Part shown: in pieces, positions 1 through 42,759 of the stretch
Numbering within the stretch: position 1 is the stretch's first letter
Layout of the letters: the number at the start of each line of letters is the position of its first letter
From: Candidatus Gastranaerophilales bacterium
GTDB taxonomy: Bacteria > Cyanobacteriota > Vampirovibrionia > Gastranaerophilales > Gastranaerophilaceae
Length of the DNA: 42,759 bases
Assembly (NCBI GenBank): GCA_944326425.1
Contig: CALVDX010000017.1
Location: 1-42,759 of the forward strand
Reading direction: 5' to 3'
Notes under the pieces: model-generated
The model's database searches: none
What the model was told of the DNA's origin: nothing
What the model saw: the letters and a program-made list of their open reading frames with translations, nothing else
Made by a program: the position numbers and the translations under genes

Positions 1-59
1 ATAACAACCATCATCTCCATTAAAGAGAACCCGTATTTAATTCTGTAGAGTCTTTTCAT
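1..59 (-). CDS. Type IV prepilin-like protein, N-terminus only (cut by window edge)
   Basis: The minus strand reads ATG at 59-57 followed by MKRLYRIKYG/FSLMEMMVV up to the window edge. A short basic leader ending in Gly, then Phe, a hydrophobic run and Glu at mature position 5, is the class III signal peptide of type IV pilins and type II secretion pseudopilins, cut by prepilin peptidase PilD and N-methylated. A GAGGA Shine-Dalgarno lies about 10 bases upstream of the ATG. Only 19 codons are visible, so the family (major pilin, minor pilin or GspG/H-like) cannot be told. The call rests on the leader motif alone. Confidence 0.7.
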   Translation of the reverse strand, partial: MKRLYRIKYGFSLMEMMVV

Positions 60-410
60 CGAAATAGTATCCTCATTCTTTATTTTAATATTTGTGCTTT
101 ACTAACAATTTGCAGCCGCCTAAGAATCTCTTAAGCGTTAACGGATTTCCTATAACAAAACAAGACTCTCTAAGGTGTATTCAAGAGCTGTTTGATGTGA
201 AACGGAACAAAAATAATCACACATGCCTGAACAACAATTTTGGCATGCCGCAATGAACTTTACAATTCTGTGCTCTATTATGCTCATTTCTTATCTCTAT
301 AGGCAGTCCGATGCTGCCAGCAAATTACCTGTAGATAATTATACCTTTAATTATTTGATATTGCAAATAGTTTTTATTTTGTATAGCACAGGGCAGTTAT
401 TATAAAATAT
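60..410. other. Intergenic region, no convincing gene
   Basis: About 350 bases lie between the divergent end of ilvD and the prepilin start. A 60-codon plus-strand frame (223-405) has two hydrophobic stretches but no ribosome binding site at a usable distance, and I see no family resemblance. The part next to 59 should hold the promoter and leader of the prepilin-like gene. No clear hexamer pair with good spacing was found there. Confidence 0.4.
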
Positions 411-2066
411 TTATACAATGGCTCCGTGGCTTGCATCCTGTACAGAACGTGCATATTTAGCAAGATATCCGCTTGTGTGTTTTGGGGTAAACGGTTTTAA
501 TTTCTTGCGTCTCTCTTCAAGAATGTGTTCATCAACAAGAAGATCAAGTCTCCTCTTATTTATATCTATTTTAATTTTATCCCCTTCCTCAATAAGAGCA
601 ATAACTCCGCCATCTGCAGCCTCCGGGCATATATGACCGATACAAATTCCTCTTGTTCCTCCTGAAAATCTTCCGTCTGTAATCAATGCCGCACTTGTTC
701 CGAGCCCTTTGCCCACCAAAAGAGAAGTTGGTGCAAGCATCTCTCGCATACCGGGGCCGCCCTTAGGCCCTTCATATCTTATTACTATTACATCACCTGC
801 TTTAATTTCATCCTTTTCAAGTGCTTCCATTGCTGCTTCCTCGCTATCAAAGGGTTTTGCTGTTCCTTCAAACTCGTAACAGCTTTCGTCAATTCCTGAT
901 ATTTTTGTTACACACCCTCCTGAAGCAATATTCCCGTATAATATCCCGAGTCCCGGTTTTTGGGTTACCGGATTAGTTACATTATGAATTAATTCTGTAT
1001 CAACCCATGCATCTTTAATTAACTCTTCTATGCTTAAGCCGCTTACGCCTGTTGTATTTGTTAATTCCGGTATATTATTGTATAACGTTTTAAGGACAGC
1101 TGTAATTCCGCCGGCATTGTGTAAATCTGTCATTGTAGGAGCTGCTGACGGGTCAAGTTTTACTATTTGTTTGATTTTTCCGCTTAATTCTTCAAAGTCC
1201 TTTAGGGTAACGTCTATTCCTCCTGCATTTGCAATTGCAAGTATATGCAGGAATGAATTTGTTGAACCGCCCATTGCAAGGTCGCAGATGATAGCATTCC
1301 TGAGAGATGCTCTGGTTATAATATCAGATGGTTTAATATTGTTTTCTGCAAGATTTACGATTTGCAGCCCTGAATCAAAAGCAATTCTTCGTTTTAATGC
1401 AGAGACCGCCGCAGCAGTACCGCACTGCGGGAGGCTCATTCCTATCACTTCTGTTAAACATGCCATTGTATTGGCTGTATACAGTCCTTGACATGAACCG
1501 GCAGATGGACAAGAGTTTTCCTCCATTTCCAGTAGTTCATTTTCATTTATCATTCCTGCGCGGTATTTCCCGACAGCTTCAAACGAACCTTTTATCATGG
1601 TTAATTTCTGGTGTTTACATATTCCGTCGAGCATTGGACCAGCAGTTACTATTATTGCGGGTATATTTAATCTTGCGGCAGCAATCAGCATTCCCGGAGT
1701 GATTTTATCACAGTTAGAAAGCAAAACAAGTCCGTCAAGCTGGTGTGCTGCGGCTACTGTTTCAACGCAATCGGCAATTAAGTCTCTTGATGGCAGTGAA
1801 TACTGCATGCCGCTGTGCCCCATTGCTATGCCGTCGCATACTGCAGGAACTCCAAAGACAAAGGCCTGTCCGCCGCCTGAATGTATTCCCTTTTCAATCT
1901 GCCTTTCCAAATCACGCATGTTTATATGACCCGGGACTAAGTCAGAGAAAGAACTTGCAATACCGATAAAAGGTTTATTAATATTTTTTTTGCTTACACC
2001 TGCGGCATATAATAATCCTCTGTGCGGTGTTCTTGCCAATCCTTTTTTGATTTTATCGCTGTTCAT
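411..2066 (-). CDS. ilvD: Dihydroxy-acid dehydratase
   Basis: IlvD removes water from 2,3-dihydroxy-isovalerate or -methylvalerate to give the 2-keto acids, the third shared step of valine, isoleucine and leucine synthesis, using an Fe-S cluster and Mg2+. The 551-residue protein is full length. It shows the [10 protein letters not shown] signature (Cys119), the [17 protein letters not shown] signature (Cys186, Cys192) and the C-terminal [10 protein letters not shown] signature. The N-terminal position that is TPCN in some IlvDs is VPGH here, as in clostridial and archaeal members of the family. The ATG is preceded by AGAGGAAAA. The next upstream gene on the strand, nagA, is 187 bases away across a repeat-bearing spacer, so ilvD may have its own promoter. 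No other ilv gene is in the window. Confidence 0.96.
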
Positions 2067-2110
2067 TTTTCCTCTTTTCTGTTATATTGTTATGTTTTAC
2101 GGATTTGCTG

Positions 2111-2146
2111 TCCCCTCACCCCCAGCCCTCTCCAGACGGGAGAGGG
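2111..2146. repeat. Intergenic palindromic repeat, CCCTCACCC...GGGAGAGGG type
   Basis: The spacer between nagA and ilvD has a C-rich stretch ending in a perfect 8-base inverted repeat, CCCTCTCC (2126-2133) and GGAGAGGG (2139-2146), around a 5-base loop. Its base composition is unlike the AT-rich neighbourhood. Related C-rich motifs occur at 2203-2250, 32363-32420 and perhaps inside the gene near 42300, which suggests an interspersed family. Confidence 0.6.
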
Positions 2147-2202
2147 TACAGTTTTTAAGTTCGGTTAGACAGTTTTAAAAATCTTTGTTTTTTGTTTCCT
2201 AC

Positions 2203-2250
2203 AGCCCCTCACCCTGCTATCTCCTGTTGGATGAAAGCTCAGCATGACAG
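2203..2250. repeat. Second C-rich intergenic repeat fragment
   Basis: A second segment begins CCCCTCACCC and ends with AGCTCAGCATGACAG, a wording typical of dispersed intergenic elements. It may be a degenerate or composite partner of the 2111-2146 element. It sits just downstream of the nagA stop. Confidence 0.4.
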
Positions 2251-2253
2251 GTT

Positions 2254-3171
2254 TTAACCCCCGCTTTTGATTTCCAGTATATCAAAATTTGTATCCCATA
2301 TAATTTTGCCGGGCAAGTCAATATTGTGATAATGATGTACATTATTTATATAATTAAGGTTCAATAACTTTTTATCGTACAGTCGTTTTACGATTTTATC
2401 TAAAAGGGTGGTGCTTCCTGCAATTGTACCGGTAAGAGATGTTGCTGTTTTTCCATTATAAAAAATTTTTTCTCCTGCAAATTCTGTTTCTTTTATATCG
2501 CTGTATGTAATGGGCAGGGCATCGCTTATAAGAATTATTTTGTCTTTTGGTTTAAGTTTTGCTGTAAGTTTAATGATTTCATCACTCAAGTGAACACCGT
2601 CGCATATTAATTCAGTGTATATGTTATCGTTTAATAGTGCAGAAAGTGCTGTACTTACGCCTCTGTGTAAAACTCCCTGCATAGCATTAAAAAGATGTGT
2701 AGCCGCGCTTATTCCCCATAAATCAGAGCCAATACAGTGTCCTGCCTGAACTTTTATCCCTTTGCTGTTAAGATAAGGTATTAGCCCCTCATCCAGCTCG
2801 GGAGCAAGAGTTACTATTTTTATGAATTCATCTTCAAAAAGACGGTAGTTTTCTATTGTTGAAGGAAGAAAATGCTCGGGATTATGTATACCTTTTTTTA
2901 GCGGGTTAATGAAAATTCCTTCAATATGTATTCCTAAAATTTTAGCACAATTTGATTTATCACATTTTGCAGCTTTTTTTATCTCTGTAATTTGACGTTT
3001 TATATTTTTTACGCTGTCAGTGACAAGAGTAGGAAAATATCCGCCTATTCCGTGTTTGTACAGGGATTCTGATAAATATACTATCTCCTCTGCTGCGGCG
3101 CTGCTTAAGTCCACACCGAAAGCACCGTGTATGTGCTGATCAATTAAAAGTTTTGTGGTTGTATAAGCCAA
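2254..3171 (-). CDS. nagA: N-acetylglucosamine-6-phosphate deacetylase, short form
   Basis: NagA hydrolyses GlcNAc-6-P to glucosamine-6-P and acetate, feeding amino-sugar catabolism or cell-wall recycling. The 305-residue protein holds the amidohydrolase barrel: DQHIHG (His13, His15), HIEG (Glu84), AGHC (His145), THLFNAM (His159) and SDALP (Asp217, expected catalytic acid/base). Usual NagA is about 380 residues, with an N-terminal beta-sandwich segment before the DxHxHG strand; here the protein begins only 10 residues before it. The TTG start is supported by AGAGAGG at 3178-3184. murE ends 25 bases upstream, so there is no room for the missing domain in this frame. The last residues resemble the closing strand of the family. 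It follows murE in a wall-related operon. Activity is inferred from the retained metal ligands. Confidence 0.82.
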   Translation of the reverse strand: MAYTTTKLLIDQHIHGAFGVDLSSAAAEEIVYLSESLYKHGIGGYFPTLVTDSVKNIKRQITEIKKAAKCDKSNCAKILGIHIEGIFINPLKKGIHNPEHFLPSTIENYRLFEDEFIKIVTLAPELDEGLIPYLNSKGIKVQAGHCIGSDLWGISAATHLFNAMQGVLHRGVSTALSALLNDNIYTELICDGVHLSDEIIKLTAKLKPKDKIILISDALPITYSDIKETEFAGEKIFYNGKTATSLTGTIAGSTTLLDKIVKRLYDKKLLNLNYINNVHHYHNIDLPGKIIWDTNFDILEIKSGG

Positions 3172-3196
3172 GTTTAGCCTCTCTTTTAACCGTTTG

Positions 3197-4657
3197 TTAA
3201 TTAAAAATCTTTTTTACTTCTTCTCTGTCATCAAAGTGTATTGTTTTATCTTTTAAAATCTGATAGTCTTCATGCCCTTTTCCTGCAAGAACAACAATAT
3301 CATCCCTTTTGGCAAGTTTTTTTGCTGCTTTGATGGCAGATTCCCTGTCTGCTTCAACAATAACATTATCGGTAGATTTAAACCCTGATAAAATATCTGA
3401 CAGGATTTGCTGCGGATCTTCACTTCTCGGGTTGTCACTTGTTAAAATGACCTTGTCTGCAAGTTCTTCAGCTATTGCCCCCATCTGTGGTCTTTTAGTT
3501 ACGTCCCTATCCCCTCCGCAGCCAAAAACGCATATAAGTCTGCCTTTTGGAGATTTTATTCCTCTTGCTGAAATTAAAATATTTTTAAGTCCGTCCGGGG
3601 TATGTGCATAGTCAACTATAACCATTGGTTCCTGATGTACAATTTCAAACCTGCCGGCAACCCCTTTTAGCGGTTCAATTGATTTTATTGCTTTTTTTAC
3701 ATCTAATCCCATTGCATAAGCTGCAGTTATTGCTGCCAGTGTATTATATACACTGAATACTCCGTTCATTTTTAATTTAACTTTAATATTTTCTTTTGGG
3801 GTAATACAGGTATATGTAACTCCGTGGGCAGTATATTTGATATCTTTTGCCATAATGTCTGCAGAAGAATTTACTGCATAAGTATGAATTGCTACTGAGG
3901 ATGAAATCATGTTTTTGAGTCTTTGTCCGTATTCATCATCAATATTAATAACGGCAAAGTCTCCGGAGGCAAGATTTTCAAATAATTTTGCTTTTGCCAT
4001 AAAGTAATTATTCATTGTAATATGAAAATCTAAATGATCCTGTGTAAGGTTTGTAAATATTGCTCCGTTAAAGTCGCATCCTTTCACTCGGTGCTGGGCA
4101 ATCGCATGTGAACTGACTTCCATTACCACATTTGAGATTTGTTTGTTGTATTTGATTTCTGAAAATATTGACTGTAATTCCGGTGCCTGCGGTGTGGTAT
4201 GTCCCGTTGCATGGTAGTCATCATTTGAAGAAAATTTGTATCCGAGAGTTCCTATTAGTGCACAGCTGCCAAGCTGGTCCTCAATCATTTTTTGTAACAG
4301 GTGTGAAACGGTTGTTTTTCCGTTTGTACCCGTAACTCCGATTAGGTTTAACGAGGTAGAAGTGTTGCCGTTTAATATTATCGCTAAATCAGCAAGTATT
4401 TCCTGCGTAGAGTTTACAACAATTTGCGGAATATCAGAATTAAGAATTTTTTCTACAATACAAGCTACAGCCCCGTTATTTACTGCTTCCTGGAAAAATT
4501 CATGACCATCGGTGTGTTCGCCTGTTATGCATACAAATATATCATTCGGACGTGTAGTTTTAGAATTATAAGATACGTTTTCAACGTCTAAACTATAGTC
4601 ATTGACGTTAACTAATTCTTTATATTGGATTTGTTCTATCAGACTTCGTAATTTCAT
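3197..4657 (-). CDS. murE: UDP-MurNAc-dipeptide:meso-diaminopimelate ligase
   Basis: MurE adds the third stem-peptide residue to UDP-MurNAc-L-Ala-D-Glu in the cytoplasm, using ATP. The 486-residue protein has an N-terminal Mur ligase domain, the P-loop GVTGTNGKTT (about residues 107-116), the central ligase domain and a C-terminal domain with DNPR (408-411). DNPR is the marker of enzymes that bind meso-diaminopimelate rather than lysine, so peptidoglycan is predicted to be DAP-type. I chose the ATG at 4657 because GGAGGAA (4661-4667) lies just upstream of it; a longer frame from a TTG would place that site inside the gene. It lies 34 bases after ftsI and 25 before nagA, so the three are probably cotranscribed. 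Confidence 0.95.
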   Translation of the reverse strand: MKLRSLIEQIQYKELVNVNDYSLDVENVSYNSKTTRPNDIFVCITGEHTDGHEFFQEAVNNGAVACIVEKILNSDIPQIVVNSTQEILADLAIILNGNTSTSLNLIGVTGTNGKTTVSHLLQKMIEDQLGSCALIGTLGYKFSSNDDYHATGHTTPQAPELQSIFSEIKYNKQISNVVMEVSSHAIAQHRVKGCDFNGAIFTNLTQDHLDFHITMNNYFMAKAKLFENLASGDFAVINIDDEYGQRLKNMISSSVAIHTYAVNSSADIMAKDIKYTAHGVTYTCITPKENIKVKLKMNGVFSVYNTLAAITAAYAMGLDVKKAIKSIEPLKGVAGRFEIVHQEPMVIVDYAHTPDGLKNILISARGIKSPKGRLICVFGCGGDRDVTKRPQMGAIAEELADKVILTSDNPRSEDPQQILSDILSGFKSTDNVIVEADRESAIKAAKKLAKRDDIVVLAGKGHEDYQILKDKTIHFDDREEVKKIFN

Positions 4658-4691
4658 AAATTCCTCCAACCATAGCAAGCCTATTCTATCA

Positions 4692-6413
4692 CTATTTTTT
4701 ATCGGGTGTCAAATTAAGCATTCTGGTGACCTGGTTTGCAATTTCTTTGAATATAGGAACAGCAACCGTATTTCCCCAAATCTCGTATCCTTGCGCTGAG
4801 TCAACGATTACGTATATGAGAATTTGCGGATCGGTGGACGGCAGATACCCGAATACTGATGTATATAATTTGTTGGTATATCCGGCGCCGTTTTCTTTAG
4901 GCTTAATTGACGTGCCGGTCTTGGCGGCTATATTATAATTCCCTTCTTTTAAAATTGTTCCGCCCTGGTTTATTGCTTCTGTTAACAGTTCTGTTATGGC
5001 TTTTGCGTTTTCTTCACTCATAACGCGTGTTTGTTTTACTTTTACGGCAGCTTCTTCAGGAGAATATTTAATAACGTGCGGGGTTACTCTTACGCCTTTA
5101 TTTGCAAGTGTTGATAAAGCGGAAACCATTTGTATTGCTGTAACGGATGTTCCGTAGCCGTATGACATTGTTGCGTGGTCTGATGAATCCCATTTGTTAG
5201 GCGGTTTTAGCAGACCTACAGATTCACCGGGAAGATCTATCCCGGTTTTTTCTCCAAATCCAAATTTTTTCAACATATTATAGAATTCAACAGAGCTCAT
5301 CTTTTGAGCAACTAAGACAGACCCTACATTGCTTGAATGTTCAAAGAGATATACTAAATCTATCAGTCCCGGATTGGGATGACGGTTGTAATCGTAATTT
5401 TTAATTGTCCACCAGCCTATTTTGATTTTGCCGGTATCATTGATTTTTGTATACTTGTTGATTTTGCCGGACTCCATTGCGCTTGCAACGGTTATTGCTT
5501 TAAATGTAGATCCGGGAGGAAATACATCAGTAAGTGTCCAGTTTTTTGTTTGCAGGAATGTTGCATCTTTAAACTTGTTGGGGTCAAAGAACGGATAAAC
5601 CGCGTATGCAAGAATTTCACCGTTCTTAGGGTTCATTACAATTACGGCCCCTCTTAAGGCCTTATGTTTTTGTATGGCTTTATTTAATTCTTTTTCACAA
5701 ATATGTTGGATAGCTGTATCAATGGTTAAAGTCACATTTTCACCTTTTTGGGGTTTTAGTGCTTCTACCGGATTGGTATTTAAATCGTATATAATTTTCC
5801 CGCGGGGTGTGCGTTCTATTAAAACTCTGTTTTCTACGTGTTCAAGTTTATCTCCTGCAGTATATTCTACCCCTGCGGATACATCGGCATCGGCATTATA
5901 GTACCCGAGAACATGGGATGCCAGAGCTCCTTGGGGGTAAACACGAATATTTTTTGGGTCCATTGGAATTTCTCTCAGTCTCAATTTTGCAATCTGTGAG
6001 TATGTTTGTCTGTCAACACCTTTTTTCAGCGATATTAACGGTTCATTGCGCTTCAGTTTTTCCATTAATGTGTATTGTGAGACTTTAAGTATCGGGGCAA
6101 GAATTTTTGCAAGCTCTTCTTCGTCGTGAACATAATCGGCAGGGCGGGCAAATATATCATAGTAGATAGTATCACCTGCCAGTTTTATTCCGTTTCTGTC
6201 ATAAATATCGCCTCTTAAAGAAAAAGAGCTTCCGCGCCGCTGGTTTTGTGCTTTTATCCTGTATTTTCTTATGTCCAAAACCTGTATACAGAATAAGTAT
6301 ATAATAAAGATTATTATGACTGCAGCAAAAATAACCTGAAGAAATACTATTCTTGATTTGAATGTTCTTATTTGTACTTTTTCATCACTGTTTTCAGGAG
6401 TTTGCTTTTGCAT
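4692..6413 (-). CDS. ftsI: Peptidoglycan transpeptidase PBP2/FtsI (class B penicillin-binding protein)
   Basis: This class B PBP cross-links peptidoglycan, in the FtsI subgroup usually at the division septum. The 573-residue protein has a short cytoplasmic tail, one membrane segment (about residues 22-43), the PBP dimer/pedestal domain beginning near RGDIYDRNG, and a transpeptidase domain with all three catalytic motifs: STFK (Ser302-Lys305), SSN (360-362) and KTG (498-500). No C-terminal PASTA domain is visible. Its position directly upstream of murE matches the division and cell wall (dcw) pairing ftsI-murE, which favours FtsI over the elongation PBP2. A promoter-like pair lies at 6446-6474. 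The nearest Shine-Dalgarno (GAGG) is unusually far, about 16 bases, from the ATG. Confidence 0.92.
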   Translation of the reverse strand: MQKQTPENSDEKVQIRTFKSRIVFLQVIFAAVIIIFIIYLFCIQVLDIRKYRIKAQNQRRGSSFSLRGDIYDRNGIKLAGDTIYYDIFARPADYVHDEEELAKILAPILKVSQYTLMEKLKRNEPLISLKKGVDRQTYSQIAKLRLREIPMDPKNIRVYPQGALASHVLGYYNADADVSAGVEYTAGDKLEHVENRVLIERTPRGKIIYDLNTNPVEALKPQKGENVTLTIDTAIQHICEKELNKAIQKHKALRGAVIVMNPKNGEILAYAVYPFFDPNKFKDATFLQTKNWTLTDVFPPGSTFKAITVASAMESGKINKYTKINDTGKIKIGWWTIKNYDYNRHPNPGLIDLVYLFEHSSNVGSVLVAQKMSSVEFYNMLKKFGFGEKTGIDLPGESVGLLKPPNKWDSSDHATMSYGYGTSVTAIQMVSALSTLANKGVRVTPHVIKYSPEEAAVKVKQTRVMSEENAKAITELLTEAINQGGTILKEGNYNIAAKTGTSIKPKENGAGYTNKLYTSVFGYLPSTDPQILIYVIVDSAQGYEIWGNTVAVPIFKEIANQVTRMLNLTPDKK

Positions 6414-6445
6414 ATTAACTACTAAATTACCTCTTCCTTGCCCCT

Positions 6446-6474
6446 ATGATACCATAATTAAAAATACTTGTTAA
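6446..6474 (-). promoter_or_regulatory. Promoter for ftsI-murE-nagA
   Basis: On the minus strand TTAACA (6474-6469) and TATCAT (6451-6446) are separated by 17 bases, about 30 bases before the ftsI start. Confidence 0.55.
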
Positions 6475-6539
6475 ATATTTTTTTTCACTGTTATAAGCGA
6501 ATTGTACCCGTATTGGCAAAATTCATCTTTTTATGTGAC

Positions 6540-6568
6540 TTGCGATAAGTTTGATGTTGTGCTAATCT
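6540..6568 (+). promoter_or_regulatory. Possible promoter for the atp operon
   Basis: TTGCGA and TAATCT are separated by 17 bases, ending about 22 bases before the atpB ATG. Match to consensus is moderate, but it is the best-spaced pair in the divergent ftsI/atpB gap. Confidence 0.35.
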
Positions 6569-6590
6569 AATCAGCAGAAGGGTAAAAGAG

Positions 6591-7295
6591 ATGAGCGAAC
6601 AAGGACATTGGGTAATAAGCCACGTATTTTTAGGCCACACGCTCCATTTTAATATGGATACTATCTTGACAATGTGGTTTGCCATGGCGCTTCTTTTAGT
6701 GCTGGCACTTTTAACGACAAGGAAATTATCAATATTTCCATCAAAAATACAACTGGTTTGGGAGTCTTTTATTAACTATTTTGTGGATATTACAACGCAA
6801 AGTATGGGTGCAAAATACGCAAGGAAACACTCTCCGCTTATCCTAACCCTGTTTTTCTTTATTTTGACAGCAAACCTTGTAGGACAGCTGCCTTTGAGGT
6901 TATTACACCTTAGACAAGGGGAGTTTGCGTCTCCTAATAACGATATTAATATGACCGCAGCAATGGCTCTGGTCGTATCTATATATTATATTTACTACGG
7001 CGTGAAAAAGAATGGTTTGAAGTTCTTTTTCCACGGCTGGAGCATTAACGGAATAATGATTACGCTGATTGATGCACTGGAGTTGTTCGTAAGACCGTTT
7101 TCTCTTGCCCTGCGGCTTTTTGCCAACATACTGGCAGGCGAAATCATGATAGTAACGTTCCTCTCTCTCTTTGCGTACCTTGTTCCGCTGCCGTTTATGT
7201 TGTTTGAGTTGTTCGTAGCATTAATTCAGGCATTGGTTTTTGCTCTGTTGACAACAACTTATATAACAATGGCTATACAGGAAGAAGAAGATTAA
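6591..7295 (+). CDS. atpB: F-type ATP synthase subunit a
   Basis: Subunit a forms the ion half-channels of the membrane Fo motor next to the c-ring. The 234-residue protein has five or six hydrophobic membrane segments and the family signature around LALRLFANILAGE, in which Arg175 is the essential arginine that interacts with the c-subunit carboxylate. It opens a seven-gene operon whose order (a, c, b', b, delta, alpha, gamma) matches cyanobacteria. No atpI precedes it. Its start follows AAGGGTAAAAGAG. Confidence 0.96.
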   Translation: MSEQGHWVISHVFLGHTLHFNMDTILTMWFAMALLLVLALLTTRKLSIFPSKIQLVWESFINYFVDITTQSMGAKYARKHSPLILTLFFFILTANLVGQLPLRLLHLRQGEFASPNNDINMTAAMALVVSIYYIYYGVKKNGLKFFFHGWSINGIMITLIDALELFVRPFSLALRLFANILAGEIMIVTFLSLFAYLVPLPFMLFELFVALIQALVFALLTTTYITMAIQEEED

Positions 7296-7323
7296 GTCAT
7301 TATAATTGAAAGGAGACATTATT

Positions 7324-7563
7324 ATGGAAGAAGTAGTACAACAAGGTTTAGACGCAGCTAAATTGGGTGCCGGGCTTGCTGTATTGGGTGTATTCGGCGG
7401 TGGTATCGGTATCGGTATTGCTACCAAGGGTGTTCTTGATGCAATTGCAAGACAACCGGCTATCAAAGGTGAAGCTTTTAAAAACTTTATTATTGGTGCC
7501 GGGCTTGCCGAAGCAACTTCAATCTATGCTTTGTTTATAGCTTTGTTATTAATTTTCTCATAA
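7324..7563 (+). CDS. atpE: F-type ATP synthase subunit c
   Basis: Subunit c forms the rotating membrane ring. The 79-residue hairpin has a glycine-rich first helix (residues about 15-36), the ARQP loop (42-45) that contacts the rotor stalk, and a second helix with the ion-binding carboxylate Glu63 in AEATSIY. Compared with Na+-type c subunits, the first-helix Gln is Ile30 and the Ser after Glu is Ala64. This argues for proton coupling, though it is inferred from two positions. The ATG at 7324 was chosen because GAAAGGAG lies just upstream; an earlier TTG would overlap that site. Confidence 0.96.
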   Translation: MEEVVQQGLDAAKLGAGLAVLGVFGGGIGIGIATKGVLDAIARQPAIKGEAFKNFIIGAGLAEATSIYALFIALLLIFS

Positions 7564-7578
7564 TAAATAAGGTGTAAG

Positions 7579-8076
7579 ATGTTAGAGTTTAATACGACAT
7601 TATTAGTTTGTATAGTTAGTTTTGTTATATTTCTTCTGATGCTTAATGCGATTTTGTATGAACCGCTTGCTAATGTTGTTCAAAGACGCATGCGGTACAT
7701 TACTTCTAATTATAAAGAGGCTGAAGAAGCAAAAGAACGCATGGAAAAACTTGAAGCCTGGAGTTTGGAAAGAAAACAAAAGTCTAAAGAAGTTGCGCGT
7801 GAAGTTTATTCTAAAGTGATTAATGACTACAAACTTAAAAAAGATACTTTGATAGAGTATGAACATACTATATCAGCCAAAGATATGTCCGGTGTTAGAC
7901 TCCGTCTGCAAAACATAGATCGTGAAGCAAGAATGCGGTTAAAAGAGGGTATCGGTGATTTAGCGAGTGCTGTAGCTTCAAAATTCCTGGGGTACGACAG
8001 ACATATTGATACGATTGATGAAGAAACAGTAGACAGCATACTGAGTTCTTGTACAGAGGAGCAGGCCAATGGATAA
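7579..8076 (+). CDS. atpG2: F-type ATP synthase subunit b' (first b-type subunit)
   Basis: The protein has an N-terminal membrane segment (about residues 5-25) followed by a long charged helix, the peripheral stalk layout of b-type subunits. Two different b-type genes follow atpE in cyanobacteria and chloroplasts (b' then b), and by order this 165-residue protein is b'. It overlaps the next gene by 8 bases, which suggests translational coupling. The assignment as b' rather than b rests on position. The two stalk proteins are too divergent to tell apart from sequence by eye. Confidence 0.85.
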   Translation: MLEFNTTLLVCIVSFVIFLLMLNAILYEPLANVVQRRMRYITSNYKEAEEAKERMEKLEAWSLERKQKSKEVAREVYSKVINDYKLKKDTLIEYEHTISAKDMSGVRLRLQNIDREARMRLKEGIGDLASAVASKFLGYDRHIDTIDEETVDSILSSCTEEQANG

Positions 8077-8578
8077 GTTTATTGAATTTTGGAATTGGTT
8101 GATGTCGACAAATGTTTTAAACTTTGTTGTCATGGTTGCTCTGCTTTATTATATTTCTGTAAAATTTGATTTTGCGGGAAAACTTGAGGAAGCAAGACAA
8201 AAGGTTGTAGATAGCATACGTGAATCCGAAGCAGAGAAAAAACGCAGCGAGGAAGCGTTTGAAAAAAAAGCTGAAGCGGCTTCGCATATTGATGAAGAGA
8301 TATATAATACTCTTAATGTTGCTGAAAAAAGCGCGAATGCTCTAGGTAAAAAGATGCTGGAAGATGCAAAAATTATTACGAGGGGTATAATCACTTCAAC
8401 TCAAAAACGTATTGATGCCAAAATGAGTCTGCTGCAGGCCGAACTAATGAAAAAAACTGCGCTTGCTGCCGTAGAAATCGCGAAACGGGATATTCAGAAT
8501 GAGCTGGCTGAACATTCCGAATTGCATGATAAATTTATTTATGAAAGCTTAAATGCTTTGGATGAGGTAAGACAGTAA
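8069..8578 (+). CDS. atpF: F-type ATP synthase subunit b
   Basis: This is the second peripheral stalk subunit, 169 residues: one N-terminal membrane segment (about 14-32), then a continuous charged coiled-coil (about 35-160) rich in Glu, Lys and Ala. It joins Fo to F1 with b' and delta. Its start lies inside the end of b', after GAGGAG, and its stop abuts the ATG of atpH. Confidence 0.88.
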   Translation: MDKFIEFWNWLMSTNVLNFVVMVALLYYISVKFDFAGKLEEARQKVVDSIRESEAEKKRSEEAFEKKAEAASHIDEEIYNTLNVAEKSANALGKKMLEDAKIITRGIITSTQKRIDAKMSLLQAELMKKTALAAVEIAKRDIQNELAEHSELHDKFIYESLNALDEVRQ

Positions 8579-9139
8579 ATGGAAACCGTAAAAATAAGCA
8601 ATAATGAATTAGCGGCAAACAGATGGGCAAAATCTTTGTTTGATCTTTCTCAGGAAGACGGACTTTCTAAAGAGGCTGTGCTTGCTGCATTAACTGATAT
8701 TGTTAATACTGTTAATGCATCGGCTGATTTAAAGGCGCTTTGTGTTAATCCTGTTGTAACAGTAGAAGAAAAACAAAATATTATTGAAAAAGTTTTTACA
8801 GATTCATTGCCAAAGACTGTTAAGAATTTTCTTATGGTTCTGGCAGAAAAAAAACGTTTGGGACTGCTTGAAGATATTCTGGAGGAATATAAGAAAGAAC
8901 TTAACAAGTGTGAGAATATCGTCCGACTCAAAGTTACATCTGCTGTAGAAATTGATGAGCAGAAACGCGAAGACTTAAAAAGACGTATTATTGAAAAACT
9001 TGCAAAGAACGCTGATATTAAGTGGTACGTAGATAGTTCTATAATCGGCGGTTTGATATTTAATATCGATGGTACAATTGTTGACGACAGTATACGTACC
9101 AAGTTAAACAATTTGTGTAAAAGAATAATTACAAAATAA
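8579..9139 (+). CDS. atpH: F-type ATP synthase subunit delta
   Basis: Delta (OSCP-like) ties the peripheral stalk to the top of the alpha-beta hexamer. The 186-residue protein matches the family length, with the N-terminal [12 protein letters not shown] helix and the C-terminal segment [21 protein letters not shown], a diagnostic close of the family. There is no gap after atpF; its Shine-Dalgarno lies within the atpF end. Confidence 0.93.
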
Positions 9140-9149
9140 AGGGGAGACT

Positions 9150-10661
9150 ATGGCTGTAATAAATCCGGATGAAATAAGCTCAATAATAAAAGAGAATATT
9201 AAAAACTATGAAACCAGAACAGAAATTTCAAACATAGGCAGCGTATTAGAGGTTGGTGACGGTATTGCCCGTGTTTATGGTTTAAGAAATGTTATGTCTA
9301 ACGAACTTGTAGAGTTTGAGGACGGCAGAGGAACAATCGGTATTACTTTAAACCTTGAAGAAGATAATGTCGGTGTTGTAATCCTTGGGGAATATACTCA
9401 TATCAAAGAAGGTATGACAGTTAAGACGACAGGAAAGATTTCGTCTGTTCCTGTAGGCCCCGAGTTAATCGGCAGAATAGTTAACCCTAACGGTGTACCT
9501 ATTGACGGTAAAGGGGATTTGCATACATCAAAAATAAGACCGATTGAACGTGTTGCGCCAGGTATTGTTGATAGAAAATCGGTATTCCAACCGCTTCAAA
9601 CAGGTTTAACTGCAATCGATGCCCTTACTCCTATCGGTAGAGGACAGCGTGAGTTGATTATTGGGGACAGACAAACCGGTAAAACTGCGATTGCGCTTGA
9701 TACAATTCTAAATCAAAAAGGTCAGGATGTAATTTGTATTTATGTTGCAATCGGTCAAAAAGCTTCAACAGTTGCACAGCTTGCAAAAACTCTTGAAACT
9801 CACGGGGCTATGGAGTATTCAATTATTGTATCGGCTACTGCTGATGAGTCTGCTCCGTTACAATATATTGCTCCGTTTGCAGGGGTTACAATGGCAGAAG
9901 AATTTATGGAACAAGGAAAGCACGTTCTTATCATATATGATGACCTGACAAAACACGCTCAGGCATACCGTGCAATGAGTTTGCTTCTTAAGAGACCACC
10001 GGGGCGTGAAGCTTATCCGGGTGATGTATTCTATCTTCACTCAAGACTTTTAGAACGCGCGGTTAAACTTAACGATGAATTGGGTGGCGGCAGCATTACG
10101 GCTTTGCCTATTATTGAAACCCAGGCCGGCGATGTTTCCGCTTATATTCCGACTAACGTAATTTCAATTACAGACGGTCAAATATTCCTTGAATCGGCTC
10201 TGTTTAACTCGGGTGTAAGACCGGCTATTAACGCAGGTATTTCAGTATCCCGTGTTGGCGGTGCTGCGCAAACAAAAGGTATTAAACAGGTTGCAGGTAA
10301 GTTAAGACTTGACCTTGCACAGTTTAGAGAATTGGAAGCTTTTGCTCAATTTGCATCAGATTTGGATGCTGCTACAAAGAACCAGCTATTAAGAGGACAA
10401 AAACTTACGGAAGTTCTTAAACAGCCGCAGTATAAGCCGCTTTCTGTTGCAAAACAGGTAAGTATTCTTTTTGCAGCAAACGAAGGATTTTTGGATGATG
10501 TAGATAATAAAGAAATACAAAAATTTAAGGATTCCTGGTTTGAATATTTTGAAGCGAATATGCCTGAATTACGTGACAGATTAGACGGCGGCAGCGCGCT
10601 TTCAGATGAGGATAAAGAAGAACTCAGGAAAACGCTGGTTAACTTTAAGGCAACGTTATAA
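9150..10661 (+). CDS. atpA: F-type ATP synthase subunit alpha
   Basis: Alpha forms, with beta, the F1 hexamer and carries the non-catalytic nucleotide sites. It is 503 residues, full length, with the P-loop GDRQTGKT at 172-179 and strong family identity throughout, such as the [18 protein letters not shown] stretch. The start follows AAAGGGGAGACT. The partner subunit beta is not encoded in this window, as expected if atpD-atpC form a separate locus, the cyanobacterial arrangement. Confidence 0.98.
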
Positions 10662-10675
10662 GTTAGGATAGAATA

Positions 10676-11587
10676 ATGCCAAATTTAAAAGATATCAAGA
10701 ATCGGATACAAAGCGTAGAAAATACGAAAAAAATAACTAAAGCTATGAAAATGGTTGCGGCTGCTAAAGTTAAACGGGCAGAGTCTACGGTTAAGTCAGC
10801 GCGTCCTTTTTCTGATGAGTTATTATCTTTGTTTAAAACGATGCTTTCTAAAGTAGATGTTACGGTATCAGATGGTATAACTCCTGAGCGTGCTATCGAT
10901 AACTATCAAGTGTTACTTACACCGAGAGAAATTAAAACAAAAGGTGTTTTGGTAATTACTTCAAATAAAGGGTTAGCCGGCGCATATAACGCAAACCTTA
11001 TAAGGGCAGTGCATAAAGAGATAGAAGATAACGAAGCTGCAGGCTTAAGTACAGTCTTATATGTAATAGGTATGAAAGGTTCGGCGGCATTTAGACATGC
11101 TAAAGGCACTGTAAAAGTAGCAAAGACTTATACATCGGTGGTGGATAATCCTTCTGCAGGTGCGGCTGATATGATAGCACAGGACATGGCTGAGGCTTAT
11201 GTTGCTGGTGAAATAGACGATATTAAAATTATTACAACACATTTTAATAATATGATGTCCTATTCTTTAACAGAGCAGCAACTTTTACCAGTAAATTTAG
11301 ATGAAGTAGAAGCTAAAGAAATTGATCCGTTGATGGAGTTTGAACCCTCGCCCAATCTTGTATTGCAGACAATAGTTCCGCTGTATATGTCTAATACAAT
11401 ATTCCAGGCGCTTTTAGAAGCAAGTGCAAGTGAGTTGGCATCAAGGATGACAGCGATGTCTGCGGCATCTAATAATGCAGAAGAAATGATTACTAATCTT
11501 ACTATTAATTATAACAAGGCCCGTCAGGCTGCAATTACTCAGGAACTTGTAGAAATTGTTTCAGGAGCAAATGCTGCAAAGGGGTAA
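10676..11587 (+). CDS. atpG: F-type ATP synthase subunit gamma
   Basis: Gamma is the central rotor shaft. The 303-residue protein has the expected terminal helices: KNRIQSVENTKKITKAMKMV at the start and YNKARQAAITQELVEIVSGA at the end. In photosynthetic cyanobacteria and chloroplasts gamma carries an insertion of roughly 30-40 residues in the second half. Here the sequence passes from LLPVNLDEVEAKE to EPSPNLVLQTIVPLY without it. The operon ends here with a strong terminator, so no beta or epsilon gene follows. Confidence 0.97.
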   Translation: MPNLKDIKNRIQSVENTKKITKAMKMVAAAKVKRAESTVKSARPFSDELLSLFKTMLSKVDVTVSDGITPERAIDNYQVLLTPREIKTKGVLVITSNKGLAGAYNANLIRAVHKEIEDNEAAGLSTVLYVIGMKGSAAFRHAKGTVKVAKTYTSVVDNPSAGAADMIAQDMAEAYVAGEIDDIKIITTHFNNMMSYSLTEQQLLPVNLDEVEAKEIDPLMEFEPSPNLVLQTIVPLYMSNTIFQALLEASASELASRMTAMSAASNNAEEMITNLTINYNKARQAAITQELVEIVSGANAAKG

Positions 11588-11610
11588 TTGGTTAATTGGT
11601 TTCTAATATT

Positions 11611-11640
11611 AAAGGGGCAGTTTGAGACTGCCCCTTTTTA
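11611..11640 (+). terminator. Terminator of the atp operon
   Basis: AAAGGGGCAGT (11611-11621) pairs with ACTGCCCCTTT around loop TTGAG, followed by a T-rich tail. It lies about 25 bases after the atpG stop. Confidence 0.9.
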
Positions 11641-11703
11641 GTATATGACAACCAGAGGAATGTTTATTTCCTTTTTGATTGCCATTTATTTTATTACACA
11701 TTG

Positions 11704-12009
11704 CTAAGTAGCTTTTTTAGCACCTGTTAGGCAATATGTTGCAAGTGCAGAAAACAATCCTACAATAATATAACCCGTTTTCTTTCCTTCGCTCATGTCA
11801 CCGGCTTTTATTACGGTTGTTTGATTTGCCGGAGCTTTTTCATAAACATCGTTTGCTGCGTTGTTTGTTGCCGGAATGAGTGTCATAAGCGGAACAATAG
11901 CTGCGTAAGCTAAGTTGAGCGGGCTTTTCATACCGTTTTTAGCGGGTTTTAACTTTAATCCTCCGGTGAAATTTGATTGATTGTTGTTAGTTATTGCAGA
12001 TACTTTCAT
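11704..12009 (-). CDS. Small membrane protein, MKV-AI family (hypothetical)
   Basis: I do not recognise this 101-residue protein. It begins MKVSAITNNNQSNFTGG, a polar Asn-rich leader ending in NFTGG, then has a hydrophobic segment (about 33-52, LNLAYAAIVPLMTLIPA), a polar middle, and a second hydrophobic segment (about 79-95). It is a paralogue of the gene upstream: both start MK(V/I)-x-AI, both have NLAY(A/S)AI opening the first membrane segment and a second one near the C-terminus. The gap between them is 18 bases and each has a ribosome binding site (AAAGG here), so they form an operon. A membrane role is inferred from hydropathy only. Confidence 0.75.
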   Translation of the reverse strand: MKVSAITNNNQSNFTGGLKLKPAKNGMKSPLNLAYAAIVPLMTLIPATNNAANDVYEKAPANQTTVIKAGDMSEGKKTGYIIVGLFSALATYCLTGAKKAT

Positions 12010-12027
12010 GATTTTTTAACCTTTCTT

Positions 12028-12405
12028 TTAACCTTCTTTAATAGCATTAGTAACAGTTCTTGCAGCACCTCCTATAAAAGCACCTGCAAAAATTGCGATT
12101 AGATAATCCTTAAAGGTCATTTCATCTGCTTTTTTTTCAGGATGATATTCATTTTGGATTCGTTCAGCGTTTTCCCTTGTTCTTCTTTGTAATTCTTCCA
12201 GCAGATCACTGTCATATCCGGCTTTTTGGCTAAGTTCTGTTTTTGGTGTTTGTTTTTCTTTGTTTGACGGAATGAAAGCATCCGCTGCTGTTAATAGCGA
12301 AGTTGCAAAAATAGCAGAATATGCTAAATTAGCGAACTTTCCCGGCTTTACTACGTTTCCTTTTGAATTAACAGGATTAGCCGCATTAATTGCTTGTATT
12401 TTCAT
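12028..12405 (-). CDS. Small membrane protein, MKI-AI family (hypothetical)
   Basis: This 125-residue protein starts MKIQAINAANPVNSKG and carries a hydrophobic segment at about 27-44 (ANLAYSAIFATSLLTAADAF), a charged central helix rich in Glu, Arg and Lys (about 60-100), and a C-terminal hydrophobic segment (about 103-120, with small residues GAFIGGAA). GAGGG lies 7 bases before the ATG, and a well-formed promoter lies at 12455-12483. It shares its N-terminal plan with the next gene downstream. The function is unknown. Confidence 0.75.
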   Translation of the reverse strand: MKIQAINAANPVNSKGNVVKPGKFANLAYSAIFATSLLTAADAFIPSNKEKQTPKTELSQKAGYDSDLLEELQRRTRENAERIQNEYHPEKKADEMTFKDYLIAIFAGAFIGGAARTVTNAIKEG

Positions 12406-12454
12406 AATTTTAACCCTCGAATATTTGAACCATTTATACTTATAATTCTATATA

Positions 12455-12483
12455 ATTATATATATAGTTCAAGGCTTTGTAAA
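12455..12483 (-). promoter_or_regulatory. Promoter of the small membrane protein pair
   Basis: On the minus strand TTTACA (12483-12478) and TATAAT (12460-12455) are spaced by exactly 17 bases, about 50 bases before the first start codon. Confidence 0.7.
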
Positions 12484-12668
12484 GATATATTGCAAAGAAA
12501 TAGAGAAAATAGAGGATATTATGTCACAGTTACTGTTAAGAGTTGTTATAAAAACTGATACGAATAATTAATATATGACGGGTAATATTGTTTGAAATGT
12601 ATTTTTAGAACATATAATTGTAACGAAACCTTAACAAATTTTTCAATGTAACAAAATGTAAAGATGAA

Positions 12669-12697
12669 TTTACATGGGTCTGAAACCTTGATATAAT
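12669..12697 (+). promoter_or_regulatory. Promoter immediately before the ATATG repeat
   Basis: TTTACA (12669-12674) and a perfect TATAAT (12692-12697) are separated by 17 bases. The expected start of transcription, about 12704, is the first unit of the pentanucleotide tract. Confidence 0.75.
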
Positions 12698-12702
12698 CCC
12701 TT

Positions 12703-12769
12703 ATATGATATGATATGATATGATATGATATGATATGATATGATATGATATGATATGATATGATATGAT
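12703..12769 (+). repeat. Pentanucleotide tandem repeat (ATATG)13.4
   Basis: The unit ATATG repeats without a mismatch for 67 bases, then passes into GGATG-like units (to about 12785). It is not coding: every frame meets TGA within 15 bases. It starts about 6 bases after a consensus -10 box and ends about 95 bases before the start codon of the downstream gene. Confidence 0.95.
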
Positions 12770-12863
12770 GGGATGGGATGGGGCGGTCTAAAGTTTTGAA
12801 AGAAGATGTCGTTATACATACAGTACGTACAGTGTGACTTATTAAAAAAGAAAGGTAAAAGTT

Positions 12864-13832
12864 ATGACGACAAAATTAAATCAAATTTTTGCTAATCTTA
12901 AGGCTGCAATAATGGATGTAAAGAAAACAGAAGGAGATGCAAATAAAATTGACAGCCTTAAAGAGGTTAGCAAAATAGGAGAACTTTTGGCTAATGCAGA
13001 GATTGAGATAGGCGATGTATTAGAAAAAGAACAAACAAATTTAAGAAAACAAGCAGACAGTTTATCGCATTCTCAATATACAAATAAGGAAAGCGAGCTG
13101 CGTGAAATGCAGCAAACAGCGTATTCTAAAATTGAAGAGGTACGGTTTGCTCTCGATTCCGAAAAAGAAACATTGGCGGCTGCTTTGCCCAAGTATCAGT
13201 ATTATGATGATGCAGACGGACAGGTTAAAAATATAAAAAACCTGCATAGTGTGCGTCCTGACGGCGGATATGAGGTTAGGGGCACAAATAATGCAGATGG
13301 CTCATATACAACTAAAGTGTATAATGCTAAGGGACAGGAATACGGTATGAAGTTGTATAATAAAGATGGAGAGCCTACTGATATGAAAAAAGCTGCCGAA
13401 TATTTTGGGTTGAAGTCCGATGGCTTTTTTAATCGTTTGGGAGCGATATTATTTGATATTATACCGATGACTGATCACGATTCAGCCAGTATTTTAGCAG
13501 AATTGGGTGAAAATGAATATGTTCGCAATCGGGATGTTTATCGTTGGAATGCAGAGTCTGCTCAATTTGATAAAGTGCGTAGCTATCCTTCAAGGCATGA
13601 TTGGGGATATTGGGAGGTAAATATGGATATAGATATAGGTCCGGACGAAAACCCTTTTACCCTTGATGAAGCGGTAGACAATTTAACCGGTGCTAAATCT
13701 TTGGAACAAATAGCTGATGATAAAAGACAAGCTGAACTTGATAGGCAACGGGCTGAACATGAGGCATGGCTGGCTCAATATAGGAAAGAACAAGAAGAGT
13801 TAAATAAAAAGAATGCAGAAAATTCGCCTTAA
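12864..13832 (+). CDS. Coiled-coil protein of unknown function
   Basis: I do not recognise this 322-residue protein. It has no signal peptide or clear membrane segment. Residues about 1-110 are helical and heptad-like, rich in Glu, Lys and Ala. Residues about 115-165 hold short strand-turn units with Gly/Asp/Asn (EVRGTNNADGSYTTKVYN, then AKGQEYGMKLYNKDGEP), reminiscent of MORN/YwqK-like turns. A middle region has several Trp and Tyr, and a charged C-terminal helix (about 280-322) is rich in Glu, Gln and Arg. The start follows AAAGAAAGGTAAAAG. It stands alone between a repeat-bearing promoter region and its own terminator, so it is a single-gene transcript. Expression could vary with repeat length (inference). 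Confidence 0.8.
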   Translation: MTTKLNQIFANLKAAIMDVKKTEGDANKIDSLKEVSKIGELLANAEIEIGDVLEKEQTNLRKQADSLSHSQYTNKESELREMQQTAYSKIEEVRFALDSEKETLAAALPKYQYYDDADGQVKNIKNLHSVRPDGGYEVRGTNNADGSYTTKVYNAKGQEYGMKLYNKDGEPTDMKKAAEYFGLKSDGFFNRLGAILFDIIPMTDHDSASILAELGENEYVRNRDVYRWNAESAQFDKVRSYPSRHDWGYWEVNMDIDIGPDENPFTLDEAVDNLTGAKSLEQIADDKRQAELDRQRAEHEAWLAQYRKEQEELNKKNAENSP

Positions 13833-13864
13833 ACTACTCTAACCGGAAGCAATCTGAGAAAATT

Positions 13865-13900
13865 ACAAGACTTGTCAAAACATGCAAGTCTTGTTTTATT
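13865..13900 (+). terminator. Terminator after the coiled-coil gene
   Basis: ACAAGACTTG (13865-13874) pairs perfectly with CAAGTCTTGT (13885-13894) across a 10-base loop and is followed by TTTATT. It separates this gene from the ribosomal cluster. Confidence 0.8.
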
Positions 13901-13971
13901 GAAAAAAGTTTTTTGAAACGGATGTTTTTTAAAGAAATATTACAAATTATAAAACAAGTTAAAATGTACAG

Positions 13972-14000
13972 TTGACATGGTTTTTTGTTTATATTACGAT
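13972..14000 (+). promoter_or_regulatory. Promoter of the ribosomal protein cluster
   Basis: A perfect TTGACA (13972-13977) is followed after 17 bases by TACGAT. The predicted leader of about 100 bases before rpsJ contains GTTCGGGTGAAAGCCCTGA, which can form a small hairpin. Confidence 0.65.
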
Positions 14001-14108
14001 ACCTAGTGCTATAGTATTAAACCGAAATATAATATTTTTATAGCAGTCTGGTTCGGGTGAAAGCCCTGATTAGATTAGTGTTACAAAGTCAGTGAAAAGG
14101 ATTAAAAA

Positions 14109-14432
14109 ATGGCAAGTCAAGAACAAGGACAAAAAATCAGAGTTTGCTTACGTTCTTACGAACATAAATTAGTAGATATTTCTGCTGAAAAAATCGTAGA
14201 AGCAGCAAAGAGAACAGATGCAAAAGTTGCCGGTCCGATTCCTTTACCGACAAAACGTCGTATATATTGTGTATTACGTTCACCGCACGTTGATAAGAAA
14301 TCAAGAGAACATTTCGAAATCAGAACGCACAAACGTATTATCGATATTTACGATTCAACACAGCAAACAATGGCTGAGTTGAGCAAGATGGATTTACCGG
14401 CAGGCGTCGGCGTAGAAATGAAAGTTTTATAA
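14109..14432 (+). CDS. rpsJ: 30S ribosomal protein S10
   Basis: S10 binds the 3' domain of 16S rRNA in the head of the small subunit and also acts in transcription antitermination with NusB. The 107-residue protein has the family core, including [22 protein letters not shown] and the [11 protein letters not shown] close. It opens the S10-type cluster. No fusA or tuf gene lies upstream, so here S10 is separate from the str genes. RBS AAAAGGATT. Confidence 0.97.
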
Positions 14433-14454
14433 TATACAAAAGTATATTGTAATT

Positions 14455-14485
14455 TTGAAAATTTAATAAGCATTATGCATATAAT
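14455..14485 (+). promoter_or_regulatory. Possible internal promoter before rplC
   Basis: TTGAAA (14455-14460) and a perfect TATAAT (14480-14485) are spaced by 19 bases, longer than optimal. They lie 130 bases before the L3 start. Confidence 0.45.
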
Positions 14486-14486
14486 G

Positions 14487-14611
14487 TGAACTACAACGTC
14501 CCTCGCGGCGGAAGGTTAAATCCCTTAAGGTAAAAGGTTATCAAAAAGGTAGCAATCGCAAGATGTAAAGGTATATTTGTACCCCGTGTACGATATGCCG
14601 GAAAGGATAAA
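14487..14611 (+). promoter_or_regulatory. rplC leader with hairpin next to the ribosome binding site
   Basis: The L3 leader contains a predicted hairpin at 14570-14599: GGTATAT pairs with ATATGCC, and an inner GTAC pairs with GTAC around CCCGT. It ends directly before the GGAAAGGA ribosome binding site. Such placement suits translational autoregulation, but the regulator cannot be read from the sequence. Confidence 0.4.
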
Positions 14612-15247
14612 ATGACACTAGGTGTAATAGGAAAGAAATTAGGTATGACCCAAATCTTTAACGAAGAAGGTTTGGCAATTCCGGTTACTGTAATTAAAGT
14701 TGACAAGACTGTTGTTACTCAGGTTAAGACAGTTGAAAAAGACGGTTACAGTGCTATTCAGGTTGGTACTGTTCCTGCAAAAGAAAAACATTTAACTAAA
14801 GCAGAAATCGGTCATTTTAAAAAGAACGGTCTGGATAACTACAGACATTTACAAGAATTCAGAGTAGAAAATTCTGAAGATTATAAAGTTGGTCAGGAAA
14901 TCGATTTATCAGTACTTGATAATATTCAAAAAGTTGATGTTACAGGTACATCAATCGGTAAAGGTTTCCAGGGTACGGTAAAAAGATGGAACTTCTCAAG
15001 AGGACCTATGGCTCACGGGTCTAAGAACCACAGAGAACCGGGTTCTATCGGCGCAGGCACCACTCCGAGCCGCGTTATCAAAGGTAAGAGAATGGCAGGT
15101 AATATGGGCAACGAAAGAGTTACTATTACCAAGTTAAAACTCGTTAAAGTTGACAACGAAAACGGTTTGGTATTAATCAAGGGTTCCGTACCGGGATGTG
15201 AAGGCAGATTGGTTACAATCGTTCCTTCAAGAACAAAATGGAACTAG
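14612..15247 (+). CDS. rplC: 50S ribosomal protein L3
   Basis: L3 is one of the first proteins to bind 23S rRNA and reaches toward the peptidyl transferase centre. The 211-residue protein matches from GVIGKKLGMTQIF at the start through the central loop GSIGAGTTPSRVIKGKRMAG. The glutamine that PrmB methylates in enterobacteria (GSIGQ) is Ala here. A long 179-base spacer with a candidate promoter and hairpin precedes it. Confidence 0.97.
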   Translation: MTLGVIGKKLGMTQIFNEEGLAIPVTVIKVDKTVVTQVKTVEKDGYSAIQVGTVPAKEKHLTKAEIGHFKKNGLDNYRHLQEFRVENSEDYKVGQEIDLSVLDNIQKVDVTGTSIGKGFQGTVKRWNFSRGPMAHGSKNHREPGSIGAGTTPSRVIKGKRMAGNMGNERVTITKLKLVKVDNENGLVLIKGSVPGCEGRLVTIVPSRTKWN

Positions 15248-15441
15248 GGGAGTAATCCTCAACCGGCGGGAATATCCGGATATAAAAACTTGTTAGGAAT
15301 AAGGGCCGGCAAAAAAAGTAAGGTCACATGGCTGACAAGGATAACAAAAAAAAGAATCCCGCACAAGACAGTAAAATACAAACTTGCCATATAAAGCAGC
15401 CGCAAGGTTCGCAAGAGGTAAGAAAGGATAAGGAAAATAAA
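15248..15441 (+). other. Long GC-richer spacer between rplC and rplD
   Basis: This 194-base spacer has repeated CCGGC/GCCGG words (around 15263-15275 and 15306-15311) able to pair. An ATG at 15328 opens the L4 frame and would add 38 Lys- and Gln-rich residues, but L4 homologues start at the internal Met. The spacer is therefore more likely a structured untranslated segment. Confidence 0.4.
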
Positions 15442-16068
15442 ATGTCAAAACAAATATTAAGTACAAAAGGTGAAAAATTAGGCGAAATTACTTTAAACGA
15501 AAAAGTTTTCGGTGTAGAGCCTAATCTTCATGTAATGCACTTGGCATTAAGAAGACAATTAAATAATGCAAGACAAGGATCAGCTTGTGCAAAAACAAGA
15601 GCAGAAGTTTCAGGCGGCGGTAAAAAACCCTGGAAACAAAAAGGAACAGGACGTGCAAGAGCAGGTTCATTACGTTCTCCATTGTTTGCAGGCGGCGGTG
15701 TAATCTTTGGGCCGAAACCGCGCAGCTATGCTTTTGATATGCCTAAAAAGGCAAGACAATCAGCGCTTAAATCCGCCCTGTCAGCAAGAGTTGATTCTAT
15801 GGTTGTTGTAAAGGACTTCTCATTAATTGAAGCTCCTAAAACTAAATTGATGGTTGAAGTTTTAAAATCATTAAATGTAGCAGGAAAAGTTCTCGTTATC
15901 GCAGATACTAAAGCTCCTGAAAATAAATATCTTGAGCTTTCTGCAAGAAACATTCCTTCAGTAAAAATGATTTTACCTTCAAATATTAATGTAAAAGACA
16001 TATTGGAAGCTGATTTTATTGTTATAACCGAATCAGCGGTAAATGAAATAACAGAAAGGCTGCAATAA
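15442..16068 (+). CDS. rplD: 50S ribosomal protein L4
   Basis: L4 binds domain I of 23S rRNA, with a loop lining the exit tunnel; in enterobacteria it also represses its own operon. The loop signature GGGKKPWKQKGTGRARAGS is present, followed by SPLFAGGGVIFGPKPR. I chose the ATG at 15442, which gives 208 residues (usual length about 205-210) and sits after AAAGGATAAGGA; the in-frame ATG at 15328 lacks support from family length. The stop overlaps the rplW start by one base (TAATG), so the two are coupled. Confidence 0.95.
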   Translation: MSKQILSTKGEKLGEITLNEKVFGVEPNLHVMHLALRRQLNNARQGSACAKTRAEVSGGGKKPWKQKGTGRARAGSLRSPLFAGGGVIFGPKPRSYAFDMPKKARQSALKSALSARVDSMVVVKDFSLIEAPKTKLMVEVLKSLNVAGKVLVIADTKAPENKYLELSARNIPSVKMILPSNINVKDILEADFIVITESAVNEITERLQ

Positions 16069-16376
16069 TGAGTAAGACTAGAACAAACACAGAAAAACTT
16101 TACGATATAATCAGAAAACCTGTTATTACGGAAAAATCAATGATGGCAACATCATTAGGCAAATATACTTTTGAAGTTAATATGAACGCTACAAAAGTTG
16201 AAATTGCTCAGGCAGTTGAACAGGCTTTTCCTGGAAGAAAAGTAAAGAAAGTGCACACGGTTTATATGCCGTCACACGCAAAAAGAATGGGTTACCACTA
16301 CGGCAGAACAGCGTCTTACAAAAAGGCAATTGTTACTGTTGAAGGTGATCCTATAGAAGAATTAACAGCAGTATAG
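16068..16376 (+). CDS. rplW: 50S ribosomal protein L23
   Basis: L23 sits at the tunnel exit, where it docks trigger factor and the signal recognition particle. The 102-residue protein has the usual PVITEKSMM start of the fold and the conserved basic loop after the third strand (HAKRMGYHYGR). It overlaps L4 by one base and is followed by a 72-base spacer before L2. Confidence 0.96.
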   Translation: MSKTRTNTEKLYDIIRKPVITEKSMMATSLGKYTFEVNMNATKVEIAQAVEQAFPGRKVKKVHTVYMPSHAKRMGYHYGRTASYKKAIVTVEGDPIEELTAV

Positions 16377-16448
16377 GCTGTTAAGAGTAAATGAGCGGTT
16401 CCGAACAGATGGTTCCGCATTAGCCAAATATAAAAGGAGAAAATAAAA

Positions 16449-17276
16449 ATGGCACTTAGAAAAATTAATCCGACATCTCCGGGACAAAGAGGTATGACAA
16501 AGAGTGATTATCAAGAAATCACTACACAAACTCCTGAAAAATCTTTATTAAAGCATATAAAGAAAACAGCCGGCAGAAACAATACCGGTAGAATTACATG
16601 TCGTCACAAAGGCGGCGGTGTAAAACAAGCATACCGTATTATCGACTTCAAACGTGAAAAGTTCGGCATTCCGGCAGTTGTTAAAACAATAGAATACGAT
16701 CCGTACAGAAACGTACGTATTTCACTGGTATTTTATGCTGATGGTGAAAAGAGATACATTCTTACTCCGGAAGGTTTAAATGTTGGTGATACAATTGTAA
16801 GCGGCCCCGATGCAGCTATTCAGACAGGTAACGCTTTACCGTTAGACCTAATCCCGTTAGGTTCAATAGTTCACAATATTGAATTAACACCGGGAAGAGG
16901 CGGTAAAATGGTTAGAAGCGCCGGTAATTTTGCACAGGTAATGGCAAAAGAAGGCAACTATGTAACCATTAAACTTCCTTCTTCAGAAATGAGAATGGTA
17001 AGAAAAGAATGTATGGCTACAATCGGTACCTTAGGCAATGCTGAGTTTAAGAATATTTCAATCGGTAAAGCCGGTCGCCATAGATATATGGGTGTAAGAC
17101 CAACAGTTCGTGGTGTAACGATGAACCCGTGCGATCACCCTCACGGTGGTGGTGAAGGTAAAACCGGTCCGGGCGGACATCCTAAGACTCCTTGGGGTAA
17201 ACCTGCTCTCGGTCAAAAGACCAGAAAAACTAATAAGGCTTCTGACAAGCTTATTGTAAGAAGACGTAAAAAATAA
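16449..17276 (+). CDS. rplB: 50S ribosomal protein L2
   Basis: L2 is needed for subunit joining and peptidyl transferase assembly. The 275-residue protein is full length, with the conserved [13 protein letters not shown] segment containing the key histidine, and a basic C-terminal tail. RBS AAAAGGAG. Confidence 0.98.
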
Positions 17277-17306
17277 CAAGTAATCAATTAGATAAAGGAG
17301 AAATTA

Positions 17307-17588
17307 ATGGCACGTTCATTAAAAAAAGGACCATACGTACATGAGTCACTTCAAAAGAAGATAGACAAGATGAATGAAAACAACGAAAAGAAAGTTGTTA
17401 AAACTTGGTCACGGGCGTCTATGATAGTACCTGATATGCTGGGACATACAATTGCCGTACATAACGGAAAATCGCATGTTCCTGTGTATGTAACAGAACA
17501 AATGATAGGCCACAAATTAGGTGAATTTGCACCGACCAGAATGTACAGAGGTCATGCAGGCTCAGATAAAACTGCAAAAAGAAAATAG
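17307..17588 (+). CDS. rpsS: 30S ribosomal protein S19
   Basis: S19 lies in the head of the small subunit with S13 and contacts 16S rRNA. The 93-residue protein has the usual [11 protein letters not shown] start and the [23 protein letters not shown] core. RBS AAAGGAG. Confidence 0.97.
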
Positions 17589-17625
17589 TAGCAGGCAAGG
17601 CTAGAAAAATAAAGGAAACGAAAAA

Positions 17626-17976
17626 ATGGAAGCTAAAGCAAGACAAACAGATATAAAAATGACAGCAAGAAAACTTCGCAGAGTAATCAACGAAGTAAGA
17701 GGCAAGTCAGTTGGTGAAGCTCAAGATATGTTGCGTTTTATGCCTTATTTTGCAGCCAGTGTTGTAGCAAAGAATTTAAGAGCAGCAGTGGCAAACGCTT
17801 ATGAAAAATATGGTGCAAAGCCGGAAGATTTAAGAATATCTGAAATCTATGCCGATGAAAGCGTTACATATAAAAGAGGTAAGCCAAGAGCGCAAGGTCG
17901 TATATACAGAAGACTCAAACGTACATCTCACCTCACAATAAAAGTTAGTGATAACGCACCGGCTAAGAAGGCATAG
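17626..17976 (+). CDS. rplV: 50S ribosomal protein L22
   Basis: L22 stabilises 23S rRNA, and its long hairpin lines the exit tunnel at the constriction with L4; changes there give macrolide resistance in other bacteria. The 116-residue protein shows the typical start (MTARKLRRVINEVRGKS) and tunnel hairpin (RGKPRAQGRIYRRLKRTSH). Wild-type appearance, no insertions seen. Confidence 0.96.
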   Translation: MEAKARQTDIKMTARKLRRVINEVRGKSVGEAQDMLRFMPYFAASVVAKNLRAAVANAYEKYGAKPEDLRISEIYADESVTYKRGKPRAQGRIYRRLKRTSHLTIKVSDNAPAKKA

Positions 17977-18054
17977 TTTTGTCAACAAATGGCAAAAGCT
18001 GCCTTTCGGGCGCACAAGACGTAATAAAGTAGTAGAAAATATAAGGTAGAAAAA

Positions 18055-18786
18055 ATGGGACAAAAGACACATCCGACAGGATTTAGAGTAGGAATAATCA
18101 GACCTTGGGTAAGCAAATGGTACGCTAAGGTTAAAGATTATGCCGGTTTCGTCGCAGAAGATGCGAAGATTCGTAAATTCATTAAGAAAAAATTATACGC
18201 AGCAGGCGTATCAAATATCTTTATTGAAAGAAAAGACAAGGCAACAACAATAACTGTTGTAACAGCTAAGCCGGGTATTGTAGTCGGCAGAGGCGGTCAA
18301 GGTATTGATGAACTTAAACAGGAAGTATCAAAATACTTGGGCAGACAGGTTATTATTAATGTTGTTGAGGTTGCAAGAGTTGATGTAGATGCGCTGCTTG
18401 TTGCGGAAGCTGTTGCACAGCAATTAGAAAAACGTGTAGCTTTCAGAAGAGCAATGAAGCAGGCAATGCAAAGAACAATGCGAGCCGGCGCGCAAGGTAT
18501 CAAGATTATGGTATCCGGTCGTTTAGGCGGTGCTGAAATCGCGCGTTCTGAATGGGCAAAAGAAGGAAGAATTCCTCTTCAAACCTTCAGAGCTGATGTT
18601 GACTATGGTTTTACTGAAGCAGATACAGTTATGGGTAAAATCGGTGTTAAGGTATGGATTTTTAAAGGTAACTTAATGCCTGGTGAAACTGCCGATATGA
18701 ATATTAAAACAAAAACCGGCAAGGATTCAGGTGAAAGGTTCCAAAGACGCGGCACCAGACAACGTAAAGCGATAGAAACAAAGTAA
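18055..18786 (+). CDS. rpsC: 30S ribosomal protein S3
   Basis: S3 forms part of the mRNA entry site and helicase. The 243-residue protein starts [18 protein letters not shown] and contains a KH RNA-binding domain with the GRGG loop (about residues 81-84), then the conserved C-terminal domain. A 78-base spacer precedes it. RBS AAGGTAG. Confidence 0.97.
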
Positions 18787-18812
18787 AATTTTAATAACAG
18801 GAGTACAATACA

Positions 18813-19223
18813 ATGTTAATGCCTAAAAAAACAAAATATCGCAAAATGATGAAAGGAAGAATGAAAGGTCATGAAACCCGTGGCGTGGATTTTGAATTTG
18901 GTCGTTATGCAATAAAGGCTTTGGAACCGGGTTGGATTACCAGCCGTCAGATTGAAGCCGCAAGACGTGCAATGACACGTGAAATTAAACGTGGCGGTAA
19001 TGTTTGGATTAAAATATTTCCTGACAAACCGATTACCGCAAAACCTGCTGAAACCCGTATGGGCTCAGGTAAAGGTAACGTAGAGTATTGGGTAGCGGTT
19101 GTAAAACCGGGCAGAATACTCTTTGAACTCGATTACTTTGATAGAAGTGTCGCAATCCACGCGTTGGAACTTGCAGCACAAAAACTTCCTATCAATGTAA
19201 AAATCGTTGAAAAAGAAGCTTAA
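18813..19223 (+). CDS. rplP: 50S ribosomal protein L16
   Basis: L16 helps shape the A site near the elbow of tRNA. The 136-residue protein has the canonical [11 protein letters not shown] start, which supports the first ATG over the second one six bases on, and [17 protein letters not shown] in the core. RBS CAGGAG. Confidence 0.97.
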
Positions 19224-19242
19224 TGATTAAGGAAACAAAACA

Positions 19243-19446
19243 ATGAAAATGCAAGAAATTCGTGAAAAAACAGTTGATGAATTAAAGCAGGCTGTAGAAG
19301 ACTATAAAAAGCAATTGTTTGATATGCGTTTAAAACACTCAATGCACAAGCTTGAAAATGTTGCTGAAATAGCTAATACAAAACGCTTAATTGCAAAAAT
19401 CAAAACTGTATTAACTGAAAAAGAAACAGAGGTAAAAAATGCCTAA
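19243..19446 (+). CDS. rpmC: 50S ribosomal protein L29
   Basis: L29 is a two-helix protein near the tunnel exit beside L23. The 67-residue protein has the typical EIREKTVDEL start and a basic C-terminal helix. It overlaps the rpsQ start by 8 bases, which suggests coupled translation. Two closely spaced ATGs (19243, 19249) are possible starts. Confidence 0.94.
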   Translation: MKMQEIREKTVDELKQAVEDYKKQLFDMRLKHSMHKLENVAEIANTKRLIAKIKTVLTEKETEVKNA

Positions 19447-19684
19447 GAAAGAAAAACAAGGAATTGTCATTAGTGACAAAATGGACAAAACGGTTGTGGT
19501 AAAAGTAGCATCTTACGAACCGCATCCAAAATATAAAAAGATTATCGAATCTAATAAAAATTACAAAGCTCATGATGAAAAGAACGAATGTTCAATCGGC
19601 GATGTAGTAAGAATTATTGAATCAAAACCGATTTCATCTGGCAAACGCTGGGTTGTTGAATCAATCGTAGAAAAAGCTAAGTAA
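19439..19684 (+). CDS. rpsQ: 30S ribosomal protein S17
   Basis: S17 is a small OB-fold protein that binds the 5' domain of 16S rRNA early in assembly. The 81-residue protein shows GIVISDKMDKTVVVKV and the conserved IGDVVRIIESKPISSGKRW segment. It starts within the end of rpmC after AGAGG. Confidence 0.96.
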   Translation: MPKKEKQGIVISDKMDKTVVVKVASYEPHPKYKKIIESNKNYKAHDEKNECSIGDVVRIIESKPISSGKRWVVESIVEKAK

Positions 19685-19777
19685 TGATAATCTAAAACAC
19701 GCCGGCCGGACACGGTAACCCCGGGAGGACGGTGTAGAGTTAAGTAAATACTTAAGTAAAAAATAAGGAATGTAACA

Positions 19778-20146
19778 ATGATACAACAAGAAACAAGATT
19801 AGCGGTAGCAGACAATACAGGTGCTAAAGAGTTACTGGTTATCCGTGTTATGGGCAGCTCTAACAAGAAGTTTGCTTATGTTGGTGATGTTGTTGTAGCA
19901 ACTGTTAAAGATGCAACCCCGAATATGGCGGTTAAAAAATCAGAAGTTGTTAAAGCGGTTATCGTTAGAACAAAACATGATATTAAACGTCAAGACGGTT
20001 CGGTTATCAGATTTGACGAAAATGCTGCAGTTATCATTAACAAAGACGGCAACCCGAGAGGAACTCGTGTTTTTGGACCTGTTGCGCGTGAATTGAGAGA
20101 CAAAAACTTTATGAAGATTGTTTCTCTTGCGCCGGAAGTAATATAG
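19778..20146 (+). CDS. rplN: 50S ribosomal protein L14
   Basis: L14 forms part of the inter-subunit bridge and binds the silencing factor RsfS in other bacteria. The 122-residue protein starts [19 protein letters not shown], as in the family, and is full length. The 93-base spacer before it contains GC-rich words and a TTAAGTA/TACTTAA inverted repeat (19740-19755). Confidence 0.97.
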
Positions 20147-20155
20147 GAGTCGAAA

Positions 20156-20494
20156 ATGGCAGATAAGAATAAAAAAGGTTTGCATGTAAAATCAGGTGAC
20201 AGAGTTGTCATTCTTGCAGGCAAAGATAAAGGAAAAACGGGAAACGTCAAAAAAGCAATTCCTTCTGAATCAAAAGTGGTTGTGGAAGGTTTGAATATGA
20301 TAACTAAATCCCAAAAAGCACAGCCGGCTTACGGTATCAACGGCGGTTTAATCAAGCTTGAAGCACCTATCGAAAGTTCAAATGTTATGATAGTTTGCCC
20401 GGCTTGTGAAAAACCAACCAGAGTAGCACACAAGGAAGTTGACGGTAAAAAGGTTCGTGTTTGTAAAAAATGTGGCGAGACATTAGATGTTTAA
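20156..20494 (+). CDS. rplX: 50S ribosomal protein L24 with CxxC pairs
   Basis: L24 starts assembly of the large subunit by binding the 5' end of 23S rRNA through its KOW fold (VKSGDRVVILAGKDKGKTG, residues about 11-29). The 112-residue protein keeps two Cys pairs at the C-terminal side (CPAC near residue 82 and CKKC near 104), consistent with a zinc-bound form seen in many bacteria. Confidence 0.96.
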   Translation: MADKNKKGLHVKSGDRVVILAGKDKGKTGNVKKAIPSESKVVVEGLNMITKSQKAQPAYGINGGLIKLEAPIESSNVMIVCPACEKPTRVAHKEVDGKKVRVCKKCGETLDV

Positions 20495-20549
20495 TGTGTT
20501 ATAACATTGTAACGACATTAAGTTCATCTTAAATTAAAGGAAAAAGAAA

Positions 20550-21104
20550 ATGACTAAAACAAAAAATTTAAGAGCAAAATATAACGAAGAAGTTAAAGCA
20601 GCACTTAAGGAAAAATTCGGTTATACAAATGACATGATGGTTCCTAAGTTGAGCAAAATTGTTATCAATATGGGTGTTGGTGAAGCTTCTCACAATTCAA
20701 AAATTGCTGAATCCATTCAATCTCAATTAACTAAGATTGCAGGTCAGCACGCAGTTATTACAAAGGCTAAAAAATCAATCGCATCATACAAATTAAGAGA
20801 AGGTATGCCGGTTGGTGCAATGGCTACATTGCGCGGCGAAAGAATGTATGATTTCCTTCAAAAACTTATTTGTATTATCCTCCCGCGTATCAGAGACTTT
20901 AGAGGTATTTCAGCTAAGAGTTTTGACGGCAGAGGCAACTATACTTTAGGTTTGAAAGAACAATCATTGTTCCCTGAAATCTCTTATGAAGAAGTTGATC
21001 TGGTAAAAGGTATGAATATATCTATTATCACGACTGCTAATACTGATGATGAAGCAAGAGAATTGCTCAGATTATTGGGTATGCCTTTCAAAGGTTTAAA
21101 ATAG
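20550..21104 (+). CDS. rplE: 50S ribosomal protein L5
   Basis: L5 binds 5S rRNA and contacts P-site tRNA in the central protuberance. The 184-residue protein has the [12 protein letters not shown] segment, the [17 protein letters not shown] loop and the C-terminal [16 protein letters not shown] close. RBS AAAGGAAAAAG. Confidence 0.97.
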
Positions 21105-21133
21105 GAAAAAGTTAAAACATAAAGGAGAAAATC

Positions 21134-21340
21134 GTGGCAAAGAAAGCGATGATAAACAAAGAAAACAGAAGACGCGAACTTGCAGAAGCAGGTAAGTACC
21201 CGAAAGTAAGACTGCACAATCGCTGCAGCATCTGCGGCCGTCCTCACGGTTTCCACAGAGATTTCGGTCTTTGCAGAATCTGTTTGAGAAAAATGGCTCA
21301 TCAAGGTTTGTTGCCCGGTGTAACCAAGGCTAGCTGGTAG
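21134..21340 (+). CDS. rpsN: 30S ribosomal protein S14, zinc-binding type
   Basis: S14 sits in the head of the small subunit. The 68-residue protein is the short, zinc-ribbon form, with CSIC near residue 31 and CRIC near 47, and ends in the usual GVTKASW. It starts at GTG, with GGAG seven bases upstream. Cyanobacteria mostly carry the longer zinc-free form, so the type is worth noting, but it is common elsewhere. Confidence 0.95.
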
Positions 21341-21433
21341 TTTACCGTTAATCTTTGGCTATACTGCTAAAACAAGCTCTTGTTTGACGCAATATTTATT
21401 TAGTAAGTAGTAAAAAGAAAAGGAAATATAAAT

Positions 21434-21829
21434 ATGAATACAGATCCGATAGCAGATATGCTAACAAGAATAAGAAACGCTAATATGGTTTCTCATCCTA
21501 CTGTTGAACTCCCTTCTTCTAAGCTTAAATTAGAATTAGCAAAACTTTTAAAATCTGAAGGTTTTATCGCTGATTATTCTGAAAAGCAAGAAGGTAAGTT
21601 CAAATATTTGACAATAACTTTAAAATATAATGAACACAATAAACCGGTTATCACAAACTTACAGCGTGTTTCTAAACCGGGTTTAAGAACATACATGAAG
21701 GCTAAAAACTTACCGCAGGTATTCGGCGGTTTAGGTATTGCTATTATTTCTACAAGTAAAGGCTTGTTGACTGATAGAAAAGCCCGTAAAGAAAATCTCG
21801 GCGGAGAAATTCTCTGCTACGTTTGGTAG
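21434..21829 (+). CDS. rpsH: 30S ribosomal protein S8
   Basis: S8 binds the central domain of 16S rRNA and in enterobacteria represses the spc operon by binding an mRNA mimic at L5. The 131-residue protein shows [14 protein letters not shown] at the start and [22 protein letters not shown] at the end. The 93-base spacer before it has a weak ACAAG/CTTGT hairpin. A strong terminator follows. Confidence 0.97.
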
Positions 21830-21850
21830 GTTCTTTAAAAAAATAAGTTT

Positions 21851-21878
21851 AAAACAGCCGCGTAAGCGGCTGTTTTTT
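21851..21878 (+). terminator. Terminator between rpsH and rplF
   Basis: AAAACAGCCGC (21851-21861) pairs with GCGGCTGTTTT (21866-21876) around loop GTAA, followed by T residues. It splits the ribosomal cluster into two transcription units. Confidence 0.9.
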
Positions 21879-21913
21879 GTTTATTAAATATTTTAAGAAA
21901 CTTTAACAAAGGG

Positions 21914-21942
21914 TTTACACACAAGAGTTTTCATGGGATAAT
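21914..21942 (+). promoter_or_regulatory. Promoter for the RNA segment and rplF-rplR
   Basis: TTTACA (21914-21919) and GATAAT (21937-21942) are spaced by 17 bases, just after a strong terminator. Transcription should start about 21949. Confidence 0.75.
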
Positions 21943-21944
21943 AT

Positions 21945-22140
21945 CACTGCACGGGTGCAATTGGCAGAAAAGCCCGGGGGCAGAGAAGGTCAGCCAAAAA
22001 GGTTTACCGGTGTAAAATCTCAAGCAGGCGCCACTGGCAGACTCGGAGAATGGATAGAGGTAAACCTCGCAGACCGCAGATATTCCGCCCAGAAGAAAGT
22101 AAACCCATACAGCCGAAATATTAGGGTTTACAGTGTTAGT
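21945..22140 (+). ncRNA. Candidate structured RNA or long leader before rplF (class unknown)
   Basis: About 195 bases lie between a strong promoter and rplF. Base composition is GC-richer than the genes around it. Several perfect inverted repeats can be read: AGGTTTACC (22000-22008) with GGTAAACCT (22059-22067); GTAAACCC (22099-22106) with GGGTTTAC (22124-22131); TTGGC (21961-21965) with GCCAA (21993-21997); and outer CACTG (21945-21949) with CAGTG (22131-22135). Nested in the first stem is CCGGTG...CACTGG. A 62-codon frame crosses it but has no ribosome binding site and resembles no protein. No terminator follows, so it could be a leader of rplF or a processed RNA. I could not match it to 6S, SRP, RNase P, tmRNA or a known riboswitch. 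Confidence 0.5.
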
Positions 22141-22164
22141 TAATATGTCAAAAGGAGAAAAATC

Positions 22165-22704
22165 ATGTCACGTATAGGAAAGAAACCTATTGAAATCCCA
22201 TCAGGCGTAGAAGTTAAAATTGAAGGCCATACCGTAACTGCAAAAGGTTCTCTTGGTACTGAAGTTGTAACTGTTCGTCCTGAAATCTCAGTTAAAATTG
22301 AGGACAATCATGTTATTTTAACAAGAAATGTTGATACCAGAGAAGCGGATGCTTTATACGGTTTATCAAGAACTCTTGTTGCTAACGCAATTAACGGTGT
22401 ACACAAAGGGTTTGAAAAGAAACTTGAAATCGTTGGTGTCGGTTATCGTGCCAACATGGAAGGTACAAAACTCAATATGCAATTAGGATACTCTCACCCG
22501 GTTATTATTGAACCGCCTGCAGGTATCACTATTTCTGTTGACCAGAATACCAAAATTACTGTTAAAGGAAGCAACAAACAAACAGTTGGCGATGTTGCCG
22601 CATTTATCAGAAGTAAACGTCCGCCGGAAGTATACAAAGGCAAAGGTGTTAAGTACGAAGGCGAATACATCAGACGTAAAGCCGGTAAGGCAGGTAAAAA
22701 ATAG
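22165..22704 (+). CDS. rplF: 50S ribosomal protein L6
   Basis: L6 lies near the factor-binding centre and the sarcin-ricin loop. The 179-residue protein has the SRIGKKPIEIPSGVEV start, the GVHKGFEKKLEIVGVGYRA segment, and the C-terminal IRSKRPPEVYKGKGVKYEGE close. RBS AAAAGGAG. It begins a separate transcription unit here. Confidence 0.97.
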   Translation: MSRIGKKPIEIPSGVEVKIEGHTVTAKGSLGTEVVTVRPEISVKIEDNHVILTRNVDTREADALYGLSRTLVANAINGVHKGFEKKLEIVGVGYRANMEGTKLNMQLGYSHPVIIEPPAGITISVDQNTKITVKGSNKQTVGDVAAFIRSKRPPEVYKGKGVKYEGEYIRRKAGKAGKK

Positions 22705-22861
22705 GGAACGGGACAAGTTAGGAATGTATTTCAGCCTATTACCGGTATATATTCTTAACAGGTGTATTACATCCCTTAAAAGTGTACGATTACAATACAA
22801 GATGCCCGCATAAACCCTTGAAAATCTGTATCAAGAAGGTTTGGGTGAAAGGAAAAAGAAA
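22705..22861 (+). other. Long spacer before rplR
   Basis: This 157-base untranslated spacer shares the 9-mers ATCCCTTAA (22771-22779) and GTGTACGAT (22782-22790) with the rplC leader (14520-14528 and 14586-14594). Chance cannot be excluded. No coding potential is evident. Confidence 0.35.
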
Positions 22862-23230
22862 ATGATTAAATCAGAAAACAGAAAAGCAAAAGTTCAAAAA
22901 AGACATAAATCACTTCGTGTTAAATTGTCAGGTACCGGAGAATTCCCGCGTTTGGCAGTATACAGAAGTACAAAACACATTTATGCACAATTAATTGACG
23001 ATGAAAAAGGTGTTACTTTAGCATCTGCATCTTCTGTAGATAAAGAGCTTAAAGAAAAACTTTCTCATGGCGGTAATATTGATGCAGCTAAAATTGTTGG
23101 TGAAGCTATCGCTAAAAAAGCGAAAGCCGCCGGTATTGAATGTGTTGTATTTGACAGAGGCGGATTCCTCTACCATGGTAGAGTTGCTGCACTTGCAGAT
23201 GCTGCCCGTGAAGCAGGTTTAATGTTCTAA
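22862..23230 (+). CDS. rplR: 50S ribosomal protein L18
   Basis: L18 binds 5S rRNA with L5. The 122-residue protein has the typical basic N-terminus, [18 protein letters not shown] and the [12 protein letters not shown] close. I chose the ATG at 22862 because GAAAGGAAAAAG directly precedes it; a TTG frame start at 22841 would include the ribosome binding site. The family gene that usually follows, rpsE (S5), is absent; a terminator comes instead. Confidence 0.95.
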
Positions 23231-23245
23231 TATTTGTAAAAGTTT

Positions 23246-23280
23246 AAGGGCGCCGGAAAAATTTTTTCCGGCGCCCTTTT
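23246..23280 (+). terminator. Terminator of the ribosomal cluster
   Basis: A strong hairpin, AAGGGCGCCGG with CCGGCGCCCTT extended by AAAA/TTTT, ends in a T run. It lies 16 bases after rplR. Confidence 0.92.
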
Positions 23281-23283
23281 GTA

Positions 23284-23312
23284 TTTACACATACGCTAAA
23301 ATCCGTTAAAAT
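23284..23312 (+). promoter_or_regulatory. Promoter of the glycosyltransferase gene
   Basis: TTTACA (23284-23289) and TAAAAT (23307-23312) are spaced by 17 bases, directly after the ribosomal terminator. Confidence 0.65.
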
Positions 23313-23334
23313 GTTTTTATTAAGTGGAGTGAAA

Positions 23335-24789
23335 ATGATACCTGTAGTTTTTATTTGTGATGAGAATTATGCTATGCCGACTGCTGTTGCAATTACGTCG
23401 CTTATAATGAATAAAAAAAAGACTACGGAATATGATATTATTGTAATTTCTAATCAACTCTCGGCTGAGTCTGAAAATAAGCTTAAAAAAGCTGGCAACG
23501 GCGCTTTACGTATCCTGAAACAGTATGATAATTATGAAGGCCTGTTTAAGCATAGCTATGTTTCGCCGGTGGCGCTTTATAAATTTGAAATATCAAATAT
23601 TCTGTCTGAATATGATAAAGTAATTTATTTGGATTCCGATGTTATTATAAATTCTGATTTAACAAAATTGTATGAAATAGAATTGAAAGAATGCTATGCG
23701 GGAGTGGTTAAAGACTTTTATTCTCATCTTACAGAACATGATAATTTAAGGCTTGGACGGAAAGTCTATTTTAACAGCGGGGTTATGCTGCTAAATTTGA
23801 AAAAAATGAGGGAGTACGACATTCCTAAAAAACTTTTTGAAGAAAAAAGGGTTAATCTCTGTAATAAATATATGGATCAGGATGTTTTGAATATTATTTT
23901 GGGGGATAAAGTTAAACTTATTTCACCCGTATATAATTTTATGCTTCGTAATAAAGAGGATTTAGAGAAATTTTATGAGGTATATGGTGAAGAACCTTCT
24001 CAAAACAATGTTATTGTTCATATTACCCCCATAAAACCCTGGCAGGATAAAGAATGCTTGTTTTTCCGGCTTTGGTATAAATACTATAAAAAATCACCAT
24101 ATAAAAATACAAAGTTACCGGCGTTTAGAAATGCAAGAATTAAACTCCGGCAAAATATAATAAATTCATTTTTTAAATTTTTTGGTTATAAAATATCCCG
24201 TATTGTTTCAGAAGTGAATAAGTATAAATTTTTGATTGAGCAAAAGGGGTATGTTGTTAATTCTCTAAATAATACAGTTTTTATTCCGATTGCAAATATT
24301 ACTCTTAATTATGCGGATGCGGCGGATTTAAAGGAGATATACGAAATTTTTATACAGGAAAAATTCGGGCTGGCATTAGGTGGTTTTGATTGGACGGTTG
24401 TGGATATAGGAAATTCCTGTATATCAGCGTTTTATTTTGCTAAAAGACCGGAAGTTGCCAAAGTTCTTGTTTGTTATTGTAATGACATCGATACCTTTGC
24501 TTCGGGAATAAAACAAAATTCAGGATTATATAAAAAAATAGAACTTTATGAAGAGTTTCCAAATATTTCCGAAGGAAAACTCATATATAAAATTTCAGAT
24601 AATACTAAATCAATGTTTCCTGTAGAAAAACTTTCAGAGCAGGGTCTGTTAAACAAAGCCGATATTATTATAATAGAATGGCAAGGCTTCTCTTTTGAAA
24701 TTATAAAGAGTATACTTCTGAAATACGGTTATAAATTGTTTTATAAGTATAATGACACTTATAGCGGGATTATTACGGCTGTTAAATAA
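23335..24789 (+). CDS. GT8-family glycosyltransferase with FkbM-like C-terminal region
   Basis: Residues 1-240 are a family 8 glycosyltransferase (GT-A fold, LgtC/GspA-like): VVFICDENYAMPTAVAITSL opens the nucleotide-sugar fold, YLDSD (Asp100-Ser-Asp102) is the metal-binding DxD motif, YFNSGVMLLNL and MDQDVLN are further family marks, and VIVHITPIKPW is the late His motif. Such enzymes transfer hexose from a nucleotide sugar to surface glycans. Residues about 300-484 resemble a SAM methyltransferase of the FkbM type (VVDIG at 355-359, DIIIIEWQGF near 443-452), but the SAM loop reads DIGNSC where DIGANxG is usual, so it may not methylate. I chose the ATG at 23335, after GTGGAG. The gene is more AT-rich than its neighbours. 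Substrate unknown. Confidence 0.82.
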   Translation: MIPVVFICDENYAMPTAVAITSLIMNKKKTTEYDIIVISNQLSAESENKLKKAGNGALRILKQYDNYEGLFKHSYVSPVALYKFEISNILSEYDKVIYLDSDVIINSDLTKLYEIELKECYAGVVKDFYSHLTEHDNLRLGRKVYFNSGVMLLNLKKMREYDIPKKLFEEKRVNLCNKYMDQDVLNIILGDKVKLISPVYNFMLRNKEDLEKFYEVYGEEPSQNNVIVHITPIKPWQDKECLFFRLWYKYYKKSPYKNTKLPAFRNARIKLRQNIINSFFKFFGYKISRIVSEVNKYKFLIEQKGYVVNSLNNTVFIPIANITLNYADAADLKEIYEIFIQEKFGLALGGFDWTVVDIGNSCISAFYFAKRPEVAKVLVCYCNDIDTFASGIKQNSGLYKKIELYEEFPNISEGKLIYKISDNTKSMFPVEKLSEQGLLNKADIIIIEWQGFSFEIIKSILLKYGYKLFYKYNDTYSGIITAVK

Positions 24790-24792
24790 TTG

Positions 24793-24821
24793 TTGTGCCA
24801 ACAAAATAAATCAGGTATAAT
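24793..24821 (+). promoter_or_regulatory. Possible promoter of the acidic-tail protein
   Basis: A perfect TATAAT (24816-24821) follows weak TTGTGC (24793-24798) by 17 bases, 24 bases before the start codon. Confidence 0.4.
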
Positions 24822-24845
24822 TAGAATCAGGAAAGAGAGGTTCAT

Positions 24846-25823
24846 GTGAAAAAGAGATATATATTAACTTTTTTAATTCCAATGATTCTTGCGGCTCTGA
24901 TAGCGCTTGCAATGACACCGGATGTAGCAAAAACACTTTCATCAAAATTATCTAAATTTGATAAAAGCAGCTGTTATTATGAAGTAAAAATATCTTATAC
25001 CGGTGATGGTGCCCAGAAGGAGCGTCAGAAAATAAGCCAGTACAAAGATGGAGATAAATATTTTGCTCAATATTATATAAATCGGGACGTTCCTCTATTG
25101 GTTAATGTTTCAGGTAATGAAGTTAAATTTGGTACAGCGCACATTACGTCTTCTGTCCCTGTTAATAAGTTAAAAGCGCAGCATAATGTGTTTATGATGG
25201 ATAAGCTTACAGCTGAAGATATAAATAAAGACTCTGTAAAACGTGACAGAAGTACAGATGAGGATAAGTACCTTGCAAAGCTTAATGACGGTACTAACAT
25301 AGTTGTTGTATTTGATAACAGGGGCAAATTGTCAAGAATTGAGTATAAAAACTTACAGTTTACAACTAATTTGATAAATTCAGATAAGAAATTGGGGTCA
25401 GTTACTATAGAAATATTAAACCTTGATAATGCTGCGGATCTTGACAAAAGTTTTATTCTCCCATCGAACGCTATAAAAGTATCATACGATGAAATCAATA
25501 AATCAATTGAAACTGATAGTTTTGAATATGACGGCGCTGAAGATGCTTTTGCTGATTTAAAGCGTGTATTTAATAAAGATGGCGGGGATATGCTTCCAGA
25601 GGACGGGTACGCTTCAGATGAGGAGTATGAAGCGGAAGATACTTTTGAAAGTAATATTGAAGAAACTGTTGAGGATAATTTTGATGAACCCTCTCCTGAA
25701 AATTTAAATGAGGATTTTTCGGGTGTAGAAGAGTCTAATGGGCCGGTTATACATTTTGAAGAATTAGAAAATCAACCGGAGGATGGTTTTGAGCCTGAAG
25801 TTCCGCCTGATTTTGAAGGATAA
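24846..25823 (+). CDS. Exported or membrane-anchored protein with acidic C-terminal tail (hypothetical)
   Basis: I do not recognise this 325-residue protein. A basic N-terminus and hydrophobic segment (about residues 5-22, ILTFLIPMILAALIALAM) form a signal peptide or anchor; there is no lipobox Cys. Residues about 40-215 alternate short strands and charged turns, a beta-rich pattern reminiscent of LolA/outer membrane lipoprotein carrier folds (suggestion only). From about residue 225 to the end the chain is strongly acidic (many Glu and Asp, plus Pro), with hardly any Lys or Arg. It starts at GTG with GAGAGG upstream. Own promoter and terminator make it monocistronic. Confidence 0.75.
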   Translation: MKKRYILTFLIPMILAALIALAMTPDVAKTLSSKLSKFDKSSCYYEVKISYTGDGAQKERQKISQYKDGDKYFAQYYINRDVPLLVNVSGNEVKFGTAHITSSVPVNKLKAQHNVFMMDKLTAEDINKDSVKRDRSTDEDKYLAKLNDGTNIVVVFDNRGKLSRIEYKNLQFTTNLINSDKKLGSVTIEILNLDNAADLDKSFILPSNAIKVSYDEINKSIETDSFEYDGAEDAFADLKRVFNKDGGDMLPEDGYASDEEYEAEDTFESNIEETVEDNFDEPSPENLNEDFSGVEESNGPVIHFEELENQPEDGFEPEVPPDFEG

Positions 25824-25837
25824 TTATTCTGAATAAG

Positions 25838-25863
25838 AGCCGGTATTAAAGCCGGCTTTTTTA
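25838..25863 (+). terminator. Terminator after the acidic-tail protein
   Basis: AGCCGG (25838-25843) pairs with CCGGCT (25852-25857) over an 8-base loop and is followed by a T run. Confidence 0.82.
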
Positions 25864-25892
25864 TTGAACAAAAATTTTGTCTGTCTTATACT
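25864..25892 (+). promoter_or_regulatory. Promoter of the PfkB-family kinase gene
   Basis: TTGAAC (25864-25869) and TATACT (25887-25892) are spaced by 17 bases and abut the preceding terminator. Confidence 0.6.
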
Positions 25893-25926
25893 AAAAATAG
25901 ATTGTACAGATATATAAGGAGGAAGT

Positions 25927-26976
25927 ATGTCGGAGATTGATGTCGTAACAATCGGAAGTGCTACAATGGACGTATTTGTGGAGAGTGATGAAGCCAATAT
26001 TGTTTCGGTCTGCTCAAAAAATAAGAGCTCTGATTTTATGAGTTATCCTTACGGAGCCAAAATTGATATGACCAGTTTTGCGACAAATATTGGCGGCGGC
26101 GGATTGAACACTGCTATGAATCTTGCCAATCTCGGACTTAAAACTTCCGCCATTTTTAAAGTCGGTAATGACATTTATTCTGCGGGTATTTTTGATGCTC
26201 TTAAAAAGACTAAGGTTGACTTGACCGGGGTTGTTCAAAACCCTGATGTATCTACAGGTTTTTCTATTATTCTTGTCAGTTTTCAGGGGGATAGAACGGT
26301 TCTTGCGCACCGCGGGGCAAATGCTCTTATAAATATTAACGATATTAATTTTGACCTGATAAAAAAAGCAAGGCTTCTCTATATTGCACCGCTGAACGGG
26401 GAGTCTAATAAAGTCCTTGAGCCGCTTGTTAAATTTGCACATGAACACGGTGTCAAGGTCTGTTTTAATGCCGGCACTACAAGTTTGAAAAAAGGTTTTG
26501 AAGAAATAAAAAAACTGTTGGAAGTTGCTAATATTGTTGTTATGAATAAAGAAGAAGCTTCTATGTGTAGCGGTATTATTGTAAGGCCAGATACAAAGAC
26601 AGAAAAATTTTCTCAGGAATTAATCCATCCGGATGTAAAAAAAATGCTTGAAAAACTAAAGGTTCAGGAATATCAGGTGATAGTAATTACTGACGGTTCA
26701 AAAGGCGCGTATGCTTTTGACGGTATGAAATATTACTATTGCCCGACGTATCCTTCTCCTGTTGTGTCAACGCTCGGTGCGGGAGACGCTTTTGCATCGA
26801 CTTTCTGTGCGGCTTTGGGCAGAACAAAATTAAATATTGGCAGAGCGCTGATGTATGCATCTGTTAATTCTGCAGCAGTTGTTTCTAAGTTCGGCGCAAC
26901 AGAAGGATTTTTGAATTTTGACCAAATAGAGGCAAAACTTGAGGCTTCGCCTGATTATACTTTTACTATTGTATAG
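25927..26976 (+). CDS. PfkB-family carbohydrate kinase (ribokinase-like)
   Basis: The protein has the ribokinase fold: an N-terminal VVTIGSATMDVFVE strand, the substrate-site GGGGLNTAMNLANLG motif (near residue 57), and near residue 280 TLGAGDAFASTF, the anion hole and catalytic Asp that take the 6- or 1-OH of a sugar for phosphate transfer from ATP. The length, 349 residues, is slightly above the usual 300-330. The phosphate acceptor (ribose, fructose, adenosine or other) cannot be read from sequence. AAGGAGGAAGT precedes the ATG. It is 128 bases from birA. Confidence 0.88.
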   Translation: MSEIDVVTIGSATMDVFVESDEANIVSVCSKNKSSDFMSYPYGAKIDMTSFATNIGGGGLNTAMNLANLGLKTSAIFKVGNDIYSAGIFDALKKTKVDLTGVVQNPDVSTGFSIILVSFQGDRTVLAHRGANALININDINFDLIKKARLLYIAPLNGESNKVLEPLVKFAHEHGVKVCFNAGTTSLKKGFEEIKKLLEVANIVVMNKEEASMCSGIIVRPDTKTEKFSQELIHPDVKKMLEKLKVQEYQVIVITDGSKGAYAFDGMKYYYCPTYPSPVVSTLGAGDAFASTFCAALGRTKLNIGRALMYASVNSAAVVSKFGATEGFLNFDQIEAKLEASPDYTFTIV

Positions 26977-27104
26977 CAGGGTTAATGGCACAAACCGGAT
27001 TTGGTAAATTTATCCGGTCGTATTACAGCAAAATAAATCACTCCGTAAAGGTTATAAGCCGTAGTATGTCGGTCGTTATTCCGGCAGGAATTAGTACATA
27101 AGTT
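26977..27104 (+). other. Spacer with hairpin between the PfkB gene and birA
   Basis: ACCGGAT (26994-27000) pairs perfectly with ATCCGGT (27012-27018) over an 11-base loop, without a T run. It could be a processing or attenuator element, or chance. No tRNA was seen. Confidence 0.35.
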
Positions 27105-27830
27105 ATGAATATAAAAAAAATTTATCTTGAAGAAGTCGATTCTACAAATTGCCATGCAAAAGAGCATTTGAACATAATTGATGACCGTTCTGTTGTATAT
27201 ACTTACAAGCAGACGGCGGGGCGCGGCAGATTTGACCGAAAATGGAAGTTTACGGGTGAAGATAACATATATGCCTCATTTGTTTTAAAACCCTCCAAAC
27301 ATATTTTGCCCTGCTATTCCAATCTTACCCAGTATTTGTCGGTAATTTTGACACGATTGATTGAAGAATACGAATTAACTCCTAAGATTAAATGGCCTAA
27401 TGATGTGTTAATAAACGGAAAGAAGGTTGCAGGTATTTTATCGGAGAGTACTGTTAGAGGAAACGAACTTTTCGGGATTGTTTTGGGAGTGGGTGTAAAT
27501 TTAAACGGTGGGGAAAATGTTTTTGAAGATATTGAAAAACCGGCGACATCAATAGCTTTGGAGTCGGGAAAAATCGTTGACAAGGATGAATTTTTAAAAA
27601 AACTTTATTCAAAATTTTTTTTGTATTATGATAAATTCTTAGATGAGGGTTTTCCGATGATAAGAGAAGAATACTTATCAAAATCTTCGTTTTTGAACAA
27701 AACTATCAAAGTTTCGGGAATTGGTCATGTAACAGAAGGACAGGCAATTGATGTTACAAATGAGGGGGCTCTCGTTTTAAGAGATAGTAACGAACAAATT
27801 ATAACACTATGGATAGGAGACATTTTATGA
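27105..27830 (+). CDS. birA: Biotin--protein ligase (BirA catalytic form, no DNA-binding domain)
   Basis: BirA makes biotinyl-AMP and attaches biotin to a lysine of the target domain. The 241-residue protein contains the adenylate-binding QTAGRGRFDRKW loop (near residue 36-47), KWPNDVLINGKKVAGIL and the GVGVNLN stretch, followed by the small C-terminal beta domain. The N-terminal winged helix of E. coli BirA, which represses bio genes, is absent. The stop overlaps the next start (ATGA), so it is translationally coupled to oadG; its likely substrate is the adjacent OadA biotin domain. The ribosome binding site is weak. Confidence 0.95.
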   Translation: MNIKKIYLEEVDSTNCHAKEHLNIIDDRSVVYTYKQTAGRGRFDRKWKFTGEDNIYASFVLKPSKHILPCYSNLTQYLSVILTRLIEEYELTPKIKWPNDVLINGKKVAGILSESTVRGNELFGIVLGVGVNLNGGENVFEDIEKPATSIALESGKIVDKDEFLKKLYSKFFLYYDKFLDEGFPMIREEYLSKSSFLNKTIKVSGIGHVTEGQAIDVTNEGALVLRDSNEQIITLWIGDIL

Positions 27831-28090
27831 GTGAATTACTGTGCGGATTATGTGAAACATTTACAACAAATATTGCTGATGCCTTGAATTTAATGGTTAT
27901 TGGTATGGGCACAGTATTGATTTTTTTATGCATTATGATTGTTGTAATGCATTTGATGTCTAAATCGGTAATGGTTTTAAACCGTTATTTCCCGGAGGAG
28001 ATTCCGGCCGCTGTAAAAAAGATTTCTAAAAAAATAACTGATGATGCAGATGTTGCGGTTGCAGTGCTTTCAGCAATGCTTAAAAAGTAA
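27827..28090 (+). CDS. oadG: Oxaloacetate decarboxylase gamma subunit (OadG family)
   Basis: OadG is a small single-pass protein that holds the alpha subunit on the membrane-embedded beta subunit. The 87-residue protein has one membrane segment (about residues 17-42, ALNLMVIGMGTVLIFLCIMIVVM) and a charged C-terminal part. I chose the ATG at 27827, which follows TAGGAGACA and overlaps the birA stop. Such short OadG proteins are poorly conserved; the call rests on the membrane helix plus its position before oadA. Confidence 0.85.
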   Translation: MSELLCGLCETFTTNIADALNLMVIGMGTVLIFLCIMIVVMHLMSKSVMVLNRYFPEEIPAAVKKISKKITDDADVAVAVLSAMLKK

Positions 28091-28119
28091 TTATTACAAA
28101 ATAAGAGAGGATATATAAA

Positions 28120-29910
28120 ATGACAAAACAGATTAAGGTTATGGATACGTCTTTTCGTGACGGATTTCAGTCGGTATACGGAGCAAGAGTATTTGTTGAC
28201 GACTTTTTACCGGCGCTTAAGTCCGCTGTAGACGCCGGTATTAAACATTTTGAAGTTGCAGGCGGTGCAAGATTTCAGTCACCGATTTTTTACTGCAATG
28301 AAAACGCATTTGATACAATGGATAAAATAAGAGCAGCAGTGGGACCTGATATTAATCTTCAATCTCTTGCGAGGGGGGTTAATGTTGTCGGGCTTGATTC
28401 ACAGCCGCGTGATATGATTAATCTTCATGCTAAAATGTTTAAAAAACACGGTGTAACAACTATAAGAAACTTTGACGCATTAAACGACGTAAATAACCTT
28501 ATTTATTCCGGACAGTGTATTGTTGATAACGGGTTAAATCATGAAGTTACAATAACTATGATGGAACTTCCTATCGGATGTACCGGAGCGCACGACCCTG
28601 ATTTTTATGAAAGGGTTTTACGTTCAATCCTTGATGCAGGTATTCCGTTTACTTCGCTTGCTTTTAAAGATGCTTCGGGAACGTCTGCTCCTAGAAAGGT
28701 TTATGAAACAATCAGACGAACAAGAGAAATTTTGGGTGCGGATGCTCATATAAGATTCCATTCGCATGAAACAGCAGGAACAGGACTTGCTGCGTATCTT
28801 GCAGCATTAGAAGGCGGTGCGGACGGTATTGACCTTGCGATGAAACCTGTATCAGGCGGAACCGCGCAGCCGGATATAGTTTCTATGTGGCATGCTTTAA
28901 AAGGTACAGAGTATGATTTGGGTATAGATATCAAGAAAATCTTGGAAACAGAAGAAATCTTCAAAGAATGTATGAAAGATTACTTCATGCCGCCTGAAGC
29001 ATTGGCTGTTAATCCTATGATTATCCAATCCCCGTTGCCGGGCGGAGCGCTCACTGCAAATACCCAGATGCTCAGGGACAACGGTATTATGGACAAATAT
29101 CCGCAGATTGTTGCGGCAATGGAAGAAGTTGTTGAAAAGGGCGGTTTTGGAACATCGGTTACACCTGTGTCGCAGTTCTATTTCCAACAAGCATTTAATA
29201 ATGTGATGTTCGGTTCGTGGAAGAAAATTGCCGAAGGTTACGGGAAAATGGTTCTCGGCTACTTTGGTAAAACTCCTTGCGAGCCGGATGCGGAAGTTGT
29301 TAAAATTGCCTCGGAGCAATTGGGTTTAGCACCGACTACTGAAAAAGTTGTTGATATTAACGACAGAGATCCGGAAAAGGGGATTGAGGCGGCAAAGAAA
29401 ATGCTTGCTGATGCAGGACTGGAACAAACAGAAGAAAATATCTTTATTGCAGGTGCCTGCAAAGAAAAAGGTATTATGTTCCTTCAAGGTAAAGGACAGA
29501 TTGGTGTCCGCAAAAATTGCCCTCAGGCAGAATGCGCGCCGGTTTCTAAATCAGGTTCTGAATATACGGTTTCTGTTAATGGTAAAAAGTATTCTATTAA
29601 ACTTGAAGGCGACGGCAAAGCTATGGTTAACGGTAAGGAGTATTCTGTTAACGTAAAAGAAGGTATTGAATCTGCTGCATCATTTTCAAGCGGTGAAGGT
29701 ACACCGGTTAATGCCGCACTCCCCGGTGTTATATTAAGAACCTGTGTAAGTGAAGGGGATGAAATTTCGGAAGGTGACGTAATCCTTGTTCTTGAAGCTA
29801 TGAAGATGGAAACAGAAGTTAAATCACCCGTTTCAGGTGTTGTAAAATCAATAGAAGTTGAACAGGGTGATAAGGTAATAACCGGTCAATTATTGGCGAC
29901 AGTAGGTTAG
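28120..29910 (+). CDS. oadA: Oxaloacetate decarboxylase alpha subunit, biotin-dependent
   Basis: OadA takes the carboxyl group from oxaloacetate onto biotin, leaving pyruvate; OadB then releases CO2 and moves Na+. The 596-residue protein has a carboxyltransferase TIM barrel starting MDTSFRDGFQS, with the metal-binding HSHETAG motif and FKDASG, followed by the PYC_OADA helix region (about 300-470) and a C-terminal biotinyl domain with EAMKMET (Lys562, 34 residues from the end). The DTSFRDGFQS wording is that of the epsilonproteobacterial and some anaerobe alpha subunits rather than the usual DTTLRDAHQS. Carboxyltransferase subunits of pyruvate carboxylase are close relatives; the OadB and OadG neighbours decide for decarboxylase. 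Confidence 0.92.
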   Translation: MTKQIKVMDTSFRDGFQSVYGARVFVDDFLPALKSAVDAGIKHFEVAGGARFQSPIFYCNENAFDTMDKIRAAVGPDINLQSLARGVNVVGLDSQPRDMINLHAKMFKKHGVTTIRNFDALNDVNNLIYSGQCIVDNGLNHEVTITMMELPIGCTGAHDPDFYERVLRSILDAGIPFTSLAFKDASGTSAPRKVYETIRRTREILGADAHIRFHSHETAGTGLAAYLAALEGGADGIDLAMKPVSGGTAQPDIVSMWHALKGTEYDLGIDIKKILETEEIFKECMKDYFMPPEALAVNPMIIQSPLPGGALTANTQMLRDNGIMDKYPQIVAAMEEVVEKGGFGTSVTPVSQFYFQQAFNNVMFGSWKKIAEGYGKMVLGYFGKTPCEPDAEVVKIASEQLGLAPTTEKVVDINDRDPEKGIEAAKKMLADAGLEQTEENIFIAGACKEKGIMFLQGKGQIGVRKNCPQAECAPVSKSGSEYTVSVNGKKYSIKLEGDGKAMVNGKEYSVNVKEGIESAASFSSGEGTPVNAALPGVILRTCVSEGDEISEGDVILVLEAMKMETEVKSPVSGVVKSIEVEQGDKVITGQLLATVG

Positions 29911-29925
29911 GAAAGGGAAAGAAAA

Positions 29926-31101
29926 ATGGATTTGTTAGAAGGATTTAAAAGTCTTTGGCATTCAACAGGTATAGCGAATTTTGTTCTTGCTCCTGACCCT
30001 AATATTACTTCTGCGGCAGAGCAGTTTATGCACCAGTACGGACAGATTATTATGATATTTGTCTGCCTGTTCCTGTTATGGCTTGGTATTAAAAAACAAT
30101 TTGAGCCGCTGCTCCTTGTGCCTATTGCGTTTGGCGGTTTGCTGTCAAATATTCCGGTATGTGATATGGCGGGGCCTCACGGTTTCTTAGGGATTGTTTA
30201 TGAGGCAGGTATTCATAAAGGACTTTTTCCGCTGATTATATTTATGGGGGTAGGGGCAATGACAGACTTCGGACCGTTGATTGCCAACCCTAAAACTGCA
30301 CTTCTCGGCGGTGCTGCACAGTTTGGTATCTTTGGCGCTCTGCTTTTAGCATTGTGTTTCTTCGGGTTTACACTTCCGCAGTCAGGAGCTATCGGTATTA
30401 TTGGCGGGGCGGATGGACCGACTTCGATATTTGTTACGTCTAAGCTTGCACCGGAACTACTGGGTGCAATTGCTGTTGCGGCATATTCCTACATGGCTCT
30501 TGTTCCTGTTATTCAGCCGCCTATCATGAAAATGCTTACCACAGATGCTGAAAGAAAAATACAAATGACCCAGTTAAGGGAAGTATCAAAGCGTGAAAAA
30601 ATTGTTTTTCCGCTTGCGGTACTTCTTCTGTGTGTTATTTTCTTGCCTGATGCCTGTCCGCTTGTCGGTGCGTTAACCTTCGGCAACCTCTGCAAAGAAT
30701 GTGGTGTTGTTGAAAGACTTTCTGATACAATGCAGAACGCTTTAATCAATATTGTAACTATTTTCTTAGGGCTTTCCGTGGGCTCAAAGCTTTCAGCCGA
30801 ACAGTTTTTAACAGTTCAAACACTGTTTATCCTGTTCCTTGGTATTATGGCATTCTCGCTTGCAACTGCCGGCGGGGTTATTATGGCAAAGGTTATGAAT
30901 CTTTTTTCAAAGGAAAAAATCAACCCGCTTATTGGCTCAGCAGGGGTTTCTGCTGTACCTATGGCTGCAAGGGTGTCTAATAAAGTCGGCTTAGAGTATA
31001 ACAGCCAGAATTATCTCTTGATGCACGCAATGGGGCCGAATGTTGCCGGTGTAATCGGTTCTGCGGTTGCTGCAGGTGTTTTGCTTGCGCTTTGTAAGTA
31101 A
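29926..31101 (+). CDS. oadB: Oxaloacetate decarboxylase beta subunit (Na+-transporting)
   Basis: OadB decarboxylates carboxybiotin and moves Na+ outward. The 391-residue protein has about nine to eleven membrane segments. It contains the [15 protein letters not shown] stretch with the conserved Asp needed for Na+ and the [10 protein letters not shown] stretch of the family (near residue 165). A further conserved region near the C-terminus is [15 protein letters not shown]. It is the last gene of birA-oadG-oadA-oadB and ends before a strong hairpin. Confidence 0.95.
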
Positions 31102-31127
31102 GTTTTTATCAGTGTTTAATAATATAT

Positions 31128-31156
31128 AGCGGCGGATTTTATCCGCCGCTTTGTTT
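31128..31156 (+). terminator. Terminator of the oad operon, possibly bidirectional
   Basis: AGCGGCGGAT (31128-31137) pairs with ATCCGCCGCT (31141-31150) over a short loop and is followed by TTGTTT. It may also end the convergent rbr transcript, which has no other hairpin. Confidence 0.75.
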
Positions 31157-31204
31157 GAGTATCCGAGGAGAAAGGATAGTCATTAGAATATTATAAGTTT
31201 ATTA

Positions 31205-31753
31205 TTAGTAATTTTCTGCCTTTACAAAGAAGTAAGCTTTCGGGTGTTTGCATACAGGGCAGAGTTCAGGTGCGTTTTCCCCTTCAAAAACGTGTCCGCA
31301 GTTTGCGCACTCCCATCTTACTTTTTCGGGCTGCTTGTCAAATACTTTTCCTGTTTTAACATTTTCTAAAAGTTTTCTGTACCTGTCCTCGTGCTCTTTT
31401 TCAATCTTTGCTACAAGTTCAAACAGTACTGCAATTCTTGTAAAACCTTCTTCCCTTGCTTCCTTTGCAAATCTTGCATACATATCTGTCCATTCATAAT
31501 TTTCACCGTTTGCAGCGTCCTCAAGGTTAATGAGAGTTTCAGGAACAGAATCGCCATGGAGGAGCTTGAACCAGATTTTTGCGTGTTCTTTTTCGTTGTT
31601 TGCGGTTTCTTCAAATAATTTGCTTATTTGCACATAACCCTCTTTTTTGGCCTGTGATGCATAATAAGTATATTTGTTTCTAGCCTGCGATTCGCCGGCA
31701 AATGCTTCCATCAGGTTTTTCTCAGTTTTTGTTCCTTTTAAGTTTTCGTTCAT
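31205..31753 (-). CDS. rbr: Rubrerythrin
   Basis: Rubrerythrin reduces hydrogen peroxide in anaerobes using a di-iron site and a rubredoxin iron. The 182-residue protein has a four-helix ferritin-like domain with the two ExxH motifs (NEKEH near residue 53, EKEH near 116) and the early Glu of [11 protein letters not shown], and a C-terminal rubredoxin-like domain with CANCG and CPVC (Cys 148/151 and 164/167 by position). It lies 22 bases after perR on the same strand. GGAAAGGAAC precedes the ATG. Confidence 0.97.
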
Positions 31754-31775
31754 AATTAATGTTCCTTTCCATACT

Positions 31776-32156
31776 TTAGTCTAAATTCTTTTTTCTGCAT
31801 TCTTTGCAAATCCCTTTGAAAATAATATCGTGATTTGTGATTATAAATTCATCTTTTTGTTTTATTTCCGGAATTTTAACATCTTCTTTTTCAATATCAT
31901 AAATTTTTTTGCATCTGTTGCATATAAAATGGTAATGTTCATGTGTATTATGGTCAAAATGTGCAGATGTATCTAGTCCGTCAATTTTCTTTATTATTCC
32001 GCTTGCGGCAAGCTGGTTTAAATTTCTGTACAAAGTTCCTTTGCTGATAGTTTTATCTTTTGAGTGTACTTTCTCGTATAACTGCTCAGCTGAAGGATGT
32101 ACGGTGTATTCTCTTAATGTATCTAAAATTGTTTCCCTTTGTTTTGAATAATTCAT
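31776..32156 (-). CDS. perR: Peroxide-responsive Fur-family regulator
   Basis: PerR represses peroxide-stress genes until its iron-coordinating histidines are oxidised. The 126-residue protein has an N-terminal winged helix with [19 protein letters not shown] (recognition helix), a His-rich metal site ([14 protein letters not shown]) and two CxxC pairs, CNRC and CKEC, that hold structural Zn. The pairing with rubrerythrin supports PerR over Fur or Zur. I chose the ATG at 32156; an in-frame TTG 12 bases upstream is possible. The predicted operator overlaps its own transcription start, so autoregulation is likely. Confidence 0.88.
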
Positions 32157-32170
32157 ACTTTTAACCAAAA

Positions 32171-32187
32171 TTAGTAATAATTCCTAA
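32171..32187 (-). promoter_or_regulatory. PerR/Fur-type operator
   Basis: The 17-base near-palindrome TTAGGAAT-T-ATTACTAA (minus strand) resembles a Per box, with 7 of 8 mirrored positions pairing. It covers the expected start of the perR-rbr transcript. Confidence 0.6.
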
Positions 32188-32192
32188 TTTTT

Positions 32193-32220
32193 ATTTTAAC
32201 TTATTCCGGAATTTTGTCAA
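32193..32220 (-). promoter_or_regulatory. Promoter of perR-rbr
   Basis: TTGACA (32220-32215) and TAAAAT (32198-32193) are spaced by 16 bases, directly upstream of the palindrome. Confidence 0.65.
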
Positions 32221-32228
32221 GTGGGGTA

Positions 32229-32336
32229 GGGGTAAATGTATTTTTAGATTGATGGAGAGCTTACCGGCTAGACGTGTTAGGCGGGGTAAATGTATTTTCG
32301 GATTGATAGAGAAACTACCGGCTTGACGTATTGGGG
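32229..32336. repeat. Two-copy 54-base tandem repeat
   Basis: Copies begin GGGGTAAATGTATTTT at 32229 and 32283 and match at roughly 80% of positions over 54 bases. A 73-codon minus-strand frame across it is repeat-driven and is not called as a gene. Its base composition is richer in G than the surrounding spacer. Confidence 0.75.
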
Positions 32337-32362
32337 AAGAGTCAATGGTTCTGCTGTCTCTG

Positions 32363-32420
32363 CTCCCCTCATCCACGCGGTAATTTACCACCGTGCACCT
32401 TCTCCCCATCAAGGAAAAGG
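32363..32420. repeat. C-rich intergenic element, related to 2111-2146
   Basis: A CCCCTCATCC start, a small GGTAATTTACC palindrome and a CTTCTCCCC...AAGG end recall the CCCCTCACCC element near 2111. It lies in the same spacer as the 54-base tandem repeat. Assignment to one family is tentative. Confidence 0.4.
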
Positions 32421-32502
32421 TAAATATTCTATTATATATTTTACCCCTTCCCCCCCCTAATTATTAATAAATCATTAATTAATTATGTTTCTTCAAGGTT
32501 TG

Positions 32503-32511
32503 TGTTATGAT
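32503..32511 (+). promoter_or_regulatory. Extended -10 promoter of secA
   Basis: TGTTATGAT fits an extended -10 (TGn-TATGAT), about 22 bases before the secA start. The -35 region is weak. Confidence 0.4.
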
Positions 32512-32533
32512 GTTTTTAATATGAGGAGTACAC

Positions 32534-35170
32534 ATGATTGGATTTTTATTAAAGTTACTTGGGGATCCCAATGAAAAGAAGATAAAACACATGATGGGCG
32601 TGGTTGAACGTATTAACGCGCTTGAACCGGAGTTTGAAAAACTGACGGATGATGAACTGCGTGCTAAAACAGATGAGTTTAAGGCTATTCTTGCAAAACG
32701 CCCGACATCTGATAACGAAAAGGCCGACAGAATTCTTGAAAAAGAGGCACTTGATGCGATTTTGCCGGAGGCTTTTGCTACGGTGAGAGAGGCAGGAAAA
32801 CGTGTTCTTAATATGCGTCACTTTGATGTACAGCTAATCGGCGGGTATTTTCTCCACAACGCTCATATTGCCGAAATGAGAACAGGTGAAGGTAAAACCC
32901 TTGTAGCAACTCTTCCTGCGTACTTAAATGCGCTTACCGGTAAAGGTGTTCATGTTATTACTGTTAATGATTACCTTGCAAAACGTGACAGCGAGTGGAT
33001 GGGTAAAATTTATAAGTTTCTGGGACTTTCAGTCGGTGTAATTCTATCCAATCAGCATTCTCCGACAGAGTTTGAGGACAAGCGTGCTGCTTATGCCTGT
33101 GATATTACTTATGGTACAAACAATGAATTCGGGTTTGACTACCTTCGTGATAATATGGCGGCAAGTGAAGATATGTTAGTTCAAAGACCTTACAATTATG
33201 CAATCATTGATGAAGTTGACAGTATTTTAATAGATGAGGCGCGTACTCCGTTAATTATAAGCGGACGCGTTGAGCAGTCGGCTGATACATATACTCTGAT
33301 GGCAAAAGTTGCTCCGCAGTTGACCAAAGATGTTGACTATGAAGTTGATGAAAAAAATAAGAATGTAATCTTAACAGAGGACGGTATTGATAAGGCGCAG
33401 GAATTAATCGGCTGTAAAGACTTATTTGATATTAATACCCAGTATGCACACAATTTATTGCAAGCCCTAAAGGCCAAAGAATTATTTATAAAAGATACCG
33501 ATTACGTTGTTAAAGATAATCAGATAGTGATAGTTGATGAATTTACCGGCCGTTTAATGCAGGGCAGGCGCTGGTCTGACGGGTTGCACCAGGCAATCGA
33601 GGCTAAAGAAGGGGTTGAAATTCAGGACGAGACCCAAACTCTTGCAAGTATAACCTTCCAAAACCTTTTCAGGTTATACCCGAAACTCTCCGGAATGACC
33701 GGCACTGCAATGACGGAAGAAGCGGAATTCGGGAAAATTTATAACCTTGAAGTTACTTCAATCCCTACAAACAAACCTGATATCAGAATTAATTATCCTG
33801 ATGTTATTTTTAAAACAGAGGTTGTTAAATATAACAAAGTTGTTGACGATATTATAAAACAGCACGAACTCGGACGTCCGGTTCTTGTCGGGACAATCAG
33901 TATTGAAAAATCGGAATATCTTTCATCACTGTTGAAAAAACGCGGAATTAAACATAATGTTTTAAACGCCAAACAGCATGAACGCGAGGCATATATCATT
34001 GCACAGGCAGGACGTTACGGTGCTGTTACTATTGCAACAAATATGGCAGGCCGCGGTACAGATATTCTTCTTGGCGGTAATGCGGAGTACCTTGCGAAAG
34101 AAAAACTTGAATCAATGAAGGTATCGCCGGACAATCCTGATTATGAAAATATCAAGCAAAAAGTTTTTGAAGAAACCAAAAAAATTACAGAAGAAGAACA
34201 TAAGAAGGTTGTTGAGGCCGGCGGACTTCATGTAATAGGTACGGAACGCCATGAATCCCGCCGTATTGATAACCAGTTAAGAGGTCGTGCGGCACGCCAG
34301 GGTGACCCGGGTTCTACAAGATTCTTCTTATCCTTGCAGGATAACCTGATGAGAATTTTCGGCGGTGATAAAATGACTGCAATTATGAATATGATGAATG
34401 CCGACGAGGATATGGAAATCGAATCGGCTATTATTACCCGTCAAATTCAGGCTGCGCAAAAGAAAGTTGAAACATATCACTTTGATATTAGAAAAAGCGT
34501 TCTCGAGTACGATGATGTTATGAATATTCAGAGAGAAAAATTTTACGCTCAGCGCCGGAAAGTGCTTAAAGGTAAAGGTTTAAGGGAAGATATTAAATAC
34601 ATGATTGAACGCGAAATAGACCGCCTTTTAAAATCATATATCACTCCTGAAATGAGTCCGGAAGAGTATGTTAAAGAGGATATTGAAACACTTGTAAAAG
34701 AGCTTCATTCAACAATACCACAACTTTCTTATATAGAATTTGATGATATAAAAAATTATAAATATCAACGGATTTATGACAACTTAAGAGATGCGGCGCT
34801 CAAAGCGTATGACGACCACGAAGAAGAAATTATTAATTTCTATAATGATATTATGAAACAATATAATCCGGACGGATATGTTGAACAGGTGCCGTTCAGC
34901 GATGATAACCTTGTACGTTCACTGGAGCGCGATATACTCCTTAGAGTTGTTGATAACCGCTGGATTGACCACCTTCATAATATTGATATGTTAAGAGAAG
35001 GAATCGGATTAAGAGCCTACGGGCAAAAAGATCCGCTTATTGAGTACAAAAAAGAGGCCTATGATTTGTTTAACAACATGATGCATGAGATCCAAAGTAA
35101 TACGGTTAAACACCTGTTTAGAGCTAAGTTTGGTATTCAGTTTGTTGACGGAACAGAGCAGACCGTGTAA
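32534..35170 (+). CDS. secA: Protein translocase ATPase SecA
   Basis: SecA drives preproteins through SecYEG using ATP. The 878-residue protein has the Walker A MRTGEGKT (115-122), the DEVD box (226-229), the preprotein cross-linking domain, the second ATPase domain (TNMAGRGTDI) and the HER-rich GTERHESRRIDNQLRGRAARQGDPG motif, followed by helical wing and scaffold domains. The C-terminal Cys-rich zinc tail that binds SecB is absent, as in cyanobacteria. The N-terminus contains GDPNEKK, recalling cyanobacterial SecA. RBS GAGGAGT. Confidence 0.98.
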   Translation: MIGFLLKLLGDPNEKKIKHMMGVVERINALEPEFEKLTDDELRAKTDEFKAILAKRPTSDNEKADRILEKEALDAILPEAFATVREAGKRVLNMRHFDVQLIGGYFLHNAHIAEMRTGEGKTLVATLPAYLNALTGKGVHVITVNDYLAKRDSEWMGKIYKFLGLSVGVILSNQHSPTEFEDKRAAYACDITYGTNNEFGFDYLRDNMAASEDMLVQRPYNYAIIDEVDSILIDEARTPLIISGRVEQSADTYTLMAKVAPQLTKDVDYEVDEKNKNVILTEDGIDKAQELIGCKDLFDINTQYAHNLLQALKAKELFIKDTDYVVKDNQIVIVDEFTGRLMQGRRWSDGLHQAIEAKEGVEIQDETQTLASITFQNLFRLYPKLSGMTGTAMTEEAEFGKIYNLEVTSIPTNKPDIRINYPDVIFKTEVVKYNKVVDDIIKQHELGRPVLVGTISIEKSEYLSSLLKKRGIKHNVLNAKQHEREAYIIAQAGRYGAVTIATNMAGRGTDILLGGNAEYLAKEKLESMKVSPDNPDYENIKQKVFEETKKITEEEHKKVVEAGGLHVIGTERHESRRIDNQLRGRAARQGDPGSTRFFLSLQDNLMRIFGGDKMTAIMNMMNADEDMEIESAIITRQIQAAQKKVETYHFDIRKSVLEYDDVMNIQREKFYAQRRKVLKGKGLREDIKYMIEREIDRLLKSYITPEMSPEEYVKEDIETLVKELHSTIPQLSYIEFDDIKNYKYQRIYDNLRDAALKAYDDHEEEIINFYNDIMKQYNPDGYVEQVPFSDDNLVRSLERDILLRVVDNRWIDHLHNIDMLREGIGLRAYGQKDPLIEYKKEAYDLFNNMMHEIQSNTVKHLFRAKFGIQFVDGTEQTV

Positions 35171-35228
35171 ATGTTCGGAAATAAACAATACAGGGCAAAA
35201 TACGGGCAGCAGCTTATAGGGTAGCATA

Positions 35229-35813
35229 ATGTTTAGCGAAGAAGAAAAGAAAAAGATTTTATCGGTACTTGAAAATGACGGAGTAATTGCCTTTGTTACG
35301 GATACCGTCTGGGGCTTAGGATGCCTGCCGGAGAGGGAAAATGCTGTTAAAAAAATATATGAAATAAAAAACAGAGAAGCCGCAAAGCCATTGATATTGA
35401 TGTCTAACGAGGTTTATAATTTGTTTCCGTTTGTTAAACCAATACCGATGGCGGCACAGCGGCTTATAAAACAGCATTTGCCGGGTGCACTTACTGTCGT
35501 TCTTGATAAAACATCGAAAACTCCAGATTTTGTAACTTCCGGCATGAAAACAGTCGGGATAAGAGTTCCTGATTGCCCTGTTTTTGCCGAAATTTGTAAA
35601 ATTATCCCCGGACATGTTCTTGCAACTACCAGTGCCAATATATCACACGAGCCTCCGGCATTAAGTTATCAGGAGGCTGTGGATTGTGTAGGAAGTAAGG
35701 TTGGTTATATTGTTAAGGATTATGGTTTTAAATCTCTGGGGACTGCTTCAACTGTAATAGGTATTAATGATGGTGAAATTAAGATTTATCGTCAGGGGAG
35801 TATAAAAATATAG
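35229..35813 (+). CDS. tsaC: Threonylcarbamoyl-AMP synthase
   Basis: TsaC makes L-threonylcarbamoyladenylate from Thr, bicarbonate and ATP for the t6A modification at position 37 of ANN-decoding tRNAs. The 194-residue protein is the short YrdC-domain form, with IYEIKNREAAKPLILM (near residues 40-55), LPGALTVVLDK, and the nucleotide-site TTSANISHEPP. No Sua5 C-terminal extension is present. It lies 58 bases after secA and is probably cotranscribed. Confidence 0.93.
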   Translation: MFSEEEKKKILSVLENDGVIAFVTDTVWGLGCLPERENAVKKIYEIKNREAAKPLILMSNEVYNLFPFVKPIPMAAQRLIKQHLPGALTVVLDKTSKTPDFVTSGMKTVGIRVPDCPVFAEICKIIPGHVLATTSANISHEPPALSYQEAVDCVGSKVGYIVKDYGFKSLGTASTVIGINDGEIKIYRQGSIKI

Positions 35814-35840
35814 TATTTTTTAAATTCACTTAGGTATATT

Positions 35841-37199
35841 TTATTTTGTATCATTATTTATACGTTTTTTCATACTTTCCAGTTCGTCTATATTAACGGA
35901 ATTAGTTGTTCTGTTGTTTAATGTTTTTTCAGCCGCTTCTAGATTTAATTCTTTATTAGTTTTTTCAAACTTTCTTATAGCATCAACAAATATATCTCTG
36001 GTTAGTGTAACATTATCTGGTTTTTTGCTTTTTACTTTTTGAGCCATTGTTTTTGCTATAGCATCTTTTATAATACCTGTTATATCACGATAGGAGGTTC
36101 CTAAAAGAGCAGTGGCTATAAAGTGTATATCATCTTTATTTTTGAGAAGTTCTTTAGCCATTGGTACTTTCCCGAGGTAAATGTGCAGGGCGCTTTCAAT
36201 TGCTTCTACATCCGGATTATCAATAAATATTTTTGTACCAAGCCGGCTCATTGCTGCAGGGTTCATATTTCCTATAACACCGGTTTTATTATCAAGAGTC
36301 ATGTTTGTTGTTGCAAATACTTTTATATTTTTGTACGCTTTAAACTGATCCATTATTCTCAGGAAAGTTTTAATAACCAGCTGTCGGTCTTGTTCTGCAC
36401 CGGAAGTCGGGTTTTTTATATCTGATAAAATCGCTTCAATTTCATCAAATAAGACAAAATATTCCTTGTCCGGATGTTTCTTTGCATGAGCAATAATCGC
36501 ATCAGATTTTGCTTTTAACTGAATAGCCGTAGCATTCATATAGGATGATCCTTCTTTTGATAAATCAAATTCGGCTACTTCTGCTTTCAGTTTTTTCGCA
36601 GCAGAGTAAACAAAATTTGTTTTACCTGTTCCCGGAGGACCGTGCAGTATACAGGCTAATTCCATATCAACGTTTTCTTTCGCATATAAATCTCTGTATT
36701 TAATAGGGTTAATAACGTTTTCTATAAAAGTTTGTTTGGCTTCTTTCATCCCGGGTAATTTGTCGAAATCGATGATATTTTTGTCGTCATTAAAGTTTCT
36801 GAACAAATCATTTGAGTGTCTTTTGAAAAAACTTGCGATTACAGGTTTCATACTTATCCCGATAATAAATACAAGTGCAGCGGAAATACCAAGGCTTGCA
36901 ATTCTATATAAATTATCCCAGTTTCTTTTTTTAGGTTCCTGCATTTGCATTAGCTGCGGCAAATATATAGGGGGTTGTCCCTGTGTTCTTTGCTGCGGTC
37001 TTGCGGGTTGTTGATACAAGTTATTATATTGGGAAGGTGTTGTTCTTGCATTATTTAGTACCGGCTGTTGATTTTGTGAAACAAAAGTATCGCGAGGTTG
37101 AACCGGTATACTTCTTGGTGTCTGTACTTCCGTTTGTGATGCATCCTGGTACCGGTTGAATACGGTTTTAGGCTCTGTACCAAAATTCACATTGTTCAT
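35841..37199 (-). CDS. Membrane-anchored AAA+ ATPase with low-complexity N-terminus
   Basis: The 452-residue protein has an N-terminal Gln/Pro/Thr-rich region (about 10-90), one membrane segment (about 101-122), and a classic AAA domain: GPPGTGKT Walker A (187-194), FVLFDE Walker B (near 248-253), the sensor 1 region FATTNMT, a conserved Arg in MSRLGT, and GTSYRDITGI resembling the helical sensor 2 region. The domain lead-in LPGMKEAKQTFIENVINPIKY is like that of single-AAA proteins such as ATAD1/Msp1 and FtsH; no protease domain follows. I chose the ATG at 37199, after AAGGAAG. The N-terminus MNNVNFG resembles leaders of other proteins in this genome. The substrate is unknown, and it stands convergent to tsaC with its own promoter region. 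Confidence 0.85.
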   Translation of the reverse strand: MNNVNFGTEPKTVFNRYQDASQTEVQTPRSIPVQPRDTFVSQNQQPVLNNARTTPSQYNNLYQQPARPQQRTQGQPPIYLPQLMQMQEPKKRNWDNLYRIASLGISAALVFIIGISMKPVIASFFKRHSNDLFRNFNDDKNIIDFDKLPGMKEAKQTFIENVINPIKYRDLYAKENVDMELACILHGPPGTGKTNFVYSAAKKLKAEVAEFDLSKEGSSYMNATAIQLKAKSDAIIAHAKKHPDKEYFVLFDEIEAILSDIKNPTSGAEQDRQLVIKTFLRIMDQFKAYKNIKVFATTNMTLDNKTGVIGNMNPAAMSRLGTKIFIDNPDVEAIESALHIYLGKVPMAKELLKNKDDIHFIATALLGTSYRDITGIIKDAIAKTMAQKVKSKKPDNVTLTRDIFVDAIRKFEKTNKELNLEAAEKTLNNRTTNSVNIDELESMKKRINNDTK

Positions 37200-37403
37200 A
37201 ATAAACACTTCCTTAAAGACTTCTACACATATATACTAAAACGGACAGATATAAAAAATTGACATTATAAAAGTATATAGTTTACAAAAATTTACAATTG
37301 CTTTTAGCCGTTTAAAATGAATAAAAGATGGGAAAATTTTGCCAAAATTTTACTCTTGGAAAACTTATACAGTCTGAATTTAGCACGGAAATAAGATTAA
37401 AAT

Positions 37404-37432
37404 TTGATTTTTAATTTTTTTAACTATATAAT
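37404..37432 (+). promoter_or_regulatory. Promoter of glyQ
   Basis: TTGATT (37404-37409) and a perfect TATAAT (37427-37432) are spaced by 17 bases, about 40 bases before the start codon. Confidence 0.65.
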
Positions 37433-37471
37433 TAACAAGTGTAAAAAATACAATGTATAGTTGGTAGACGA

Positions 37472-38350
37472 ATGGCGCTTAATTTTCAGGATTTAATACT
37501 TAATTTATCAAGATTTTGGTCGGATTACGGATGTATAATCCAGCAGCCTTACGATATAGAAAAAGGGGCATCGACTATGAATCCTGCAACCTTTTTGCGC
37601 TCATTAGGGCCTGAACCGTGGTCAACGGCTATGGTTGAACCCTGCCGCAGGCCGACTGATGCAAGATATGGCGAAAATCCTAACCGGCTCGGGCATTATT
37701 TCCAGTATCAGGTTATTTTAAAACCATCGCCTGATAATGCGCAGGAGCTTTATCTGCAAAGCCTTGAGGCGATGGGTATTGATTTATCCAAGCACGATGT
37801 AAGGTTTGTTGAGGATAACTGGGAATCCCCAACCCTCGGTGCTGCCGGTGTAGGCTGGGAAGTCTGGCTTGACGGTATGGAAATTACGCAGTTTACTTAT
37901 TTTCAACAAGTCGGCGGTTTAGAAGTTAAACCGGTTGCTTTAGAACTTACTTACGGCTTAGAGAGAATTGCAATGTATCTTCAAAACAAAGAGTCCGTTT
38001 ATGATGTTATGTGGAACAATGAGTTGAAGTACGGCGATATTTATCTTCAAAACGAAATTGAACAATCTAAGTATAATTTTGAATATTCCAATCCTGAATT
38101 GTTATTTAAATTATTTGATTTATATCAACAGGAAGTTGATAACTGTGTAAAAGCAGAATTGGTGCTTCCCGCTTATGATTATGTGCTAAAATGTTCTCAT
38201 ACTTTTAATTTACTTGATGCACGCGGTGTTATATCTAAGGATGAAAGAATTAATTTTATAAACAGAGTAAGAACTATGGCATCAGCTGTAGCCAATTTAT
38301 ATGTAGAACAAAGACGGAAACTGGGATTTCCGTTGTGTAAGGAAAAATAA
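37472..38350 (+). CDS. glyQ: Glycine--tRNA ligase alpha subunit
   Basis: GlyQ is the aminoacylation subunit of the bacterial alpha2beta2 enzyme, here 292 residues. It starts with the usual [25 protein letters not shown] and carries the class II motifs, including [23 protein letters not shown] and [21 protein letters not shown]. The beta subunit gene glyS, which normally follows, is not in the window; two permeases and comF follow instead. The ribosome binding site is poor. Confidence 0.97.
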
Positions 38351-38353
38351 TTA

Positions 38354-39946
38354 ATGACAGAAAAAAACAACTATCATTCACAACCTTCTCTTATGAGAAG
38401 TCTCCTCAAACGTAAAAACCCCGATGAAATGATGGCAGATGCCCAAAAAGGCGGACTGGAAAAAACTTTAGGCGTTTGGGATTTAATTATTCTTGGTGTC
38501 GGTGCGATTATCGGCTCCGGTATTTTTGCTATTGTCGGTGTCGCCGCTGCCACTCCCGGAACCGGTGCAGGGCCCGCTCTTATGGTATCAATGGTTATTG
38601 CTGCGATTGCTTGCGTATTTTCGGCGCTTTGTTATTCAGAGTTTTCCTCAATGATACCGGTTGCGGGCGGTGCGTATATTTATACGTTTGCAACTCTTGG
38701 CGAGTTTGCGGCGTGGATGGTAGGCTGGATTTTGATGCTTGAGTATGCTATCGGGTATATTGCGGTCGCGTGTGCGTGGTCAAACCACTTTATGCAGTTT
38801 TTGAACGGTTTTAAAGCCGTACTTCCTGCCTGTATTACTAATCCGCCTATTTGGCTGGTGTCTGATTTCCGTTCTGCGGGTGAGTATTTAACTTCACAGG
38901 GTATCAGCCCGGAAAGTGTAATTCCGCATTTTGCGGGAATTCCGATATGTATTAATTTACCGGCATTTGTTATTGTTGCTATTATTACAATGATTCTTAT
39001 AAAAGGTACAAAGGATTCTACCAAAATGGCGGCCATCATGGTTGTCGTTAAACTCGGCGTAATTGCTCTGTTTGTAATTGCGGGGGCTTTTTATGTCAAG
39101 CCCGAAAACTGGGTTCCTTTTGCTCCAAACGGGTTTCAGGGACTGTTTATGGGCGCATTTATAATTTTCTTTGCGTATATCGGGTTTGATGCGCTTGCCA
39201 CGGCTGCTGAAGAGTGCAAAAATCCTCAGAAAGATTTACCGATAGGGATTATAGGGTCGCTCCTCGTAACGACTGTTGTTTACGTGCTTGTTGCCCTTGT
39301 TTTAACAGGGGTAATGAAAACTAACGGCGCACCTGTTCCTCAGGAATTTTTAAAAGCACCTATGGCATATATTATGGAAATGGTTGGTCAAAACTGGGTT
39401 GCAGGATTAATTTCTGTCGGCTCGCTTGCAGGCTTAACCTCCGTTTTGCTGGTTTTACAGCTCGCTGCAACGCGTATTCTTTACGCAATGAGCCGCGATA
39501 ATTTCCTGCCGAGTATATTTCAGAAGCTTCACCCGAAGTTTAACACTCCGCATATTCTTACGTGGGTTGTCGGTATAATTTGTATGATAGGGACACTTAC
39601 GCTGGATTTGAATGTCGCTTCGGAGTTGTGTAACTTTGGTACATTTACATCATTTATAATTGTTTGTGTTGCTGTTCTTATATTAAGAAAAATTGATCCG
39701 GACAGACCGCGGCCGTTTAAGGTTCCGTTCTCTCCATGGTTTCCGCTTGCCGGAATAATTTTATGCACAGGTTTGATGATATTTTCAATGGTAATCAAAC
39801 ACTCGCTGTCTGCACTTCTTTTCCCTGTATGGGTAGTAGTCGGTATTGCTATTTACACCTGCTACGGGTATAAGAAAAACAGACTTGTTGAACAAAATAA
39901 TACACTGGAAGAAATAGAAAAAGATGAACATAAAATCACTACTTAA
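38354..39946 (+). CDS. APC-family amino acid permease (first of two)
   Basis: This 530-residue protein has about twelve membrane segments and the APC fold. The first segment contains the unwound GAIIGSGIF motif that binds the amino acid carboxyl group in this family. Sequence style (ALCYSEFSSMIPVAGGAYIYTFATLGEFAAWMVGWILMLEYAIG) is that of the cationic amino acid transporter (CAT) type permeases. The substrate cannot be told. It lies 3 bases after glyQ and overlaps its paralogue by 23 bases. Confidence 0.9.
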   Translation: MTEKNNYHSQPSLMRSLLKRKNPDEMMADAQKGGLEKTLGVWDLIILGVGAIIGSGIFAIVGVAAATPGTGAGPALMVSMVIAAIACVFSALCYSEFSSMIPVAGGAYIYTFATLGEFAAWMVGWILMLEYAIGYIAVACAWSNHFMQFLNGFKAVLPACITNPPIWLVSDFRSAGEYLTSQGISPESVIPHFAGIPICINLPAFVIVAIITMILIKGTKDSTKMAAIMVVVKLGVIALFVIAGAFYVKPENWVPFAPNGFQGLFMGAFIIFFAYIGFDALATAAEECKNPQKDLPIGIIGSLLVTTVVYVLVALVLTGVMKTNGAPVPQEFLKAPMAYIMEMVGQNWVAGLISVGSLAGLTSVLLVLQLAATRILYAMSRDNFLPSIFQKLHPKFNTPHILTWVVGIICMIGTLTLDLNVASELCNFGTFTSFIIVCVAVLILRKIDPDRPRPFKVPFSPWFPLAGIILCTGLMIFSMVIKHSLSALLFPVWVVVGIAIYTCYGYKKNRLVEQNNTLEEIEKDEHKITT

Positions 39947-41456
39947 CAATCTGCTCAAGAAAAAAAGCACTGACGAGTTGATTGAAGCGACAAAAAAGTC
40001 TGAATTAAAAAAGACATTAAATATTTTTGATTTAATCATAATCGGCATTGGCGCGGTTGTCGGGACTGGTATTTTTACTATTATCGGTACGGCAATTGTA
40101 GGAACACCGGATTCAGCGGGTGCGGGACCTGCGATAATTCTTTCTATGGTTCTAGCGGCTATTGCCTGCGTATTTACGGCACTCTGTTACTCAGAAATTG
40201 CTTCAATGATACCGGTTGCGGGCAGCGCTTATACTTATACTTACGCTACAATGGGCGAGTTTATGGCATGGATGGTCGGCTGGATTTTGATGCTTGAGTA
40301 CGCTATCGGAAATATTACTGTTGCGAGTGCATGGACAGGGTATCTTGTGCAGTTATTGAGAGGGTTTAAGCAGTATCTTCCTGATTTCATTGTGCATTTT
40401 CCGTTGTGGCTGAGAAATGATTATATTTCGATGTTAAGGATGTGCAAGATTTACGGATGGGATATTCATGATAAAGTTCCGCATTTGTTTGGTATAATCC
40501 CTGTTTCTGTTAATCTTCCTTCCGTCTTTATAGTTCTTGCGCTTACTCTGCTTTTGATTAAAGGTGTTAAAGAATCGACGCGAGTTGCGGGTATTATGGT
40601 CGGCTTAAACTTATTTATGATAATAAGTTTTGTACTCGTCGGCGCTTTTTATGTTAAGCCTGAAAACTGGACACCGTTTATGACTAACGGGTTTGAAGGT
40701 GTGTTTATGGGGGCTTTTCTGATTTTCTTTGCATATATCGGATTTGACGCTATTTCAACCACTGCGGAAGAAACTGAAAACCCGCAGAGAGATTTGCCTA
40801 TTGCGATACTCGGAACACTTGTTATATGTACAATTTTATACGTGTGCGTGGCTCTGGTGCTTACGGGGATTGTGCCGATTTCACAGATTGATACCGGCGC
40901 GCCGATTGCGCATGCAATGAGTTTTATTAAAAAAGACTGGTTTGCAGGATTTATTTCCGTGGGCGCACTTGCGGCTTTAACGTCGGTACTTTTGATTTAT
41001 CAGCTTGGTACTACCAGAATTCTTTATGCAATGAGCCGCGACAGATTTTTACCGAAGGGGTGGAGATTGATACATAAAAAATTTAAAACTCCTTATGTTA
41101 TGACCTGGTTTGCGGGTATTGCAGTTATTGTGTTTTCATTGTTTATGGATTTGAGGATTTCTGCTGAACTCTGTAACTTCGGTACGTTTACATCGTTTAT
41201 AATTATCTGTATTGCGGTTTTAATTCTCAGAAAAACGGATCCGGACAGAAAAAGACCGTTCAAGGTTCCGTTTTCGCCGCTCTTTCCGATACTTGGAATT
41301 GTTGTGTGCGGTGGATTGATGGTGTATTCGCTTAAATCGCTGCATGAGTCATCAATATATTTCCCGCTCTGGCTGCTTGCGGGGGTTCTGATATACGTAT
41401 TTTACGGGTACAGACAAAAACGTATTGAGGACGCACAGCGCAACCGTAACAATTAA
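39924..41456 (+). CDS. APC-family amino acid permease (second of two)
   Basis: This 510-residue paralogue of the gene before it is closely alike along its length: GAVVGTGIF in segment 1, then ALCYSEIASMIPVAGSAYTYTYATMGEF, and IFFAYIGFDAISTTAEETENPQRDLP near the middle. The tandem arrangement and 23-base overlap point to duplication and coupled translation. Differences are concentrated in the soluble loop between segments 4 and 5 and at the ends. Substrate unknown. Confidence 0.9.
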   Translation: MNIKSLLNNLLKKKSTDELIEATKKSELKKTLNIFDLIIIGIGAVVGTGIFTIIGTAIVGTPDSAGAGPAIILSMVLAAIACVFTALCYSEIASMIPVAGSAYTYTYATMGEFMAWMVGWILMLEYAIGNITVASAWTGYLVQLLRGFKQYLPDFIVHFPLWLRNDYISMLRMCKIYGWDIHDKVPHLFGIIPVSVNLPSVFIVLALTLLLIKGVKESTRVAGIMVGLNLFMIISFVLVGAFYVKPENWTPFMTNGFEGVFMGAFLIFFAYIGFDAISTTAEETENPQRDLPIAILGTLVICTILYVCVALVLTGIVPISQIDTGAPIAHAMSFIKKDWFAGFISVGALAALTSVLLIYQLGTTRILYAMSRDRFLPKGWRLIHKKFKTPYVMTWFAGIAVIVFSLFMDLRISAELCNFGTFTSFIIICIAVLILRKTDPDRKRPFKVPFSPLFPILGIVVCGGLMVYSLKSLHESSIYFPLWLLAGVLIYVFYGYRQKRIEDAQRNRNN

Positions 41457-41458
41457 GT

Positions 41459-42100
41459 ATGAAGAGATTTTTCTTATCGTTATTAGATCTTATTTATAAA
41501 CAAAAATGCTATTGCTGCGGCTCGTCTGCGGAAAATTGCAAGATTTGTTCCAAGTGTTATGACGCACTTGAAACCTGCCCGCCCTCTCCGGGTAAATTTG
41601 TTGCGGGAGTGAATGTATATTGTGCCGGAAAGTATAATAAGAATTTGCAAAAAATGATACGCGGCTTGAAGTATCATAAGCAAAAAGATATGGCTGTTTA
41701 TATAGCTAAATTTATGTATGAATACTGGAGGGATTTGGGAATAAACGGGAATTTTACGATAGTTCCCGTGCCGCTGCATCCAAAAAGGTTGAAAAAAAGA
41801 AAATATAACCAGATGGAATTGGTGGCTGAGGAGTTTTCAAAACTCAGCGGGTATCCTGTTAATACAAAACTTATCAGACGTGTAAAAGAAACGCAGCCCC
41901 AGTATAAATTAAGCAGGATTGAGCGTCTTGAAAATTTGAAGAAGGCATTTGCGGTTGATAAAGATGAGTATACAGGCGGCGGAGTTTTGATACTTGATGA
42001 TATTTCAACGACCGGCTCTACGTTTGAAGTTATGGTTAACGAATTGAAATTTAACGGGATTAATAACATTGTTTGTTTTGCTGCCGCAACCCCGTTTTGA
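41459..42100 (+). CDS. comF: ComF family phosphoribosyltransferase-like protein
   Basis: ComF proteins are linked to DNA uptake and natural transformation, and possibly to nucleotide salvage. The 213-residue protein has an N-terminal zinc-finger region (Cys17, Cys20, Cys27, Cys30, Cys33 among others) and a type I phosphoribosyltransferase domain with the PRPP-binding VLILDDISTTGSTF loop. It follows the second permease with a 2-base gap. A type IV prepilin-like gene lies at the other window edge, which fits competence or pilus functions but does not prove a link. Confidence 0.93.
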   Translation: MKRFFLSLLDLIYKQKCYCCGSSAENCKICSKCYDALETCPPSPGKFVAGVNVYCAGKYNKNLQKMIRGLKYHKQKDMAVYIAKFMYEYWRDLGINGNFTIVPVPLHPKRLKKRKYNQMELVAEEFSKLSGYPVNTKLIRRVKETQPQYKLSRIERLENLKKAFAVDKDEYTGGGVLILDDISTTGSTFEVMVNELKFNGINNIVCFAAATPF

Positions 42101-42176
42101 TATGTTAAAAAATTTGGTAGTATTGTTTTATTAATTTTGGGATGCTGCAGCACTTGAAAATAGGGATTACTTAATT

Positions 42177-42656
42177 TTAAGTGTACCATAGTATGAAAAA
42201 AATCGAAGCAATGTATACCAAACAAATTAAGATGAATAATCCCGCCCCGAATAATTTAATGTATAATCGGAGCCTGTCTCTACCAGATAAAGGAGGTGAG
42301 TCTGATGACGGCTTTAATATAAAATCAAATGTTAATAATATTAAGTATGGAAATAATACTAAGGTTGGAAAACTAAAGGAAAATTTCTTGATAGAATCGT
42401 TGAAAACAACTCCTAACCAAAAGAGAGGTGAAATGTCACTTTTTATTCCCATTAATGTATATATAGAAAAAATATATATGCAAATTGCAAAAGTTATAAG
42501 TATAACAGGTAAACTAAAAAGCCATTTATCTCTTTTTAAGATTAGTGATATCAAAAATCCAATAAAAATATAAATGATGCTATATGGAAACATAAATATC
42601 CATGCAGTAATAAAGTAAATAGAGATATCTCCTACAGTTGTATTCAGAAATGGCAT
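42177..42656 (-). CDS. Small multi-pass membrane protein (hypothetical), start uncertain
   Basis: I do not recognise this 159-residue protein. It has about four hydrophobic segments (near residues 10-40, 45-70, 95-115 and 130-157), separated by charged loops. A polar loop near residues 116-127 reads SSDSPPLSGRDR, which looks like translated intergenic repeat. The ATG at 42656 has no Shine-Dalgarno. In the same frame an ATT at 42684-42686 sits 6 bases after AAAAGGAG (42693-42700), so an ATT start giving 10 more residues is possible. An opposite frame in this stretch is Lys/Asn-rich and less plausible. Confidence 0.6.
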   Translation of the reverse strand: MPFLNTTVGDISIYFITAWIFMFPYSIIYIFIGFLISLILKRDKWLFSLPVILITFAICIYIFSIYTLMGIKSDISPLFWLGVVFNDSIKKFSFSFPTLVLFPYLILLTFDFILKPSSDSPPLSGRDRLRLYIKLFGAGLFILICLVYIASIFFILWYT

Positions 42657-42721
42657 AAAATTTTTATATGGACGTGTATAAGTAATTTTTTACTCCTTTT
42701 GGTTGTTTTATGTAATGGGTT

Positions 42722-42747
42722 GCCGGAGATTTCTCCGGCTTTTTTTA
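42722..42747 (+). terminator. Plus-strand terminator near the right edge
   Basis: GCCGGAG (42722-42728) pairs with CTCCGGC (42733-42739) around ATTT and is followed by eight T residues on the plus strand. The nearest plus-strand gene is comF, 620 bases upstream. Confidence 0.85.
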
Positions 42748-42759
42748 TAATGGGGTAAA

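Follow-up and report, generated by a model that had tools for sequence, protein, structure and literature searches.

A pentamer array as a candidate element of a composite promoter in Gastranaerophilaceae

The ATATG array ahead of a gene of no assigned function in a Candidatus Gastranaerophilales bacterium belongs to a promoter cassette that recurs across the family. The cassette comprises a GTAA-N6-GTAA box, a sigma70-like promoter (P1), the pentamer array, a few pentamers rich in G and a further promoter (P2), and in the sequences the order and register of these parts are constant among sites. Its place and phase are kept across the cassettes of the family, so that the array is a conserved component of a module with two promoters in tandem. 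We tentatively favour the reading that it would be a built-in element, with a spacer-type role, of a composite promoter common to a regulon of mostly function-unassigned proteins. A literature search found no paper on this pentamer-array promoter family.

The repeat, its promoters and its gene

Within the window, i.e. the whole stretch of 42,759 nucleotides analysed here, TRF places a tract of period 5 at 12703-12769 (+), with 13.4 copies of ATATG at 100% matches, a count that rests on the assembled sequence, where assembly could mis-state the unit number. Its score of 134 far exceeds that of every other array in the window, and dinucleotide shuffling gave such a tract in 0/100 cases. The 13.4 perfect units described in the initial annotation are thus confirmed. 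Upstream lies P1 (12669-12697, +), which is conserved in the cassette alignment and consists of TTTACA (12669-12674), N17 and TATAAT (12692-12697). It matches the consensus at 11/12 positions and has an extended TG (12689-12690), so the near-consensus promoter proposed earlier is upheld. Between its -10 element and the first unit stand 5 nt (CCCTT), not the 6 bases first given. The array begins at the expected P1 start site, as it does in other cassettes, and this position agrees with the earlier suggestion that the repeat forms the first bases of the leader. However, the predicted P2 sits after the array, and transcripts from it would omit the repeat.

The array is followed by a G-rich tail (12770-12788, +) that is partly in a 5-base period (GGGATGGGATGGGGCGGTC), and across all sites the period-5 signal persists weakly beyond the array. 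P2 (12789-12815, +), with a start expected near 12822, has the form TAAA-N15-GTCGTTAT and is sigma28-like by motif and spacing. It lies between array and gene and had been overlooked, as had the other cassette copies in the genome. The upstream box, TGTAA-N5-TGTAA (that is, GTAA-N6-GTAA; 12647-12662, +), is a probable activator site given its fixed spacing. P1, P2 and their start sites are predicted by motif.

A ribosome-binding site, GAAAGG (12850-12855, +), precedes the 322-residue reading frame that had been reported downstream of the repeat and is indeed found at 12864-13832 (+), and a terminator-like hairpin with a T tail follows at 13865-13894 (+). The protein has no assigned function and no apparent signal peptide; a low-confidence predicted structure, with pLDDT 68 and pTM 0.38, places long helices at either terminus and beta structure mid-chain. 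A Pfam search of this protein returned no convincing match and a peptide-pattern search of the genome contigs found no relatives. A whole-genome search gave one 57% ortholog, one fragment and one distant relative.

In the window, a small divergent gene on one side and rpsJ on the other bound the interval that holds the cassette. We compared this interval before rpsJ (window 12028-14109; L023, L024 and L025) and found that G002 lacks both cassette and gene, that in G004 a different gene accompanies the cassette, and that G006, like the window, has the cassette with the window-type gene. On this sequence comparison the gene has been exchanged at this interval while the promoter cassette was kept. 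Small divergent genes with similar N-termini (MKIQAIN.., MKIQNIS..) adjoin the cassette at 11704-12405 (-) of the window and at 1054-2155 (-) of L023, and there are two to four such genes per genome. Pfam searches of the two that lie in the window gave no match.

A cassette shared by many genes

The genome that contains the window spans 2.0 Mb in 40 contigs, and every locus where exact ATATG units number three or more (8/8) lies in a cassette. R1, a sequence-only cassette model built from cassette copies, gives 13 matches in this genome at E<1e-4, counting the one in the window. Moreover, it matches 33/59 genomes of relatives at E<=0.01 and, across the class, 146/382 genomes at E<=1e-4, every one of the latter in the window's family. 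ATAGG arrays were found inside cassettes in G028 (8/8) and in G033 (11/12, the twelfth being cut by the contig start). A GTDB scan that named only the letters of P1 yielded 54 new sites, nearly all of which carry a pentamer array straight after the -10 element. Almost every named record that shows the P1 pattern is an assembly of Candidatus Gastranaerophilales or Melainabacteria, and we infer that the few labelled otherwise (Fusobacterium sp. CAG:439, a Muribaculaceae bin) are mislabelled bins. Cassette copies are probably undercounted, since contigs of several assemblies end within the cassette or the array. Such ends occur in G006 (end of C12; C59:12-104), G001 (end of C27; C29:1-79), G028 (C11:1-63) and G033 (C72:3). 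Phage origin was also checked, with no match in phage records. In the viral collection IMG/VR, one contig (L313, 9930-10090) has a complete cassette whose ATATG array precedes a gene; it may be of bacterial origin or come from a virus that uses the promoter.

P2 falls into two classes, TAAA-N15-GCCGTTAT, which is sigma28-like, and CAAT-N15/16-GTTTTTAT; in the P2 of the window, GTCGTTAT is one base from GCCGTTAT. The spacing from TAAA to GCCG(T/A) is 15 in 29 cases and 16 in 8, against 0-2 for any of the remaining spacings between 8 and 23, and TAAA-N15-GCCG(T/A) has 45 matches in the genome versus 11 for the reversed pattern. CAAT-N15-GTTTTTAT has 22 matches at spacing 15 versus 0.8 in shuffles. 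The FliA (sigma28) promoter consensus is TAAA-N15-GCCGATAA. P2 of the first class resembles it in consensus elements and fixed spacing, and the genome encodes a FliA-family sigma factor (TIGR02479 over cut-off); sigma28 dependence of P2 is a prediction from motif. Unlike a FliA promoter, P2 is in a subset preceded by another promoter and a pentamer array, and genomes in which no flagellin was found carry the cassette as well. The box begins 44 bp ahead of the P1 -10 element in 83/129 sites and 32 bp ahead of TAAAG in 9 of the genome's 10 stand-alone sigma28-like promoters that have a box, from which we infer that one activator may serve both promoter types.

The genes downstream of cassettes encode mostly proteins of no assigned function without signal peptides, and a hydrophobic stretch near the N terminus is present in 4/111 first ORFs after cassettes. 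Pfam searches of ten such proteins gave LysM, EF-hand-like or DUF2963/RHS-like matches, or nothing. The genome has an FlhA/FlhB/FliP/FliQ/FliR operon, with which our guess that these proteins are exported through a flagellar-type apparatus is consistent. Flagellin was not found in ten cassette-bearing genomes (G007, G009, G013, G015, G019, G020, G023, G026, G028 and G033), all ten of which have FlhA-like proteins. Nearly every genome also contains a frame about 500 aa long whose match to FlhA/SctV is confined to the C-terminal half (PF00771 from about position 321); G000:C1:111507-112520 and its relatives are such frames, and one or two full-length copies exist besides.

Word, length and phase of the arrays

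A perfect array of at least 12 nt is present in 107/125 complete sites, counts that are not independent because cassette sites are related by descent, and most of the other sites hold an array with one mismatch. The array lies at the -10 end of an interval that measures a median of 120 nt from -10 element to start codon. Its modal length is 22 nt (47 of the 125 sites), as is its median, and because the length is most often 22 nt the arrays look conserved and not freely variable. The unit word changes by lineage (ATATG, ATAGG, GTATG, ATAGC, TATGC, ATAGA, GTAAG) while the place and phase of the array stay constant. A TA step is present in 7/7 unit types at a fixed phase to the -10 element, with the first TA at index 12 or 11 from the -10 start in nearly all sites. 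Rotated to TA, the units of 144 arrays are TATGA (65), TAGGA (48), TATGG (14), TAGCA (8), TATGC (7), TAGAA (1) and TAAGG (1). Unit likeness within one genome is 0.60 versus 0.32 in shuffles (maximum 0.46). Two to four different units are nevertheless found in single genomes (G020, G026 and G033), and orthologous genes of different genera can carry different units.

The window array is the second longest among about 144. The sole longer one, GTATG for 78 nt, belongs to another genus (L181, near locus position 4048, +; CALVAX010000002.1), and other expanded arrays measure 46 nt (G030) and 45 nt (L187). In a unit-number comparison that covers orthologs of different species, L018 (G000) and L084 (G006) have near-identical leaders with arrays of 27 versus 22 nt, one ATATG unit apart; further orthologous promoter pairs have 18 versus 22 nt and 32 versus 12 nt. 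The window gene has an array of 67 nt, its same-genus ortholog in G006 a short, interrupted one, and a third ortholog, in G368, one of 17 nt (leader also read in L171). These lengths bear out the recent expansion suggested earlier; judged against its orthologs, the window allele is an expansion, with a P1-P2 distance of 92 bp. This distance, from the P1 -10 to the P2 -35 element, is 42 bp in 45/84 sites and 2 mod 5 in 70/84. A helical-face preference was rejected, as it was supported only through the 42-bp mode and was gone once that mode was set aside.

An Rfam search gave no family over the gathering score. When RNA folding was compared with shuffles, two ATATG leaders were more stable (z -3.1 and -3.6), whereas a third ATATG leader showed no such gain, nor did the ATAGG and ATAGC leaders. 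A common leader hairpin was therefore rejected, the gain being confined to two ATATG leaders. We also rejected a reading-frame switch, because the 5-base unit puts TGA in every frame through the ATATG array, and complementarity between discriminator and unit, for which there was no consistent pairing.

Possible roles of the array

The most likely role, as far as sequence can tell, would be twofold, to supply the first bases transcribed and to act as a spacer whose length shifts by 5 bp at a time. One activator would bind the upstream box and P1 transcription would start within the first array units. The array would form the first P1-transcribed bases and a spacer with steps of 5 bp, about half a helical turn, and its length would set the polymerase spacing of P1 relative to P2, normally 42 bp, and hence the balance of the two promoters. 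Slippage would keep arrays perfect and let single loci drift in length, as in the window with 13 units and 92 bp, and drifted lengths would probably lead to other expression levels. Slippage tuning of the window gene is plausible as a secondary effect.

A spacer role alone is insufficient, because a plain spacer needs neither a perfect repeat nor a fixed-phase TA step, and since a mere spacer leaves the perfect repeats unexplained, binding sites or a ladder of -10-like elements stay as rivals. On the former reading the array would be a row of sites for a DNA- or RNA-binding protein, e.g. a repressor, or a regulator that binds the P1 leader as RNA. The fixed place and phase fit this, as does the greater than expected likeness of units within a genome, as if they were matched to a factor; however, shared descent accounts for that likeness too. 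Moreover, units differ within genomes and between orthologs, which makes strict recognition of the unit unlikely, and we consider such a row of sites improbable. We give still less weight to the ladder, in which -10-like hexamers would hold sigma so that polymerase pauses or restarts in the first P1-transcribed bases. TANNNT does recur every 5 bp (TATGAT, TAGGAT, TATGGT, TAGCAT, TATGCT), TA keeps its phase in all seven unit types, and a promoter scan of the window reports eight TATGAT elements with an upstream TG inside the array, but TANNNT arises from any TA-containing pentamer and is a weak signal.

The initial annotation had read the array as a phase-variation switch by slipped-strand mispairing, for which hmw1A/hmw2A offer a parallel; as a private switch, its unit count would switch or tune the window gene alone. 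The 13.4 perfect units, the differing unit numbers of orthologous loci and the few other expanded arrays speak for such a contingency locus. Most arrays, however, hold about 4.4 units across genera, which points to a fixed role, and the gene would still be served by P2, beyond the array. Within the family-wide cassette the array is a fixed part, mostly 22 nt long, so that the private switch is not supported in the form first stated; as an account of the array it appears unlikely, to much the same degree as the row of binding sites, although a phase switch is possible for the long window allele. Neutral microsatellite expansion without function is highly improbable: slippage alone can make perfect repeats, but near-exclusive location, fixed phase and a length conserved across many genera stand against it.

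Known repeat systems each share part of this pattern. The hmw1A/hmw2A promoters of Haemophilus influenzae carry 9-28 copies of a 7-bp tandem repeat, and more repeats give less transcript (PMC2424069). The window likewise has a short perfect tandem repeat in the promoter region. In contrast, hmw1A and hmw2A are two genes of one species, whereas the cassette precedes many unrelated genes in many species, mostly with about four units, a word that changes by lineage and a fixed two-promoter spacing. In uspA2 of Moraxella catarrhalis, as cited in PMC4679880, the 5' untranslated region holds AGAT repeats on whose copy number expression depends; as described there, the repeat also lies between promoter and start codon, but it concerns a single gene and is not known to belong to any promoter module shared among genes. 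Direct repeats of TAACTGA are found in Beggiatoaceae, some Cyanobacteria and Bacteroidetes, and in the BOGUAY genome lie mostly just upstream of start codons (PMC4679880). They resemble the arrays as short direct repeats ahead of many genes in one genome. They are, however, one constant heptamer near the start codon, whereas the cassette has pentamers of seven unit types, fixed to a -10 element a median of 120 nt before it.

Taken together, and with somewhat less assurance than for the composite promoter itself, we propose an undescribed architecture in which a homogenised start-site pentamer array would be kept for its period and not its sequence, and would space two promoters in 5-bp steps in a lineage-wide regulon of probably exported proteins. 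Promoter repeats are usually read as single-gene switches; here the repeat is a standing part of the promoter of many genes. In this family of gut bacteria, which are cyanobacterial relatives and for the most part uncultured, the word changes by lineage while period, place and usual length are kept, which raises the question of whether a promoter needs repetitiveness itself, and why. Moreover, the pattern of box, P1, array and P2 offers a sequence handle with which to list a regulon of unannotated, probably exported proteins.
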